Source: Cyanobium sp. M30B3
Lineage (GTDB): Bacteria > Cyanobacteriota > Cyanobacteriia > PCC-6307 > Cyanobiaceae
Direction: 5' to 3'
Assembly: GCA_018399015.1 (NCBI GenBank)
Contig: CP073761.1
Span: 2,046,001-2,110,000, forward strand
DNA: 64,000 bases
Numbering within the stretch: position 1 is the first letter of the stretch; each line of letters opens with the position of its first letter. Both the position numbers and the translations under genes were made by a program. Under the pieces are notes generated by a model. That model was given only the letters and a program-made list of their open reading frames with translations, made no database searches and was not told the origin of the DNA. Below are positions 1 to 64,000 of this stretch, piece after piece.

Positions 1-203
1 ACAGCCACAGCCCCGATGGCACGGTGCGGATCACCTGGCAGGACGGCCAGGCCATCACCTACCGATTGGTGCAGGACGGCTTCCCGATCTCCACCCTGCG
101 CGACAGCCTGGGCGGGACCTGGCAGCGGCAGATCCTCATCCAGGGCAATGCGGTGTTCACCAATCCGGCCAACGGCAACCGCATCGTTGTTCCCTTGCGT
201 TGA
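1..203 (+). CDS. Small exported protein, C-terminal part (5' end outside window)
   Basis: The reading frame is open from the window edge and ends at TGA 201-203. Its 66 visible residues match, with few changes, the C-terminal half of the complete small exported protein at 6901-7257 (shared strings include GTVRITWQDGQA and FPISTLRDSLGG). The family and function are not recognised. It lies just upstream of an exported nuclease, and the same gene order is repeated near 7 kb, so the two genes appear to have been duplicated together. Confidence 0.7.
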   Translation, partial: SHSPDGTVRITWQDGQAITYRLVQDGFPISTLRDSLGGTWQRQILIQGNAVFTNPANGNRIVVPLR

Positions 204-306
204 TGGAAGCAGATGCAGGTGCTCTGACCAACGCTCCAGAGCCTGTGCAGCTCGCCGGCACTGATGCAGTTCCTGCATCAAGAAAGGCATGGTGCAGAGT
301 CGAGCC

Positions 307-963
307 ATGGTCCGACCTGTTCACGTCCCCAGCGCCCTGGTTACTGCCCTGGCCCTGATCACCATCGCGCTGGCCCCAGCCTGCGCCGTTGCCAGGCCCG
401 AGGCCAAGGTGGTGTCGGTCGGCGATGGCGACACCATCCGGGTGCGGCAGGACGGAACACTGATCACCGTGCGCCTGGCCTGCATCGACGCGGCAGAGAT
501 AGCCCAGCGTCCCTATGGCCAGAACGCCAGACAAGTTCTGCAGCAGCGCTTACCGGTTGGCAGCGCAGTGCGATTGGACGAGAAGACCACCGATCACTAT
601 GGCCGCACAGTGGCGGAGGTGCTCAGCGGCGTCAGCATCAACCTGGCGATGGTGGAAGACGGCCAGGCCTTTGCCTACCGCCAGTACCTCAGCGATTGCA
701 GTGCCAAGGAGTATCTCTACGCCGAGGTCCGGGCAAGCCGGCGCCGCTACGGGGTGTGGCAGGTGGAGGGCGGCATCACCCGCCCCTGGGACTTCCGCAA
801 GAGCCGCCGCACTGCGGTGATCCTCGATGGCACAACCCCCGGCGGCCGCCGCTACAGCTGCAAGGAGATCGGCTCCTATGCCCGTGCCCAGGAGCTACTG
901 AGACAGGGGCGTACTTACCATGAAAGTAACAGAGATGGGGAAGCCTGTGAAGCGTTGCGCTGA
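307..963 (+). CDS. Exported SNase-like nuclease with C-terminal excalibur-type motif (copy 1)
   Basis: Likely a secreted or periplasmic thermonuclease-type endonuclease. An N-terminal hydrophobic signal segment ends near PACAVA. The SNase fold follows with GDGDTIRV, VRLACIDAAE (Arg and Glu of the active site) and YGR. The C-terminus ends in NRDGEACEALR, an excalibur-like calcium motif. An in-frame ATG also exists at 289; ATG 307 is chosen because the second copy has its matching ATG at 7375. The protein is nearly identical to the copy at 7375-8034. The usual Pro in the DAPE motif is Ala here (DAAE), while the catalytic Glu remains. Domain assignment is firm; the substrate is unknown. Confidence 0.85.
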   Translation: MVRPVHVPSALVTALALITIALAPACAVARPEAKVVSVGDGDTIRVRQDGTLITVRLACIDAAEIAQRPYGQNARQVLQQRLPVGSAVRLDEKTTDHYGRTVAEVLSGVSINLAMVEDGQAFAYRQYLSDCSAKEYLYAEVRASRRRYGVWQVEGGITRPWDFRKSRRTAVILDGTTPGGRRYSCKEIGSYARAQELLRQGRTYHESNRDGEACEALR

Positions 964-1251
964 CTGGGTTTCTGGTGGTACGGGAACAGGCACTCCAGCG
1001 GGCCACCACCACGAACAGCCCCACCAGTCCCCGGCCAAGGGGGCACATCTGGTCAACCCGGCTGTGCAGCTGGGTGGTGCCGATCACCCGTAAGGGCAGC
1101 CGTCGGCCCTCACCCCAGCACATCCACTGCAGTGAGCCGCCCTGCTGGGTGCTGATCGAACCCCTCGATCCAGAAGCCACCGCCAGCTGAGCGGCTCTGT
1201 CCCAGTCCCCGCCATCACGCCTCACCTCCGCCACCCCATCCCATCGCTGCC

Positions 1252-2127
1252 ATGACCTGCACCTTCTCCGCCGAGCAGATCGCCTCCCTCTCCGCCCCGC
1301 TGGATCGCGCCAAGGTGCGGCAGCGGCGCCAGGGCCGCAGCCAGGTGAGCTACCTGGAGGGTTGGCAGGTGATCGCCGAGGCCAACCGCATCTTTGGCTT
1401 TGACGGCTGGCAGCGGGAAACCGTCGCCCTGCGCTGCGTCCACCAGGCCGAGCGGCCGATTGGAGAAGAGCAGCGCCCCGGCTGGGGTGTCACCTACACC
1501 GCCCGGGTGCGGATCAGCGTCAGCGCCAGCACTGCCGGCCAGGCGGCGCTGATCCGTGAGGGATGTGGCGCCGGCCACGGCATCGACACCGACCTGGGGC
1601 AGGCCCATGAATCCGCTCTCAAGGAAGCGGAGACCGACGCCATGAAGCGGGCGCTGATGACCTTTGGGAATGCGTTCGGGTTGGCGCTCTACGACAAACA
1701 GCAAAGGGAAGTCACGGGCGGGGCCCCTGCTGGGGGAGATCGCTCCAGCAGCGGCCAGGCCAGCCGGCCCAGCACAACGCCGCTGCGGGTGGTCCCTCCA
1801 GCGCCAACCCCGGCGACAGCCAGGCCCCAAGTAGTGGAGCAGCAGGCCCAGGCCGCGGCGACACCGAAAACTGAGCCACCCTCTGCGCTGCCAACCGAGG
1901 CAGCCCAGCCGCCAGCAGACGATCCCGGCCTGGCGCCCCTCGATCAGGCCACGATCCGCCAACTGCACGCCACCATCCGCGGCCTGCCCGCGCCGATGCT
2001 GGAGGGGTTCAGCAAGGCCTTCCGCAAGCGCTTCCAGGTGCCGGCCGACGCGCCCTCGATCGCCGATCGGATCTGCCAGCGGCGGCACCACGACTGGATC
2101 GAGACGTTTCTGGTGTCGCACCGATAG
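1252..2127 (+). CDS. Rad52/Rad22-like single-strand annealing protein
   Basis: The first 165 residues carry the Rad52-family core: SYLEGWQVIAEANRIFGFDG, then AHESALKEAETDAMKRAL and TFGNAFGLALYDK. Such proteins bind single-stranded DNA and anneal complementary strands, often in phage-type or mobile recombination. The remaining ~125 residues are a low-complexity Pro/Ala/Gln linker and a short C-terminal region, probably an interaction tail. At 291 residues this is a usual size. It stands alone, followed by a 23-bp direct repeat and a BrnT/BrnA pair, which fits an accessory region. The stop codon lies inside the first copy of the repeat. Confidence 0.88.
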   Translation: MTCTFSAEQIASLSAPLDRAKVRQRRQGRSQVSYLEGWQVIAEANRIFGFDGWQRETVALRCVHQAERPIGEEQRPGWGVTYTARVRISVSASTAGQAALIREGCGAGHGIDTDLGQAHESALKEAETDAMKRALMTFGNAFGLALYDKQQREVTGGAPAGGDRSSSGQASRPSTTPLRVVPPAPTPATARPQVVEQQAQAAATPKTEPPSALPTEAAQPPADDPGLAPLDQATIRQLHATIRGLPAPMLEGFSKAFRKRFQVPADAPSIADRICQRRHHDWIETFLVSHR

Positions 2128-2167
2128 GTGCGCTCAGCAGAACAGCACCGATAGGTGCGCTCAGCAG
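2118..2167 (+). repeat. Tandem direct repeat, two 23-bp units (period 27)
   Basis: The unit beginning gcaccgataggtgcgctcag occurs at 2118-2140 and again at 2145-2167. The first copy spans the stop codon of the Rad52-like gene. It looks like a short tandem duplication; no function is evident. Confidence 0.8.
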
Positions 2168-2240
2168 GGCACCACCAAGAGCAGCCAACGCTCTAAAAGG
2201 TGGCAGAACAGTGCTAAATAGGTATAGATTCAGAGTCGAA

Positions 2241-2504
2241 ATGGAGTTTGCGTTCGACCCTGCCAAAAGTGCCGCCAACCTGCGAAAGCACGGCATCGAC
2301 TTTCTGGCGGCCCAGGCTCTCTGGCGGGACCCATCCCTGCTGGAGATTCCAGCCCGGACCAGCGATGAGCAGCGGTTTCTGGTGATCGCCCGTCTCCAGG
2401 GCAAGCACTGGTCCGCCGTCATCACCTACCGGCAGCAGGTCATCCGTCTGATCTCCGTGCGCCGGTCCCGTCCAGAAGAGGTGCAGCTCTATGAACAGCT
2501 CTGA
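2241..2504 (+). CDS. brnT: BrnT-family toxin
   Basis: A putative type II toxin: BrnT proteins are RelE-like ribonucleases that inhibit translation and are neutralised by BrnA. The start MEFAFDPAKSAANLRKHGID and the later RQQVIRLISVRRSRPEE match the family pattern (FDxxK..N..KHG near the N-terminus, RxISxRxA/S near the C-terminus). The frame is open from GTG 2211, but ATG 2241 gives the family's usual N-terminus and an 87-residue product. The 3' end overlaps the next gene by 14 bases, the usual toxin-first brnTA order. Confidence 0.85.
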   Translation: MEFAFDPAKSAANLRKHGIDFLAAQALWRDPSLLEIPARTSDEQRFLVIARLQGKHWSAVITYRQQVIRLISVRRSRPEEVQLYEQL

Positions 2505-2745
2505 ATTCGATCAACGCTTTGACCACGGGGAGTCTGTGCTTGAGGCCCTGGATCTGTCCGCAGCGCGGCGCCCACGGCTCGAGCAGAAGCGCGTCAACGT
2601 GGACTTTCCTCTTTGGATGGTGGAGCAACTCGATCAGGAGGCCTCACGGCTGGGGGTAACCCGGCAGTCGATCATCAAGGTGTGGCTCGCTGAGCGGCTT
2701 GAGCACCGCGCCGACGCCAGCGAAAGCAGGCTCACAGCCCCGTGA
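2491..2745 (+). CDS. BrnA-like ribbon-helix-helix antitoxin
   Basis: Cognate antitoxin candidate for the preceding BrnT. The C-terminal half has a ribbon-helix-helix pattern, KRVNVDFPLWMVEQLDQEAS followed by LGVTRQSIIKVWLAERL, typical of CopG/MetJ-type DNA-binding antitoxins. The N-terminal ~30 residues would wrap the toxin. It overlaps brnT by 14 bases, so translation is probably coupled. By family rule it would repress its own operon; no operator was identified. Confidence 0.82.
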   Translation: MNSSEFDQRFDHGESVLEALDLSAARRPRLEQKRVNVDFPLWMVEQLDQEASRLGVTRQSIIKVWLAERLEHRADASESRLTAP

Positions 2746-2840
2746 TGCAGCTGCTGCACTCCAGCAGGCCGGAGCCCACCAGACTGCCGACAACTGCTGC
2801 GCCCGCGAGCTTCCGCCGACTGCCTGTCCCTTCCCTACCC

Positions 2841-3122
2841 ATGCGCCATTCCCTCGGCCGCGTCGTCGCCACTGCCGTTGTCGCGGCCTCCGTGCCGGAG
2901 CAGGTGATCATCGGCCTGCTCGATCGCCATGCCGCCGGCGACTGGGGCGATGTCGATGCCGAGGACAAGGCCGCCAACGATGCCGACCACAGCCAGGCAG
3001 AAGGCCGGCTGTTCTCCAGCTACGACACCGAGGACCACGGCACCATCTGGGTGATCACCAACGACCTGCGCGGCGAGGGCGGTGGTCCCACCACCACCGT
3101 GCTGTTCCCGGACGAGTACTGA
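2841..3122 (+). CDS. Small conserved protein of mobile-region type (often labelled type I restriction subunit M)
   Basis: Matches a widespread small family marked by a motif like RHAAGDWGDVDAEDKAAND, then a strand IWVITND and the ending TTVLFPDEY. Databases often name it type I restriction endonuclease subunit M, but it has no methylase motifs and its function is unknown. Upstream in-frame starts exist (2742, 2745); ATG 2841 is preferred because family members begin shortly before the segment that here reads SLGRVVAT. It sits between two toxin-antitoxin-like genes, as is common for this family. Confidence 0.65.
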   Translation: MRHSLGRVVATAVVAASVPEQVIIGLLDRHAAGDWGDVDAEDKAANDADHSQAEGRLFSSYDTEDHGTIWVITNDLRGEGGGPTTTVLFPDEY

Positions 3123-3161
3123 GCAGGAACCAGGGATCCCTGCGCTGGAGCGAGCGCACGC

Positions 3162-3356
3162 TCACTCGGGGTGACGGGCTGCAGCACCGCTGTCCTGCTG
3201 CAGGGCCCGATCGATCAACTCCAGGGCCAGTTCGTCGATGCTGCGGCCGGAGGCCTCGCTGCGGCGAGAGAGTTCAGCCAACACCTCTGGGTTGAGCTCC
3301 AGCTCAACGCGACGGGGCAGGCGTGCCAGATCAGCCGGTACCGCGTGACGTTCCAT
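3162..3356 (-). CDS. Small ribbon-helix-helix protein (orphan antitoxin-like)
   Basis: A 64-residue protein with one strand RVELELNPEVLAEL and two helices ending IDELALELIDRAL, the pattern of Arc/MetJ-type DNA-binding antitoxins. No toxin gene is adjacent on the same strand. A perfect inverted repeat 27 bases upstream (3383-3399) could be its operator. It is divergent from another ribbon-helix-helix gene at 3562. Confidence 0.7.
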   Translation of the reverse strand: MERHAVPADLARLPRRVELELNPEVLAELSRRSEASGRSIDELALELIDRALQQDSGAAARHPE

Positions 3357-3382
3357 GGCTGTGCGTGCCAGCAGGAGAGGTG

Positions 3383-3399
3383 ATGCGAGTTATTCGCAT
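3383..3399. promoter_or_regulatory. Inverted repeat, candidate operator
   Basis: ATGCGA and TCGCAT flank a 5-base spacer in an A/T-richer intergenic stretch between two divergent ribbon-helix-helix genes. Position and symmetry suit a dimeric RHH repressor. This is inferred from sequence symmetry only. Confidence 0.35.
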
Positions 3400-3561
3400 T
3401 CCGATTGCTTTACCTGTTTTCAGGGTTCGCAATCGGCTGTAACGCACATATATGCAAACGCACAGAAGTGCGAAAGATTGGGCTGGCGGCCTTGGTGTCT
3501 TGCCCATGGGGGCTACCGATCAACCGATACTCCTGCGCTGCTCCCTCTATACTCCCCGTGG

Positions 3562-3789
3562 ATGCGCTTAGTGATCTCCGCCATGCCTGGCGATGGCCAG
3601 ACGCCTCAAAGTCGCCTATTCCGAAAGCCGCGGCGCATCACGATCACCGTTCCCCAGGCCACCGCTGAACTGCTGGTGCAGCGCAGCTTCAGGGAAGGTC
3701 GTTCGCTCTCCAACCTCGCGGCTGTTCTGCTGGAGCGGGCGATCACGACCGAGCAGATCGAGCCGCCCCGGGAGGGATGCCATGGCTGA
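3562..3789 (+). CDS. Ribbon-helix-helix protein
   Basis: From ATG 3562 this gives a 75-residue protein with a basic segment, KPRRITITVPQATAELL, and a helix pair through SLSNLAAVLLERAI, a CopG-like DNA-binding fold. A later ATG at 3583 is possible. The stop codon overlaps the start of the following AraC regulator by 8 bases, which suggests coupled translation. No toxin partner is visible; it may regulate the AraC gene or be a lone antitoxin. Confidence 0.65.
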   Translation: MRLVISAMPGDGQTPQSRLFRKPRRITITVPQATAELLVQRSFREGRSLSNLAAVLLERAITTEQIEPPREGCHG

Positions 3790-4831
3790 TGGCGACCATG
3801 GCCGGCTGATCGACCCAAGAGGACAGAGCAGGCCTGCAGAGCGGCTGAGGCCTGGGCTGATGCACCTTGAGCACAGGGTGCAGGTGGATGCGGCAGAAGC
3901 CTATGGGGCCATGGCGGCGGTGGTCCCCTTGGGTGAGTTCCGCCCGTTGGTCGCGGAGCAGGACTTCTATCAGGAAATCGGCCTGCTCCAGATCAACCAG
4001 CTGCGGCTGATGTCCAGGGCGAGCGCGCCGGTGAAGTTGATCCTTAACCCCAAAGCGTGCCTGCCTCTGGTGGCGTGCTTCTCGGGGTGTCGGTTCGTCC
4101 GCACACCGGAAGGCGTCTTGGCCAGTTGCACAGGAGGTGGCTTGCTGCTGCCCTCCGGGCCGATTGACGCCTGGGGTGCGTCCAGTTCGGTAGTGATGGC
4201 CTTGGATCCTGGGGATCTCACCCGTGCGGCGGCGGCGATGGCCGGCACCGCCGGCACCTTGGCGCCCCGTGCTGGGGCAGCCCCGGAGATCTGCCGCTTC
4301 CAGGCCCGCGAACTCAGCGGCCTGCAGGCCCGGCAGCTGCATGCACTGATGCAGCACCTGGATGCCTGCCTCGGCTGCCATCCCGCCCTGCCGGCACGGC
4401 TGGGCCTGGATGACGTGCTGCTGCGGATGGTGGTGAGCTGGCTGCAGCCCCAGCTGCTGGAGGAAACCGCAGCCGATCGCCGGCGCATCCACGGGCGGGC
4501 CGGGGGCAGCAGCTTTGACGAACTGATCGACTACATCCGCGCCAACCTCGACCAGCCCCTGCGCCTGAGTGACCTCGAGCGCAGGAGTCACTATTCCAAA
4601 CGCGCTCTGCAGTACGCCTTCCGTGAGCGGCTGGGCTGCACACCGCGCCAGTGGATCCGCGAGCAGCGGCTGGAGCTGGCCATGGCCCAGCTGGAGCAGG
4701 GCGGGCGGCGCTGCTCGATCCGGGCTGTCGCCCTGGCCTGTGGCTACCGGCACATGGGGCTGTTCAGCAGCGACTTCAAGAAGCGCTTTGGCCTCACACC
4801 CAGCGCCGTGCACTGGGGGGAATTGCGCTAG
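3782..4831 (+). CDS. AraC-family transcriptional regulator
   Basis: A 349-residue regulator. The N-terminal ~220 residues resemble the AraC/cupin-type sensory domain of RipA/FeaR-like proteins. The C-terminal ~100 residues hold two helix-turn-helix units: LSDLERRSHYSKRALQYAFR and then IRAVALACGYRHMGLFSSDF, ending KKRFGLTPSA. An upstream ATG at 3593 lies inside the preceding gene and is unlikely; ATG 3782 gives an 8-base overlap with that gene. Ligand and targets are unknown. Confidence 0.85.
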   Translation: MADGDHGRLIDPRGQSRPAERLRPGLMHLEHRVQVDAAEAYGAMAAVVPLGEFRPLVAEQDFYQEIGLLQINQLRLMSRASAPVKLILNPKACLPLVACFSGCRFVRTPEGVLASCTGGGLLLPSGPIDAWGASSSVVMALDPGDLTRAAAAMAGTAGTLAPRAGAAPEICRFQARELSGLQARQLHALMQHLDACLGCHPALPARLGLDDVLLRMVVSWLQPQLLEETAADRRRIHGRAGGSSFDELIDYIRANLDQPLRLSDLERRSHYSKRALQYAFRERLGCTPRQWIREQRLELAMAQLEQGGRRCSIRAVALACGYRHMGLFSSDFKKRFGLTPSAVHWGELR

Positions 4832-4858
4832 TACAGATGTACGCCATGGCTGTGAACG

Positions 4859-5113
4859 TTGGGCAAGCCGCTCCCCCGCCCTGCAGCGCTGAATGCCCGC
4901 CTCGACGAGGGCACCCTGCTCAGGACCCGCAGCCGCAAGGTCTGCATGACCTGCCAATGGTTCCGCCACCACGCGGGAGTGAACTGCATCCCGGTGCTGA
5001 CATGTCAGCTGCACCAGGGGCTGATTGCCCACGGCGAGCACCTCACCCATCGCTGCCAGGGCTGGACCGATGACATGGTGCGCCAGCAGGGCTGGGCACC
5101 GGAGGTGGCCTGA
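4859..5113 (+). CDS. Conserved small Cys/His-rich protein
   Basis: An 84-residue protein whose middle has CMTCQWFRHH, NC, LTCQLH and HRCQGW, a set of Cys and His residues that could bind zinc. No family name is recognised. The start is uncertain: TTG 4859 is the furthest start in this frame after the AraC stop, and ATG 4946 would begin inside the Cys motif. It sits 7 bases before a DUF1651 gene on the same strand and may be co-transcribed with it. Confidence 0.6.
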   Translation: MGKPLPRPAALNARLDEGTLLRTRSRKVCMTCQWFRHHAGVNCIPVLTCQLHQGLIAHGEHLTHRCQGWTDDMVRQQGWAPEVA

Positions 5114-5120
5114 GCCGCCC

Positions 5121-5435
5121 ATGCACCCCAGCGCCGTCACCGGCAAGCGGCCGCCGCTCTCCCCTCAGGACGGCTGGCTGAGCAATGGCCGCCAGGTGTT
5201 GCACTTCCGGCCCCTCCGCTACAGCCGCTTCTCCCAGGCGCTGGAGCTCACCAGCGGCGAGCTGATCCCCGGCCAGGTGCCGCTTCTCAAGTGCCGCAAG
5301 GAGATCACCCGCGAGGAAGCGATCAAGCTCTGGGCGCAGAAGCGCAAGCAGGGCTGGCAGTCCTGCGAGCCCCAGTGGACGCCGCCGCCCGAGGTGAAGC
5401 CACCGGCTCGTCGCCCCGCCGCCAGCATGGGCTGA
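5121..5435 (+). CDS. DUF1651 domain protein
   Basis: A 104-residue protein with the DUF1651 pattern: DGWLSNGRQVLHF near the start, ELIPGQVPLLKCRKEITREE, then KLWAQKRKQGWQSCEPQW. The family is found mainly in marine and freshwater Synechococcus and Prochlorococcus, often in variable regions; its function is unknown. ATG 5121 is chosen because the domain begins just after it. A damaged, inverted second copy of its 3' part lies at 14850-14999. Confidence 0.8.
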   Translation: MHPSAVTGKRPPLSPQDGWLSNGRQVLHFRPLRYSRFSQALELTSGELIPGQVPLLKCRKEITREEAIKLWAQKRKQGWQSCEPQWTPPPEVKPPARRPAASMG

Positions 5436-5449
5436 CCTGGAATCCTGTT

Positions 5450-5692
5450 GTGCTGCTGAACCCCCTCTGTCCATTCACCACAGCCAAGCTGCTGGCCCTC
5501 AAGGCCACGGTGCTGCTGCTGCTCACCCTGCTGATCAAGGCCAAGATCCGAATCACCGCTTTCTCAGCCCTCGGCATCGTCCTGCTGCTGCTGCAGACCC
5601 TGGTGTTCCTGGCCATCAGCGGCGGCCTGGTGCTCGCTGCTGGCGGGGCAGCGATCTACAGCACGCAGAAGCGCCGGCCCGCTGTGGGCTAA
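5450..5692 (+). CDS. Small two-helix membrane protein (copy 1)
   Basis: From GTG 5450 the product is 80 residues with two hydrophobic helices (about residues 17-30 and 38-65) and the basic end STQKRRPAVG. It lies 14 bases after the DUF1651 gene. A second copy of identical length, ~80% similar by eye, is on the minus strand at 14607-14849, also next to DUF1651 sequence, so the pair moves or was duplicated as a unit. Function unknown; conservation of length and frame in both copies argues that it is a real gene. Confidence 0.65.
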   Translation: MLLNPLCPFTTAKLLALKATVLLLLTLLIKAKIRITAFSALGIVLLLLQTLVFLAISGGLVLAAGGAAIYSTQKRRPAVG

Positions 5693-5726
5693 GCCCAATC
5701 CGCGATCAGAACAAGCCCTGAGCACA

Positions 5727-5759
5727 ACAAAGCCCGGAGCGCTGGCCCCGGGCATTTGT
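5727..5759 (+). terminator. Hairpin terminator after membrane-protein gene (copy 1)
   Basis: acaaa-GCCCGG, a 10-base loop, then CCGGGC-a-tttgt. The flanking A and T runs extend the stem, so it could work in both directions. The same hairpin follows the second copy of the gene at 14560-14590. Confidence 0.7.
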
Positions 5760-6192
5760 CTGCTCAGCCGTGGTGTTGTCCCAGGGGATCGGTCCCAAGG
5801 GGGTCGGGCGCAGCTGTGCGAGGTTTTTGCTTGGCAACAGCCGTGATCGTTTTCAGATCAAAGAGTCTTCAGTTGTGGGCGGAGCTGCCGGCGCTGGCAC
5901 CTGGGGCCAGGTGTCGATTGGGACGTTCCGTTGGGTCCGGGGCACCTCAGGCGATGCAATGGACGGCGACTCTGGCTACACGCCAGGAACGTCAGAGATC
6001 CGTCGAGAGTGTTGGAGCAGGGGCCGGATCGTCAGCGCGCTCCTGACTGGTGCTCAGGGGGGGTGTCGTCCATCCGTGGAGCCTCCGAATCCCGTTGCAT
6101 CCACGATGGATCTGCCGGCCAGGGCCGGCAAGGGCAGCAGCGCGTTCGACACCGCTCGTTACCAGCGGCAATCGGTCTTCATGAAGGGGGCT
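5760..6192. other. Gene-free stretch
   Basis: No convincing gene. Short frames exist on the plus strand (for example one with MDLPARAGKGSSAF near 6105), but none shows a family motif. The first 50 bases resemble sequence beside the second copy of the duplicated unit near 14.5 kb. Confidence 0.4.
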
Positions 6193-6567
6193 TCACGGCA
6201 CCACCAACAGCAGCAGGCGGTTGCCTTCCGGGTCCTGGAGCCAGGCCTCGGCACCGAACGGTTCCTGCTGCGGCGGATCCGTCGCGGTGGCGCCGAGCTC
6301 CAGAGCCCTGCTGATCCAGGCGTCGAGCACCGAGATGGCGGCTGATCCCTCGGCCTGGCGTTGCAGACACAGCGCCAGACGCCCCTGCTGGCGCGGTCGG
6401 GGTCGGCTGCGCGATGGGGCGTACACCTCCAGCCAGCCCCCGGCCGGCCAGGGCAGCCGCCAGTGGCTGGCGCTCAGGCCAGGCTGCGGCTCCACCGCAA
6501 GCAACGCGCCATAGAAGCGGGCCAGGGCACCCGGATCATCAGCCGCCAGCACAATCGAGCCCCTCAT
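6193..6567 (-). CDS. VOC-superfamily (glyoxalase/bleomycin-resistance-like) protein
   Basis: About 124 residues forming one glyoxalase-type module: SIVLAADDPGALARFYGALL at the N-terminus, a middle strand GGWLEVYAP, and the ending AWLQDPEGNRLLLL with the typical metal-side DPEGN motif. The substrate cannot be told. Start ATG 6567 overlaps the stop of the CDGSH gene as ATGA; an alternative ATG at 6582 adds five residues. The two genes form an operon. Confidence 0.82.
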   Translation of the reverse strand: MRGSIVLAADDPGALARFYGALLAVEPQPGLSASHWRLPWPAGGWLEVYAPSRSRPRPRQQGRLALCLQRQAEGSAAISVLDAWISRALELGATATDPPQQEPFGAEAWLQDPEGNRLLLLVVP

Positions 6568-6830
6568 CCCCAGGGCCGCCACCAGGGTCGGCGAACAGGT
6601 GCACCGTGGCTGCCATCACAGAGGGGATAGCGGTGCGAGCGGCCACAGCGGCACATCAGCACCGTGGCCGCGTCGTTCAGCCGCAGCTCATACGACACAC
6701 GGCCTGTCCCCAGATGGGCGCCATCGCAGAACCAGCCGTGGCGGCTGCGGCCGCAGCTGCAGAGCTGGTGCACGCCGGCCGACAGCTCGAGTGGCTCCGG
6801 GCCAGGGGTGGGGGCAGTGGGCTCAGGCAT
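6564..6830 (-). CDS. CDGSH iron-sulfur protein with two cluster motifs
   Basis: An 88-residue protein with two CDGSH motifs, CSCGRSRHGWFCDGAH and CRCGRSHRYPLCDGSH, each with three Cys and one His to hold a 2Fe-2S cluster (mitoNEET type). Two-motif small forms are common in bacteria and are linked to redox or iron sensing. It is first in an operon with the VOC protein through an ATGA overlap. Confidence 0.9.
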   Translation of the reverse strand: MPEPTAPTPGPEPLELSAGVHQLCSCGRSRHGWFCDGAHLGTGRVSYELRLNDAATVLMCRCGRSHRYPLCDGSHGAPVRRPWWRPWG

Positions 6831-6900
6831 ACGAATCCACCAGGGTCTGAATGCAGATTGACTCTTGCGCTACCACGATGGGCATCTGTGGAGCCCGGCC

Positions 6901-7257
6901 ATGCACAAACTCCTTCAGCGAGGAGGTAGCAGCCCCGCCCAGAGGGTTGTTGCTACGGCAATCGGGCTGGTGGTGCTGCTGGGCAACGCCACCCCAGGCC
7001 GTGCAGAATCCTGGAAGAGCTGCAGCTACAACGACAGCCCCATTCCCTGCCGCGACAGCCACCGCCCCGATGGCACGGTGCGGATCACCTGGCAGGACGG
7101 CCAGGCGATGACCTACCGATTGGTGCAGGACGGCTTCCCGATCTCCACGCTGCGCGACAGCCTGGGCGGCATCTGGGAGAGGGAGATCCTCATCCAGGGC
7201 AATGCCGTGTTCACCAATCCGGCCAACGGCAACCACATCGTTGTTCCCTTGCGCTGA
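6901..7257 (+). CDS. Small exported protein (full copy)
   Basis: From ATG 6901 the 118-residue product has a positive N-terminus, a hydrophobic stretch VVATAIGLVVLLG and a likely signal cleavage after GRA. The mature part has two Cys (SCSYNDSPIPC) that could form a disulfide, then a compact domain with VRITWQDGQAMTYRLVQDG. The C-terminal part matches the partial gene at 1-203. No family is recognised. It precedes an SNase-like gene, as in the other copy, so the two may function together. Confidence 0.72.
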   Translation: MHKLLQRGGSSPAQRVVATAIGLVVLLGNATPGRAESWKSCSYNDSPIPCRDSHRPDGTVRITWQDGQAMTYRLVQDGFPISTLRDSLGGIWEREILIQGNAVFTNPANGNHIVVPLR

Positions 7258-7374
7258 AGCAAGCAGATGCAGGTGCTCTGAGCAGAGCTCCAGAGGCTGT
7301 GCAACCCGCTGGCACTGATGCAGGTCCTGCATCTCAGTTCCTCCAGCTATTGATGCGTGGTGCAGAGTCGAGCC

Positions 7375-8034
7375 ATGTTCCGACCTGGTCACGTCCCCAG
7401 CGCCCTGGCGAGTGCCCTGGCCCTAATCGCCATCGCACTGGCACCGGCCTGTGCCGTTGCCAGACCCATGGCCAAAGTGGTGTCGGTCGGCGATGGCGAC
7501 ACCATCCGGGTGCGGATGAACGGGAAGCCGATCACCGTGCGCCTGGCCTGCATCGACGCACCAGAGACGGCCCAGCCTCCCTATGGCCAGCAGGCCCGCA
7601 GTTACCTGCAGCAGCGCCTGCCGGCCGGCAGCGCGGTGCGATTGGACGAGAAGACCACCGATCGCTACGGCCGGCTGGTGGTCGAAGTGTTCAGCGGCGT
7701 CAACATCAACCTGGCGATGGTGGAGGACGGCCAGGCCTTTGCCTACCGCCAGTACCTGGGCGACTGCAACGCCAGGGAGTACCTGGACGCTGAGTACCGC
7801 GCCAGCCGGCGCCGCTATGGGGTCTGGCAGGTGGAAGGGGGCATCATCCGGCCCTGGGACTTCCGCAAGAGCCGCCGCTCTGCAGTGATCCCTGATGGCA
7901 CAACCCCTGACGGCCGCCGCTACAGCTGCAGGGTGATCGGCTCCTATGCCCGTGCCCAGGAGTTGCTGCGCCAGGGGCACACCTATCTCGACAGCAACCG
8001 AGACGGGGAGGCCTGCGAATCGCTGCGGCGCTGA
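7375..8034 (+). CDS. Exported SNase-like nuclease with C-terminal excalibur-type motif (copy 2)
   Basis: Second copy of the nuclease at 307-963, with the same layout: signal segment MFRPGHVPSALASALALIAI, SNase motifs GDGDTIRV, VRLACIDAPE and YGR, and a C-terminal NRDGEACESLRR. Here the canonical DAPE is kept. ATG 7375 is used; GTG 7357 is an alternative. Both copies are intact, so both could make active nuclease; differences are scattered as in a moderately old duplication. Confidence 0.87.
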   Translation: MFRPGHVPSALASALALIAIALAPACAVARPMAKVVSVGDGDTIRVRMNGKPITVRLACIDAPETAQPPYGQQARSYLQQRLPAGSAVRLDEKTTDRYGRLVVEVFSGVNINLAMVEDGQAFAYRQYLGDCNAREYLDAEYRASRRRYGVWQVEGGIIRPWDFRKSRRSAVIPDGTTPDGRRYSCRVIGSYARAQELLRQGHTYLDSNRDGEACESLRR

Positions 8035-8184
8035 ACTCCTCAAGCAGAGCGCGATTCACGAGCAACAGCTACCGCATTGGGTGATCATGGGCAAGTCGGG
8101 AAGTTCCCCATAGAAGCAGCGCACAGAGGATCTTCCGAGCAGTGCAATACTCCTTACGCTGATGCCATACGCAACCAACAAGCC

Positions 8185-8565
8185 ATGCTTACCGGATCAG
8201 ACCTGCTCGCCAAAGTCAAGGAGCTCGGCGATGCCTCCAAGTCCGAACTGGTGCGAGCCTGCGGCTACGTGAGCACCAAGAAGGACGGCAGCGAGCGCCT
8301 CAACTTCACCGCCTTCTATGAAGCGCTGCTGGAGGCCAAGGGCATGAGCCTGGGTGATGGCGGCAAGGACCGCGCCAAGCCCGGCCGCGGACTGAGCTAC
8401 ATGGCCAAGGTGCATTTCAACGGCAACCTGATGATCGGCAAGGCCTACACCGACCAGCTGGGCCTGAAGCCCGGCGACGAGTTCGAGATCAAGCTGGGGC
8501 GCAAGCAGATCCAGCTGCTGCCGCTGGGCTCAACGGCAGAGGGGGACACAGCCGCCGTCGCGTAA
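8185..8565 (+). CDS. cyAbrB-type transcriptional regulator
   Basis: A 126-residue member of the cyanobacterial AbrB-like family (cyAbrB), which binds DNA widely and tunes carbon/nitrogen and other genes. Visible: TGSDLLAKVKELGDASKSEL, CGYVSTKKDG, FYEALLEAKG, and the C-terminal AbrB-type strand region LGLKPGDEFEIKLGRKQIQL. ATG 8185 fits the family N-terminus; the upstream extension to 8077 does not. A strong hairpin terminator lies about 115 bases past its stop. A fragment of a related gene is at 20940-21005. Confidence 0.88.
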   Translation: MLTGSDLLAKVKELGDASKSELVRACGYVSTKKDGSERLNFTAFYEALLEAKGMSLGDGGKDRAKPGRGLSYMAKVHFNGNLMIGKAYTDQLGLKPGDEFEIKLGRKQIQLLPLGSTAEGDTAAVA

Positions 8566-8680
8566 CCGTTGATTGCGATCAACTGCGCTTTCCGCCAAGT
8601 CAGTTGCACCTTGGAAACGAGGCGTCAGTGCCTTTGACGCCCATCAGAGCCCCGGCTGGCAGTGCACGGCGGCTCCGGAG

Positions 8681-8708
8681 AACCCCCGCCCGCCGCGGGG
8701 GTTTTCTG
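8681..8708 (+). terminator. Intrinsic terminator
   Basis: AACCCCCGC (8681-8689) pairs perfectly with GCGGGGGTT (8695-8703) across a 5-base loop, followed by TTCTGTT. It would end the cyAbrB transcript and could also act on the minus-strand gene at 8745. Confidence 0.8.
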
Positions 8709-8744
8709 TTGGCAGGGCCCAGGGGAAGCCAGGACCGGGCCGCT

Positions 8745-9011
8745 TCAGCTGGGGAGCTCGCAGAGCAGGGGGCAGAGCAGCGGCGCCGGCAGGCGGCAGG
8801 TGCGCCAGTTGCCATCACCGGTGGCCACATCCACCCCGATCAGCTGGGCGGCGTGGTGGTGGGCATCGGCCAGGGGCTCCACCCAGGCAATCGCATCGGC
8901 GATCGCCTCATCGAGGCTGCCGTACTGACCGTCGAGCTGGCGGTGCGGTTCACAGCCGCTGTCGATCAGGCGATAGCGGGAGAGCACGGCCTGGCTGCTG
9001 AAACGCTGCAT
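8745..9011 (-). CDS. Conserved hypothetical protein
   Basis: From ATG 9011 an 88-residue soluble protein beginning MQRFSSQAVLSRYRLIDSG, with an acidic helix YGSLDEAIADAIAW. It resembles small hypothetical proteins of Synechococcus, but no function is known. The competing plus-strand frame has a biased, unlikely composition. The longer frame back to 9092 is less likely. Confidence 0.55.
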   Translation of the reverse strand: MQRFSSQAVLSRYRLIDSGCEPHRQLDGQYGSLDEAIADAIAWVEPLADAHHHAAQLIGVDVATGDGNWRTCRLPAPLLCPLLCELPS

Positions 9012-9219
9012 CGTCTGTCTTTCTGGAAGGTCACCATCGGCGCTTCTGCGGGGTTGGTCTGTAGCGGGGAGATCATTGAGATCAGTCTTCACGGCAGGGC
9101 TGCAGAGATCAGGAACGCGGTCTCAACGGTGATCTTCGGCGGGGCTGCCGCACTGCGCAGCGCCCATGTCGAGCCGTGAGGCCTTCCCCAGCGAGGCAGG
9201 GAAGGCACTAAGGTGAACA

Positions 9220-9240
9220 GAAGTCCTGTACAGCTCAGTG
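9220..9240 (+). promoter_or_regulatory. Candidate YefM-type operator (TGTACA palindrome)
   Basis: TGTACA at 9227-9232 within cctgtacag lies 5 bases before the GTG start of the antitoxin gene. YefM-YoeB operators in other bacteria contain TGTACA cores bound by YefM, so autoregulation is likely. The match is short and the inference rests on position. Confidence 0.5.
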
Positions 9241-9513
9241 GCGATCGAAACCACCTACACGGCAGCCCGTGAGCAGCTCAAGGCCCTGATGGACAGGGTG
9301 GTGGCGAATCGCGAAGTGGTGATGGTGCGGCGCCGCCAAGGGGGAGATGTGGCCATCGTGGCGGCAGAAGAGCTGGAAGGTCTGCTGGAAACGGCCCACC
9401 TGCTCCGCTCGCCACGCAATGCTGCTCGCCTGCTCGCGGCGCTGGAACGCGCCCGCGATGAGAGCCTTCCCACCTTGCGGATGGACGATCTGGAGGCACG
9501 TCTGGAGGCATGA
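9238..9513 (+). CDS. yefM: YefM/Phd-family antitoxin
   Basis: A 91-residue antitoxin starting at GTG 9238. The N-terminal Phd/YefM fold is clear: TTYTAAREQLKALMDRV, then REVVMVRRRQGGDVAIVAAE and a C-terminal helix that would cover the toxin. It binds its own promoter and neutralises the YoeB-like toxin encoded next, with which it shares an ATGA overlap. Confidence 0.9.
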   Translation: MAIETTYTAAREQLKALMDRVVANREVVMVRRRQGGDVAIVAAEELEGLLETAHLLRSPRNAARLLAALERARDESLPTLRMDDLEARLEA

Positions 9514-9776
9514 GCAGCCAGCGGGAGGCGGTGTGCCATCCGGAATTCCTGGAAGACCTCCAGCACTGGATCGAGGTTGATCGCCGGACAGCCCGCCGGC
9601 TGCTTGAGCTGATGAAGGCCGTGCTGCGCGATCCTTTCACTGGCATCGGCAAACCGGAGCCTCTCAAATACCTCGGCTCAGGCGTGTGGTCGCGACGCAT
9701 CACCCAGGAACACCGCTGCGTGTACCTCGTGAAGACGGATCGGATCGAGTTCCTGCAAGGCCGCTATCACTACTGA
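9510..9776 (+). CDS. yoeB: YoeB-family toxin (ribosome-dependent mRNA endoribonuclease)
   Basis: An 88-residue RelE-superfamily toxin with the YoeB end region: IGKPEPLKYLGSGVWSRRIT, then HRCVYLVKTDRIEFLQGRYHY. YoeB has conserved Glu, Arg and a C-terminal His-Tyr; all have counterparts here. It cleaves mRNA on the ribosome and is held inactive by YefM. It directly follows the antitoxin. Confidence 0.9.
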   Translation: MSSQREAVCHPEFLEDLQHWIEVDRRTARRLLELMKAVLRDPFTGIGKPEPLKYLGSGVWSRRITQEHRCVYLVKTDRIEFLQGRYHY

Positions 9777-9871
9777 TGGCCAACCAGAGGCCGCCCGGCA
9801 CAGCTGCCGTCCTTCGCAAGAGCAGCCCCCCGAGCAGCGGCATATTCACGGAGGCTGGCCGCAGTTTCGTG

Positions 9872-10792
9872 ATGCCTGCCGTGCCCGCCGCGCCGCCCAG
9901 CTACCAACCGCCAGCGGCCCTGGCGGACCTGCACATCCTCGATCTGCTCGAGCTCACCGAGTCGCAGGAGCGGGCCGCCGCTGCCCTGGCCGTGCACCAA
10001 TCCACAGTGAGCCGCAGCCTGCAGCTGTTGCGGCGGGACTTCAAGTTGGTGCCGCGGCGCAAGCAACCGGTGTGCCGGCACGGCCATAACGCCTGCGTGC
10101 ACTACCTGCGGCTGGCGTATCGGGAGCACCGGCTGATGGCGGGGCTGCTGCGGATCGGCAGCGATGTGCTGCACCACACCCTGCTGCAGGGCCTGGCAGG
10201 CGTGCAACGGGTACCGCCCCGCTTTCGCAGCGCGGAGCAGTGGGTGGAGCTGCTGCGCCATGGCCTGCTCGATGGGGCTATCCTCAGTTCCTTCTCCCTG
10301 GCCAGCCCACTGCCAGCTGAGAAGGAACCGGTGTGGGCAGGAATCAGCGTGTTGCCGCTCGGCTGCATCGGCCTGCAGTTGGTGGCTCAGCCCCCCCACA
10401 CCAGGCAGGTGTTGCTGCCCCACCGCACGACGCTGCCACTGCTGCACAAGCGGATGGAAGCCCAGGGATTTGGCGTGGAGCAGCAGCCCCTGGCCAGTCA
10501 GGAGCCGGATGCCTGGCTGAAGCGGGCCCGCGACCGCCAGCTGGCGCTGCCTGTGGTGCCGGAGCTGGTGGGGCGGCAGTGGCTGCGCAGCAACCGCCTG
10601 GTGCCGGTGGTGGATCAGCCGGCACTGGAGGAGCAGCTCTGGCTGCTGCTACCCCAGGGGGCGGGGGAGACCGCGGCAGCGCTGCTGTGCTGGCAGGGGC
10701 TTAGTTGGCGGGTGGCCAGGGCAACGGCGATACAGAGAGTGCGTCCTGCAGCCAGGTCAGCCAAAAGCACACCGAAATGGGATGGCTCATGA
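9872..10792 (+). CDS. LysR-like transcriptional regulator
   Basis: About 306 residues. The N-terminal winged helix-turn-helix is visible as LHILDLLELTESQERAAAAL and HQSTVSRSLQLLRRDF. The rest resembles a LysR substrate-binding region but is divergent and lacks a clear ligand signature. ATG 9872 is favoured; ATG 9776 would overlap the toxin stop and add a disordered leader. The target is unknown. Confidence 0.7.
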   Translation: MPAVPAAPPSYQPPAALADLHILDLLELTESQERAAAALAVHQSTVSRSLQLLRRDFKLVPRRKQPVCRHGHNACVHYLRLAYREHRLMAGLLRIGSDVLHHTLLQGLAGVQRVPPRFRSAEQWVELLRHGLLDGAILSSFSLASPLPAEKEPVWAGISVLPLGCIGLQLVAQPPHTRQVLLPHRTTLPLLHKRMEAQGFGVEQQPLASQEPDAWLKRARDRQLALPVVPELVGRQWLRSNRLVPVVDQPALEEQLWLLLPQGAGETAAALLCWQGLSWRVARATAIQRVRPAARSAKSTPKWDGS

Positions 10793-10941
10793 GTACACCT
10801 ACTCAATCTCGACGCGTCGGACAACGAACAGCAGTTGCCCTCAATCGGGCGCCTAAAGGTACGCCGAGGGGCAAAAATCTGAAACTATGCAACTTCTGCA
10901 TGGTTTCGAGCGGTGGCATAGCCAGTCGCCCTGATGGCGGT

Positions 10942-11210
10942 TACACCGGCATGGCAGGATGGTCGGCCCACAGCTCCCACTGGCGGCGCTGCTGCGCCTC
11001 GTGCCGCTCGGCATCGCGCTGATCGAGCTGGCGGCAGCGCTCCAGCCAGGGCGCACTAATCGCCCCGCTGAGCTCAAAGCTGCGCATCACGTGACCTGCC
11101 CGGGCTGGATCGCTGGCGCCCAGCAGAGCCGCCAGCTGGCCGGGCCGCAGGCCCCGCTCCTGGCGCAGCGCAGCGAAATAGCGCGAGAGGTGGCTGCTCC
11201 GCCCTGCCCA
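10942..11210 (-). pseudogene. Remnant of a helix-turn-helix-like gene without start codon
   Basis: On the minus strand the frame from 11210 to TAA 10942-10944 is open for 89 codons and reads like protein: LSRYFAALRQERGLRPGQLA, then LLGASDPARAG and MRSFELSGAI, ending in a Gln/Arg-rich helix. The first half resembles a DNA-binding helix-turn-helix. A TGA lies directly upstream and no ATG, GTG or TTG begins the frame before the conserved part, so the 5' end appears lost. The source family is not certain. Confidence 0.5.
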
Positions 11211-11517
11211 TCAACTCCCGTGAGGCTTTGGCCCTTGGGGTTCCAGGATTGACCACCTTGCCCAGCAGGAACGGAGGGCAGGTTGGTGACCGGCAATCCC
11301 CTGGAGGATTGGCGCCGGTGCTCGGGATGAACGGAGCGAACTCCTTGCTTGGAAGTTACCGCCAAAAGGCCTGAGCTGCGGTGCGTTCGCGCGAGCGACG
11401 AGCAGGCTTTTTCGGCTGCAGCTTGTTCCCCTGTGCGTGGTTCGCAGGAGTACGGGTGCCGAACCGTGACCCCTGGCCAACACTGCCCCATGTAGTCCTG
11501 TTCAGCAGCGCAGACCC
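11211..11517. other. Gene-free stretch
   Basis: Only short overlapping frames of skewed composition on both strands; no motif, repeat or RNA was recognised. Confidence 0.4.
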
Positions 11518-11811
11518 ATGGCCAGGGCACCCTCCTCTCCCAGGCTTCTGCTGTTCAGGGGGCTGGCTGTCCTTTCCCTTTTGCTGCCGGTGGCCTGCGC
11601 GAACAGCACCCGCTCCTGTGCCGTGACCCAGTGGCACCAGGGCTGCACCAGGCTGCCCCTCGGCCTCGATGACGATCGCTACGCCAAGGCCCTGGCCTAT
11701 GGGCGGGGCTATCGCTGCAGCATCACTCCGATCGCCGGCGCCTCCACCGAGCAGATGGAGCTGCGCATCCAGGCCGCGGACGCCTTGCTGCCCTTGATGT
11801 TGCGCCGGTGA
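11518..11811 (+). CDS. Small exported or lipoprotein-like protein
   Basis: A 97-residue product with basic N-terminus and hydrophobic core GLAVLSLLLPVACANS, which could be a signal peptide or a poor lipobox ending at Cys. The mature part has three further Cys (SCAVTQWHQGC, RC). No family is recognised. The end overlaps a GTG start of another short frame. Confidence 0.5.
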   Translation: MARAPSSPRLLLFRGLAVLSLLLPVACANSTRSCAVTQWHQGCTRLPLGLDDDRYAKALAYGRGYRCSITPIAGASTEQMELRIQAADALLPLMLRR

Positions 11812-12059
11812 GCATCCCCCAGTGGATCAGCGAGGCCAATCGTCGCCGCTCCCTGCTGCCACCAGAGGTGCAGGAGGTGCTGCAACGCCACGAGCAGGCC
11901 TCGCAGCAGCCCGGAGTACGAGCGGAGCCGACACCAGGAGGGGTGCGGCCACGGAGCACCTCAGCACCACCGTTAAGCGTCATCAGTTGTCGCCGCCAGC
12001 CGCCAGCCGCCAGAGCCTGCCCTCTTGCCCCTCCCCTGGGCCTCAGATCAGCGGCCTGA
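11808..12059 (+). CDS. Short hypothetical protein, doubtful
   Basis: Starts at GTG 11808, overlapping the previous stop as GTGA. The first 40 residues (for example ISEANRRRSLLPPEVQEVLQ) look like a helical protein, while the remainder is low-complexity. The gene overlaps the end of a convergent gene by 17 bases. It may be real only in its first half. Confidence 0.3.
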   Translation: MSIPQWISEANRRRSLLPPEVQEVLQRHEQASQQPGVRAEPTPGGVRPRSTSAPPLSVISCRRQPPAARACPLAPPLGLRSAA

Positions 12060-12414
12060 TCTGCAGGGTCGCCGCGCGCAGCTCGAAGTGATTGAAGCTG
12101 GGCCACCAGCGGAAGGGCCGCAGCTGGTTGTCCTCCAGCACCACCCCGCTCACGCGCTGGCTGACGCTGTCCCAGCGCCAGTCCACCAGGGCCGCACCGG
12201 CCGTGGTGTGCAGCGGCAGGATCTGCTCCAGCCGCCGGCGCAGGAACGAGGGCCGCAGCCGGTCGCAGAACTGCCCCACCAGCTGGGGATGGCGTTTGCG
12301 TCGCTGCTGGCGTCGCCGCCGACGGGCGTGCAGGCCGGCCAGGCCGGCAATCGAGATCACCACCTCGCCAGCTGCCTCAGATGCGGGCGATCGGCTGAGC
12401 ACCGGCGCCGCCAT
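12043..12414 (-). CDS. Conserved hypothetical protein
   Basis: A soluble, Arg-rich protein, with PQLVGQFCDRLRPSFLRRRL, AALVDWRWDSVSQRV and LRPFRWWPSFNHFEL. ATG 12414 overlaps the preceding DUF2811 gene by 38 bases; GTG 12363 or 12360 would remove the overlap and may be the true start. Tight arrangement with DUF2811 suggests co-transcription. Function unknown. Confidence 0.5.
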   Translation of the reverse strand: MAAPVLSRSPASEAAGEVVISIAGLAGLHARRRRRQQRRKRHPQLVGQFCDRLRPSFLRRRLEQILPLHTTAGAALVDWRWDSVSQRVSGVVLEDNQLRPFRWWPSFNHFELRAATLQIRPLI

Positions 12415-12628
12415 CGCGCTGGAACAGGCCGTCGAGGTAGTGGCGGCTCACGGCCCGGTCGCTGCAGCCGTGCTGGAACAGGAAGCCGGCCACCGCCGCC
12501 TGCAGCAGGCGGTACTGATCCCAGTTGGGACGGCTGCTGATGAACTCCCGCATCGCCTCGTACAGGTCCTCCGGGAACTCGTTGACGACGCTCACGTGGG
12601 CCGGGAGATGGTCGGGGATCTGGCTCAT
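12377..12628 (-). CDS. DUF2811 protein
   Basis: An 83-residue protein beginning MSQIPDHLPAHVSVVNEFPE, followed by LYEAMREFISSRPNWDQYRL and AVAGFLFQHGCSDRAVSRHY, which matches the small cyanobacterial DUF2811 family. ATG 12628 gives the family N-terminus. Function unknown. Confidence 0.8.
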   Translation of the reverse strand: MSQIPDHLPAHVSVVNEFPEDLYEAMREFISSRPNWDQYRLLQAAVAGFLFQHGCSDRAVSRHYLDGLFQRDGGAGAQPIARI

Positions 12629-13069
12629 GCACGGCTCGCGTTGACCACCCCATAAATCCACGGCCAGGGCTTCCCCGTCAAAGCGGCGGAATGACTCCGT
12701 GATCTGTGCGTCTCACCGCTGGAATTGATAGCTGGTCTTGCTTTTCGGCCTGTGCGGAGCCAGCAGGCGCTGCTACAGGCGGCCGCTTGGGGCGCGGTCA
12801 AGGGGAGGGCGATTTTCCCCACGTCCTGAGGCACTGGCGGCAGCCACCGCTGGGTCTCAGTCCATCAACCTGTGGAAAAGCCCCTGTTTTTGGTGGGAAA
12901 ACGCTGATTTTCGGGGAAAACGTGTTCGCTCAGCACTGCTGATCGGTGCCCTGTTCCGCTGCAGCAATGCCTATGGCCTGCCCCGGTTCAGCCGCAGCAC
13001 TGCAGCACTGGTGCGCAATTGAACGCATGGCCGCCCAGGGCACCGCTCGATGCACCCTCCACAGCCAAC
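12629..13069. other. Gene-free stretch
   Basis: No gene is supported. It contains three ggaaaa strings (12874, 12896, 12915) in an A/T-richer patch; their spacing is uneven and no origin or operator is implied. Confidence 0.4.
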
Positions 13070-13939
13070 ATGCAGGGCAGAGAATTCGCCGTGGTTGCCG
13101 CCGTGCTCCTCGCGATTGGCTGCAGGCTGGAGATCCGCTGCGCCTCCGCCACACCCCTGCTGGCCCTGGTGCACCCCCACAGCAGCCTGCTGCCCGAGCT
13201 GCGCAGCCCGGAACGGGTGCAGCTGCAGCCGGACCGCACCTACGAACTGCTCAGCGATAGCGCCGGCAACCGCTGGAGCCGGCTGATCGCCTCCGCCGGT
13301 GTGACCACCTTCTCCTACGAGGCCTGGATTGAAAGGCCAGGCAGCACCGACCCGGTGGTACCCGCCGCCCGGGCCTGCGCGGTGCAGGCGCTGCCGGTGG
13401 ACACCTATCCCCTGCTCAACCCCAGCCCCTACTGCGACACCGCCGCCCTGATGACCTTTGCCTGGAACACATTCGCGGGGGTGCCCGCCGGCTGGGGGCG
13501 GGTGCAGGCCATCTGCGACTGGGTGCACCAGCACATCCGCTTCGACTACGGGGCGGTGGCGCCGGAGAAGACCGCCAGCGACACCCTGCGCGATCGCGCC
13601 GGCGTGTGCCGCGATTTCGCCCACCTCGCCATCAGCCTCTGCCGCTGCCTCAACATCCCCGCCCGCTACTGCACCGGCTACCTCGGCTACACCGGCATCC
13701 CGGTGGGAGAGGCGCCCGTGGATTTCTCCGCCTGGTTTGAGGTGTTTCTCGAGAGCCGCTGGCATGTGTTCGACGCCCGCCACAACATCCCGCGCTGCGG
13801 CCGGGTGCTGATCGCCCGCGGCCGCGATGCCGCCGATGTGCCCTTCCTGCGCTCCTTCGGGGTGCATGAGCTGCTGGGCTTTGCCGTGACCACCGAGAGC
13901 GTGGCGGCCGAACCGCAGGGGTTGAACCACTTGGTCTGA
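13070..13939 (+). CDS. Transglutaminase-like cysteine protease-fold protein
   Basis: A 289-residue protein of the bacterial transglutaminase-like superfamily. The N-terminal ~110 residues form the usual beta domain. The catalytic Cys is in RAGVCRDFAHLAISLCR, followed by PARYCTGYLGYTG and the His/Asp region SAWFEVFLESRWHVFDARHN. Such proteins act as proteases or amide hydrolases; the substrate is unknown. ATG 13070 is the first good start; the longer frame uses TTG 13019. It stands alone beside decayed vapBC. Confidence 0.88.
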   Translation: MQGREFAVVAAVLLAIGCRLEIRCASATPLLALVHPHSSLLPELRSPERVQLQPDRTYELLSDSAGNRWSRLIASAGVTTFSYEAWIERPGSTDPVVPAARACAVQALPVDTYPLLNPSPYCDTAALMTFAWNTFAGVPAGWGRVQAICDWVHQHIRFDYGAVAPEKTASDTLRDRAGVCRDFAHLAISLCRCLNIPARYCTGYLGYTGIPVGEAPVDFSAWFEVFLESRWHVFDARHNIPRCGRVLIARGRDAADVPFLRSFGVHELLGFAVTTESVAAEPQGLNHLV

Positions 13940-14079
13940 GCCGCTCAGCCCAGAACCACCAGCAGCGGCGGCGGGACAATGACCCATCAGGTCTTGGCCC
14001 AGGTGTTTGCACCCGGCACCGGGCGCCCGATTGCAGGGCACCAGGGTGAATCGGCTGATGGGCACCGGCGACATGCCCG

Positions 14080-14335
14080 GCCACCAACCGGCAGCCGGGC
14101 CAGGTGATGAACGACCTGGTGATGCTGTCCTCATCGCTGAGGGCATCGATGCACTGGGGGCACCTGGGGTGGACGGTTCCTGCTCAGATCGATGGGGATG
14201 GTGGTGTCGAGCAGGTCGATCACAGGGCTTCCCTGTCCTGCACCGGCAGCTTGTCGGCCTGCTGCGGAACTCCGCGGGAATGGGCACGGCCTGGCTGTTG
14301 CCGTTCATGAACACACGGCTGGGCAGCACATCCAT
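14080..14335 (-). pseudogene. Decayed vapBC toxin-antitoxin pair
   Basis: From ATG 14335 the minus strand reads a VapB-type start, SRVFMNGNSQAVPIPAEFR, then loses frame. A GTG at 14223 opens a VapC/PIN-like start, IDLLDTTIPIDLSRNRPPQV, with an Asp in the expected place, and continues as DALSDEDSITRSFITWPG before losing similarity; later PIN acidic residues are missing. Both genes therefore look broken. The intervening bases keep the GTGA overlap typical of vapBC. Confidence 0.55.
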
Positions 14336-14559
14336 CGCACCATCCCCCGGTGTGGACAGCAAGCCATCGGGCGCCCTGGCACTGGCCGCAGCAGCAAAGC
14401 CAGTGACGCCGCCCTGGAGCACCTGGAGCAGCGGCTCCGATCGGCTGGAGCAGCTCGTGCTGCTGATCGCCCTGCAGGTGGATGTCCCGCCAGAGGCGAT
14501 CGCCCAGCTGGCCGCCCCGGCTGCCGATCCCCTGGAACAGAACCACGGCTGAGCAGACA

Positions 14560-14590
14560 CATGCCCGGGGCCAACGCTCCGGGCTTTGTT
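14560..14590 (-). terminator. Hairpin terminator after membrane-protein gene (copy 2)
   Basis: Minus-strand aacaaa-GCCCGG, 10-base loop, CCGGGC. It is the counterpart of the hairpin at 5727-5759 and lies just past the stop of the membrane-protein gene. Confidence 0.65.
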
Positions 14591-14606
14591 GTGCGGCGGG
14601 ACGGGC

Positions 14607-14849
14607 TCAGCCCACAGCCGGCCGGCGCTTCTGCGTGCTGACGATCGCGGCACCAGCAGCGGCCAACACCAGGCCGCCGCTGATGGCCAGGAACACCAGG
14701 GTCTGCAGCAGCAGCAGGAAGAGTCCAATGGCCGAGCCCGTTGCGATCTGCACCCTGGCCTTGATCAACAGGGTGAGCAGCAACAACACCGTGGCCTTGA
14801 GGGCCAGCACCTTGGCTGGGTTGAATGGGCAGAGAGGGTTCAGAAGCAC
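14607..14849 (-). CDS. Small two-helix membrane protein (copy 2)
   Basis: An 80-residue protein from GTG 14849, the same length and layout as the copy at 5450-5692: LLNPLCPF at the start, two hydrophobic helices and the end STQKRRPAVG. The frame is intact although the DUF1651 gene in front of it is damaged. The longer frame from 14960 runs through DUF1651 remnants in a shifted frame and is not the likely start. Confidence 0.6.
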   Translation of the reverse strand: MLLNPLCPFNPAKVLALKATVLLLLTLLIKARVQIATGSAIGLFLLLLQTLVFLAISGGLVLAAAGAAIVSTQKRRPAVG

Positions 14850-14999
14850 GACGGTTGTCCTGGTGTCCCCATACTGGCGACGGGGCGTCCGGCCGGTGGC
14901 TTCACCTGGGGTGGCGGTGTCCACTGGGCCTCGCATCGCCTGCTCGCGGGTGCTCTCCATGCGGCATTTGAGTAGCAGCGGCTGGCCTGGGATCAGCTC
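14850..14999 (-). pseudogene. DUF1651 remnant
   Basis: Minus-strand translation gives ELIPGQPLLLKCRMESTREQ, matching the intact DUF1651 gene at 5121. About 15 codons are then missing and, in another frame, EAQWTPPPQVKPPAGRPVAS follows, matching its C-terminus; the stop codon has been changed. The N-terminal part is absent. It is a deletion-damaged inverted copy. Confidence 0.7.
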
Positions 15000-15075
15000 G
15001 CAGGCCCGGGTAACTGGGTGATATCACAGGCCAGCACTTGATGGATGCCCGTTGCCTCCAGCACGGGTGGCTCTC

Positions 15076-15113
15076 TTGGTTTCCGCTGTACCAATTGGTT
15101 CCCGCTGTACCAA
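15076..15113. repeat. Two tandem 19-bp units with inverted ends
   Basis: TTGGTTTCCGCTGTACCAA (15076-15094) is followed directly by TTGGTTCCCGCTGTACCAA (15095-15113). Each unit begins TTGGT and ends ACCAA, so the units and their junction are palindromic. It lies between the DUF1651 remnant and the end of siaD, the edge of the sia block. It could be a recombination or mobile-element end; not identified. Confidence 0.6.
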
Positions 15114-15198
15114 CAAAAGTGCAACGCGCTCTTCGAGCACTTCTATGTGCGCTATCCCGAGCTAAATGCAAGCATCTACGTTGTGGTCGCTGGTCTGC

Positions 15199-16032
15199 TT
15201 AGGGGCGGATCGTCCCCTCAGTGGCATTCGCCACCATGAAACGGTCGCGGCCAGCAACCTTGGCAGCCAGCAAAGCATGATCAGCCCTGCGGTAAACCTC
15301 GGTGTACTCCTCGCCAGCGAGATGTTCAGCCACGCCGATACTCACCCGCGGCTGCACCGCACCCGCTGGAAAATCCACCGTCAACCGCCGCACGGTGTCC
15401 AACATCCGCTGGGCCACCAGTTGGGCCGTGGCCAGATCCGCGCCGGCCAGTAGGGCCAGGAATTCCTCTCCACCCCAGCGCGCGCAGCAGTCGTAGTCCC
15501 TCAGCCCCTGCTGCAGGGCCTGCGCGAGAGCAACGAGCACCTTGTCGCCGGCTTCATGGCCATGGGTGTCGTTAATCGTCTTGAAGCGATCCACATCCAT
15601 GGCGAGCAGGGAATAGGTGGTGTTGTCGCGCTGGGTGCGGTGATCCTCGCGGCGACAGCGGTCCACAATCAACCGTCGGTTGGGAAGGCCGGTGAGCTGG
15701 TCATGGGTGGATGCTTTCTTCAGCGCCTTGTTGAGGTCGTTGAGCATCGCCTGGTAGCGATCTGAAATCCGGATCGCTTTCTCCAGCTTGCGGATCTGCA
15801 GGTCGTAGCGTTGGGAGATGTAATGCACCCGCTGCTGGACGTCTGTCTGATAGCGATCCGAAATTTGGGTGATCCTCTCCAACCGGAGTAGCTGTTGCTC
15901 CATCCGCTCCAGAATCTCCGCCAAGGCATCACGCAGCGGATGGTCCCGATAACGCTCATCCGCCAGCAATTGGGCGACTCGCTGCTCAAGCTCGTCCTCT
16001 GGTCCCCAGGGGCGGAATGGATTCATCGGCAC
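15199..16032 (-). CDS. siaD: SiaD-like diguanylate cyclase
   Basis: The N-terminal ~110 residues form a coiled coil with repeated RISDRYQ-type heptads, without receiver or membrane segments. The GGDEF domain follows: THDQLTGLPNRRLIVDR, MDVDRFKTINDTHGHEAGD and the active motif GGEEF. It makes c-di-GMP from two GTP. In Pseudomonas, SiaD is activated by direct binding of unphosphorylated SiaC. It is the last gene of siaABCD; GTG 16032 overlaps the siaC stop by one base (TAGTG), with ATG 16026 as alternative. Confidence 0.9.
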   Translation of the reverse strand: MPMNPFRPWGPEDELEQRVAQLLADERYRDHPLRDALAEILERMEQQLLRLERITQISDRYQTDVQQRVHYISQRYDLQIRKLEKAIRISDRYQAMLNDLNKALKKASTHDQLTGLPNRRLIVDRCRREDHRTQRDNTTYSLLAMDVDRFKTINDTHGHEAGDKVLVALAQALQQGLRDYDCCARWGGEEFLALLAGADLATAQLVAQRMLDTVRRLTVDFPAGAVQPRVSIGVAEHLAGEEYTEVYRRADHALLAAKVAGRDRFMVANATEGTIRP

Positions 16033-16451
16033 TATTCAACGAACGGAGCAGCGGTGATCGTGAAGCTGAAGGTATAGTCTTCCTTGAACTCTTCACCCAA
16101 CTCAGCTGAGCGTGGGTTGCGGCTGTCATACAACCAGATCACACACAACTCCCGCCCCGCCTCAAAAGCCATTTGTAAACGATCGAAGACATCGATCATT
16201 GCCCTGATGCTGCTGGTGTTGAGATAATTCAGATGCAGCTCAACCCGGAGAGGCAAGGCTGTTTCGCTGAGAAACGCCTCAACCCAGCCAATGATGCCGG
16301 AGAACAGATCATAGGTGTTTTCAGGATATGACTCACCCGACATCTTCAAGACACCGGAAGCCCAATCAGCCTGGATGGCTGGGGTTGATTGGGTAGCAGG
16401 CAGGCTGAGGTTCCTACCTGGACCAACCTCGATTGAATGCTGTTGGGTCAT
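16032..16451 (-). CDS. siaC: SiaC-like DUF1987 protein
   Basis: A 139-residue DUF1987/SiaC-family protein. Family features: an early strand GVLKMSGESYPENTYDLFSG containing the phosphorylatable Thr/Ser region, RVELHLNYLNTSSIRAMIDV, and CVIWLYDS near the C-terminus. In known systems SiaB phosphorylates SiaC, SiaA dephosphorylates it, and dephosphorylated SiaC activates SiaD. It lies 6 bases after siaB and overlaps siaD. Confidence 0.88.
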   Translation of the reverse strand: MTQQHSIEVGPGRNLSLPATQSTPAIQADWASGVLKMSGESYPENTYDLFSGIIGWVEAFLSETALPLRVELHLNYLNTSSIRAMIDVFDRLQMAFEAGRELCVIWLYDSRNPRSAELGEEFKEDYTFSFTITAAPFVE

Positions 16452-16457
16452 GGCGAA

Positions 16458-17015
16458 TCAGATGGTGGCCCGAAGTGTAAAGAATGCTTTGCCAGCCTCC
16501 AGCGGATCCAGGCTGCATTCCAAGGGAGCCGTGGTTTTACGGGCGATCTCAATCAGGCCCAGGCCAGCTCCAGAGGACTGCCGCTCATCCCGAGGACTGC
16601 GTAATTGCTGCTTGTAAAGGGACTTCAATGCCGGCTTGTCCATCCCAGCCAGCTCGGCAACCCTCTGAACCAGCCGCTGTCCATCGGCATGCTCGACAAC
16701 ATTGCCGGCTGATACCACATAGCTACCCTGCGGGGACTCGGCAATGACCACCGTGGCCGTAGCTTCAGGCTCGCCATAGCCCTGCGCAGCGCTATAGTGG
16801 CGAATATTCTGACTCATTTCAATATAGGCACTAAAGACATCCATGGCCGAAGACATGCATTGCCGCGTGGACTGAATATGCTCCTTAAGGGCAATGCCAA
16901 TCTCGCTGATCAACGTACGGGAAATCGGACCGTTGAAGCAGATCAAGATCCGCTCAGAAGAGAAGAAGTCCCGCAGGGAGACAAGACTTCGATGGGTGGT
17001 GAATGATGTGGACAT
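16458..17015 (-). CDS. siaB: SiaB-like protein kinase
   Basis: A 185-residue SiaB-family (DUF6272) protein with a degenerate histidine-kinase-like ATPase fold. Visible: FSAYIEMSQNIRHYSA (the N-box like Glu/Asn helix), VVSAGNVV and SSGAGLGLIEIARKT (the G-box like region). In the known pathway it phosphorylates SiaC and so keeps the cyclase off. It is second in the operon, 50 bases after siaA. Confidence 0.87.
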   Translation of the reverse strand: MSTSFTTHRSLVSLRDFFSSERILICFNGPISRTLISEIGIALKEHIQSTRQCMSSAMDVFSAYIEMSQNIRHYSAAQGYGEPEATATVVIAESPQGSYVVSAGNVVEHADGQRLVQRVAELAGMDKPALKSLYKQQLRSPRDERQSSGAGLGLIEIARKTTAPLECSLDPLEAGKAFFTLRATI

Positions 17016-17065
17016 TGCCGCTACCGACTGGGTTCAAACTAGCAACAAGCGAAAGCCGACGGCAA

Positions 17066-18271
17066 TCATGGAACGCGGAACGAAAAAATTGTGATGTCAT
17101 CCCGCTGGGGATGGCGTCCCATGAACGCAGCCAGGGAATCGCGAAACGCCTGATGCTGTTCAGCTAAGGGCTTGGTGGCATGGTCCAGCAGCCAGCGCTC
17201 AAACCGTTGCGTACCCAGGCCGAAACCATCCTCGCCCCCGGCTTGATCCATGATCCCATCGGTGGCCAGGTAATAGGTGTACTCCCTGGCCAGTGGAATG
17301 GTGTGGTCGTTGTAGGTGCCGGCACGGCGGTCCCACAGCGGACGGTTGTCAGCCCGTGCCATCGAAACCGAGCGACCATTACTCCAGTAGAGTGAGATAC
17401 GAGCTCCAGCGAAGCGCAGGATACGTCGCTCAAGGTCCAGGAACACCAGGCCCGCATCCATTGAGGTGGCCATCGCCCGGGTAATCCGGGCCTCACCAAG
17501 TACACCATGCATTGCCGCATTGGTGGCCTGGAGCACTTGGGCTGGTGATTCCATCCCAACCTGCTGGATTGAGCGGTCCAGTCCAGCCCGGGCCAACATC
17601 GTCATCATCGCACCGGGTACACCGTGGCCGGCACAATCAGCGACCCCGGCAATGCAGCGGGAGGCGTCGCCATGGAACACGTAGTAATCGCCACCAACAC
17701 GATCGCGGGGTTGCCAGAGTACGAAGTAGTCCCCACCAAAGCGCTCGGTCAGCTGACGGTCAGGCAGAATGGATTTCTGTAGAAGAGCTGCATAGCGGAT
17801 CGAATCATCGATTTGCTGATTCATCTCACGCAGAAGATGGTTGGCATCATCCAACTCTTGCATGGCCTGACGCTGCCGAAGAAGAACGCCATTGAAGGCA
17901 TGCGCCAATCGGGCAACTTCATCATTCCCCTGAACTTCAAGGAGTGTGCGATCGAGCGAATCGTTGAAAGCCAGGCTGTCAGACTGGTGGACAAGACGGC
18001 CCAGCGGCCTGATCACTCTCACTGCAACGATGCGATAAGAAATCCCCAGGCCAACCACCAGTAAGAGCGCCAGGAAAATTGTGGTGGCAGCATGCTGGAC
18101 ACTGGATGTCTGGTCTTGAAGCAGTTGCCAGGCGGAGAGCAGCAATGACGCCAATACCACGCCATTAAGGCAGGCCAACAGCAGAAAAATCTGCTGAATA
18201 GTGAGAGCATGCTCGCCCCGGTGGCGACTCTTGGCCATCAAACCAAACCGTTTGGAGCCAACTTTAAACAT
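17066..18271 (-). CDS. siaA: SiaA-like membrane HAMP-PP2C (SpoIIE-type) phosphatase
   Basis: First gene of the sia operon. Two transmembrane helices near the N-terminus (around IFLLLACLNGVVLASLLLSA and TTIFLALLLVVGLGISY) are separated by only about a dozen residues. A HAMP linker (VIRPLGRLVHQSDSL) and a short coiled coil come next. The PP2C/SpoIIE domain has PRDRVGGDYYVFHGD, GVADCAGHGVPGAMMTM and QRDDITIFSF, with the metal-binding Asp residues present. It should dephosphorylate SiaC. Pseudomonas SiaA has a large periplasmic part; here it is almost absent. ATG 18271 or 18238 is the start; the frame extends to TTG 18307. Confidence 0.87.
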   Translation of the reverse strand: MFKVGSKRFGLMAKSRHRGEHALTIQQIFLLLACLNGVVLASLLLSAWQLLQDQTSSVQHAATTIFLALLLVVGLGISYRIVAVRVIRPLGRLVHQSDSLAFNDSLDRTLLEVQGNDEVARLAHAFNGVLLRQRQAMQELDDANHLLREMNQQIDDSIRYAALLQKSILPDRQLTERFGGDYFVLWQPRDRVGGDYYVFHGDASRCIAGVADCAGHGVPGAMMTMLARAGLDRSIQQVGMESPAQVLQATNAAMHGVLGEARITRAMATSMDAGLVFLDLERRILRFAGARISLYWSNGRSVSMARADNRPLWDRRAGTYNDHTIPLAREYTYYLATDGIMDQAGGEDGFGLGTQRFERWLLDHATKPLAEQHQAFRDSLAAFMGRHPQRDDITIFSFRVP

Positions 18272-18335
18272 TGCAGCAACCACTGGCAGCCAGCTTCCAT
18301 GGCACAATCATGGGAGCCCCATGGGCTGACCGTCT

Positions 18336-18420
18336 GGAGAGGTGGTCGAGTGGTTGATGGCTCCGGTCTTGAAAACCGGCGACCCGCAAGGGTCCGTGGG
18401 TTCGAATCCCACCCTCTCCG
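18336..18420 (+). tRNA. tRNA-Ser (anticodon UGA)
   Basis: Acceptor GGAGAGG (18336-18342) pairs with CCTCTCC (18413-18419), discriminator G. The anticodon loop cttgaaa gives TGA. A long variable arm and the T arm with ggttcgaatcc are present, all as expected for a class II tRNA-Ser. CCA is not encoded. Confidence 0.95.
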
Positions 18421-18999
18421 TTCCCTGAAAACCCAGTCCCCAACAGGGTTCTGAGGCCTTACCCCACCCTCCAGGCAGAGCCCGCCTGGGGGCAAGATCA
18501 GGGCCATGCTGTCCCGCCTGCGACACCAGGCCAGTAAGGACATCCACCGTGCCTCAATCTCTTGACTCTTGGTCCAGCAGCCGTAACAAGAGATGTCATC
18601 AAATACTTGACCTTCGCCGGGCTGATCACATGCTTGGATGCCATTCGGCAGTGAGCATCAAACCGGTCCCAGCAACAACTGCGTGGGTCGCAGCTGCTGA
18701 TTGACCCGTTGCGTGATATCACCAAAGGCCGACATCCCAGCCCATAGGCTCTGTGGTCATCGGCAACGATGCGCAGCCTAAGCCATCGCGATCAAACCAC
18801 ATATAATAACAGGATTGGTGCTCATCGTGGGGATGAGGAGTCTGGAGGCAGGATGATCAACACTGGGGGCTCCAACCTGTTCATGGCTCGGCATGAGTTG
18901 CTATGCAGGACATGATTGGGAGCGGGGTGTGTCCATCCGCGTCAAGGACAATCAAGTCCAGGTGCCCCCCTCCTTGAGCGCTCGTTGTCAAGAGGTTCC
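18421..18999. other. Gene-free stretch after tRNA-Ser
   Basis: No gene is supported on either strand. A TATAAT string at 18802-18807 lacks a matching -35 element. Lower GC than the surrounding core regions. The edge between the tRNA and this stretch is a plausible insertion point, but no duplicated tRNA end was found. Confidence 0.4.
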
Positions 19000-20688
19000 T
19001 CAACAGACCGATTGTGATACAAATGGAATAGCAAGGCTTTCCGTGCCATGGCGCACGGTCAGCACCCCATCGCCAAATCCCACGCCCGGTTCATCCGGCA
19101 GCGCATATTGGCCTACGTCACTACGGGTGACCAGCAGGTCTCCACTCTTCCAGACCGTCTTCCCTCCCTCATTGACGGCAGCCAGATTCATCATCCGGCC
19201 ATCAAACCGGATGAGCGTCATTCTCTCCACTCCTCCGCCCACACCCGCCAGGTCTGCCATCACCAGCTGCAGCTGGCCCTTGTCGCGTAACCCGGCCAAC
19301 TGTTGTGCAGTCTTGATCGCCGCAGATTGTCGCCAAAGCATCGTGGCGCAAGACCAATCAATCCCTTTCGGCAGAACGCCCAGGTCCCCGATCCGCGCCG
19401 CCAGTGGAGTGGACGGGCGGGTCACGGCCGCCCCGCTCGGCACCGGCTTCAGTGCCTTCGGCGTACCGCTTACCAGCGTGGCGGGGGTGATGAAATATTG
19501 CCAGCGCACATTCTCGCCCACATAGAGCGTGTTGCCACCCCAATAGCCAATGGACAGTTCCCTCTCGGACCATTTGCCATCCAGCGGCCGCAGGATCAGC
19601 TGGCGCCGAACTCTCCTTCCCTGTAAACCAGCGAAGCTGCCGTCCGGCCGGGCGAAGGCCTCATTGGAGCATTTCCGATCCAGCCCCAGCTCCTCATCCA
19701 CCACGATCGCGCGAAAGCGATACTCCCTGGTTCCCTTCTTCTCACTGACGAAACGCTTGGTCACCAGCCGATCCGGCCCGAACTGAAGTTCGGTCGTCGT
19801 GGCGCCGGATGCCTGCAACTCATTCCCGGTCATGCCCACCAGCGGATAGCGCCAGCGGGTTCCCTCCAGCGCAGCCAGTTGCCCACGCATCTGGTTGTCC
19901 GACACGAACAACACCCGCTCAGCTTTCAGATCGGAAGCAGTCGGCGGACCGCTCATCACAGGCGGGAGCAGGCAGGCCTGCCCAGTCGTGCGGGCGGTGG
20001 GTTGAGGGCGCACCGCTGAGTCGGTTGCGGACCCTGTTGCCCGCGCTGTGGTCGCGCCGCTGGCCGTGCCCTTCACAGTGGTGCGATAGCCGGAACATCC
20101 CTTCACGATCCGGTTGAACTGATCGGCCTGCGTCGGCGTCGCTGTCCGGCCATCGCGGCCGAACAGCCGCACGGCAACCGGGTCTGCAATGCCCCCCTTG
20201 CGCAACTGGTCCACCATGCACGCGCATTTGTCGCCCACGATCGAGAGGGTGCGCTGGCACATGAACAGGGGGGTGACGCCACTGCTGCGCGTCCTGGTCG
20301 GGGCTGGCTCGGCGGCGGCGGTCTGCCGGGGTGCCGGTGCGCTGCGGGCCGGCGCTGCCGGCACTGGGGGAGCTGGCGCTGGGGTGGCGCGAGCCAGCTG
20401 AGGCCTGTTCGGATCCGTCTCAGCCAGGCACTGGCCCTTGATGGCGAAATACTGCTGCTGCTTGCCCTGGCTGACCGACGTCAAGTCCAGCTTCACCAGC
20501 AGGGCAACTTCGGCTGGCATGAAGCCAGCCGCCAGAGCCTTGTCCACCGTGCAGACGCAGGCATGCTTCAACAGCGGCTCAGTCTGGGCGCAGGTGCCCA
20601 TCAACGCGACTGGCGACTGCGCTGCCGCCGGCAGCAGCGGCAGGAGTGGGGCGAGAAGGGCAGCGAGGCCCAGACGAATGCGGATCAT
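19000..20688 (-). CDS. Large exported Cys-containing protein of unknown function
   Basis: From ATG 20688 about 562 residues. A signal peptide (LGLAALLAPLLPLLPAAAQS) leads to a first module with paired Cys (GTCAQTEPLLKHACVCTVD), a Pro/Ala-rich linker, a second similar module (MCQRTLSIVGDKCACMVDQL), another linker, and a C-terminal domain with RWRYPLVGMTGNELQASG and SNEAFARPDGSFAG. No family is recognised. The two Cys modules resemble each other and may be a duplicated unit. Base composition is less GC-rich than the neighbours. It is probably periplasmic or secreted and follows the PP2C gene on the same strand. Confidence 0.7.
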   Translation of the reverse strand: MIRIRLGLAALLAPLLPLLPAAAQSPVALMGTCAQTEPLLKHACVCTVDKALAAGFMPAEVALLVKLDLTSVSQGKQQQYFAIKGQCLAETDPNRPQLARATPAPAPPVPAAPARSAPAPRQTAAAEPAPTRTRSSGVTPLFMCQRTLSIVGDKCACMVDQLRKGGIADPVAVRLFGRDGRTATPTQADQFNRIVKGCSGYRTTVKGTASGATTARATGSATDSAVRPQPTARTTGQACLLPPVMSGPPTASDLKAERVLFVSDNQMRGQLAALEGTRWRYPLVGMTGNELQASGATTTELQFGPDRLVTKRFVSEKKGTREYRFRAIVVDEELGLDRKCSNEAFARPDGSFAGLQGRRVRRQLILRPLDGKWSERELSIGYWGGNTLYVGENVRWQYFITPATLVSGTPKALKPVPSGAAVTRPSTPLAARIGDLGVLPKGIDWSCATMLWRQSAAIKTAQQLAGLRDKGQLQLVMADLAGVGGGVERMTLIRFDGRMMNLAAVNEGGKTVWKSGDLLVTRSDVGQYALPDEPGVGFGDGVLTVRHGTESLAIPFVSQSVC

Positions 20689-21000
20689 GCTGGAGCGACC
20701 TATAACCAACTCACCAGCTCACCAGCCCACCAAAACCCATCTTGTTCTCACCTTAGTAAACCTTCCTGTCAATAATAAAGAGTTTTGCGATCCTTCCGCG
20801 AGGGTCGTCACTCGCCAGCGCTGTCCGCCAGCCGTCTGTCCCCTCCCCCAACGGAGTCGCCAAGATCACCCTCCAGGCGATGTACTGGAACGTGGAAAAC
20901 CTGTCTTGATGATCCACAAACCTCCATAACTCTGAGGTCCCGACCCACCTCGGCCAGGGGGATGATCTGGATCTCCTTGCGGCCGCGCTTGATCTCGAAC
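20689..21000. other. Intergenic stretch with A/T-rich centre
   Basis: Between the exported protein and the PP2C gene. An A/T-rich patch near 20735-20785 could hold the promoter of the exported-protein gene. The right part contains a cyAbrB-like fragment described separately. Confidence 0.4.
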
Positions 21001-21005
21001 TCATC
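20940..21005 (-). pseudogene. Fragment of a cyAbrB-type gene
   Basis: The minus strand reads DEFEIKRGRKEIQIIPLAEV, matching DEFEIKLGRKQIQLLPLG of the intact cyAbrB at 8185-8565. Only this C-terminal strand region is left, overlapping the 3' end of the PP2C gene in another frame. It suggests a past recombination joining a cyAbrB gene end to the PP2C gene. Confidence 0.55.
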
Positions 21006-22410
21006 CAGAACGATCGCAACGATCAAGCCCAGGAGCGCACCCCCCCCTGGGAGCAGGGGCGGGAACGGCTGGGGGAGCAGCGGGTCGGGCCTGGGTGCGC
21101 CATTGCAGCGCAAGCGCCTGGTCGAGGGCGGGGCAGCTGCCTGGCACCGGGAATGGCTGCTCCCTGCCGGATGGCGGCATGGCGGCCTGCGGCGTCTCGG
21201 TGACTGGCGGGGGAGTGAGCGGGGGCAGGCTCCAGGCGATCAACGCCCCCAGGGGGTCCTGAGCGGCGAAGGCCAGCAGCTGCTGGCGATCGCTGCTCCC
21301 AGTGCGGAGCTGGCTGAACTGCTCACGGCGCTGGGTGAGAGTTCCGGCAATCAGGCCAGGGGTTCGGCACAGTCGCTCCGCCTGCCGCTGGATAGCGGGC
21401 CTCGGGTCAACCGGCTTGGGTGGGGTCTGGGCAAGGGGGGACCCTCCCCAGCCCTGCAACCTTGCCAACCAGGCAACAGCGCCCATGGCCAGCGCAACCG
21501 GCACGAGCAGCAGCAGGGCAAGGGCCACGCCCGGGGGCCGGCTGATCGCTGGCAGGGTCACGGCGCGCCTGGGCCCAGGGATCTGCCCAGCTGATGGCGA
21601 CCAGCGGCCCACGGCGATGGAGAGGTCATCCCCACTGCCAGCGGCGCTGATCTCAGCGAGGCCCTCCGCCAGTTGGTGGCGGTCCTGGATGCCGACCACC
21701 TGGCTGCAGAGCTCCAGGAAGTCCGCGTCGGTGGCGCAGGACTTGCGCACCCCATCGGTGCTGATCAGCAGCGACAACGGGGGACTGAAGGCGGGGATGG
21801 CCTGCAGCCGGGCCCGCTCAGCCCATCGCGCCCGCGCCTCGGTGAGGCAGAGGCTGGCCGTGGCCTCGCCTGCCCCCTGCAGATCGCCTTCCTCACTGAG
21901 AAGCACGGGGCCGGTGCCGCCAACCCGCACCAGATCCCAGTCCCCGAGACCGGTGCATCCCCACCAGGTGGGTGCCAGCACCAGGAGTCCCAGCGTGCTG
22001 CCGTAGCGCGAGGAACAGAACGGTTCACCGCCAGCGGCACCGCCGGGATCCCGCTGCCAGTGCCGCTCAATCGCCTGCAGCCAGCGCGTCTGAATCGCCT
22101 CCGGCAAGCCCTCAGCCAGCAACTGCTGCCAGGCCCGGTGGTCGTCGAGGGGGGTGGTTTGCAGAGCCGCCCGCACGGCCTCGGCGGCCTGCTCGCAGGC
22201 CAGGCGGCTGCCGCTGTCGCTGCAGCGGTAGCGCTCGCCGCCATGGCCATCGGCCACCGCCAGCAGCTGCAGGCAGCCGCCCGATGGGGCCCGCAGCTGG
22301 CGCACCAGGGAGAAGTCCTGACACACCACTCCCCTGCGGCGGTGGGCCGCGCCGATCACGGTGCAGTGCCAGGCCGGCCTCCAGCCGCCATGGGCAGCGG
22401 AGCTCACCAC
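21001..22410 (-). CDS. PP2C-family Ser/Thr phosphatase with C-terminal membrane anchor
   Basis: About 469 residues. The N-terminal ~280 residues form a PP2C domain: VVCQDFS, LLAVADGHGGERY, LLISTDGV and GDDLSIAVGRW supply the metal-binding Asp residues. One membrane helix follows (ALALLLLVPVALAMGAVAWL), then a Pro-rich tail of ~150 residues. GTG start overlaps the VWA gene's end by 7 bases. It would reverse the neighbouring kinase's action. The extreme C-terminus (RGGCAPGLDRCDRSG) comes from sequence that overlaps a cyAbrB remnant, so the original end may have been replaced. Confidence 0.85.
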   Translation of the reverse strand: MVSSAAHGGWRPAWHCTVIGAAHRRRGVVCQDFSLVRQLRAPSGGCLQLLAVADGHGGERYRCSDSGSRLACEQAAEAVRAALQTTPLDDHRAWQQLLAEGLPEAIQTRWLQAIERHWQRDPGGAAGGEPFCSSRYGSTLGLLVLAPTWWGCTGLGDWDLVRVGGTGPVLLSEEGDLQGAGEATASLCLTEARARWAERARLQAIPAFSPPLSLLISTDGVRKSCATDADFLELCSQVVGIQDRHQLAEGLAEISAAGSGDDLSIAVGRWSPSAGQIPGPRRAVTLPAISRPPGVALALLLLVPVALAMGAVAWLARLQGWGGSPLAQTPPKPVDPRPAIQRQAERLCRTPGLIAGTLTQRREQFSQLRTGSSDRQQLLAFAAQDPLGALIAWSLPPLTPPPVTETPQAAMPPSGREQPFPVPGSCPALDQALALQWRTQARPAAPPAVPAPAPRGGCAPGLDRCDRSG

Positions 22411-23201
22411 ACCACGGGGCCCACGTCGCCGATGGGATCCAGCAGGGTGGGCGGCAGGTCCGGAAGCGGAATGTTGCCCTGGGGCTCGCCGTGCTGGTCA
22501 ACCCGGCTGGCGGGCATGGAGGCGGCACCCACCACGGCCGTGGAGGCCCACTGGATGTACTGGGCCAGGGCCGTGGCGTTGCTGGCCTGCAGCGGGCGGC
22601 GCGGCGAACGCGACGAGGAGGCCACCCGGTGCCGGGGCATCTCGCCGCTGGCACCGGGCACTTCCGAACGGTCCCCGGCCTGGCCCGATTCCGGACCGAT
22701 GAACTGCTGCAGCACCTCCTGGTCGGCGTCGTGGCCGACGGCGATGGCCAGGCGCACGGCTTTCTGGGCCCAGGGCTGACGCAGCAGGCGCGCCAGCCCC
22801 GCCTCGAAGTCGTCGGTGGGCTGGCCGTCGGAGATCAGCACCAGCACCGGCGGCAGCGCCCGCTCCTCCATCGGCGGTGAGGCCAGCTGGCCGGCCACCA
22901 GCTCCAGCGCCTCGCCCATCGCCGTCACGCCCCCGGCCTGCAGGTCGTGCCACTGCAGCTGCTCCACCGGCGTGGGCTCGGCGATGTGCCAGTGGGCGCG
23001 GTCGGCGAAGCGCACCGCCCGCACCAGCACCCGGGCCTCGGGGTTGTCCCGCGCCACCCGCGCCATGCCCGGCAGCGACTGGCGGATGGCCTGGTTGAGG
23101 GCCTGCATCTTGCCCTGGGCGGCCATCGAGCCGGAGCAGTCGCAGAGGTAGATGAAGTGCAGGGGCCGGTTGGCCAGGCGCACGTTGGGGAAGGAGGGCA
23201 T
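22404..23201 (-). CDS. VWA-domain protein (TerY-like)
   Basis: A 265-residue protein with a von Willebrand A domain: IYLCDCSGSM carries the MIDAS DxSxS motif, then GVTAMGEALEL (Thr) and VLVLISDGQPTDD (Asp). It matches the TerY-type stand-alone VWA proteins that occur with a kinase and a PP2C phosphatase (TerY-P triad). Such proteins are thought to bind partners through the metal site. It lies between the kinase and the PP2C gene, supporting that grouping. The C-terminal ~80 residues are less ordered. Confidence 0.87.
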   Translation of the reverse strand: MPSFPNVRLANRPLHFIYLCDCSGSMAAQGKMQALNQAIRQSLPGMARVARDNPEARVLVRAVRFADRAHWHIAEPTPVEQLQWHDLQAGGVTAMGEALELVAGQLASPPMEERALPPVLVLISDGQPTDDFEAGLARLLRQPWAQKAVRLAIAVGHDADQEVLQQFIGPESGQAGDRSEVPGASGEMPRHRVASSSRSPRRPLQASNATALAQYIQWASTAVVGAASMPASRVDQHGEPQGNIPLPDLPPTLLDPIGDVGPVVW

Positions 23202-23235
23202 CAGCGGGGCGGCAACGCGTCTGGCGGCTCTGGGG

Positions 23236-23440
23236 TCAGGGATCGATCCGGATCAGGCCATCGTCGCTGACGATCGCAGCGGTGGCCGCCAGATTGCAGC
23301 TCCGGCCGGGGTTGACCTGCAGCTGCTGGCCTTGCCGCAGGGTCACCTGCCAGGGGCTGGGGCCGCGGTTGCAGAGGCCGAGAATGGTGGTATCACTGGG
23401 ATGGGCCACGATCTCGGCCAGCGGCTGGTTGAACTGCGGG
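23236..23440 (-). pseudogene. Out-of-frame C-terminal part of the kinase
   Basis: After a run of four C (plus-strand GGGG at 23438-23441) the shifted frame reads PQFNQPLAEIVAHPSDTTIL, then VTLRQGQQLQVNPGRSCNLA and DGLIRIDP, ending 34 bases before the VWA gene. Adding one base to the run would join it to the kinase as LLPPQFNQ. It looks like a small beta-strand domain, as in FHA or OB-type tails of TerY-P kinases. Confidence 0.65.
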
Positions 23441-24569
23441 GCAGCAGCCGATCGAAGTGGTGGCGATTGAGGGTGGTGCCTGGGGCTGCCACCACTTCGG
23501 CGCAGGGCAGCTGCAGGCGGCGGGGTGCTGCCAGGGCGGCACCGCAGCTCCAGCAGGGCGGAGCTGGCTGCTGATGGCTGCGGAAGTTCTCCTGGCCGCA
23601 GGCCGGGCAGATCTGGCGGCGGTCGAGGGTGCGGGCCAGCTCGTCCTGCCACTGGCCGGTGAGCACCCGGCGAGTGGGGTCCCGCAATCCCGGCCCGAAG
23701 GTGTGGATGAACAGCGCCTGCAACGCGGCCGGGTAGATGGGCCAGGTGAGCAGGGCGGCGCTGTGCAGCTCGGGATCGGGGCGGTTGCGCAGGTCGCCCG
23801 GATCAAAGATGAACACCGGATCTTCGCCGTAGAGGCGGCGGCGGGCGGGCTCATCGAGGCAGCGGATCGCCACTTCCATGGCGCCGCGGAAGGGATCGTG
23901 GCGGGTGAGCAGGCGGAACAGCAGCACCGCCAGGGAGTGGAGATCGCTGTCGGCTCCGGGCCTGGCGCGGCCCAGCAGCACCTCCGGGGCGATGAAGCCC
24001 GGGGTGCCCAGCACGCCGCCGGGGTCGCGGCCATCCACATCCACGTTGTCGTTGTCGCAGATCAGGATGCGGCCGCTGGCGGGCTCGAGGAAGAGATTGC
24101 CCAGGGAGATGTCCTTGTAACAGAGGCCCCGGCTGTGCAGGGCATGGAAGGCATCGGTGAGCTCCAGGCAGGCCCGCAGCACGCTGGCCAGGCTGAGGTC
24201 CACCAGGCCGCCGTAGTGCTCCACCGCCCCCACAAAGCCCGCGGGCCGCAGGTTCATCAGGTACCCGAAGCCCGGCTCCCGGCAGCGGAGCAGGCGCTGG
24301 GATTCGGCTGTGGGGCGCAGCAGGGCCATCGGCCAGAGAAAGCTGGCACTGGGCGCGGTGCTGCTGATGGCTGCGCTGAGGCGGAGCTCCAGCCCCGGAT
24401 CGCGGGCGATGCAGGCCGGCAGGTACCACTTGAGGGCAAGGCGCTCGCCCGCCAGCTCCACCGCATACACCTGGCCCTGGCTGCCGCTGCCGATGCCGCG
24501 CAGAACCAGCAGCGGGGTGCTGAGCCCGGCAAAGGAGAGCCGGCTTCCCTCCGGCAGGATCCAGGTCAT
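23343..24569 (-). CDS. Ser/Thr protein kinase with zinc ribbon, C-terminus frameshifted
   Basis: A eukaryotic-type kinase: GIGSGSQGQVYAVE (glycine loop), LALKWY (Lys), CYKDISLGNLF (catalytic loop with YKD for HRD), ILICDNDNVD (DFG position), GTPGFIAPEVLLG (APE). After the kinase, a zinc ribbon with CPACGQ and CWSCG (about residues 322-347). This layout matches the kinase of TerY-P triads. Read as is, the frame ends at 23343 in a meaningless tail; the likely true C-terminus continues in another frame to 23236. ATG 24569 overlaps the FHA gene stop (ATGA). The HRD His is Tyr, which is tolerated in this kinase group. Confidence 0.85.
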   Translation of the reverse strand: MTWILPEGSRLSFAGLSTPLLVLRGIGSGSQGQVYAVELAGERLALKWYLPACIARDPGLELRLSAAISSTAPSASFLWPMALLRPTAESQRLLRCREPGFGYLMNLRPAGFVGAVEHYGGLVDLSLASVLRACLELTDAFHALHSRGLCYKDISLGNLFLEPASGRILICDNDNVDVDGRDPGGVLGTPGFIAPEVLLGRARPGADSDLHSLAVLLFRLLTRHDPFRGAMEVAIRCLDEPARRRLYGEDPVFIFDPGDLRNRPDPELHSAALLTWPIYPAALQALFIHTFGPGLRDPTRRVLTGQWQDELARTLDRRQICPACGQENFRSHQQPAPPCWSCGAALAAPRRLQLPCAEVVAAPGTTLNRHHFDRLLPRSSTSRWPRSWPIPVIPPFSASATAAPAPGR

Positions 24570-25315
24570 CGCGCTCGGCTTGCTTGAACGGGATCGGCCC
24601 CTGGGCTGATCGCCTGGCGGATGCCGTTGCGGTGGGCCAGCGCCGTGCGGCGGTTGCTGAAGGGGTGACGGCGAACCTGGCCATCGCGCAGGTCCACCTG
24701 CAGGGTGTGCCGCTTGCGGGAACCCAGCAGCACGGCCGCCGCCAGCAGGACCAACTGCAGGGGCCAGAAGATCCAGACGGGGCCGATGCGGATGGGCAGC
24801 AGCAGCAGCAGGGCGACACTCAGTAACACCCACCAGCTGAACAGCTGGGGGAAGCGGGCCACGGTGTACACCATGACCGAGCGAATCTGATCGAGGTGGA
24901 TGCTCTCCCCGCCGATGGCGACCGTGGCGGCTCTGCTGCCATGGCTGCGGCTGACCGCAGCAAGGGGTGGAGGCGCAAGCGGAGGGGGTGGGATCCCAGG
25001 GGGCTTCTGCTGCAGGCGGAACACCAGCACGGGACCGGAGCGGCCCAGGCGGATCTCGTCACCATCGCCGAGGGGGCGGCAGCGCAGCACCCGCTCCTCC
25101 TCCAGATAGGTGCCATCGCTGCTCTGCCAGTCGCACACCAACCAGCCGTGGCGACTGGAAAAACGCACCACGGCGTGGTGATCGGCCACGGCCGGCAGCG
25201 TTGGCAAGGCCAGCTGGTTGCCGCTGGCGCGGCCGATGGTGAGGGGGCGGTCGGGATTGAGCCGCAGGCACTTCTGCGGCTCATCCCGCAGGTGCAGCGT
25301 GGCAGTCGCGGTCAT
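24566..25315 (-). CDS. FHA-domain membrane protein
   Basis: A 249-residue protein. Residues ~20-100 form an FHA domain (TIGRASGNQLAL, DHHAVVRF, SSDGTYLEEERV), which normally binds phosphothreonine. The usual SxxH is ADHH and the N of NG is D, so binding strength may differ. After a Pro-rich linker are two membrane helices (WVLLSVALLLLLP; WPLQLVLLAAAVLLG) and a short cytosolic tail. It overlaps the kinase by ATGA and the upstream membrane gene by ATGA. It may be the kinase's docking partner at the membrane. Confidence 0.82.
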   Translation of the reverse strand: MTATATLHLRDEPQKCLRLNPDRPLTIGRASGNQLALPTLPAVADHHAVVRFSSRHGWLVCDWQSSDGTYLEEERVLRCRPLGDGDEIRLGRSGPVLVFRLQQKPPGIPPPPLAPPPLAAVSRSHGSRAATVAIGGESIHLDQIRSVMVYTVARFPQLFSWWVLLSVALLLLLPIRIGPVWIFWPLQLVLLAAAVLLGSRKRHTLQVDLRDGQVRRHPFSNRRTALAHRNGIRQAISPGADPVQASRAR

Positions 25316-25587
25316 TCCTCACCCCGGCGGCGCTTCCACCACAGCTGCCAGTCGTCGCGCAGATCGTTCCACCAGCCGCCGTCGCCCTGGCGGAACGGCT
25401 GCACCCGGCCGGGAAAGACCAGCGCCTTGGCGGCCAGGGCCAGGGCCAGCAACAGCAGCGCCAGCAACACCCACCCCGGGATGGCACCAGGCCCCTGGGC
25501 CACGAACACCGCCCGCAGGGCATAGAGGGCCAGGGTGAAGGCGAGCCAGAAACGGAAGGGCTCCCAGGGATCGCGCGGCTGGGCCAT
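25312..25587 (-). CDS. Small membrane protein heading the kinase operon
   Basis: A 91-residue protein from ATG 25587 with two hydrophobic helices (FWLAFTLALYALRAVFVA and WVLLALLLLALALAAKAL) and a basic, Trp-rich end (NDLRDDWQLWWKRRRGEE). No family is recognised. It overlaps the FHA gene by ATGA and is divergent from the FHA-PBP gene across 72 bases, so both transcripts probably start in that short gap. Confidence 0.75.
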   Translation of the reverse strand: MAQPRDPWEPFRFWLAFTLALYALRAVFVAQGPGAIPGWVLLALLLLALALAAKALVFPGRVQPFRQGDGGWWNDLRDDWQLWWKRRRGEE

Positions 25588-25659
25588 CGCCTGATCCAGC
25601 GAATGGCGCAAGGGTAGGTCCGTAGCTTGGTGCCCGTCCCGGGTTGCCGTCACGCGTCC

Positions 25660-28002
25660 ATGGAGACGTCCCCCCCAGCTCCCAGCCGCTCGCGCCTGCG
25701 CCTCTGGCGGGAGCTCGCCAGGGCGTGCGTCAGGGGCGAGCTGATGGGGCGTGCGGCGGCCATCCGCCAGGCCTGGAGCGGCCTGTGTGAGCACGGGGCC
25801 ACGGTGGAGCTGTGGCAGGGCCAGACCTGCGTGCGGCGCCTTGCGGTGGGCGAGGGCCGCATCCGCATCGGCCGTGACCCCGCGTGTGAGCTGGCCCTCG
25901 ACTCCCCCAGCCTCAGCCGGGTGCATGCGGTGCTGGAGCGGCGGCAACCCAGCGACCGGGACGCGACGCTGGTGGATTACGACTCCACCAACGGCCTGTT
26001 TCACCGCGACCGGCGCATCCGTTCCATCGCCCTGCGCCATGGCGACAGGGTGGTGCTGGGATCGGCGCTGAAGGGCGACACGCCCGAGCTGCGCTATCAG
26101 CACCGGCGCAGTGCCCTGGAGCTGGGGGTGCATGCCCTGGGCATCGGCAGCCTGGTGGGGACAGGCCTGCTGGCCTCGGGGATGCTGATGGCGGCCACGA
26201 TCGCCGGCGGCTCGAAGATCCGGGTGATCGATGGGCCGGTGAAGATCCTCGCGGCCGATGGCCGGCAGATCGACGCCCAGCAGGGATCGGCCACCGCCCT
26301 GCCGTCGCTGGCCGACTATCCCCTGCATCTGCGCCAGGCGCTGCTGGCCTCGGAGGAGGCGCGCTTTGGCTGGAACAGTGGCATCGACCTGTTCGGCACC
26401 CTGCGCTCCGCCCTGCGCAGAACGGGCGGAGGCAGCGGGCTCACCCAGCAGGTGGCGCGGCTCTATTACCCCGCGGTGGGGCGCGATCTGAGCATCACCC
26501 GCAAGCTGCGTGAGCTGTGGGTGGCGCTGCAGCTGGAGGTGGGTTACAGCAAGAACCGCATCCTGAAGATGTATCTCGACCGGGCCCATCTGGGGCTCGG
26601 CACCGACGGCTTCGAGCAGGCCGCCCAGCTCTATTTCCGCAAGTCGGCCCGGGAGCTGGATGTCGCCGAATCGGCCTTTCTGGTGGGGCTGCTGCCCAGT
26701 CCCAACGGCTACAGCCCCTGCCATGCCCCCAACCAGGAGCAGGAGGCGGCGGCGCTGGAGCAGGCGTTGCTGAAGCGCCATGGCCAGCTCAAGGAGCGGG
26801 ACCAGCAGCGGATCGCGGCCGTGCGCAACGGCCCCTGGCTGCCCGTGAAGCGCCGCAACCTGGTGCTGGAGCTGATGCACGGCCAGGGTCATCTGAGTGA
26901 CCAGGGCCTGCGCGACGCCCAGCGTCAGCCGTTGAACATTGATTCCTCGGCCTGCCGTGAATCGCCGATCACCAGCTATCCCTTCTTTGCCGACTACGTG
27001 ATCGGTGAGCTGGAGGGACGGCGCTTCGGCCTCAATCTCTCCGGCACGGAAGGCGGCAACTACGTGGCCGTGAGCACGATCGACCCGCAGCTGCAGGCCC
27101 TGGCCCAACAGCAGCTGCAGCGGTTTCTGGAGGGGCCGGCAGCCGCGGTGGGTCTGGGGCAGGGAGCCCTGATCAGCCTGCGGCCGAGCACGGGTGAAAT
27201 CCTGGCCTATGTGGGCGGCGGCAACTACGCGCGCTCCAGCTTCGATCGCGTGCAGGCCCTGCGCCAGCCCGGTTCCACCTTCAAGCTGTTCCCCTTTCTC
27301 GCTGCCCTGGAGGCCGGCATGGGGGAGCAGGAGCTGGTGAACTGCTCGGCCCTGAGCTTTGTGGCCGGCTGCCGCCAGGGCAACGCCCCGATCAGCGTGA
27401 TCGACGGCCTGGCGCTCTCGGAGAACGTGGTGGCCCTGCGCGTGGCGGAGCGGGCGGGACTGGATCAGGTGATCCGGCTGGCGCGGCGGCTGGGCATCAG
27501 CACACCGCTGGATGCCGACTACTCGGGGATGCTCGGCGGCCGGGAGACCTATCTCTATGAGCTGACCCGGGCCTATGCGGTGGTGGCCAATGGCGGCCGC
27601 TGGGTGCCGATGCACGGGGTGACGCGCATCTACGACCTGGGGGTCTGCCAGTCGCTGCAGAGCCTGGAGCAATGCCCGGAGCGCGGGGTGACCGTGGCCC
27701 GGGGCGAACAGAGCCGGCAGGTGCTGCCGGCGGAGCAGGCCGCTGCGATGGACCGCATGCTGCGGGCGGCGGTGGTGCGGGGCACGGGCCGAGGTGCGGC
27801 GCTGCTGAGCGATGCCCGCGGCAAGACCGGCACCACCAACGACGGCGTGGATGTGCTGTTCATCGGCTACTCACCGGCGATGGACCTGGTGACGGGGATC
27901 TGGATGGGCAATGACGACAACAGGCCGGCGGCGGCGGCCAGCGGCGCCCTGGTGGCTGAGTTCTGGGGGCAGATCATGGCGGCAGCCACAAGCCGGAGCT
28001 GA
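25660..28002 (+). CDS. Class A penicillin-binding protein with N-terminal FHA domain
   Basis: About 780 residues. Order: FHA domain at ~50-135 (IRIGRDPACELALDSPSLSR, STNGLF), one membrane helix (~165-185), glycosyltransferase 51 (SEEARFGWNSGIDLFG, GSGLTQQVARLYYP, TRKLRELWVALQLE, KNRILKMYLD), and a transpeptidase with STFK (active Ser), SEN and GKTGTT. It would polymerise and crosslink peptidoglycan. The FHA domain is cytosolic and could bind a Thr-phosphorylated partner, plausibly made by the divergent kinase. The first Glu of the GT51 motif is in SEEARF. ATG 25660 is chosen over 25627. Confidence 0.88.
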   Translation: METSPPAPSRSRLRLWRELARACVRGELMGRAAAIRQAWSGLCEHGATVELWQGQTCVRRLAVGEGRIRIGRDPACELALDSPSLSRVHAVLERRQPSDRDATLVDYDSTNGLFHRDRRIRSIALRHGDRVVLGSALKGDTPELRYQHRRSALELGVHALGIGSLVGTGLLASGMLMAATIAGGSKIRVIDGPVKILAADGRQIDAQQGSATALPSLADYPLHLRQALLASEEARFGWNSGIDLFGTLRSALRRTGGGSGLTQQVARLYYPAVGRDLSITRKLRELWVALQLEVGYSKNRILKMYLDRAHLGLGTDGFEQAAQLYFRKSARELDVAESAFLVGLLPSPNGYSPCHAPNQEQEAAALEQALLKRHGQLKERDQQRIAAVRNGPWLPVKRRNLVLELMHGQGHLSDQGLRDAQRQPLNIDSSACRESPITSYPFFADYVIGELEGRRFGLNLSGTEGGNYVAVSTIDPQLQALAQQQLQRFLEGPAAAVGLGQGALISLRPSTGEILAYVGGGNYARSSFDRVQALRQPGSTFKLFPFLAALEAGMGEQELVNCSALSFVAGCRQGNAPISVIDGLALSENVVALRVAERAGLDQVIRLARRLGISTPLDADYSGMLGGRETYLYELTRAYAVVANGGRWVPMHGVTRIYDLGVCQSLQSLEQCPERGVTVARGEQSRQVLPAEQAAAMDRMLRAAVVRGTGRGAALLSDARGKTGTTNDGVDVLFIGYSPAMDLVTGIWMGNDDNRPAAAASGALVAEFWGQIMAAATSRS

Positions 28003-28031
28003 CGCCCACCGCCAGGCCAAGCTGGGAGCAG

Positions 28032-29279
<1,248 letters not shown>

Positions 29280-29419
29280 CGGAAACGGCAGGGCAACCCC
29301 TCCCCGCGCCAGCAAGCGCGCCACGGCAGGACAGTGCGGCTCTGCGGCCACTGGCGCTGCTCAGGGCTGGTGCTGCTGAGGGCTGGGCGATGCTGGCCCC
29401 CTCACTGCGCCTGCACCCC

Positions 29420-30253
29420 ATGGGCAAATCCCTCACCCTGCTGGCGGTGGCCCTGCTGACCCTGCCCACCCCCGCCCCAGCCGCCCCAGCCGCCCCAGCC
29501 CCCTGGCGTGAGCAGCCGGCCGTGGCCGAGCTCTTCCGCGCGGCTGGTGTGGAGGGCACCTTCGTGCTGCTGGATGAGCGCAGCGGGGAGCTGCGGGGCC
29601 ACAACCGCCGCCGAGCGGAGCAGCGCTTCTCGCCAGCCTCCACCTTCAAGATCGCCAACGCCCTGATCGGCCTGTCCGTCGGGGCGGTGCCCAGCGTGGA
29701 GGAGGTGATCCCCTACACGGGCGATGCCAACCCGTTCATGCGCGAGTGGCTGGAGCCGATGGGGCTGCGCGGCGCCATGGCGGTGTCGAACGTGCCGATC
29801 TATCAGGAGCTGGCTCGCCGCATTGGCCTGCAGCGCATGGGCGAGGCGATCCAGCGGCTGGATTACGGCAACGGGCAGATCGGCACCAACGTGACCACCT
29901 TCTGGTTGCGGGGCCCGCTGGCGATCAGCGCCGTGGAGCAGACCCGCTTTCTCGCCGGCCTCGCCCACCAGTCGCTGCCCTTCCCCCGCAGGGCCCAGCA
30001 ACAGGTGGCCGAGATCACGCGGGTCGACGCGGGTCCGGGCTGGAGCCTGCACGCCAAGACTGGCTGGCAGAACGCCCCGGACGCCGGCGTGGGCTGGTGG
30101 GTGGGCTGGGTGCGGCGCGGGGAGCAGATCACCCCCTTTGCCCTCAATATCGCCATGGCCGGGGCTACCGATGCGCCGAAACGCGAGCAGCTGGGTCGCG
30201 CCAGTCTGCAGGCGCTGGGCCTGCTCCCGCAGGGGCCCATGCCCACGCCGTGA
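29420..30253 (+). CDS. Class D (OXA-like) beta-lactamase or related penicillin-interacting protein
   Basis: About 277 residues with a signal peptide (LTLLAVALLTLPTPAPAAPA). Class D motifs in order: SPASTFK (active Ser and Lys), SNV, DYGNGQIG (YGN), FWLRGPLAISAVEQ and AKTGW (KTG). All catalytic elements are present, so beta-lactam hydrolysis is plausible. Its place after a PBP could instead mean a role in cell-wall sensing. ATG 29420 begins just before the signal peptide; ATG 29390 is an alternative. Confidence 0.87.
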   Translation: MGKSLTLLAVALLTLPTPAPAAPAAPAPWREQPAVAELFRAAGVEGTFVLLDERSGELRGHNRRRAEQRFSPASTFKIANALIGLSVGAVPSVEEVIPYTGDANPFMREWLEPMGLRGAMAVSNVPIYQELARRIGLQRMGEAIQRLDYGNGQIGTNVTTFWLRGPLAISAVEQTRFLAGLAHQSLPFPRRAQQQVAEITRVDAGPGWSLHAKTGWQNAPDAGVGWWVGWVRRGEQITPFALNIAMAGATDAPKREQLGRASLQALGLLPQGPMPTP

Positions 30254-30333
30254 AACCCCTCCAGGGGGGGGGCACGGCTTGCCACCCTGCCCTTTATGCG
30301 GCTATCGTCATAGCAGTTGTATCTGGACCGGCC

Positions 30334-31485
30334 ATGTCCGCTCCCCTGCCTGCCTCTGACCCGTCGTCCCTTTCCCTGGCTGCCGCCGCTGGCGGCGGTT
30401 CCCTCCTGTTCCGCCAGCTCTTCGATGCCGACACCGGCACCTACACCTATCTGCTGGTCGACGTGCCCAGCCGCCAGGGCGTGCTGATCGATCCGGTGTT
30501 TGAGCAGCACGCCCGCGACCTCTCCCTGATCACGGAGCTGGGCGTGGAACTGGTGGCCTGCCTCGACACCCACGCCCATGCCGACCACGTGACCGGCAGC
30601 TGGTTGATGCACCAGGCCACCGGCTCCGCCATTGCCCTGGCCGCTGCGGCCAACGCCGACAACGTCACCCGCCCCCTCCACCATGGCGACCGGCTGAGCT
30701 TTGGCGGCCGCCACCTGCAGGTCCGCAGCACCCCTGGCCACACCAATGGCTGCCTCACCTTTGTGCTCGACGACCAGAGCATCGCCTTCACCGGCGACGC
30801 CCTGCTGGTGCGCGGCTGCGGCCGCTGCGACTTCCAGCAGGGCAATGCCCACACCCTCTGGACCTCGATCACCACGCAGATCTTCAGCCTGCCCGACGCC
30901 TGCCTGCTCTACCCCGGCCACGACTACACCGGCCGCACCATGACCTCGGTGGCAGAAGAAAAAGCCTTCAATCCACGCCTCGGCGGCGCCGCCACCGAGC
31001 GCGACTTCGTGGGCCACATGCACAACATGAAGCTGCCCCACCCCCACAAGATCGCCGAGGCCCTCCCGGGCAACATGCGCTCCGGTCAACCCCGCGACAG
31101 CGCTGCCCCTGCAGCCCCCGCCTGGGCGCCGCTGCAGCGCAGCTATGCCGGCCTGCCCGAACTGCCCCCGGCCTGGGTGGCCGAGCACCAGGGCCAGCTC
31201 ACGATCCTCGATGTGCGCTCCAGCGAGGAGTTTGCGGGCCCCGACGGCAACGTGGCCGGCAGCCTGCTGATTCCGCTGCCGGAGCTGGAGGCACGCGCCA
31301 GCACCATTCCCGCCGATCGCCCCGTGGTGGTGGTGTGCCATTCCGGCAGCCGCTCCGCCCTCGCCACCCAGCAATTGCTCAAGGCCGGACGCCAGCAGGT
31401 GGCCAACCTCCGCGGCGGCCTCAGCCGCTGGAGCGATGAGGGCTACCCGCTGGAGGGCACCATCGCCGCCAACGCAACCCCCTAA
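30334..31485 (+). CDS. Persulfide dioxygenase-rhodanese fusion
   Basis: About 383 residues. The N-terminal metallo-beta-lactamase fold is of the ETHE1 type: DTHAHADHVTG (metal His/Asp), STPGHTNGCLTFVL, and GDALLVRGCGRCDFQQG, which is diagnostic for sulfur dioxygenases. The C-terminal rhodanese domain has active-site Cys in VVCHSGSRSAL. Such fusions oxidise glutathione persulfide to sulfite and move sulfane sulfur, detoxifying sulfide. ATG 30334 is used; the frame is open far upstream but that part is antisense-like noise over the OXA gene. Confidence 0.92.
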   Translation: MSAPLPASDPSSLSLAAAAGGGSLLFRQLFDADTGTYTYLLVDVPSRQGVLIDPVFEQHARDLSLITELGVELVACLDTHAHADHVTGSWLMHQATGSAIALAAAANADNVTRPLHHGDRLSFGGRHLQVRSTPGHTNGCLTFVLDDQSIAFTGDALLVRGCGRCDFQQGNAHTLWTSITTQIFSLPDACLLYPGHDYTGRTMTSVAEEKAFNPRLGGAATERDFVGHMHNMKLPHPHKIAEALPGNMRSGQPRDSAAPAAPAWAPLQRSYAGLPELPPAWVAEHQGQLTILDVRSSEEFAGPDGNVAGSLLIPLPELEARASTIPADRPVVVVCHSGSRSALATQQLLKAGRQQVANLRGGLSRWSDEGYPLEGTIAANATP

Positions 31486-31494
31486 GCCCATCTC

Positions 31495-31537
31495 AAACCT
31501 GAAACCCTCGCAAACCTGAAACCCTCGCAAACCTGAA
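31495..31537 (+). repeat. Tandem 17-bp repeat, 2.5 units
   Basis: The unit aaacctgaaaccctcgc occurs at 31495-31511 and 31512-31528, with a partial third copy to 31537. It begins 9 bases after the persulfide dioxygenase stop. No function assigned. Confidence 0.85.
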
Positions 31538-31624
31538 GGCTGATCCAACACCGCTTCTGATTCTCTTCTCAGCCTCTTTGGTGTTCCTACTTTTGATCAC
31601 AGTTCCTGCAATCCCCTCTTCCCC

Positions 31625-32165
31625 ATGACCCACGCCCACGCCCACGCCCCCGCCCAGCAGCGCATCACCGCCCACGACCTGGCAACCCAGCTCGCCGAGC
31701 AGCGCGTCAAGGTGATCGACGTGCGCGAACCCATGGAATACGCCGCCGGCCACATCGCCGGCAGCCTCAACGTGCCGCTCTCACGCATCACCCAGGCCGA
31801 CCTGCCCCGCGGACCGCTGGTGCTGGTATGCCACAGCGGCAACCGCAGTGCCCAGGCCCTCGCCCAGCTCCTGCGGCACGGCCATCCCCATCCACTCACC
31901 GATCTGGAGGGGCATCCCCGCCTGGCAGCAGGCCGGGCTGCCCGTGCGCAAGCTCAAAAACGCCCCCCTGCCGCTGATGCGACAGGTGCAGATCGCCGCC
32001 GGCTCCCTGGTTCTCCTGGGCGTGATCCTCAGCCAGGTGGCGGCGCCAGGCTGGATCTGGTTGAGCGGCTTTGTGGGCGCTGGACTGGTGTTCGCTGGCA
32101 TCAGCGGCTTCTGCGGCATGGCACGCCTCCTCGCCGCCATGCCCTGGAACCGGGTGACACTCTGA
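31625..32165 (+). pseudogene. Rhodanese plus DUF2892 membrane protein, interrupted by a frameshift
   Basis: The first ~96 residues form a rhodanese domain: MTHAHAHAP start, [20 protein letters not shown], and active Cys in [14 protein letters not shown]. At a run of four G (31909-31912) the frame is lost; the expected continuation, [20 protein letters not shown] then two membrane helices ([35 protein letters not shown]), is found in the next frame, ending at 32165. This is the usual rhodanese-DUF2892 fusion linked to sulfide handling. Either a real frameshift or a homopolymer miscount. Confidence 0.8.
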
Positions 32166-32213
32166 TGCTGACCGCCAGCCTGGCCAGCCACCCCCGCTTC
32201 CCGATGCCCGCGT

Positions 32214-33098
32214 TCAGTTGCGCGAGAGGGAATTGAGCGGGGGAACCCCGTTGGCCGGCGTTCCCGGGAGGGTGGCGTCCGGAGTTTCGGGGAGATTGTC
32301 GAGGCTGAAGCGATAGCCCTGCTGGCGCATCGTCTCGATGCCGCCGCCCTCCCCCAGACCGGCCTGCTCCAGCTTGCGGCGCAGGGTGAGCACCTGGGTG
32401 TCCACCGAACGGGGGCCACCGCTGAAGGGGGGCCAGGCCATGCGCAGCAGTTCCTGGCGGCTGCGCACCACCCCCGGAGGCATCAGCAGGGCGCAGAGCA
32501 GGGCGAACTCCCGCGGACTCAGCTCCACCGGCTGGTCGCGCAACGTCACCTGGCGCAGCAGCAGGTGCACCTCCAGTGGCCCCACGCACACCCGCTCCTG
32601 CAGGCCCGATCCGGCGCGCCGCAGCAGGGTGCGGCAGCGGGCGGCCAGTTCCTCAAGGCCGAAGGGCTTGCGCAGCACGTCGTCGGCACCGCCATCCAGC
32701 AGGCTCACCACCGGCTCGGAGCCAGAGCGGGCCGTGAGCACCATCACCGGACAGTGCAGCTGGGCGGCCAGGCGCAGGCCGCTGCTCTCATCCAGCAGCT
32801 CGGCACTCACCAGCAGGTCGGGGGACTGGTCACGGCAGAGCTCGATCGCCTCGCGGGCCGTGGCCACCGCCGCCGCCAGGTGACCGTCCTGGCGCAGGCG
32901 CTGGGCCAGGACGGTGCGAAGGGTGGCGTGGGGGTCGACCACCAGAACCCGCTGCGCCCCGGAGGCCGCTGCCGTCACCTGGGCGGCGGATTCAGAACCC
33001 TCTGCCGCAGAACCCGGCTGACCGGGAGGGCCGACGGAGGAGTGGCCCGATCCTGGCGATGGAGGGTGTTGGGGTGTGGCGGGGCTGTCGGGTGCCAT
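32214..33098 (-). CDS. OmpR-like response regulator lacking the phosphoacceptor Asp
   Basis: About 294 residues: a Pro/Ser-rich leader of ~47 residues, a receiver domain, and a winged-helix DNA-binding domain (ELSPREFALLCALL, SVDTQVLTLRRKLEQ, GYRFSLDN). In the receiver, VVDPHATL keeps one acidic residue, VMVLTARSG keeps Thr and VLRKPF keeps Lys, but the segment PDLLVSAELLDESSGL has Ala at the position that should be the phosphorylated Asp. It is thus an atypical regulator, probably not controlled by phosphorelay. No histidine kinase is adjacent. Confidence 0.82.
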   Translation of the reverse strand: MAPDSPATPQHPPSPGSGHSSVGPPGQPGSAAEGSESAAQVTAAASGAQRVLVVDPHATLRTVLAQRLRQDGHLAAAVATAREAIELCRDQSPDLLVSAELLDESSGLRLAAQLHCPVMVLTARSGSEPVVSLLDGGADDVLRKPFGLEELAARCRTLLRRAGSGLQERVCVGPLEVHLLLRQVTLRDQPVELSPREFALLCALLMPPGVVRSRQELLRMAWPPFSGGPRSVDTQVLTLRRKLEQAGLGEGGGIETMRQQGYRFSLDNLPETPDATLPGTPANGVPPLNSLSRN

Positions 33099-33250
33099 TT
33101 GGGTGATGCCCCCGGATTAACCCAACTTAACGGGCATTCCCAGGCTGCACGGGTATCAGCGGATGCCTTTGCAACAGACCACTGGCGGGTAGCCGTCCTC
33201 CCCACCGGGGGGTCGGGGCGGGCAAAATGAAGGCCAGGTCGAACGCCATG

Positions 33251-33520
33251 ATGACCGCGCTACAGCATCCGGACGCCATCCGCCACTTCCAGTCGCTCTG
33301 CGATGCCTGCCAGGAACTGGCCCACCGGCACCACGGCCCCGCCGATCTGCGCCTCTACGCCGACGGCTACCTGCATGCCCTGCGGCGCACCGCCGTGCTC
33401 GATCCGCTGGCCCAGAGGCGCCTGGAAGAACTGGTGGACCGCTGGATCCTCGACCCCTCCAGTTTCATCGGCGCCGACGGTGATCCCCGGGCTCTCTATG
33501 AGCCCGGGCGCAGCATCTGA
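33251..33520 (+). CDS. DUF6761-type cyanobacterial protein
   Basis: An 89-residue protein with ALQHPDAIRHFQSLCDACQE, LRLYADGYLHALRR and DRWILDPSSFIGADGDPR, matching a small family conserved in cyanobacteria. Start at ATG 33251 or 33248; the frame extends to 33227. Function unknown. Confidence 0.8.
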   Translation: MTALQHPDAIRHFQSLCDACQELAHRHHGPADLRLYADGYLHALRRTAVLDPLAQRRLEELVDRWILDPSSFIGADGDPRALYEPGRSI

Positions 33521-33549
33521 GCTGGCGGGATCCCAGCGGCAGGGGTGGC

Positions 33550-33873
33550 TCAGCTGGCCAGGGCCACCGCGAGCTGTTCGCGCAGCTCACCTGAGTTGTA
33601 CATCTCGATCAGGATGTCCGAGCCGCCGATGAACTCCCCGTTCACGTACACCTGGGGAATGGTGGGCCACTCGGAGAACTCCTTGATGCCCTGACGGATC
33701 TCCGCGTCGGAGAGCACATCAAAGGTTTCGAACGGCACTCCCAGGGCGTGGAGGATCTGCACCACGTTGTTGGAGAACCCGCACTGGGGCATCAGCTTGG
33801 TGCCCTTCATGAACACGAAGACCGGGCTGCTGCCGATCAGGCTCTCGATACGGGCCTTGACGCTGGCGTCCAT
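33550..33873 (-). CDS. grxD: Monothiol glutaredoxin (CGFS type)
   Basis: A 107-residue Grx4-type protein with active motif CGFS in KLMPQCGFSNNVVQ, then EWPTIPQVYVNGEFIGGSD for glutathione binding. It carries or transfers a 2Fe-2S cluster together with BolA. ATG 33873 gives the normal family length; it starts 4 bases after the bolA stop, so both are in one transcript. Confidence 0.95.
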   Translation of the reverse strand: MDASVKARIESLIGSSPVFVFMKGTKLMPQCGFSNNVVQILHALGVPFETFDVLSDAEIRQGIKEFSEWPTIPQVYVNGEFIGGSDILIEMYNSGELREQLAVALAS

Positions 33874-33877
33874 GGAA

Positions 33878-34111
33878 TCAGCTGGGGGTTGAGGTTTGCA
33901 GGGCGAGGGCGTGGATGGCCTCACTGGCCAGTTCCTGGCGCAGGGCGCTGTACACCAACTGGTGTTGCCTGATCCGATTGAGGCCGGCGAAGGCGTCGGA
34001 GACCACCTTCACCTGCAGGTGGTCACCGCCGCCGGTGAGGTCTTCCACCTCCACGGCGGCATCGGGCAGGGAGCGCTGGATGGCAGCCTTGACCTGGTCG
34101 GGTTGCACCAT
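33878..34111 (-). CDS. bolA: BolA-family protein
   Basis: A 77-residue BolA-like protein: [37 protein letters not shown] and [12 protein letters not shown] with the conserved His that can bind the shared iron-sulfur cluster. It forms a heterodimer with CGFS glutaredoxin; the adjoining grxD gene supports this. Confidence 0.93.
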
Positions 34112-34161
34112 CGGGCAGACGACAGAGCGTTGGGCTGGATTGCCCGGCGAATCTAGGGGCC

Positions 34162-34692
34162 TCAGCGGGCCGGCTGCCCGGCGGTGTAGGGGATGGTGGC
34201 GAAGCCGATCTCCACCAGGGTCTGGTAGGCGCGGCGACCCTCTTCGCTGGTGGGGGTCATCACTTTCACCACCTCCACCAGCAGCGGCACCGCCACCTCC
34301 GGCTGGTTCTGGCGGCGGAACACGGCCGCCAGTCGCAGGTTGGCCTGGGCCAGCAGGCTGAGGGCCTCCCGGCCGTTCTGGTCCATCTCCCGGGGGATGC
34401 GGGCGTCGAGGCCGCGGAAGGAGCCGCTCAGATCGCGGTAGAAACCCAGCAGCCGCCGGGTGAGGTCGCGGGCCTGGTCGTAGAAGCCGCGGGCCTCATC
34501 CAGGCGGCCGGCAGCGGCAGCGGCATCGCCCCGGGCCAGCAGACTGCGCACCGTGGCGAGGCTGAGCGGATTGGTGGCCGCCACCCCCGCGGGGCTGGCC
34601 TCCTGGGCCCGCAGCGGCAGAGCCAGGGCCGGAGTTGCCAGAGCGATCGCGGCCAGAAGGGCTGCGGTTGAAAGCCTGTTGGGGCTGCGCAC
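34162..34692 (-). CDS. Conserved exported protein with helical repeats
   Basis: A 176-residue protein with signal peptide ([19 protein letters not shown]), then helical TPR-like segments ([40 protein letters not shown]). It resembles hypothetical proteins conserved in Synechococcus. Function unknown; probably periplasmic or thylakoid-lumenal. Confidence 0.75.
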
Positions 34693-34718
34693 AGCGCTGC
34701 GATGAAAGTGGCGGAACT

Positions 34719-35570
34719 CTAAGGGGACTGCTTCGCGGGGCTTTCCACCAGGCAGGCCATGGCCCGCTGCTCCAGCCCCGCCATCGCCTCGGCCAGCTGG
34801 CGGGTGAAGGCCTGGGCGCCATCGCGACCCTCAGCCGCGATCCGCATCGGCTCGCCGATACACAGGGCGGCCCGGTCGCAGGGACGGGGGGAGGGATGGC
34901 TGTAGGCGATGCCCACGGGCAGCACCGGCACGCTCACGCCGCGGCCGGCGGCCAGGGCGGCCAGCCGGGCCAGCCCCTGCTGCAGGCGCAGGGGCTGGTC
35001 GTCCTCGCGGCGGATGCGGCCCTCAGGGAACACCACCAGCTGCTCGCCGAGCTCCAACAGCTCGATGGCATGGCGCAGGCTGGCCAGGCTGGGGCGCGCC
35101 TGGTTCACCGCAAAGCAGCCCAGCCGCCGCAGCAGCCAGCCCTGCATGCCCTTCATCTCGTCGATGGTGACCATGAAGCGGCAGTCCCGGCCGGTGACCC
35201 GGCGCCCGGCGGCATGGGGCACCAGCAGGGCATCCCAGCGGGCCTTGTGGGTGGGGGCCAGCAGCACCGGGCCGCACTGGGGCAGCCACTGCCGGCCCTC
35301 CACCCGGATGCTCCGGAACCAGAGGGGCAGGGCCAGATCCTGGGTGGCGACCATCGCCACCGGACCCAGCCAGGGACTCACCCGGCTGTCCACCCCGCCT
35401 GAACCGTTGCGGATCTCCAGGGCCAACGGCAGGGCAGGACGCAGGGGCGGGGGCTCGGGGTCCCGGTCAACAGCACTGATGCCCTCGGAGATCACGGTTG
35501 GGCCTTCGAATGGGCTGGTGGTGGCTGGCGCGGGCTGGGCAGCTGGGTTGGCCATCTCCGCCGTCAACAT
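34719..35570 (-). CDS. PlsC-type 1-acyl-glycerol-phosphate acyltransferase
   Basis: About 283 residues with a ~90-residue leader. The acyltransferase motifs are present: THKARWDALL (the HxxxxD catalytic pair), RLGCFAVNQARPS and VVFPEGRI. The family adds an acyl chain to lysophosphatidic acid or a related lipid. ATG 35555 is an alternative start. It is divergent from pdxJ. Confidence 0.85.
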   Translation of the reverse strand: MLTAEMANPAAQPAPATTSPFEGPTVISEGISAVDRDPEPPPLRPALPLALEIRNGSGGVDSRVSPWLGPVAMVATQDLALPLWFRSIRVEGRQWLPQCGPVLLAPTHKARWDALLVPHAAGRRVTGRDCRFMVTIDEMKGMQGWLLRRLGCFAVNQARPSLASLRHAIELLELGEQLVVFPEGRIRREDDQPLRLQQGLARLAALAAGRGVSVPVLPVGIAYSHPSPRPCDRAALCIGEPMRIAAEGRDGAQAFTRQLAEAMAGLEQRAMACLVESPAKQSP

Positions 35571-35681
35571 CCGGTGATCCAGGCATCTGGAAACTAGTCA
35601 GCCAGCCAGGGGCCGCGGTCCGGGATTGGGCAGTTGCCCGGCCGGCGCGGTCCATAGGATCCAGGTTTGAGCCCTGGAGCG

Positions 35682-36431
35682 ATGGCCAGCCTCGGCGTCA
35701 ACATCGACCACATCGCCAATGTGCGCCAGGCCCGCCGCACGGTGGAGCCCGACCCGGTCACCTACGCCCTGCTGGCCGAACTGGGCGGCGCCGACGGCAT
35801 CACCGTGCACCTGCGCGAGGACCGGCGCCACATCCAGGACCGCGACGTGGAGCTGCTGCGGGCCACCGTGCGCAGCCGCCTCAACCTGGAGATGGCCGCC
35901 ACCGCGGAGATGGAGGCGATCGCCCTGCGGATCAAACCGGACATGGTGACCCTGGTGCCCGAGAAGCGCCAGGAGGTGACCACCGAGGGCGGGCTGGATG
36001 TGGCCGGCCAGCGCGAGCCCCTGCAGCGGCTGGTGGGCCGGTTGCAGGGCGCCGGCATCGCCGTGAGCCTGTTCGTGGATGCCGAGGCCGCCCAGCTGGA
36101 GGCCAGCGCCGCCAGCGGCGCCCGCTGGGTGGAGCTGCACACCGGCACCTACGCCGAGGCCGGCTGGGCCGAGCAGCCGCGGGAGCTGGCCCGGCTGAGC
36201 GAGGGCAGCTTCATCGCCCGCAGCCTGGGCCTGCGCGTGAACGCCGGCCACGGCCTCACCTATCAGAACGTGGAGCCGGTGGCGGCGATCGAGGGGATGG
36301 AGGAGCTGAACATCGGCCACACGATCGTGGCCCGGGCCCTGGCGGTGGGACTGGAGCAGGCGGTGCGGGAGATGAAGGCCCTGGTTCAGAATCCACGCCG
36401 CGATCCCCTGTTCGGCAGCACCCGCCCATGA
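35682..36431 (+). CDS. pdxJ: Pyridoxine 5'-phosphate synthase
   Basis: A 249-residue Pdx[56 protein letters not shown] and [13 protein letters not shown] are all family blocks. It condenses 1-deoxyxylulose 5-phosphate with aminoacetone phosphate to form pyridoxine phosphate. ATG 35682 matches the family N-terminus. It overlaps ycf54 by ATGA. Confidence 0.96.
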
Positions 36432-36748
36432 CCACCTACCACTTCGTGGCCGCCAGCGAGCGCTTCCTCTGTGAGGAGGAGCCCCTTGAGGAGGTGCTGC
36501 GCGAGCGCGTGCGCAACTACGGCGAAACCGGCAAGGCCATCGATTTCTGGCTGGTGCGCAGGCCCGCCTTCCTGGAGACGCCGGAGCTGGCAGGCCAGAT
36601 GGCGGCAGTGCCGCGGCCGGCGGCGGCGGTGATCTCCACCGATGAGAAGTTCATCACCTTCCTCAAGCTGCGGCTGGAATTCGTGCTGCAGGGTCAGTTC
36701 GACGCCCCCGGCGGCAGCATCGGCGATCCCCTGGCCAGCGTCGCCTGA
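36428..36748 (+). CDS. ycf54: Ycf54, subunit/assembly factor of Mg-protoporphyrin ester cyclase
   Basis: A 106-residue DUF2488/Ycf54 protein: [57 protein letters not shown] and [16 protein letters not shown]. It is needed for the aerobic ring-E cyclase step in chlorophyll synthesis together with AcsF. Its presence marks the genome as cyanobacterial. Confidence 0.95.
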
Positions 36749-36758
36749 GAACGCCGGT

Positions 36759-36800
36759 CCAGCTCAGAGCCGGGCCAGCTCAGAGCCGGGCCAGCTCAGA
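36759..36800 (+). repeat. Tandem 16-bp repeat, 2.6 units
   Basis: The unit ccagctcagagccggg occurs at 36759-36774 and 36775-36790, with a partial copy to 36800. It sits between ycf54 and the end of the convergent gene and reaches that gene's stop codon. Confidence 0.85.
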
Positions 36801-37128
36801 ACAGTCCCAGAAACCTGCGACGCCCGCCCGCCTCGCTGCCGGCCGGCTTCCCCTGGCCGCCGTCCTGCTGGTAGCGGGGCTTGTTGTCGCCGATGGTGAG
36901 CACGGCCTCCTTGTTCTTCCACCACACCCAGTCGCGGATCGGTGGGGTGTTGGCCAACTGCTCGCGGGTGAGCCCCAGGCCGAGCTTGGCGGAGGCATCC
37001 AGCAGCACATCGAGCATCTCCTCACCGTTGCTGCAGCGGGCCAGGGCCTCATTGGTGCGCTTGGCGCCGTTGAGGGCCTTCACCAGGGCATTCACCCGCT
37101 GCGTCACCGGCAGGTTCTTCAACTCCAC
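36796..37128 (-). CDS. Conserved hypothetical protein, Nif11-like features
   Basis: About 110 residues: ELKNLPVTQRVNALVKALNG, LARCSNGEEMLDVLLDASAK, LGLGLTREQLANTPPIRDWV. The second part resembles the end of Nif11-like leader domains, but there is no double-Gly leader cleavage site. Start unclear: GTG 37128 has a GGGG 8 bases upstream; GTG 37134 and ATG 37191/37194 are alternatives. Conserved in related picocyanobacteria as far as I recognise it; function unknown. Confidence 0.65.
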   Translation of the reverse strand: MELKNLPVTQRVNALVKALNGAKRTNEALARCSNGEEMLDVLLDASAKLGLGLTREQLANTPPIRDWVWWKNKEAVLTIGDNKPRYQQDGGQGKPAGSEAGGRRRFLGLF

Positions 37129-37224
37129 GGGCACCCCGCCCACACGCCGGCCCGACCGTACCAACGGCGGGGGAGGTGACAAGCGACACATCAAGGGTCA
37201 GACTGAAGCCATCGCGCCAGTCCG

Positions 37225-37890
37225 ATGACGTCCCCAATCCGTCCCGCCCGTCACTGGGTCATCGGGGACGTTCACGGATGCGCGGAGGCCCTGCGGCGCC
37301 TGCTGCGGCTGTTGCCCGCGGAAGATCGGCTGATCTTCAACGGCGACGTGATCAACCGTGGGCCCCAGATCCTCGAAGCCATGGACCTGGTGTGGAGCCA
37401 GGTGCGCAGCGGCCGGGCTGTGTGGCTGCGGGGCAACCACGAGGCGGACCTGGTGGACGCCCTCAACCGCGACGACCGCGACACCCAGCGGGCCCTGGCC
37501 GGCTGCGACACCTACCGCCAGCTGGGCGACCGCACCTGCCGGCGCTGGCAGCAGCGCCTGGACAACCTGCCCAGCCTCTATCCGGGCCGGGGCTGGATCG
37601 CCACCCACGCCGGCCTCGACCCCCACTCCTGGCAACCCGACCTGCGCATCCGCAAGCCCTTCTGGCAGGCCTATGACGGCCGCTTCGGCGAGGTGGTGGT
37701 GGCCCACACCCCGGGCCACAGGGTGCGGCGCCAGGGCTGGATCGTGCTGATCGACACCGGCGCCTGCTACGGCGGCGAGCTGAGTGCCTACTGCCCGGAA
37801 ACGGGCGCGATCGTGCAGGTGCCGGGAGCACGCCAGCCGTTGGCGGCGGCGGCGGCCCAGCGCCAGGCCCTGGCGGCCAGCCTGCACTGA
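37225..37890 (+). CDS. PP2A-like metallophosphoesterase
   Basis: A 221-residue calcineurin-type phosphatase: HWVIGDVHGCAEAL (GDxHG), IFNGDVINRGPQ (GDxxxRG), WLRGNHEADLV (GNHE), THAGLDP and AHTPGH bind two metals. Likely a Ser/Thr protein phosphatase or diadenosine tetraphosphatase of the ApaH-like group. It stands 15 bases before recC. Confidence 0.9.
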   Translation: MTSPIRPARHWVIGDVHGCAEALRRLLRLLPAEDRLIFNGDVINRGPQILEAMDLVWSQVRSGRAVWLRGNHEADLVDALNRDDRDTQRALAGCDTYRQLGDRTCRRWQQRLDNLPSLYPGRGWIATHAGLDPHSWQPDLRIRKPFWQAYDGRFGEVVVAHTPGHRVRRQGWIVLIDTGACYGGELSAYCPETGAIVQVPGARQPLAAAAAQRQALAASLH

Positions 37891-37905
37891 CCCAGGGCCC
37901 GGCCC

Positions 37906-40900
37906 TTGCTCACGGTCTTCCGCAGCAACCGCATCGAGGTCCTGGCGGAGCTGCTGGCCACCCAGCTGCGCCTCAACCCCCCGGGGGTGTGCGAGCAGGT
38001 GCAGGTGGTGGTGAACACCTGGCCCACCAGCCGCTGGCTGGGGGAGCAGATCGCCCTGGGGCTCAGCGATCCAGCCGATCCACCCGGCGGCGGCATCGCC
38101 GCCAACCTGCGCTTTCCCTTCCCGGCCAGCCGCCTGCGCGCTCTGGTGGACGAGCTGCTGGCAGGCGAGGCTGAGGTCACCCCAACTGCGGCCGGCGCCG
38201 ACCCCTGGCGCGCCCAGAACCTGGTGTGGGCGGTGCTCGAGCTGCTGCCCGAACTGCTGGCGGCACCGGAGGCCGCACCACTGCGGCAGTGGCTGGAGCG
38301 GCGCGGCGCCGATCGCCGCAGGCTGGATGCGCCGCTGTGGCAGCTGGGGCGGGCCATTGCCGACGCCCTCGACGACTACGGCCTCTACCGCCCCGCCATG
38401 CTCGAGGCCTGGCTGCAGGGACGCGACCTCGACGCAGCGGGCCAACCCCTGGTCGAGGCCCTGCGCTGGCAGCCCCAGCTGCTGCGGGCGCTGGCCAAGC
38501 GGCTGGAGCGGCAGCCGTTCGGCCTGCGGGCCCGGGCCGCGATCGCCCAGCTGCAGCAGGGCCTTCCCCTCAACGCCGCCGCGCCAACCCCGGGCCAGCC
38601 CCTGCGCCTGTTCGGTCTCAGCAGCCTGGCGCCGGTGCAGGTGGAGCTGCTGCACGCCCTGTCGGCGCGGATGGCGGTGGAGCTCTACCTGCTCACCCCC
38701 TGCCGCGACCTCTGGCAGCGCCACGACGCCAGGGCCGGTGAACCCCTGGGCAGCGACTGGCTGCTGGAGGTGCCAGGGCTGGAGGCCCGCTTCGGGCGGC
38801 TGGGGGCCGAGTTCCAGCAGCTGCTGGAGGCCAGCGGCGGCACCCAGCCGGACCCCGAGGCCTTCTTCCTGCCGGCCAGTGCCGCCCGAGGGCGGGCGCC
38901 GACGCTGCTGGAGCAGCTGCAGGAGCGGCTGGCCACGGGCGACACCGACCAGCCCCTGCGGCGCGCGCCCACCGACACCTCCCTGGAGTTCCACGCCTGC
39001 CCGGGCCGGCTGCGCCAGCTGCAGATCGTGCGCGACCGGATCCTGCAGCTGCTGGCCGCCGATCCGGAGCTCGAACCGCGCGACATCCTGGTGATGACGC
39101 CCCAGGTGGAGGCGTTCGCGCCGCTGGTGGGGGCCGTGTTCGGCGACCGCGAAGCCACCGGCGTGGCGCTGCCCTGGCGCCTCACCGACCGCAGCCAGCA
39201 GAGCGAGGCCGGCATCAGCCAGGGCCTGCTGGCCCTGCTGCAGCTGGCCGGGAATCGGCTCACGGCCACGGCCCTGGAGGCCCTGCTCGGCTGCGCACCC
39301 CTGCTGATCCACCAGGGCATCGACCCGGCCGAGGCCGGCGAGATCACGGCGCTGCTGCAGCGCAGCGGCTTCCGTTGGGGCCTCGATGGCCGCGCCCGCG
39401 ACGGCGATCCGCGCCACAGCCTCAGCTGGGCGATCGATCGGCTGGTGCTCGGCCTGGTGCTGCCCGAGACGCCGGGGCTGGCGCCGGCCGACACGGCGCC
39501 ACTGGCGATGGCCGGCAGCCTGGAGCAGCAGGGGCGCTGGCTGGCGCTGCTGCGGCAGCTGCGCCAGAGCCTGGCCTGGCTGGGGCAGGCCCGCAGCGTG
39601 GCCGACTGGGTGCTCGGCCTGCGTGAGCAGCTGGCGGCCCTGTTCGGCGATGGCGGCGAGCGGGCCTGGGAACTGCAGGGTCTGCAAGCGGTGCTCTCCG
39701 ACTGGAACGCCGTCGCCGGAAGCAGCCCGCTGCTGCTGGAGGCGCCGGTGGTGGCCGAGGTGCTGGCGGAGCGGCTGAGCGAGGGCAGCGGCCGCTTCGG
39801 CCACCGCTCCGGCGCCCTCACGATCAGCGCCCTCGAGCCGATGCGCGCCATCCCCCACAAGGTGGTGGTGCTGATGGGCCTCGATGCCGGGGCCTTTCCG
39901 CGCCAGCGCCAGCGCCCGGGCTTCCACCTGCTGGAGCAGATGCGCCGCCTCGGCGATCCGAGCAGCGCCGACCAGGACCGCTACGTGCTGCTCGAGAGCC
40001 TGCTCTCAGCCCGGGCACACCTGCTGATCAGCTGGAGCAACCGCGACGAGCGCACCGGCGAGGCGCAGGAGCCGGCAGCGCCGGTGCGCCAGTGGCTCGA
40101 CCTGCTCGCCCAGCAGCTGCAGGGCCAGGGCCCGCTGCCCCTGCGCGAGCACGCCGCCAGTCCGCTGGAGCGGCGCAACTTCCTGCCCGAGCCCCCCTGG
40201 CCCCCCGCCAGCTGCGATCGGCGCCTGCTCATGGCCCGCCGCCAGCTCGAGCAGGCCCCCGATGCGGCCGTGCAGGGGCTGGCCTGGCGGGAACCGGGCG
40301 GCCCTTCCGGTGAAGGTGCTGGTGCTGCCCATCCGCCCGGAGAGCCGGAGCTACCCATCACCCCCAGCGAAACCTGGGTTCACCTGCGGGCCTGGATCGA
40401 GGCCCCCCAGGCCCGCTGGCTGGAGGAGCTGGGGCTGCGGCCACGGGAGTGGGATGAGCCGGTGCGCGATCTGGAGGATCTGCAGCTCGATGAGCGCCGC
40501 CGCGCCGCCCTGCTGCGGGGCCAGCTCGATGGCGACGGCCTGCCGCCGCCGCAGCTCGATCCCGACTGGGCCACGCTCGAGCGCGGCCGCGGCGTGCTGC
40601 CGCCCCTGGCCGCCGGCGCCCTGGAGGTGGAGCAGCTGCGCCAGCGCTGGCAGTCGCTGCAGGCGTGTCTGGAGCGGCTGGGGGAGGCCCGCCAGGAGCC
40701 GGCCAGCTGGCAGGGGCTGGAGGCGGTGCTGCCCTGGCGGGGCCGGCAGCTGGTGCTCGCCCACACCGGCAAACCCCGCTGCCGCCAGCGGCTGCGGCTG
40801 TGGATTGAGCTGTTGCTGGCCGCCGCCGCCGGCCAGGCCCCAGCCGGCGGCGCCCTGGTGGGGCGCGACCAGCAGCGCTTCCGCCTGCTGGAGCAGTTCA

Positions 40901-41235
40901 AGCCGCCACCGCCCAGCCGCGCCGCCGAGCTGCTCGAGCAGCTGGGCCAGTGGCGCGAGCAGCACCGCCGCACCTGCTGGCCCCTGCCGCCGGAGACGGG
41001 CTGGGCCTACGCCGCAGCCGAAACCACCAAACCCGGCGAAGGCCGAGGGCAAAGCAAGGCGAAGGAGGCCTGGGAGGGGGGCTTCCAGGGCCGAGGCGAG
41101 CGCCACGACGCCATCCAGGCCCTCTGCTTCGGCAGCGATCAGCCGCTGGCCGAGCTGCTCACCCCGCCGGTGCAGCAGCTGGCCCTGGCGCTGCACGGCC
41201 CGCTGCTGGAGCTCAGGCAGGAGCTGAAGGGATGA
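37906..41235 (+). CDS. recC: RecC subunit of exonuclease V
   Basis: About 1109 residues from TTG 37906, beginning LTVFRSNRIEVLAELLATQL as RecC proteins do. Later blocks include VNTWPTSRWLGEQIALGLSD, PRDILVMTPQVEAFAPLVGA-like text (LEPRDILVMTPQVEAFAPLV) and KVVVLMGLDAGAFPRQRQRP. It recognises Chi-like sites and splits the duplex within RecBCD. It overlaps recB by ATGA. Confidence 0.93.
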   Translation: MLTVFRSNRIEVLAELLATQLRLNPPGVCEQVQVVVNTWPTSRWLGEQIALGLSDPADPPGGGIAANLRFPFPASRLRALVDELLAGEAEVTPTAAGADPWRAQNLVWAVLELLPELLAAPEAAPLRQWLERRGADRRRLDAPLWQLGRAIADALDDYGLYRPAMLEAWLQGRDLDAAGQPLVEALRWQPQLLRALAKRLERQPFGLRARAAIAQLQQGLPLNAAAPTPGQPLRLFGLSSLAPVQVELLHALSARMAVELYLLTPCRDLWQRHDARAGEPLGSDWLLEVPGLEARFGRLGAEFQQLLEASGGTQPDPEAFFLPASAARGRAPTLLEQLQERLATGDTDQPLRRAPTDTSLEFHACPGRLRQLQIVRDRILQLLAADPELEPRDILVMTPQVEAFAPLVGAVFGDREATGVALPWRLTDRSQQSEAGISQGLLALLQLAGNRLTATALEALLGCAPLLIHQGIDPAEAGEITALLQRSGFRWGLDGRARDGDPRHSLSWAIDRLVLGLVLPETPGLAPADTAPLAMAGSLEQQGRWLALLRQLRQSLAWLGQARSVADWVLGLREQLAALFGDGGERAWELQGLQAVLSDWNAVAGSSPLLLEAPVVAEVLAERLSEGSGRFGHRSGALTISALEPMRAIPHKVVVLMGLDAGAFPRQRQRPGFHLLEQMRRLGDPSSADQDRYVLLESLLSARAHLLISWSNRDERTGEAQEPAAPVRQWLDLLAQQLQGQGPLPLREHAASPLERRNFLPEPPWPPASCDRRLLMARRQLEQAPDAAVQGLAWREPGGPSGEGAGAAHPPGEPELPITPSETWVHLRAWIEAPQARWLEELGLRPREWDEPVRDLEDLQLDERRRAALLRGQLDGDGLPPPQLDPDWATLERGRGVLPPLAAGALEVEQLRQRWQSLQACLERLGEARQEPASWQGLEAVLPWRGRQLVLAHTGKPRCRQRLRLWIELLLAAAAGQAPAGGALVGRDQQRFRLLEQFKPPPPSRAAELLEQLGQWREQHRRTCWPLPPETGWAYAAAETTKPGEGRGQSKAKEAWEGGFQGRGERHDAIQALCFGSDQPLAELLTPPVQQLALALHGPLLELRQELKG

Positions 41236-44200
41236 CGCTGCCGCCCTTCGAGCCCAATGCCATGCCACTCAGCCCCGGCATCCGGCTGCTGGAGGCCAGC
41301 GCCGGCACGGGCAAGACCTTCGCCCTGGCCCATCTGGTGCTGCGCCTGGTGAGCGAGGGGGCGCGGCCGCTGGCGATCGAGCAGCTGCTGGTGGTGACCT
41401 TCACCGATGCCGCGGCCGCCGAGCTGCGCGACCGCATCGCCCGGCGGCTGCAGCAGGCCCTGGCCCAGCTCGAGGCCGCCGGGCCCACCGACACTGGCGA
41501 CGACCCTGGCGACAACCCTGCCGCCGGCCCTGGCGATCCTGCCGATCCCGCGCCACCGGCGGAGCTGGATCAGCCCCTGGCCGACTGGCTGGCGGCCCAG
41601 GGGCCCGATGCCTCGCCGCTGCTGCGCGGCCGGCTGCTGCTGGCCCTGGAGCAGCTGGATCGGGCCGACATCACCACCATCCACGGCTTCTGCCGCCGCA
41701 CCCTGCAGCGCCAGGCCCTGGAGGCCGGGCTGGGGCCGGCGGTGGCGCTGGAAAACGGCGCCGCCGAGCGCCGCGGCCAGATCGTGCACGACTACTGGCA
41801 GCAGCAGGTGCTGCCCCTGCCCCCCGAACACCTGGCCGGACTGCTCAGCCGCGGCATCGAGCCCGAGCGGCTGGCCAACGTGCTGCAGAGCCTCGATGGC
41901 GATCCCGCCCTGGAGCTCGATCCGCTGCCGGAGGGCATTGCCCTGGACGCACCGCTGGCCGAGCAGCTGCAGGCCCGCTGGCTGGACCACTGGCGACGGT
42001 TTGAACAGCTCTGGCATCGCGATGCCGAGGAACTGGAGCACAACCTGGCCGCCAGTGCCGGTGTCGCCAAGGAGAACGGCAACAGCTACAAGCCCTTCCG
42101 GCTCAAGCCCAAACACGACAAGCTCGATGCCGTGAATGGCTGGCTGGCTGGCCTGGAGGATGCGCCCAGCTACGCGGAGCTGCTGGAGCGCAAGGAGCTG
42201 CGCGACTACTTCCACCCCGGCCCCGTGCAGAAGCTGGAGAGCGCCGCCCACCGCGACGACGCCCGCCTGCCCCAGGCCGAGCTGCTGGAGGCGATCGCCG
42301 ATCTGGTGGATGGGCCGGCGGAGCTGGTGCTGCTGCACTTCGCCCACTGGGGCCGGGCCGAACTGGCGCGCCGGCGCGAGCACAGCGGCGAGATGGGCTA
42401 CGGCCAGCTGCTCGAGCAGCTCGACCCCGGCGAGCAGGCCGACACCCCCCTGCTGCGCGCCGTGGCCGGGCGCTACCGCGCCGCCCTGATCGATGAGTTC
42501 CAGGACACCGACCCGATCCAGTGGCGGATCCTGCAGGGGCCTTCGGCGGCGAGCCGCCCCGCCACCTGCTGGTGATGGTGGGCGACCCCAAGCAGGCGAT
42601 CTACCGCTTCCGCGGCGGCGAGCTGGCCACCTACCGCCAGGCCGCCGGGCAGGCCGAGGCCCGCTACGGGCTGGTGGAGAACCGCCGCTCCAGCGCCGGC
42701 CTGATCGACGGGCTCAACGCCCTGATGCGGCCAGGTCTGGTGGGCTCAGAGCTGGAGGTGCCCGAGGTGCTCTGCCGCGCCCGCGGCGAGCAGCTCACCC
42801 TGGCTGCCGATGAGGCGCCGCTGCAGCTGCTGGCACTGGAGCCGGCCCAGCTGGAGAGCCAGGTGGCGGCCTTCTGCCAGGGCCTGCTGGAGCGCCAGCT
42901 GCAGCTGGTGAAGGGCGAGAGCCGGCGGCCACTGGAGCCGGGCGACCTCTGCCTGCTGGTGAACACCCACCGCGAGGCCGAGGCCCTGCGGGTGGCCCTA
43001 GAGCGCCGCGGCCTGCCCAGCCGGCTGGTGAACCAGGGGGATGTGTTCGCCAGTGAGGGGGCCCTGGCCCTGCAGCGGCTGCTCGATGCCCTCGCAGCAG
43101 CGGGCGATCCGGGCCGGCTGCGGCTGCTGGCCGCCTCCAGCCTGCTGGGCTGGAGCGCCGAGCGGATCCGCGGCGCCCCGCCCGAGGCCTGGGACCAGCT
43201 GGCCGACAGCCTCGCCCGCCTGGCGGAACGGCTGCCGCAGCAGGGGCTCACGGCGGTGGTGGGCCAGCTGCTGGGGAGCGAGGCCCTGGCCCGGCTGGCC
43301 CTGCGCGGCCGGGCCCTGGCCGATCTGCAGCAGGCGGCCGAGCTGGTGCAGGAGCAGATGCACCGCCAGGGGCTGAACACGGCCGCCACGGCCGACTGGC
43401 TGCGCAACCTGCGCCTGCAGGAGGAGCGCGACGTGCCCGATGCCCACCGCTGCCGCAGCGATGCCGCCGAGTCGGCGATCGCCGTGGTCACCATCCACCG
43501 CAGCAAGGGCCTGGAGTATCCGGTGGTGCTCTGCCCCAGCCTCTGGAGCGGCGAGCGCACCACCCGCGGCGGCAGCAGCACGGTGGGGCGCCGCTGGCGA
43601 CCACCGGGCAGCCGGCGGCCGCGCTTCGATCTGCACCTCAACCCCCACTGGGGCACCGGCCGCGAGGCCGCGCTGCAGCACGCCGAAGCCGAACGGCAGG
43701 AGGCCGAACGCAAGGCCTACGTGGCCTGCACCCGGGCCCGCCAGCTGCTGGTGCTGGGCTGGCCCGGGGCTGCTGAGGCCGGGACGGGCAACCCCCTCAG
43801 CCCCTGGCTGGTGGACCAGGCAACGGCGAACGGTGTGCGGGAGCTGCCGCTGCAGCGCGTGGATCCCACCACCCACCCGCCCGCGCGGCAGCGCTGGCGT
43901 CCGGGCCCACCCCGCGGCGCCCTGGAGCTGGGGCCCACCCCGGCCCGCAGCCTCGACACCCTCTGGGGCCGTGCCAGCTATTCCGCCTGGACCCACGGCG
44001 CAGCGGCCCTGCCGCCGGCGGCGCGCGACGAGGGCCGCGACAGCGACGCCCTCAGCCGCGACGGCGATGACGGCGGTGATGAGGCCGGTCATGACGCAGG
44101 TGGCGGCACTGTTCCGGCGTCGGCCTCCTGGCCGGTGCTCGGCCCCCTGGCCCAGTTCCCCCGCGGCGCCGCACCCGGCGATGCGCTGCACCGCATGCTC

Positions 44201-44956
44201 GAGCAGATCCCCTACCCCGCCCTGGCCGCTGGCGTGCTGGAGCCGGCGCGGGCCGTGGTGCTGCGCGAGCTCGACCGGGCCGGCCTGGCGGCCGATCTGG
44301 CCGACAGCGTGCTCACGGCGTTGCGGCAGCTGGTGCTCACCCCCCTTGGCGGCCCCCTGGGCCCCCTGCGCCTGGCCGACCTGGAGCCGGGCGGCTGGCT
44401 CAATGAGATGGCCTTCGACCTGCCGCTGGCCACCGGCCGCGAGCGGCTGGTGCGCAGCAGCGGCCTGGCGGAGGTGTTCCGCCGCCACGACGGCGGCCGC
44501 TTCGGCAGCGGCTACGGCCGCCAGCTGCAGGGGCTGGGCGTGGCCAGCCGCGGCTTTCTCACCGGCTCGATCGATCTGGTGTTCCGCTGCGGCGAGCGCT
44601 GGTGGGTGGCCGACTGGAAGAGCAACTTCCTCGGCCAGCGCGATGGCAGCGGCAGCGTGCTCCGCTGCGGCCCCAACGACTACTCCGCCGCGGCGATGGA
44701 GCAGCTGATGGCGTCCAACCACTACCCGCTGCAGGCCCACCTCTATCTGGTGGCCCTGCACCGCTACCTGCGCTGGCGCCTGCCCAGCTATGCGCCCGAC
44801 CAGCATCTGGGCGGCTATGCCTACGTGTTCCTGCGCGGGGTGCCCGGGCCGATGCAGGTCGAACCCGGCGGCGAGGTGCCCGGCGTGCTGGTGGAGCGGC
44901 CGCCGCTGGCGCGGCTGCTGGCGCTCGATGCCCTGCTGCGGGAGGGCCAGCCATGA
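41232..44956 (+). CDS. recB: RecB helicase-nuclease subunit, interrupted at a G run
   Basis: About 1240 codons in two frames. First part (41232 on): LEASAGTGKTFALAHLVLRL (Walker A), VVTFTDAAAAELRDRIARRL, HGFCRRTLQRQ, and LIDEFQDTDPIQWRIL (Walker B). At 42536-42539 a run of four G should be five; without the fifth the frame stops at 42575. The second frame resumes with FGGEPPRHLLVMVGDPKQAI and runs to 44956, with VTIHRSKGLEYPVVLCPSLW and the nuclease VADWKSNFL. RecB is the 3'-5' helicase and the nuclease. Either a miscounted homopolymer or a real recB mutation. Confidence 0.92.
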
Positions 44957-46710
44957 GCAGCCTGGCCCCGGCCCTGCTCGACAGCCTGCTGCGCCTGCTG
45001 CCGCCATCCCCCGCAACCCGGCTCGATCCAGCGGGTCAACTCGCCCTGCGGCAGGTGGTCACCGCCCTGGCCGGCGCCCTGGAGCGGGGTGAGCTGGGAC
45101 TCGATCTGGAGGGTCCGCCACCGCCGGAGCTGGAGGAGCTGGCGGCGGCAAGTGGGGAAGCCGCGAGCACCACTTCCGCCGGCCAGACCACCACCACCCA
45201 GCCCAGTGCCTGGCCCACCGCCCAGCTGGCGGCCCTGCAGGCCTGCGGCTGGCTGGTGGAGTCCAGCTCGCCTGAGCCCGCGCCGGAGGATCGGTCTGAG
45301 GCGCCGGTGGTGCGCGCCGGCCGCTGGCTGCGCTGGCGGCGCTGGCACCAGCAGCTCAGCCACTGCACCACCGCCCTGATCCAACGGGGCCAGGCCGGTG
45401 TGGAACCGCCCGCCAGCGCCAGCCAATTGAAGGAAGCCCGGGGCCGGGCGACGGCGGCCGGCCTGGATCGGCAGCAGAGCGCTGCGGTGCAGGCCCTGCT
45501 GGAGCAGCGGCTGGTGCTGCTCAGTGGTGGGCCAGGCACCGGCAAGACCTCCACCGTGGTGCAGATGCTGGCGGCGGCCCTGCGGCTGCAACCCCAGCTG
45601 CGCCTGCAGCTGGCGGCGCCCACCGGCAAGGCGGCCGCCCGCCTCGGCGCCGCCGTGGCCGCTGGGGCCGCTGGGCTGGAGCCCGGCCTGGCCGAGCGCC
45701 TGGCCGGGCTCCCCTGCGGCACCCTGCACCGGCTGCTGGAGGCGCGCGGCAACGGTGCAGGCTTTCGCCGCGGAGCCGCGTTGCCGCTGGAGCTGGATCT
45801 GCTGGTGGTGGATGAGGTGTCGATGGTGGATCTGCCCCTGATGCAGGCCCTGCTGGCGGCCCTGCCCCAGGCCGCACGGCTGCTGCTGGTGGGCGATCCC
45901 GGCCAGCTGCCCCCGGTGGGCCCCGGCGCGGTGCTGCTGGAGCTCTGCCGGCCGGAGGCGCTGGCGGCCCTCGGCCCGGCGGCGGTGGAGCTGCGCACCA
46001 CCTACCGCAACGATGGGGCCATCGACACCCTGGCCTCCGCCTTGCGGAGCCAGGTGGCTCCGGGCAGCGCGCTGCTGCACACCCTGCGCCCGCAGCTGGA
46101 GCAGCTCCAGCGTGGCGACAACGTCCAGTGGCAGGAGGCTCAGGCCGGCCGACCGCCGGCCGATGCCCTGGCGCGTCTGCGCCAGCACCAGCAGCGCCTG
46201 ACAGAGCGGGCGGATGCCCTTGGCGTGCTCGACCCGCAGGCCGGGCCCGCCGACGGCCCGGGCGCCCAGGCCCTGCTCCACGAACTGGAGCGGCTGATTC
46301 TGCTCAGCCCGATCCGCCAGGGACCCTGGGGGGTGGAGGGGGTGCAGCGGGCCCTGCTGGGGGAGGCGCTGGCTGGCCCGGTGCACGCGTGGCCGCTGGG
46401 CACGCCCGTGCTCAACCGCCGCAACCTGAGCGAGCAGGGGCTGGCCAATGGCGACATCGGCGTGCTGGTGGCGGGCGCGGGCGAGCGGCGGCTGGTGCTG
46501 TTCCCCGGGGGCCGGCTGCTGTATCCGGCCCAGCTGGCGGGAGCCGAACCCGCCCTGGCCCTCACGGTGCACAAGGCGCAGGGCAGCCAGTACGGCGAGG
46601 TGCTGCTGCTGCTCCCCGCCGGCCGCCAGCTCGATGCCCGCCTGCTCTACACGGGCCTCACCCGGGCCCGGCGCAGCGCCCGTCTGTACACCGCCCTCCG
46701 CTCTGCCTAA
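44953..46710 (+). CDS. recD: RecD helicase subunit
   Basis: A 585-residue RecD: LLSGGPGTGKTSTVVQMLAA (Walker A), AAPTGKAAARLGAAV, LLVVDEVSMVDLPLMQALLA (Walker B), LLVGDPGQLPPVGPGAVL, LALTVHKAQGSQYGEVLLLL and LLYTGLTRARRSARLY. It is the 5'-3' helicase of RecBCD. It overlaps recB by ATGA, so recC-recB-recD form one coupled operon. Confidence 0.95.
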   Translation: MSSLAPALLDSLLRLLPPSPATRLDPAGQLALRQVVTALAGALERGELGLDLEGPPPPELEELAAASGEAASTTSAGQTTTTQPSAWPTAQLAALQACGWLVESSSPEPAPEDRSEAPVVRAGRWLRWRRWHQQLSHCTTALIQRGQAGVEPPASASQLKEARGRATAAGLDRQQSAAVQALLEQRLVLLSGGPGTGKTSTVVQMLAAALRLQPQLRLQLAAPTGKAAARLGAAVAAGAAGLEPGLAERLAGLPCGTLHRLLEARGNGAGFRRGAALPLELDLLVVDEVSMVDLPLMQALLAALPQAARLLLVGDPGQLPPVGPGAVLLELCRPEALAALGPAAVELRTTYRNDGAIDTLASALRSQVAPGSALLHTLRPQLEQLQRGDNVQWQEAQAGRPPADALARLRQHQQRLTERADALGVLDPQAGPADGPGAQALLHELERLILLSPIRQGPWGVEGVQRALLGEALAGPVHAWPLGTPVLNRRNLSEQGLANGDIGVLVAGAGERRLVLFPGGRLLYPAQLAGAEPALALTVHKAQGSQYGEVLLLLPAGRQLDARLLYTGLTRARRSARLYTALRSA

Positions 46711-46740
46711 GGTCTGAAGCCCAATCAAAGACGCCCCTCC

Positions 46741-47082
46741 ATGGAGCAGCGGCCCTGGGGCTGGTTCGAGACGCTCGGCGAGGGTCCGGGCTACCTGGTG
46801 AAACGCCTGTGCGTGCAGGCAGGCCGGCGCATCAGCCGCCAGCGGCACCGCCACCGCTGTGAACACTGGGTGGTGGTGGCCGGCAACGGGCAGCTCGAAT
46901 GCGCGGACGCCCTGGTGGCGGCGGTGGCCGGCACCAGCCTGTTCATTCCCCTGGGGGCCATTCACCGGGCCACGGCAGGGGACCAGGACCTGCTGATCGT
47001 GGAGGTGCAGCGCGGCGAGCCCTTGCGCGAAGACGACATCGAGCGGCTGGCCGACGACTACGGGCGGCTGGGAGCGCTATGA
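46741..47082 (+). CDS. Cupin protein, mannose-6-phosphate isomerase type II-like
   Basis: A 113-residue cupin similar to the C-terminal domain of type II phosphomannose isomerase/GDP-mannose pyrophosphorylase: PWGWFETLGEGPGYLVKRLC, QRHRHRCEHWVVVAGNG with metal-binding His/Glu, and FIPLGAIHRATA. Probably an isomerase or sugar-related enzyme. It follows recD by 30 bases. Confidence 0.85.
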   Translation: MEQRPWGWFETLGEGPGYLVKRLCVQAGRRISRQRHRHRCEHWVVVAGNGQLECADALVAAVAGTSLFIPLGAIHRATAGDQDLLIVEVQRGEPLREDDIERLADDYGRLGAL

Positions 47083-47441
47083 AGGGAGAGCTCTGATGGG
47101 GCTGCCCTGATGGAGCCCCTCTGAAGCATGCTGGTCGTGCTGTTAAAGTTTATCTATACCTTCTTTAAGTCGCTCTCCCATGAGGGCCTTCGAGGGCTAG
47201 GCACACAAGGAAAAAGCGCAACGGCATCACCCAGGGGCCGGACCCGATCCGCAACCCCACCGACGCATGCGTGAGTTCCGCGTTGGAGAGGAGTCGTGGC
47301 CCGATCGGGGCTGCGTCAATGGTCTGGGCCGGCACCACCGGCTCGTTGCACCACTGGGATCCTGCCGGGCCCGCGTGAAGGACTGACCTGTTCACAGGGC
47401 CCAGCCCCAGCTCGGCCTGAGGACACCCACGAGTTCCTTGT
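47083..47441 (+). promoter_or_regulatory. Intergenic leader upstream of DEAD-box helicase
   Basis: No gene is supported. An A/T-rich patch with ttaaag (47143) and ctttaa (47163) inverted and tatacc at 47155 is a likely promoter zone, although no good -35 is seen. The ~280 bases that follow would be a long 5' untranslated leader, as is common for cold-responsive helicase genes in cyanobacteria. Confidence 0.35.
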
Positions 47442-49250
<1,809 letters not shown>

Positions 49251-49255
49251 GATCA

Positions 49256-49290
49256 ACGGCATCGACCCCCCAGCCGGGGGGCGATGCCGT
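49256..49290 (+). terminator. Very strong GC hairpin after helicase gene
   Basis: ACGGCATCG-A-CCCCCC, loop AGCC, GGGGGG-CGATGCCGT: a 15-bp stem with one bulged A, six bases after the helicase stop. There is no U tract, so it could be a transcript-end stabiliser rather than a classic terminator. Confidence 0.65.
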
Positions 49291-49371
49291 CCCAGCCGAC
49301 CGGCTTCCGATCCGCTCCCTGGGCCGGTTCGGTGAGCGGTCGCTCACGGGAGGCCGGGCCTTGTGATCGCC

Positions 49372-49572
49372 TCAGGCACAGAGGCCGGTCACGTCACCCA
49401 GGGCGATCGAACGCACCTCCGCCAGGCTGAGCGATTCCACCGCCGCCACCAGGGAGCCTTGCACCTCAAGGCTTTCCGAGCGCACGAGGGTCTGCAACAG
49501 GTCGAAGCGATCCTGCGAAGCCAGTTCGCCGTCCTCGCTCCAGGCGAGGCTCCAGGGGACAGGGGCCGTCAT
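49372..49572 (-). CDS. Small conserved hypothetical protein
   Basis: A 66-residue acidic helical protein: APVPWSLAWSEDGELASQDR, LLQTLVRSESLEVQGSL, VESLSLAEVRSIALGDV. Composition and periodicity suggest a real product; no family is recognised. It is divergent from the RRM gene. Confidence 0.55.
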   Translation of the reverse strand: MTAPVPWSLAWSEDGELASQDRFDLLQTLVRSESLEVQGSLVAAVESLSLAEVRSIALGDVTGLCA

Positions 49573-49575
49573 CAC

Positions 49576-49884
49576 GATGCAGCGATGGATCAGGGTTTGC
49601 TGACAATGGGACGCTACTGGGGCTCGGGGCAGGAGCTACAGGGTCTCTTCAGAACCGCTTCACGCTTCTCCATACCGGCCGCCGGCGTGGTCCTAGGCTT
49701 GAGACTGATTCCAAAGGCGTTCAGGCTCCCTTCGACACCCACAGGCCCAGCCGTCAGCTGCAATCGGCAATTCCGGTTCATCTGACAGTCCTGGTCCGAC
49801 TGGCCATCCCTGGGAATCCCGGCATCAGACGAATCGAAGACGCACCCTTTCCCCTGGTGCACCGTTCCAGGCTTTGCTCCATTA
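49576..49884 (+). other. Probable long leader of the RRM gene
   Basis: No gene is supported. Promoter-like text is ambiguous (ttgctgaca near 49596). A long leader before a cold-inducible RNA-binding protein gene would be usual in cyanobacteria; this is an inference. Confidence 0.35.
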
Positions 49885-50232
49885 ATGACCATCTACGTTG
49901 GCAACCTCTCGTTCCAGGCCGAGCGCGAGGACCTGCTTGATCTCTTCGGGCAGTACGGCGAAGTCCGCCAGTGCAGCCTCCCCCTCGACCGCGAAACCGG
50001 CCGCAAGCGCGGGTTCGCCTTCGTCGAACTCAGCGATGACGCCGCTGAGCAGAAGGCCATCGACGACCTCCAGGACGTGGAGTGGATGGGCCGCATGATC
50101 CGCGTGAACAAGGCCACCCCCCGTGAAGGCGGCGGTGGTGGCGGCGGCAACCGTGGCGGTGGCGGCGGCTACGGCGGCAACCGCGGCGGTGGCGGTGGCT
50201 ACGGCGGTGGCGGTGGCGGCAACCGCTGGTGA
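49885..50232 (+). CDS. Glycine-rich RRM RNA-binding protein
   Basis: A 115-residue Rbp: one RRM (residues 1-80) with RNP2 IYVGNLSF and RNP1 KRGFAFVEL, then a Gly/Arg/Tyr-rich tail of repeated GGGGYGGNR units. Cyanobacterial Rbp proteins bind RNA and many are induced by cold. The tail is encoded by near-identical GGC/GGT repeats in which an alternative frame starts the next gene. Confidence 0.95.
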   Translation: MTIYVGNLSFQAEREDLLDLFGQYGEVRQCSLPLDRETGRKRGFAFVELSDDAAEQKAIDDLQDVEWMGRMIRVNKATPREGGGGGGGNRGGGGGYGGNRGGGGGYGGGGGGNRW

Positions 50233-52039
50233 TCAGTGCGGCCGGCTGAGGCCGGCCCCATCCCCCGCCCTGGGGCGGCTGATCCACGCCCTGCGGCCCT
50301 ACCGGCGCCAGGTGTGGCTGGCGGCCGGCTGCTCGGTGCTCAACAAGCTGTTCGACCTGGCGCCACCGGTGCTGATCGGCCTGGCGGTGGACGTGGTGGT
50401 GAAGCAGGACACCGCCTGGCTGGCCCGCTTCGGTTTCACCAGCGTGCCGAGCCAGCTGGCCGTGCTGGCGGTGCTCTCCTTTATGATCTGGAGCGCCGAG
50501 TCGCTGTTCGAATACCTCTACGGCGTGCTCTGGCGCAACCTCGCCCAGACGGCGCAGCATGAGCTGCGGCTGGAGGCCTACGACCACCTCCAGAAGCTGG
50601 AGATGGGCTTCTTTGAGGCCGGCAGCAGCGGCCGCTTGATGGCCGTGCTGAACGACGACATCAACCAGCTGGAGCGCTTCCTCGACCACGGCGCCAACGA
50701 GATCCTGCAGCTGCTCACCACCGTGCTGGCGGTGGGCGGCGCCATGGTGGTGCTCTCGCCCGGAGTGGCGGGGGTGTCGTTCATCCCGATCCCGGTAATC
50801 CTCTGGGGCTCCCTGCGCTTCCAGAAGCGCCTGGCCCCCCGCTACGCCGCCGTGCGCGAGCTGGCCGGCGATCTGGCCAGCCGCCTGGGCAACAACCTCG
50901 GCGGCATGCTCACGATCAAGAGCTACACCGCCGAAGGCTGGGAGCTGCAACGGCTGGCGGAGCAGAGCCAGGCCTACCGCCTTGCCAATGGCCGCGCCAT
51001 TCGCCTCTCGGCCGCCTTTGTGCCCCTGATCCGCTACGCGATCCTGTTCGCCTTCATCGCCATCCTGGTGATCGGCGGCCTGCAGGCCTGGCGCGGCACG
51101 ATCGCCACCGGCAGCTACGCCTTCCTGGTGTTCATCACCCAGCGGCTGCTGTGGCCGCTCACCACCCTGGGCCGCACCCTCGACGACTACCAGCGGGCGA
51201 TGGCCTCCACCAACCGGGTGCTCGACCTGCTCGACACGCCGATCGCCATCCCCAGCGGCGTTCGCCCCCTGCCCCTGGGCCAGGTGAAAGGCGCGCTGAG
51301 CTTCGAGGACGTGACCTTCGCCTACGGCGGCCGCGAGCCGCTGCTGCGCCACTTCAACCTCGAGATCCCCGCCGGCAGCACGGTGGGCATCGTCGGTGCC
51401 ACCGGTTCAGGCAAGAGCACGCTCGTGAAGCTGCTGCTGCGGCTCTACGCGATCCAGGCCGGCAGGATCCGGCTCGACGGCATCCCGATCGGCGAGCTGC
51501 GCCTCGACGACCTGCGCCGCGCCATCGGCCTGGTGAGCCAGGAGGTGTTCCTGTTCCACGGCACCGTGGCCGAGAACATCGCCTACGGCAGCTTCGACGC
51601 CCCCCGCGCCGCCATCGAGCGGGCCGCCCAGCTGGCGGAAGCCAGCGGCTTCATCGAGGCATTGCCCCAGGGCTACGACACGGTGGTGGGCGAGCGGGGC
51701 CAGCGCCTCTCCGGCGGCCAGCGCCAGCGCATCGCCCTGGCCCGCGCCATCCTCAAGAACCCGCCGGTGCTGATCCTCGATGAGGCCACCGCGGCGGTGG
51801 ACAACGACACCGAGGCCGCCATCCAGCGCTCCCTCGACCTGATCACCGCCGCGCGCACCACCCTGGTGATCGCCCACCGGCTCTCCACTGTGCGCCACGC
51901 CGACCGCATCATGGTGATGGAGCAGGGAGCGATCGTGGAGAGTGGCCGCCATGAGCAGTTGATCGCCGCCGACGGCGCCTACGCCAATCTCTGGCGGGTG
52001 CAGGCCGGCCTGCGGGCCGGGGAGACGCTGGCCCTATGA
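50213..52039 (+). CDS. ABC-type exporter (fused membrane and ATPase domains)
   Basis: About 608 residues: an N-terminal six-helix membrane domain (residues ~20-320) and an ATPase with [12 protein letters not shown] (Walker A), [14 protein letters not shown] (signature), [15 protein letters not shown] (Walker B) and IAHRLST. Works as a dimer; lipid, peptide or drug export are possible. No ATG precedes the protein; the best start is a GTG inside the Gly-repeat end of the RRM gene (50213), giving a 20-base overlap. Ends with an overlap to the next open frame. Confidence 0.9.
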
Positions 52040-52101
52040 GACGCCCCGACTGTCCGGTTGAACACAGGGAACCCCTGGAGCCGTGCAATAGCGTTGTGCC
52101 G

Positions 52102-53013
52102 ATGACCAGGTTTCAGGGCCAGCAGCGACGTCGGCAGAACCGCCGCATTCCGGTGCTGCTGGCGATGGCGCTGGGTCTGGGGGGTGGGCTGCTGCTGGCG
52201 GTGCCGCTGGTGGACTGGCTGAGCAGCCATGACCTGGGCAGCAACACCCGCATCACCAACCCCTTTGCCGCCTGGAGCCGGGTGGGCGACCAGGACATCC
52301 TGCTGCTCGGCACCGACGAGGAGGGCGGACTCACCGATGTGATCGCCAGCCTGCGCATCGACGGCGGCGTCACCAAGGTGACCCAGATTCCGCGGGACAC
52401 CTACATCGAACCCGAGGGCTACCTGCCCCACAAGGTGAACGCCCTCTATTCCCTGGGCGGCACTGAACTGGTGAAGAGGGAGCTCTCGCGCAAGCTGGGC
52501 CGGCCGATCAGCCACTACGTGGTGGTGAACCTGGCGGCGATCCGGGGGGTGGCCGATGCCCTGGGGGGCATCGAGGTGGACGTGCCCAAGCGCATGGATT
52601 ACGTGGACAACACCCAGGGGCTGGTGATCGATCTGCAGCCCGGCCTGCAGACCCTGCGCGGCCGGGACCTGGAGGGCTTCCTGCGCTTCCGCCACGACGA
52701 GATGGGCGACATCGGCCGGATCGAGCGCCAGCAGCTGGCGCTGCAGGCCCTGTTCCGCAAGCTCACCCGGCCCGAGCAGCTGGTGCGGCTGCCGATGCTG
52801 CTGGCCCTGGCGGGCAAGGACGTGCAGACCAACCTGGGCCCGATGGAACTGGGCGGCCTGATCACGGCCATGGGCCCCACCCGCCTGGATGTGGAGCGGC
52901 TGGACGGCTACCCCTTCATGCACGACGGCATCAGCTACTGGGAGGCCTACTGGCCCGACCCGGCCGAGGGGCGCGCCAACCTCGACGACTTCGACGGCCG
53001 TTACGTGTACTGA
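52102..53013 (+). CDS. LytR-CpsA-Psr (LCP) family protein
   Basis: A 303-residue protein with a basic N-terminus and one membrane helix (PVLLAMALGLGGGLLLAVPL), then the LCP domain: DILLLGTDEEGGLTDVIASL, VTQIPRDTYIEPEG, NALYSLGG and FLRFRHDEMGDIGRIERQQ with the conserved Arg and Asp residues. LCP enzymes transfer lipid-linked glycans onto the cell wall. ATG 52102 is preferred over 52036, which overlaps the ABC stop. A polysaccharide export locus lies a few kb on. Confidence 0.9.
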   Translation: MTRFQGQQRRRQNRRIPVLLAMALGLGGGLLLAVPLVDWLSSHDLGSNTRITNPFAAWSRVGDQDILLLGTDEEGGLTDVIASLRIDGGVTKVTQIPRDTYIEPEGYLPHKVNALYSLGGTELVKRELSRKLGRPISHYVVVNLAAIRGVADALGGIEVDVPKRMDYVDNTQGLVIDLQPGLQTLRGRDLEGFLRFRHDEMGDIGRIERQQLALQALFRKLTRPEQLVRLPMLLALAGKDVQTNLGPMELGGLITAMGPTRLDVERLDGYPFMHDGISYWEAYWPDPAEGRANLDDFDGRYVY

Positions 53014-53017
53014 GCCC

Positions 53018-53977
53018 GTGCTCGATGCCGCCCTGGTGCGCAACAGCCTCAAGCTGGCGGTTGCAATCCTGGTCACTGCCGCGATCGCCGTTCACTTCGA
53101 GCGGATTGAATTTCTCTGGTATCCGCTGCTGGCGGTGATGGTCGTCGTCGATGACAACGACGACCACACCCTGCAGGCGGCCACGGGCCGGGTGATGGGC
53201 ACCGTGCTGGGGGGGCTGATCACCTTTCTGGTGCACACCGTGCTGAGCGGCTGGATGGGGGTGCTGGTGTCGCTGGTGGTGATGATTCCGGCGTTGCAGC
53301 TGCTGGGCTGGCAGAGCGCCCTGGGCACCGCCGGCCTCACCAGCATCATGTTTCTGATGATCCCCAGCCACGTGGCGCTGAACTGGAACTACGTGTTCAA
53401 CCGCGCCCTGGACACGGTGGTGGGCTGCCTGGTGGCGATCGCGGTGGGGCTGCTGTTCTGGCCGCGCAACGCCCTGGGGGAGATGGCGGAGGCGGAGGGG
53501 CGGTTGCGCCGCCAGCTCAGCGGCCAGCTGCAGCGCTACAGCGACTGGCTGGAGCGGGGCGATGCCCGGCCCCGGCCCCTGGACCCCGCCCCCCTGAGCA
53601 GCGACCTGCAGCGGCTGGAGCAACTGCTCGGCCAGGAGCGCGCCGGCCCCCGCCGCCAGCATCTCAGGCGGCATCACTGGGAGCAGCGGCTGCGGCTGTG
53701 GCAGCTCACCCACTTCCACTGGCTGGCCTGGGAGCGGCTGCTGGCCGACGTGCCGGAGCAGGCGCTGCAGGCGGCGGCACCGCTGCGGCAGGCGGTGCTG
53801 AGCCTGGGCCAGCAACTGCTGGGGAATCCACGGCCCACACCACCGCGACAGGCGCAGCTCTGGAGCCAGCTGGCCGCCCAGCAGCAGCTGCCGCTGCTGC
53901 CCCTGCTGGCCCTGGCCGAGGAATGGCGTCCCCTGCACGCCTGCCTCGGCGGCCTGCGGCGTTGCAGCCGGCCGTGA
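53018..53977 (+). CDS. FUSC-family membrane protein 1
   Basis: About 319 residues from GTG 53018: about six membrane helices in the first half (LAVAILVTAAIAV, GTVLGGLITFLVHTVL, ALGTAGLTSIMFLMIP, TVVGCLVAIAVGLLFWPR) with FERIEFLWYPLLAVMVVVDD, then a long helical cytosolic half. The family resembles aromatic acid exporters (AaeB/YccS). It overlaps the next FUSC gene by GTGA. Confidence 0.8.
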   Translation: MLDAALVRNSLKLAVAILVTAAIAVHFERIEFLWYPLLAVMVVVDDNDDHTLQAATGRVMGTVLGGLITFLVHTVLSGWMGVLVSLVVMIPALQLLGWQSALGTAGLTSIMFLMIPSHVALNWNYVFNRALDTVVGCLVAIAVGLLFWPRNALGEMAEAEGRLRRQLSGQLQRYSDWLERGDARPRPLDPAPLSSDLQRLEQLLGQERAGPRRQHLRRHHWEQRLRLWQLTHFHWLAWERLLADVPEQALQAAAPLRQAVLSLGQQLLGNPRPTPPRQAQLWSQLAAQQQLPLLPLLALAEEWRPLHACLGGLRRCSRP

Positions 53978-55038
53978 TCAACCGCAACGCCCTGCGCACC
54001 GCCGTCACCACCGGGCTGGCCAACGCCTTCGCCAGCCTGTCGGGCGTGGAGTACGGCCAGTACGCCGCCCTGGCGGTGCTGGCGGTGTCCACCGGCAGCT
54101 ACGGCGGCGCGATCGAGCTGGGACGGCAACGCCTGCTGGGCACCGTGCTGGGTGCCGTGCTGCTGCTGGTGGGCTACCTGGGCCTGCAGAACCTGCCGAT
54201 GCCCCTGGGGCTCGCCATCACCATCGGCAGCCTGCGGCTGCTGGGCGGCCTGCTGCAGCTGAAGGTGGGCTACAAGGTGGGCGGCATGATCATCGTGATG
54301 GGCTGGCTGGTGCACGAGGGCAGCCTGGCCAGCTGGCTGCCGCTGCGCTTCTTCTGGACCGGCTTCGGCGTGCTGCTCACCCTGCTGAGCCTGCGGCTGT
54401 TCTGGCCCGCCCGCAGCCTCGAGCAGATCCTCGGCGCCTACGCCACTCTCCTCACCCAGCTGCAGCAGGCGATGCGCCAGCTGGCGGCCGCCCTTCAAGC
54501 CCCCCACCCTCCAGGCGAGGGGCCGAGCCAGGTGGCAGCGTCGATGGCCCTGCGCAACCAGCTGCAGGCGATACGCAGGCTGCGACCCGCCCTGCTGCAG
54601 GAGCTGGGCACGCTGCCCGAACGCCATCCCGCCGCCCTGCTGCTGGCCAGCCTCGACGGCACCGCCTCCCGGCTGGTGACCCTGGTGCGCGCCCTGGAGC
54701 GGGCCGCCCCCAGCCGCCAGCCCCTGCCCCAGCTGGAGCGGTTGCACCGGGCCGAGGCCGATCTGCTGGGCGCCATGGCCGGGCAGCTGCAGGACTGGGA
54801 GCGGGCGATCCGCCGCCCCGCGGCGCAGCGGCAGGGCCTGCCCCAGCCGCCGCCGCAGCCGCTGCAGCTGCCCGCCAGCTGGCTGCAGCTCAACCAGGAG
54901 CTGAACAACCCAGCGGTGAACACCGCCGCCTGCGAGCGGCTGGAGCGCCTCGCCGTGCGGCTGCAGCTGTGCCGCCAGGCGGAGCGGGCCATCCGCGATG
55001 GCGAAGCGCGCTGGGCGGCGATCCTGGGGCCCCGTTGA
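53974..55038 (+). CDS. FUSC-family membrane protein 2
   Basis: About 354 residues from GTG 53974, overlapping FUSC 1 by GTGA. Start NRNALRTAVTTGLANAFASL; GGAIELGRQRLLGTVLGAVL has the typical FUSC Arg, then several helices and a long helical tail. The two probably form a heteromeric pump. A TolC-like outer-membrane protein gene follows after 90 bases. Confidence 0.78.
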   Translation: MINRNALRTAVTTGLANAFASLSGVEYGQYAALAVLAVSTGSYGGAIELGRQRLLGTVLGAVLLLVGYLGLQNLPMPLGLAITIGSLRLLGGLLQLKVGYKVGGMIIVMGWLVHEGSLASWLPLRFFWTGFGVLLTLLSLRLFWPARSLEQILGAYATLLTQLQQAMRQLAAALQAPHPPGEGPSQVAASMALRNQLQAIRRLRPALLQELGTLPERHPAALLLASLDGTASRLVTLVRALERAAPSRQPLPQLERLHRAEADLLGAMAGQLQDWERAIRRPAAQRQGLPQPPPQPLQLPASWLQLNQELNNPAVNTAACERLERLAVRLQLCRQAERAIRDGEARWAAILGPR

Positions 55039-55128
55039 TCCAGGGAGATCGACGTTGTCGCCGGCACTCTGGGCAAACCCCGGCGCAGCACGCAAGATAA
55101 GGCTCCGCAATCGCTGACCAGCTGCCAG

Positions 55129-56994
55129 GTGGCACGTCGCATCAACGCCCTGGCCCTGTTGGTTGGAGGAGTCACCTCCGTTGCCGGTGCAGCACCGATC
55201 GCAGCGCTGCCGGGCCTGGCAGAGACACGCCGCAGCGACGCTCCGAATCCATCGCAGCCCAGCCCCGAGCTGGAGCGCCTGGAGCGCAGCTGGCAGCGGC
55301 TGGATGCCGAGCTGCGCGCCCTCGACCAGCTGCTGCCCGCCGAACCCGAACCGGCGGTGCGCGACCTGCTGGGCACCCCGGAGCTGCCCGCCGCCCTGCT
55401 GCGCGCCAACCAGCCTGCCAGCGGCGACCTGCAGCCCGGCCAGGCCACGCCCGCGCCGCCCCTGGCCCTGCCCAGCCCCGAGCAACTGCAGCAGGGCAGC
55501 ATCGCCGGGCTCAGCCTGGAGCAGGCGCTGGCGCTCGCCTTCGCCAACAGCGCCAGCCTGCAGGGCCAGCGCGAGCAGGTGGCCGCGGCCCTGGCCCGCT
55601 TCCAGGCCGAGATGGGCAGCTACTGGCCCACGATCAGTGCCTTCGCCAGCGGCGGCTACGCGGGCAGCCGCAGCACCACCACCGCCAAAAAAGCCAACGA
55701 CACCCTCGGCTTCGGCCCCCAGTTCTCGCCCAGCGGCCTGCTCACCCCCAGCACTCCCTCCTCCAGCGCCGCCCAGCAGGGGGTGCCCACCGCCGGCCCC
55801 TTCTATGTGCCCAAGGGCGGTTCGGTGGCGGCGAGCAGCGGCGAGTGGGCCGTGGAGGGGGGCCTGCAGCTCAACTACGCCCTGCTGGACTTCGCCCGCA
55901 CCCCTGCGGTGCGGGCCGCCCGCGCCCGGCTGGAGCAGCAGCGCAACGCCTACGCCAACCAGCTGCGCAGCCTGCAGCTGCAGGTGAGCGAGGCCTACTA
56001 CCAGCTCCAGCAGAGCGAGCAGCTGGTGCGCGTCTACGACGCCAACCTGCGCAACGACCTGGTGCTGCTGCAGGAGAGCCTCGATCTGCAGCAGGCCGGT
56101 CTGGTGCCGCGGCTGGATGTGCTGCGCCGCCGTGCCAGCCAGGCGGCGGGCGAGGAAAGCCTGATCCAGGCCCTGGCCGACCGGGCGGTGGCGCGGCGGC
56201 AGCTGGCGGTGCTCCTCAACCTGCCGCCGGCCATCACCCCCAGCGCCAGCGACCCGATCGCGGTGCAGCCGCGCTGGCCGCTCAACCTCGAGCAGAGCCT
56301 GCTGGAGGCCTACCGGGGCAACCCGGAACTGGAGGCGATCCTGGCCACCCGCACGGCCCTGGCCGAGCAGAGCCAGGCCACCGCAGCCGCGCTGCTGCCG
56401 AAGCTCTCCCTGTTCGCCGCGGCGGGGGGCAGCAGCTCCCAGACCAGCCTGGACAACTTCACGCTCGGCGGTGGCGGCTGCTGCGGCTCGACCGCCCTGC
56501 CCCTGAGCACCAGCAACGGCTGGGACTGGTCGGTGGGACTGGCCTTCACCTGGCTGCTGTTCGATGCGGGCAGCACCGCCGGCCAGGCCAGGGCCCTGGC
56601 CCGCCAGGACGCCGCAGCCGCCCAGCAGTACGCCGCCAACCGCAACACCATCCGCCTGCGCATCGAGCAGGCCTTCTTCAACCACGAGGCCAGCCTGGCC
56701 AAGCTCAGCTCGGCGCGGCGCGGGGTGGCCGCTGCCCTGGAGGCCTTCCGCGATGTGCGCCTGCGCTACAGCACCGGCCTCTCCAGCGAGGTGGATGTGT
56801 CGGTGACCCAGGAGCAGCTGATCGACAGCCTGGTGCGGCGCCTCAACGCCACGGTGGACGTGAACATCACCTACGCCCAGTTGCTGCGTGAACTGTTGCC
56901 GGTGCCACGGGATCCATCGCAGCCGGTTCAGCCCCAGCTGCAGTGGCCCCCTCAGGCCCCCGGCCGGGACGACCACCAGCGCTCGACCCGGTAG
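55129..56994 (+). CDS. TolC-like outer-membrane efflux protein
   Basis: About 621 residues from GTG 55129. A signal peptide (LALLVGGVTSVAGAAPIAAL) and a linker come first. Two OEP repeats follow: SLEQALALAFANSASLQGQR with long coiled-coil helices, and LEQSLLEAYRGNPELEAILA with the same pattern, ending RLRYSTGLSSEVDVSVTQEQ. It forms the outer-membrane channel of tripartite pumps, probably used by the FUSC pair or the ABC exporter. Confidence 0.9.
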   Translation: MARRINALALLVGGVTSVAGAAPIAALPGLAETRRSDAPNPSQPSPELERLERSWQRLDAELRALDQLLPAEPEPAVRDLLGTPELPAALLRANQPASGDLQPGQATPAPPLALPSPEQLQQGSIAGLSLEQALALAFANSASLQGQREQVAAALARFQAEMGSYWPTISAFASGGYAGSRSTTTAKKANDTLGFGPQFSPSGLLTPSTPSSSAAQQGVPTAGPFYVPKGGSVAASSGEWAVEGGLQLNYALLDFARTPAVRAARARLEQQRNAYANQLRSLQLQVSEAYYQLQQSEQLVRVYDANLRNDLVLLQESLDLQQAGLVPRLDVLRRRASQAAGEESLIQALADRAVARRQLAVLLNLPPAITPSASDPIAVQPRWPLNLEQSLLEAYRGNPELEAILATRTALAEQSQATAAALLPKLSLFAAAGGSSSQTSLDNFTLGGGGCCGSTALPLSTSNGWDWSVGLAFTWLLFDAGSTAGQARALARQDAAAAQQYAANRNTIRLRIEQAFFNHEASLAKLSSARRGVAAALEAFRDVRLRYSTGLSSEVDVSVTQEQLIDSLVRRLNATVDVNITYAQLLRELLPVPRDPSQPVQPQLQWPPQAPGRDDHQRSTR

Positions 56995-57161
56995 AGCAGC
57001 ACCACCACCAGCACCACCAGCCAGAACCAGAGCTCCGGCGGATTGGCGTTGAACAGGATCACCAGCAGCACCACCTCGGCCACCAGCCAGGGGAACTCCT
57101 GGCGCAGCAGCGGGTTGCGGATCTCAGGAAGCTGGAGAGGACGTCTCGGCGGCGGTGTCAT
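56952..57161 (-). CDS. Small membrane protein
   Basis: A 69-residue protein with two membrane helices (WLVAEVVLLVILFNA and WFWLVVLVVVLLYRVERWW). It overlaps the end of the HlyD-like gene by ATGA and, tail to tail, the TolC gene by 43 bases. Probably a partner of the HlyD-like protein. Family not recognised. Confidence 0.7.
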   Translation of the reverse strand: MTPPPRRPLQLPEIRNPLLRQEFPWLVAEVVLLVILFNANPPELWFWLVVLVVVLLYRVERWWSSRPGA

Positions 57162-58495
57162 GGCAGGGTGCCGGGCTGGCGCAGGGAGGGGCGGTCCCAG
57201 CGGCGGTCGATGCGGGTGGTGCGGTAGCCGCCGGTGAGCGAGCGCAGACCCGGGATCACGTAGCTCAGCGGCGAGCGCCACTCCACGTAGGCGTAGGTCT
57301 GCACGGTGAGGCCCTCGCGGATCGGGAACACGCCGCTGCCGCCCGAGAGGGTCCAGCGGAAGCCATCCACGCTGGCGGGATCCTTCTCGAGCTCGATGTC
57401 GGCGCGCATCACCGGACCGTTCTTGGTGAGCTCCTGGGCCAGCTGGGGGTTGCCGATCGTGGTGGAGATGTCCTCCTCGGTTGCCGGCAGGGTGAGCACC
57501 TCGCCCACCTTGCCCACGATCCCGCCGAAGCGGCCGCGCTGGTTCCAGAGGGGCACCACCTCCACCGGCAGGCCGGGGGGCAGGCGGCGGGCATCGGCGG
57601 GGGCGAAGTAGGCCACGGCCCTGAGGGGCCGGTCGCCGACGGCGGGCCGATCCGGCCGGCCGATCGTGCCCAGGCGCTGGCCCGTGGCCACGGTCTGGCC
57701 CGGAATCACCTGCAGGTCGAGCACCCGGCCGTCGCGCTCGGCCAGCACCTTGCCGTCATAGGCGATCTTGGCTTCGGTGACCTGGATCTCACGCCTGAGG
57801 TCGTCGATCTGATAGCGGCGCTGCAGGGCCTGGGTCTCGATCTCCAGCTTCACCTGCTCGTAGTTGGTGACCACCTCCTTTTCCTGGATGCGAATGTTGT
57901 CCAGGTTCACGCCTGTGCTGGTGAGGCCCTGTTCCGCGCCCACCACCTCCGAGGAGAGGGGGGCCACCACCTCCCGTTTGGCGAGCCACTCCAGGTTGCG
58001 CAGCTTGGAGGCGTAGGTGTCCTGCAGTTGGCCGTAGCGCTGGCGGTCGTTGGCGAGCTTGGCCAGGGAGGTCTCGAGGGAGCGCCGCTCGGTGCTGAGG
58101 CGCTGGGCATCGCGCTGATCGAGCTGGGCGTTGTGGCGCTCCAGCTGGCGCAGGTTGCCGCGCTGCTGCTCGAGCTGGCGCTCCAGCACCGGCAGGTAGA
58201 GGGTCATCAGCACCTGGCCGCGCCGCACCCGCTCGCCCACCTTCACCGGGATCTCGCGCACCTGGCCGCCGGCGCGGGCGTCGAGGATGCCGGCGTTGTC
58301 TGGATAGATGAGCACGCCGGTGCCGCTCACCTCGGTGGGCACAGGCCAGAACAGGGCCCAACAGCCCAGGGCGCCGCCCACCGCCGCCAGACAGAGGCCC
58401 ACCTGGGCGTGATCCGTCAGCCCCCGAGCCCGGGCCTGGCCCGCTGCGGCTGGCGGCCCGGCTGGAGCGGCGGCGGGAGCGGGGATCTGACGCAT
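57158..58495 (-). CDS. HlyD-family secretion protein (NHLM-type)
   Basis: About 445 residues: a membrane helix (ALGCWALFWPVPTEVSGTGV), lipoyl half (GGQVREIPVKVGERVRRGQV), a long coiled coil (QLEQQRGNLRQLERHNAQLD), second lipoyl half (ERDGRVLDLQVIPGQTVATG) and a C-terminal beta domain. It resembles the adaptor of NHLM peptide-export systems, but no NHLM peptidase-ABC or precursor is in this window. ATG 58495 or 58507 is the start; the frame extends to 58663. Confidence 0.8.
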   Translation of the reverse strand: MRQIPAPAAAPAGPPAAAGQARARGLTDHAQVGLCLAAVGGALGCWALFWPVPTEVSGTGVLIYPDNAGILDARAGGQVREIPVKVGERVRRGQVLMTLYLPVLERQLEQQRGNLRQLERHNAQLDQRDAQRLSTERRSLETSLAKLANDRQRYGQLQDTYASKLRNLEWLAKREVVAPLSSEVVGAEQGLTSTGVNLDNIRIQEKEVVTNYEQVKLEIETQALQRRYQIDDLRREIQVTEAKIAYDGKVLAERDGRVLDLQVIPGQTVATGQRLGTIGRPDRPAVGDRPLRAVAYFAPADARRLPPGLPVEVVPLWNQRGRFGGIVGKVGEVLTLPATEEDISTTIGNPQLAQELTKNGPVMRADIELEKDPASVDGFRWTLSGGSGVFPIREGLTVQTYAYVEWRSPLSYVIPGLRSLTGGYRTTRIDRRWDRPSLRQPGTLP

Positions 58496-58527
58496 GGGCG
58501 CAATCATGCAGGAACCGCGCCCCGCTG

Positions 58528-58977
58528 TCAGCCGGCCGCCTGCCAGGCCCGCAGGGTGGCCAGCTGCTCCGGCAGGGGGCAGGTGGGGGGGTGGACCCGC
58601 TTGAGGTAGTCGAGGGCGTCGATGAAGGAGAGGCGGCGGCGGCGGATCAGCCAGGCCATGCACACCAGGGGGGAGCGCTCCACCCCCGCCTGGCAGTGCA
58701 CATACACCGGACCCAGGGGAGCCAGCTCGGCCAGCTGCTCCACGGCCTGGCGGAACTCGGCCAGCTCGGGCGGCCGGCCGGCCTTGTGGTCGGGCAGCAC
58801 ACAGCGGCGCCAGTGGAAGCGCTCGGCCAGGCCGGCCGGCGGCGGCGCCTCCTCGGCGCTGCAGAGGCTGAGCACGGCCACCACCCCCTGCTCCTGCAGA
58901 TCCTGCAGATGCTGTTCATCCAGGGGTGCGGGCCCCACCGCCAGCTCGCCGCGCAGCACCCAGCTGGGGTGGAGCAT
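58528..58977 (-). CDS. Dual-specificity/tyrosine protein phosphatase
   Basis: A 149-residue DSP-fold phosphatase with the active loop VHCQAGVERSPLVCM (HCxxGxxRS: Cys nucleophile and Arg). The general-acid Asp may be in PDHKAGR. It overlaps the stop of the Wza-like gene by one base (TGATG), so they are co-expressed. It may dephosphorylate tyrosine residues on the Wzc-like kinase at 62253, as Wzb does in other systems; this is inferred. Confidence 0.87.
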   Translation of the reverse strand: MLHPSWVLRGELAVGPAPLDEQHLQDLQEQGVVAVLSLCSAEEAPPPAGLAERFHWRRCVLPDHKAGRPPELAEFRQAVEQLAELAPLGPVYVHCQAGVERSPLVCMAWLIRRRRLSFIDALDYLKRVHPPTCPLPEQLATLRAWQAAG

Positions 58978-60092
58978 CAGCGGTTGCGGTCGTCGATCAG
59001 ATCCAGCAGGGTCCAGGCGTTCACCAGGCCGGTGAGCGGCTGGGTGATGGCGCCGATGGCGTCGCTGGTGACGGCCAGGGCGCTGCGGTTCACGATCACG
59101 GTGTCGCGGTCGCGCAGGGGAGGGTTCTTGGCGTTGGAGGCCCCCAGGCTGTAGTTGATGCGGAAGCGCTCGCGGGTGGCGGTGCCGTTGCGGTTGATCC
59201 GCACCAGTTGCACGTCACTGGTGTTGGCCCGCCATTGCTGGGGGCCACCTGCGGCCAGGATCGCCTGGATCAGGGGGGTGTTGGCGGGGATGGCAACGCT
59301 GCCGGGCGACTTCACCTCACCCACCACATTCACCGTGATGGTGGTGGGGGCCAGGGTGGTGGAGGAGAGCTCGATCGCCTCGGCCACCGGCTCCTCGGCC
59401 TTGATCACGCGAATGGTGTCGCCGTCGAACAGCAGGGGGTTCTGGGCCTGGTCGCCGTCGAACACCAGGGCCAGCAGGTTGAGGCGGGTGCGCTTGAACA
59501 GCGGCTGGTCGCCGGGCAGCCGCCGCTGCAGCACCACCTGGCGCAGGTCGGCCTGGTCGGTGATGCCCCCCGCCTTCTGGATGGCGTCCACCAGCGTGGG
59601 CAGACCGGAGATGCCAACGGCCGCTTCCGTGCGGGAGGCCTCGGAGGTGGTGAGGGTGTAGAGGCCCTGGCGTTCCACCTCACCCACCACGGCCACCCGC
59701 AGGGGGCGGGGACGGGTGACGATCAGCTGCAGGTCGGGGCGCAGCAGCTGGCGGGCATAGAGCGACTGCAACCAGAGGCTGGCCTGGGAGAGGGTGAGGC
59801 CGGTGAGCCGCACGTTGCCCAGCAGGGGCAGGCTGGCGGTGCCGTCGTTCAAGATATCCAGTTCAGTGCTGAGCGAGCTCTCGATCAGGAATCGCACACT
59901 GAGGCCATCACCCGCACCGAGGATGTAGGCGTCGTCCTGGAGCAGCTCCGGCGTGAGCTCGGCCGAGGTGGGGGACTGCACCACTCCCAGGCTGCTGGCC
60001 CCCGGCGGCGTTGGGGTGGCCTGGGCGAGGCCAGGCAGAGGAGCCAGAGCGAAGCAGAGGAGGGCGGGAGAGAAGCGGCGACGCAACGACAT
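58977..60092 (-). CDS. Wza-like polysaccharide export protein
   Basis: A 371-residue outer-membrane export protein with signal peptide (LLCFALAPLPGLAQA), a polysaccharide export domain (AYILGAGDGLSVRFLIESSL) and SLBB domains (VAVVGEVERQGLYTLT; VNVVGEVKSPGSVAIPANTP). It builds the channel for exopolysaccharide. No lipobox Cys is seen. It is divergent from the barrel-protein gene at 60218. Confidence 0.92.
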   Translation of the reverse strand: MSLRRRFSPALLCFALAPLPGLAQATPTPPGASSLGVVQSPTSAELTPELLQDDAYILGAGDGLSVRFLIESSLSTELDILNDGTASLPLLGNVRLTGLTLSQASLWLQSLYARQLLRPDLQLIVTRPRPLRVAVVGEVERQGLYTLTTSEASRTEAAVGISGLPTLVDAIQKAGGITDQADLRQVVLQRRLPGDQPLFKRTRLNLLALVFDGDQAQNPLLFDGDTIRVIKAEEPVAEAIELSSTTLAPTTITVNVVGEVKSPGSVAIPANTPLIQAILAAGGPQQWRANTSDVQLVRINRNGTATRERFRINYSLGASNAKNPPLRDRDTVIVNRSALAVTSDAIGAITQPLTGLVNAWTLLDLIDDRNR

Positions 60093-60217
60093 CCGGGATC
60101 AGCGCGGCCGTGAATCTGGGCAGCCAGAGATTAACCCGTAGCAGACGTGGAACGGATCGGCGCAGGACCGCTACATTGCTGCAGCTCCCGAGTGGTGGAT
60201 TGGCTTTTCCAGCGCCT

Positions 60218-61678
60218 ATGGCAGTGCCGGTTGGCATGGTGGCTGGACTGAGCCTGGCCCTCCAGCCGGTGGCGGCCATGGAGCAGGCGATCCGTGTCGA
60301 AACGCCCAGCGCGCCACTGCCGGGCACCCCGGCGATCCGGCCGCCCATGCCGCCTCCAGTGCCGAGGCTGGCGCCCAGGGAGCCGACCGCCCCGCCCCGC
60401 TGGCAGATGGTGGAGGAGCCAGCGCCATCCCGCTGGGCAGGGCCTGACGCAACCGGGGCCGCCGCGGGGGTTCCCAGCCCCGCTTCCACGGCGCTGAGCT
60501 GGGAACTGGTGGTGCCGGTGGTGGCCGACTCCCCGGAACAACCTGCGGCAGCAGAGCCCCAGATCGCGGCCGAACCCACCTGGGAGCCGATCCTGCCCGG
60601 CGAGGAAATCACCCCCGCCGACGTGGCCCGCCAGGTGGAGGCCGAGGAGGCCGCCCGGCAGGAGGCCCTGGCGGAACTGGAGCCGCAGCAGCCGGAGCCC
60701 ACCTTCGGCGGCTTCCGCGATCTCTACCGGGGCAAGCGCTGGTATCCCTCGATCAGCACGATCGTGCCGATGGGATTCGGGCCCTCAGGCTTCATGGCGG
60801 GCATCGGCTTCTCCGGTGCCGACTGCCGGCCGGAATCGCGCACCTGCACCCGCTTCTCCAGCGTGAGCGCCGAATCGATCCGAGAGGTGGGCGAGGCCGT
60901 GCTGGACGGCTACCTGGGCTTCGGTGACTCCAGCAAGAGCGTGGGGGTGCTGATCACCCAGACGTCCGGTGGCACTTACCGTGCCAGCGAGCGGGGCAAC
61001 ACCTTTGAACGGATGCAGACCGGCTTTGCCCTGAGCCGCAACTTCGGCCCCGACACGGCCCTCAAGCTGGGCGCCGAGGGAGCCCTTCCCTGGGATCAAC
61101 AGGAGTACGAACAGGCCTTCCAGATTGAGGTACCCAAGAGCGCCTTTGCCGTGATCTCCCATCGCATCAGGCTGAAGGGCGATCCGGCCGAAGCGCAGGC
61201 AGACCCCGGGGCCAATCCGGAACCGATCCGCTGGTTTCCGGATCTGTACCTCACCGCTGGCCTGGGCAATGGGGTGTTTCGCCCCAGCGATGCGGTGATC
61301 CGCTCCCAGATCCGGGAGGTGAAGCGAGCCGGCTGCTGGAATGCGCCCTGCACCAACGAACGCGTCAAGCGGGCCCTCACGCAAGGCACCGAATGGGGCA
61401 CCCCCTATCCGATCGGAGCGATCGCCCTGGCGATCACCGACCAACTGAATCTGATCACGGAATGGACTGGCCGCAATCTCAATCTCTCCGTGAGCATTCA
61501 GCCCTTCCGGAACATTGGCTTCACGATCACTCCAGGCATCGGCAATCTGGTGCGCAACAGCGACTACAACAATGGCTTTGCCAAAGACAACATCGACTGT
61601 CAGGGCTGTGATTTCGGCAACGCCGTGACTGATCGGCCGATTTTCTATCTGCGCTCGATGATCAGTTTTCGTTTCTAG
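60218..61678 (+). CDS. Outer-membrane beta-barrel-like protein
   Basis: About 486 residues from ATG 60218 with signal peptide (VGMVAGLSLALQPVAA) and a Pro-rich linker of ~130 residues. The rest is rich in beta strands (YPSISTIVPMGFGPSGFMAG, SVGVLITQTSGGTYR, FAVISHRIRLKG) and ends in MISFRF; a terminal Phe is typical of outer-membrane barrel insertion signals. No family is recognised. The location beside Wza and Wzc genes suggests a role in exopolysaccharide export. Its last 7 codons are repeated in tandem after the stop. Confidence 0.8.
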   Translation: MAVPVGMVAGLSLALQPVAAMEQAIRVETPSAPLPGTPAIRPPMPPPVPRLAPREPTAPPRWQMVEEPAPSRWAGPDATGAAAGVPSPASTALSWELVVPVVADSPEQPAAAEPQIAAEPTWEPILPGEEITPADVARQVEAEEAARQEALAELEPQQPEPTFGGFRDLYRGKRWYPSISTIVPMGFGPSGFMAGIGFSGADCRPESRTCTRFSSVSAESIREVGEAVLDGYLGFGDSSKSVGVLITQTSGGTYRASERGNTFERMQTGFALSRNFGPDTALKLGAEGALPWDQQEYEQAFQIEVPKSAFAVISHRIRLKGDPAEAQADPGANPEPIRWFPDLYLTAGLGNGVFRPSDAVIRSQIREVKRAGCWNAPCTNERVKRALTQGTEWGTPYPIGAIALAITDQLNLITEWTGRNLNLSVSIQPFRNIGFTITPGIGNLVRNSDYNNGFAKDNIDCQGCDFGNAVTDRPIFYLRSMISFRF

Positions 61679-61740
61679 ATGATCAGTTTCCGTTTCTAGA
61701 TGATCAGTTTCCGTTTCTAGATGATCAGTTTCCGTTTCTA
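61658..61740 (+). repeat. Four tandem 21-bp units duplicating the gene end
   Basis: Units start at 61658, 61679, 61700 and 61721. Each is atgatcagtttccgtttcta plus a final g (the first has one t-for-c change), i.e. codons for MISFRF and a stop. The last unit ends TAATG, with the A of the next gene's ATG completing the stop. The units do not alter the protein, and all keep an ATG and a stop. Confidence 0.95.
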
Positions 61741-62187
61741 ATGGCCTCCCCCCCAAGAGCAATCAGCCAGCGGGCCCAAGCGGCGCCAGCGGGGCCGGCG
61801 GCGCGCCCGCCAGCTGTTCTGTCCGGCCCATCCGGAAACGGTCGCCGCCACCCGCTGCATCTGCTCACACCCGAGGAGCTGCGCCAGCAGGAGATCGGCG
61901 ACAAGCGGGCCCGGCTGGTGATCCAGAGCTATCCGGTGCTGGTGCTCCACAACGAGTGGCTGGAGGAGCTGCACTGCCCCAGCTGTGGTGCCAACCACGG
62001 GTGTCACGTGGTGAGGCGGGAGGACGGCACCTTTGCTGTGCGCTGGGCGCCGCGGGAGCCGTGGGAGCAGGTGGCCCACGTGGATCCCCTGGTGCCCAAC
62101 CCGAGCGTGGGGGAATTCACCCGCCGCCAGGCCCGCGCCGGCGGGCGCCGCCGGGATGGCCGGCGCCTGTTTGATCCGGACCTCTGA
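61741..62187 (+). CDS. Conserved hypothetical protein with CxxC motif
   Basis: A 148-residue protein: basic, disordered N-terminus; HPLHLLTPEELRQQEIGDKR; then ELHCPSCGANHGCHVVRRED, with Cys residues that could bind zinc; and a C-terminal Arg-rich end. Start ATG 61741 shares a base with the last tandem repeat unit. Family not recognised; it probably belongs to the exopolysaccharide transcript. Confidence 0.72.
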   Translation: MASPPRAISQRAQAAPAGPAARPPAVLSGPSGNGRRHPLHLLTPEELRQQEIGDKRARLVIQSYPVLVLHNEWLEELHCPSCGANHGCHVVRREDGTFAVRWAPREPWEQVAHVDPLVPNPSVGEFTRRQARAGGRRRDGRRLFDPDL

Positions 62188-62202
62188 GGGGCACAGCAGC
62201 GC

Positions 62203-62232
62203 TTGATTCCAGGCGTGGAACCCACCTACAAT
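62203..62232 (+). promoter_or_regulatory. Predicted sigma70-type promoter before Wzc-like gene
   Basis: TTGATT (62203-62208), an 18-base spacer, and TACAAT (62227-62232), 20 bases before the GTG start at 62253. It lies after the stop of the previous gene. Confidence 0.55.
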
Positions 62233-62252
62233 CCACCAACCTGCCCGCTGCC

Positions 62253-64000
62253 GTGACCAGCACGCTGCCACCGAACAATCTTCCGGCAACGGCGAACACG
62301 GCCACGGTGGCGATCGCTCCCCCGGCGTATTTCAGCCCCCAGCCGATGGGGGAAACGGGCGACGAGGGCTTTTCGCTGCAGAAGTTCCTGCGCACGGTGC
62401 GCAGGCGTCAGCGCACCTTCATCGCCACGCTGGTGCTGGTGTCGGCCGCCTCCACGGCCTGGCTCACCTATCAGCGGGTTGTACACCCCGTGTATCAGGG
62501 CGCCTTCGGGCTGCTGGTCACCGACCCGGTGAGCCCCACCACCTCGGGCGGCCAGAGCAATGCCCCCAGCGCGATCGGCGCCGTGGCACTCAACCGCGCC
62601 TCCCAGAACATTCCCACCCTGATGCGGGTGCTGGAAAGCCCGGTGGTTCTCAATCCGGTGTTTACCCAACTGCGCAGCCAGTGGCCGGGAGAGCGCATGC
62701 CCACCATCCGAGTGGAGCAATACAGCGCCAGCCGCGGCGGGCAACAGGTAGCCGCCGGAATCCTCAGCATTCAGGTCACCGGCAACAACCCGGCCGTGAT
62801 CACCAGCGCCCTGGAGCAGACCCGCGACACCTACCTGCAGTGGTCGCTCAAGCAACGGCGCGAGCGGTTGCAAGAGGCTGTTGCCTTCCTCAATCAGCAG
62901 GCCCCGGAACTGGAGGCCAGGGCGAGTCGCATCCAGCGCCAGGTGCAGGACTTCCGCCTGCGGCACCGGCTGCTTCAGCCCGAGTCCGAGGCCGCCGCCA
63001 CCCGCTCCCAGGTGGACGCGCTGCGCAACCAGCTGATCCAGCAGCGGGCCGAGATCACCCGGCTGGAGCGACTGCGCAGTGACGTGGCCGCCGGACGGCT
63101 GGTGACCAGCGGCTTCAGCAGCGAATCGAGCGACACCGGCTCCCAGACCAGCGTGGCGCTCACCGTGCCCGACCAGGCCCAACTGGCCGAACTGGAGAAA
63201 CTGGACAGCGAGCTGGCCGATGCCCGCTCCCGCTACGTGCCCAGCAACCCGCTGCTGGTGCAACTGGAGAGGGCGCGGGCCACGCTGGTGCCCCAGATCC
63301 AGGCCACCCAGCTGGAGGCTCTCGACGCCGCCCTCAACCAGTTCCGCAACCAGACCAGCAGCCTGCAGAGCCAGATCAACGATCAGGAAGGTCGTTTTGA
63401 CGTGCAACCGGCCCTGTTACGGGAGTACGCCGATCTCGAGCAGAAACTGCGGCTGGCCGAGGGCAACGTGGAGAGCTACGAGCGGTCCCGGGAGCAGTTC
63501 CAGCTGGAGATCGCCCAGAACACCGTTCCCTGGCAGGTGATTGCACCGCCCACCGTGAATCCCAACCCCGTGGAACCGAAGGTGGGGCCGGGTCTGCTGC
63601 GGGCCCTGCTGCTCGGCCTGGTGGCCGCCAGCGGCGCCGCCCTGCTGCGCGAGAAGATGGACCACGTGTTCCACTCCCCCACCGAGGTGGACGAGGAGCT
63701 GGGCGAGAGCCTGCTGGGCCACATTCCCTACATCGAGATCTTCGAGGGGGTGCGGGCCGACAGGCGCTTTCTGCTGGAAACCCTCGATGGCGAGGACGCC
63801 CGCATCACCCGCTACCAGAAATTCCAGTACCAGGAAGCCTTCCGCAACCTGGCCACCAGCCTGCGCTTCCTCAACAGCGACCAGCCGATCCGCTCGATCG
63901 CCCTCTCCTCCTCGATCCCCTCGGAGGGCAAGAGTCTGGTGACGGTGCTGCTGGCCAAGACCCTCAGCGAACTGGGCCAGCGGGTGCTGCTGGTGGACTC
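62253..64000 (+). CDS. Wzc-like polysaccharide chain-length/BY-kinase, 3' end outside window
   Basis: At least 582 residues from GTG 62253: a first membrane helix (FIATLVLVSAASTAWLTYQ), a periplasmic Wzz-type coiled coil, a second helix (LLRALLLGLVAASGAALL), and a cytosolic BY-kinase with Walker A SSIPSEGKSLVTVL and Walker A' start QRVLLVD cut at the window end. It sets chain length and phosphorylates Tyr during exopolysaccharide export, working with the Wza-like protein. Confidence 0.9.
   Translation, partial: MTSTLPPNNLPATANTATVAIAPPAYFSPQPMGETGDEGFSLQKFLRTVRRRQRTFIATLVLVSAASTAWLTYQRVVHPVYQGAFGLLVTDPVSPTTSGGQSNAPSAIGAVALNRASQNIPTLMRVLESPVVLNPVFTQLRSQWPGERMPTIRVEQYSASRGGQQVAAGILSIQVTGNNPAVITSALEQTRDTYLQWSLKQRRERLQEAVAFLNQQAPELEARASRIQRQVQDFRLRHRLLQPESEAAATRSQVDALRNQLIQQRAEITRLERLRSDVAAGRLVTSGFSSESSDTGSQTSVALTVPDQAQLAELEKLDSELADARSRYVPSNPLLVQLERARATLVPQIQATQLEALDAALNQFRNQTSSLQSQINDQEGRFDVQPALLREYADLEQKLRLAEGNVESYERSREQFQLEIAQNTVPWQVIAPPTVNPNPVEPKVGPGLLRALLLGLVAASGAALLREKMDHVFHSPTEVDEELGESLLGHIPYIEIFEGVRADRRFLLETLDGEDARITRYQKFQYQEAFRNLATSLRFLNSDQPIRSIALSSSIPSEGKSLVTVLLAKTLSELGQRVLLVD

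Follow-up and report, generated by a model that had tools for sequence, protein, structure and literature searches.

We analysed a window of 64,000 nucleotides, which here means the whole stretch of DNA under study, from a closed 3.18-Mb cyanobacterial genome and found a siaABCD operon on the - strand at 15199-18307 (Table 1). The closest named relatives of the host are Cyanobium, Synechococcus and Vulcanococcus, in agreement with the cyanobacterial host proposed in an earlier note on this DNA. The order siaA-siaB-siaC-siaD, also given there, was borne out by the open reading frames of the window, which are separated by short gaps or overlap; by this order and spacing, the four genes are predicted to form one operon. 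A promoter and terminator scan gave no usable excess over shuffles.

Table 1. Features of the sia locus, in coordinates of the window
Feature	Position	Strand	Assignment	Evidence
siaD	15199-16032	-	diguanylate cyclase, two predicted SiaC-binding motifs on stalk	NF038266, PDB 7e6g_A, residue check
siaC	16032-16451	-	switch protein	NF038265, PDB 6kko_C, residue check
siaB	16458-17015	-	predicted SiaC threonine kinase (DUF6272)	NF038264, PDB 6kko_A, residue check
siaA	17066-18307 at most	-	predicted PP2C (SpoIIE-type) phosphatase for phosphorylated SiaC, membrane-anchored, sensor-less	Pfam, NF038263, PDB 6k4e
Two SiaA transmembrane helices	18023-18190	-		Kyte-Doolittle scan and alignment of 29 cyanobacterial SiaA
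tRNA-Ser(UGA)	18335-18421	+	divergent from siaA; constant operon neighbour across the family	ARAGORN, window and relatives

SiaB, SiaC and SiaD each exceeded the NCBIfam equivalog cut-off, with scores of 256 bits against NF038264 (cut-off 225), 177 bits against NF038265 (cut-off 150) and 307 bits against NF038266 (cut-off 290), respectively. Solved P. aeruginosa structures served as homologues for all four Sia proteins, and E values were 6e-60 for SiaB (6kko_A), 4e-41 for SiaC (6kko_C), 7e-74 for SiaD (7e6g_A) and 3e-88 for SiaA (6k4e). The partner-switch residues of SiaC are intact; Thr79 is the counterpart of the phosphosite Thr68, and Asn67, Thr68 and Ser69 are all identical in the window protein. 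Over 31 cyanobacterial sets, Thr68 was kept in 30 and both Asn67 and Ser69 in all. Glu66 of SiaB is the counterpart of the predicted catalytic Glu61, whose equivalent was kept in 30/31 sets. The SiaC-binding residues named for the SiaD stalk are Ser50/Gln54 and Ser82/Gln86 (PMC8457831); the window SiaD carries ISDRYQ at residues 57-62 and 89-94, that is, the two predicted SiaC-binding stalk motifs, as well as intact catalytic (GGEEF) and feedback (I-site) residues. Ser82 and Gln86 were kept in 30 and Ser50 and Gln54 in 27 of the 31 sets, and Glu181/182 and Arg170/Asp173/Arg201 were present in every one. With three proteins above their cut-offs and the SiaC switch residues intact, the siaABCD module named in the earlier note is present.

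In most relatives, the operon occupies a slot between nrdJ and tRNA-Ser(UGA). Of 30 loci in relatives, 29 have the tRNA gene next to siaA with its 5' end facing that gene; the exception is a contig cut in siaA. At the other end, 30 sia loci had sufficient flank, and in 27 of these nrdJ adjoins siaD. The window is among the three without it, a rearrangement in its genome having probably separated nrdJ from the operon at a later time. The nrdJ-tRNA slot was also found without sia in other genera (12/25 and 15/20 sia-less genomes). Because the tRNA neighbour and the slot are family-wide and the slot also occurs empty in other genera, the sia locus is old and family-wide, not a recent insertion in the window genome. 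Of 300 family genomes, 29 carried SiaB, and these same genomes carried SiaC. Clear SiaC matches in the phylum sample were confined to one family (Cyanobium and relatives); therefore, an ancient entry of siaABCD into the family from outside is likely. Since then, the slot has seen losses of the operon and one or more exchanges of it between genera.

In the sia trees, the cyanobacterial genes formed a single clade apart from Pseudomonas and Azospirillum, a result that is thin because there were only three outgroups (P. aeruginosa and two Azospirillum). The cyanobacterial sia genes mostly tracked RpoB by genus; however, at least one vertical history was rejected. The earlier note had set vertical cyanobacterial lineages against its proposal of transfer, and the trees agree with such lineages by half, in the single clade mostly following RpoB and not in the rejected history. 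In the SiaABCD tree, the window genome (G000) and G012 grouped with G203 and G227 of genus g10 (100/99), apart from G001, and a single clade of the window's genus g1, which includes G001, was rejected (p 0.002). By these tests, the operon passed between genera at least once, in one direction or the other, and came to lie in the same slot. The same grouping would be expected if the window lineage had acquired its operon not vertically but from a different genus within the family. However, G000 and G012 are sisters (98/92) of one genus, so that descent within g1 with g10 as the receiver is simpler; in addition, G001, like G065, lies on a long branch, and NrdJ is compatible with a g10 clade. We thus consider an exchange of the window's own copy unlikely, although it deserves more weight than the alternatives below.

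SiaA differs from its Pseudomonas homologue in length, at ~390-413 aa versus 663. The start at ATG 18238 is likelier (390 aa; aligns with relatives), and the longest open reading frame begins at TTG 18307 (413 aa). SiaA scored 396 bits against NF038263 (cut-off 700) and matched positions 291-657 of 658 only, falling below the cut-off because the N-terminal sensor is missing. Therefore, the complete operon with Pseudomonas sizes described in the earlier note fails for SiaA. The architecture is a two-helix hairpin followed by HAMP (31 bits in Pfam) and a PP2C domain (SpoIIE, 78 bits) that looks active by its Pfam match, PDB match and residues. The helices span residues 40-58 and 77-95 of the open reading frame in the Kyte-Doolittle scan, and an 18-residue loop replaces the sensor domain. 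Of the PP2C residues, Asp600 and Asp653 were present in 31/31 cyanobacterial sets and Asp457 and Asp474 in all 29 with letters there. The hairpin was present and the sensor absent in 29/29 cyanobacterial SiaA with a readable N-terminus, and the TM1 motif SIQxxF...N..VL.YL was conserved at >=90% in their alignment. Such a uniform lack of the sensor could mean that SiaA is decaying in its shortened form and that the switch, its input lost, is stuck on or off; G203, in which siaA is split, siaC contains a stop and the phosphosite is Ala, and the operon losses in many genomes are in line with decay. However, nearly all sets retain the catalytic, phosphosite and contact residues. The hairpin is conserved too, and its TM1 contains an Asn for which a simple membrane anchor would have no use. 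Decay is thus very improbable.

The earlier note had taken both the low GC content and the tRNA gene as suggestions of transfer. The GC content of the operon is indeed lower than that of its neighbours (0.574 versus 0.691 for the window), and no other 3.1-kb stretch scanned in the window is as low. However, GC lay below the flanks in all 31 cyanobacterial sia loci measured (-0.017 to -0.180); it is therefore no mark of recent arrival in the window genome, and we dropped it as evidence of recency. The tRNA gene does lie upstream of siaA, at 27 bp from TTG 18307 or ~96 bp from the likelier ATG 18238; the 65 bp given previously would fit an ATG near 18271. Its adjacency does not suggest transfer, as the relatives share this neighbour and, the tRNA being divergent from siaA, the operon lies 5' of it, on the opposite side to tRNA 3'-end integration. 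An element integrated at the tRNA 3' end was rejected on this position and on the lack of a 3'-end repeat or visible integrase: a genome search found no second tRNA 3'-end copy at the operon, and chosen open reading frames from 1 to 22.4 kb contained no integrase by Pfam and PHROGs. The same scan gave Rad52, an AraC regulator, a nuclease and an AbrB-like regulator. SiaB had no match in the phage collection searched. A recent integration of foreign siaABCD at tRNA-Ser of the window genome, although it would account for the low GC and the position, for the patchiness in the window's genus (3/13 genomes by SiaC) and for the relative G009, in which a partial tRNA 3' half beside phage-like genes indicates that some element targets this tRNA, is the least probable alternative of all, given the family-wide neighbour and GC, the 5' placement, the absence of a second tRNA copy, nearest relatives found among further cyanobacteria of the window's genus and family, and the SiaD gene of G006, in the same genus, that still adjoins nrdJ.

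We favour the reading that a Pseudomonas-type siaABCD entered the ancestor or an early branch of the Cyanobium family and that, with a sensor-less SiaA, the switch would work as its homologue does (probability roughly 0.8). Kinase and phosphatase activities, SiaC-SiaD binding and effects on c-di-GMP and clumping are predicted for cyanobacteria by analogy. By homology, SiaB would phosphorylate SiaC on Thr79 (Thr68 in P. aeruginosa), leaving it unable to hold SiaD. SiaA would work as a PP2C phosphatase dimer, held in the membrane by its two-helix hairpin and with HAMP as the relay, and would take the phosphate off SiaC; unphosphorylated SiaC would bind the two stalk motifs to form an active SiaD dimer. 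Active SiaD would then raise c-di-GMP and favour attachment or clumping, and its I-site would provide product feedback. The periplasmic sensor of SiaA may have been lost before or after the operon's entry into the family, and a sensor-less relative could exist outside cyanobacteria. Because nothing of SiaA is left outside the membrane, a signal would act on the hairpin or HAMP (e.g., a physical membrane change); alternatively, the switch may be set by expression and by ATP at SiaB. A tentative extension, possible but not our expectation, is that the hairpin (TM1 with its conserved Asn, short loop and TM2) senses membrane state and passes it through HAMP to the phosphatase, and that the operon is an inter-genus cassette moving in the nrdJ-tRNA-Ser(UGA) slot by flank recombination.

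In P. aeruginosa SiaA, membrane-stress sensing is credited to the first 336 residues, helices and sensor together (PMC12834913). Cyanobacterial SiaA is a natural deletion of the sensor in which the helices are separated from it; if this protein still responds, the hairpin suffices. Within the literature searched, this would be the first siaABCD described outside heterotrophs. Picocyanobacteria are usually regarded as free-living plankton. The operon is a candidate clumping switch for them and also a clear example of gain, loss and exchange of a single operon at one constant place in the chromosome.

Among known systems, SiaC/DUF1987 loci of Sulfurimonas and Desulfobacterales (L058, L059) also have adjacent SiaB- and SiaC-like genes; however, SiaC identity is 35-37%, and the stretch fetched held no SiaD of the cyanobacterial kind. 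Azospirillum plasmids (NC_016623, NZ_CP054616) carry siaABC, a HAMP histidine kinase and a diguanylate cyclase. They share the siaA-siaB-siaC order and the terminal cyclase, whereas siaC and the cyclase gene are separated by that of the kinase, the first SiaC motif is missing from the cyclase and SiaA retains ~128 residues between its two helices. P. aeruginosa SiaABCD (PA0172-PA0169) agrees with the cyanobacterial operon in gene order, all four protein families, the phosphosite, SiaD stalk motifs, GGEEF, I-site and PP2C metal residues, at 49-56% identity in aligned parts. Unlike it, the cyanobacterial system has no SiaA sensor domain between the two transmembrane helices, belongs to a phototroph and has another operon locus and other downstream targets.

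The earlier note had described a complete siaABCD operon in the window (positions 2046001-2110000 of a genome that forms one contig of 3180296 bases), and the assignment to siaABCD was borne out. The four genes lie in order, and Pfam and NCBIfam agreed on the families of all four Sia proteins. Gaps of 50 and 6 bases separate siaA from siaB and siaB from siaC, respectively, and siaC and siaD overlap by one base. SiaB, SiaC and SiaD passed the NCBIfam equivalog cut-offs, whereas SiaA fell below its own (396 bits vs 700) because it aligned only to positions 291-657 of the 658-position model; i.e., the operon is complete except for the sensor part of SiaA. The locus is a genuine siaABCD module and belongs to a family-wide variant in which SiaA lacks its sensor. 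The module would presumably act as a switch that senses a signal and controls an output. The genome carries one SiaC copy, 13 GGDEF domains including SiaD and three PilZ domains; therefore, it contains plausible c-di-GMP receivers, which are at most candidates for a link to Sia. A second PP2C-type phosphatase gene lies about 2.6 kb beyond the tRNA. The region to the left of the operon is plastic and rich in repeats. It contains a Rad52 gene, two direct copies of about 840 bases (86-92%), the second of which overlaps a nuclease-like ORF, and an inverted repeat of 430 bases whose second arm lies just beyond siaD.

Coordinates of the sia genes and of other features in the window and in two loci of relatives
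Feature	Location	Strand	Basis or remark
siaA	window 17066-18307 at most	-	Pfam and NCBIfam
siaB	window 16458-17015	-	Pfam and NCBIfam
siaC	window 16032-16451	-	Pfam and NCBIfam
siaD	window 15199-16032	-	Pfam and NCBIfam
PP2C-type phosphatase gene	window 21001-22410	-	
Direct repeat	window 1-837 and 7055-7905		
Inverted repeat	window 5364-5792 and 14524-14935		
Rad52 gene	window 1252-2127		
siaD of G006	L171 (G006:C103) 158-933		adjoins nrdJ at contig end
tRNA-Ser(UGA) 3' copy	L127 (G009:C19) 4511-4568		58 bases

We compared the window's proteins with contact and catalytic residues taken from PMC8457831 and PMC7647112, using the numbering of the P. aeruginosa chains. SiaC retained Thr68, Asn67, Ser69, Arg103, Leu107, Glu110, Asp114, Tyr65 and Tyr31, with Asp29 replaced by Glu and Met75 by Ile. 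SiaD retained Ser50, Gln54, Ser82, Gln86 and most of the second motif, in which Arg74, Val78 and Arg90 were replaced by Lys, Ala and Asn, respectively; Glu181, Glu182 and the I-site residues Arg170, Asp173 and Arg201 were also kept. SiaB retained Glu61, the predicted catalytic residue according to PMC7647112, and SiaA retained the PP2C aspartates 457, 474, 534, 600, 604 and 653. The exceptions among the 31 cyanobacterial sets were G001, a genome of the window's genus with the second SiaD motif altered and the first kept, and G203, with Ala at SiaC Thr68 and broken frames. In the latter, a metagenome-assembled genome (locus L080), siaA is in two pieces and siaC contains a stop in addition to the Ala phosphosite, indicating either decay or assembly error.

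SiaA of P. aeruginosa is 663 residues long, and its PP2C part starts at 453 (PMC7647112). A hydropathy scan called two helices in 28 of the 29 cyanobacterial SiaA whose N-terminus could be read, with 13 to 23 residues between them (18 in the window); in the remaining one (genome G035), only the second helix was called, yet the TM1 motif is present. The corresponding helices of two Azospirillum SiaA are about 127 residues apart. SiaA TM1 is more than a bare anchor, since SIQxxF, a mid-helix Asn and VLxYL are common to at least 90% of the 29 proteins; the full pattern matched 25/29, and the others deviated from it at one or two positions. Replacement of the first 336 SiaA residues in P. aeruginosa ATCC 27853 abolished the cooling response (PMC12834913). 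That swap takes out the helices and the sensor together and therefore does not pinpoint the sensing part, and cyanobacterial SiaA is a natural separation of the two. Cyanobacterial SiaA may itself sense some signal.

SiaC (NF038265) was found in 29 of 300 family genomes (6 of 59 genera), and SiaB (NF038264) in the same 29. This count is a lower bound: G006 scored without SiaC and SiaB, yet siaD, 75% identical in DNA to that of the window, opens its nrdJ contig; therefore, presence counts in draft genomes are too low. Across the phylum, in a sample sharing genomes with that of the family, Pfam SiaC matched in 7/386 genomes. Five matches were strong, all in the window's family, and two were weak (G404 and G401), with no SiaB, SiaC or SiaD relative in their stretches by BLAST. 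In a genome-contig scan, 10 of 12 loci came from Cyanobium, Synechococcus, Vulcanococcus limneticus and uncultured cyanobacteria, and two were distant (35-37% identity). Nineteen plasmid records had a SiaC relative, none above 60% identity and the best from Azospirillum; a search of phage records with SiaB found none.

The adjacent tRNA had been taken as a hint of transfer. Besides the short contig of G012, the comparison took in 27 sia loci of relatives, 28 in all, and two named ones. ARAGORN placed a divergent tRNA-Ser(UGA) upstream of siaA in 29/30 loci; the lone miss, L063, is a 5.3-kb contig ending within siaA, and on another contig of that genome (L132) the siaA start adjoins the tRNA. 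The gap, measured from the longest ORF, ranged from 41 to about 2620 bp, and most genomes of genus g6 carry Ca2+/H+ antiporter-like and pentapeptide-repeat genes in it (named by eye from the sequences). On the siaD side, a gene identified by eye as nrdJ, encoding a ribonucleotide reductase of 800-odd residues, was the neighbor in 27 of the 30 loci whose flank was long enough (G012 outside the count). The others were the window, whose nrdJ lies 0.8 Mb from the operon, G169 and G065, in which a search for nrdJ found none. In G005, G007 and G011, which belong to the window's genus and lack sia, nrdJ ends 44-69 bases before tRNA-Ser(UGA). Among 30 nrdJ loci beyond the genus, 25 were sia-less, and 12 of these had the tRNA on the same strand no more than 1.5 kb downstream. 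Of 20 further sia-less genomes chosen to span genera, 15 had it within 2.5 kb, always on the same strand (one of the five misses was a 187-base stub). No Sia remnants were detected in the sia-less stretches at E 1e-3. Therefore, the slot predates its sia occupant, and the tRNA is a shared neighbor rather than a mark of arrival. By genus search, tRNA-Ser(UGA) is single copy, other matches being more distant serine tRNAs or fragments. A phage-like element does make use of this tRNA: a copy of its 3' part lies a few kb from Rad52 and siphovirus Gp157-like genes in the sia-less relative G009.

Low GC had likewise been read as a sign of transfer. The operon is GC-poor, but in every one of the 31 cyanobacterial loci it is likewise lower in GC than the flanks (differences of -0.017 to -0.180); in the Azospirillum loci it hardly is (-0.008 and -0.021). 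Seven of eight GGDEF domains examined in the window's genome had a GC of 0.64-0.70 and one 0.58; therefore, low GC is not simply a property of such genes. Its persistence could reflect repeated exchange or constraint.

The RpoB tree (28 genomes; 30 requested, two without RpoB) supported genera g1 (that of the window), g10, g24 and g45 and weakly recovered g6. The SiaC/SiaD phylogeny was run as a joined SiaABCD tree of 33 rows, which agreed with RpoB for g24, g45 and the main g6 group. G203 and G227 of g10 grouped with the window and G012 (100/99), nested in a set with g45 and G001. SiaABCD rejected monophyly of g10 (p 3e-8) and g1 (p 0.002), RpoB rejected g1 joined with G203 and G227 (p 0.001), and NrdJ did not reject the g10 clade (p 0.36), indicating that the operon, and not clearly its neighbor nrdJ, was exchanged between genera inside the same slot. 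Upon addition of P. aeruginosa, the 31 cyanobacterial rows fell on one side of a branch (98), with three outside rows only. The window's proteins are 49-56% identical to those of P. aeruginosa, a range that overlaps their identity to the remotest cyanobacterial sets; the cyanobacterial clade is therefore deep. That is, the proposed transfer held as exchange within the family at least once, whereas the sia locus is old and did not arrive recently in the window's genome. Its distant source may have been proteobacterial.

The literature searched, mostly outside subscription journals, contained no account of siaABCD in cyanobacteria and nothing on DUF1987 with cyanobacteria. Judged by title, work on siaABCD dealt with Pseudomonas or other bacteria, or used the name for something unrelated, and that on SiaC transfer or DUF1987 did not concern cyanobacteria; passages from some of the papers on Cyanobium c-di-GMP did not mention Sia, and a partner switch with a diguanylate cyclase matched Vibrio only. 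On the Azospirillum plasmids (L060 and L061), genes for a HAMP histidine kinase and a diguanylate cyclase come after siaABC. This cyclase lacks the first SiaC motif, whereas SiaD of the window has it (Ser50 and Gln54); judging from their sequences, these loci represent a further form of the switch, into which a two-component protein has been built.
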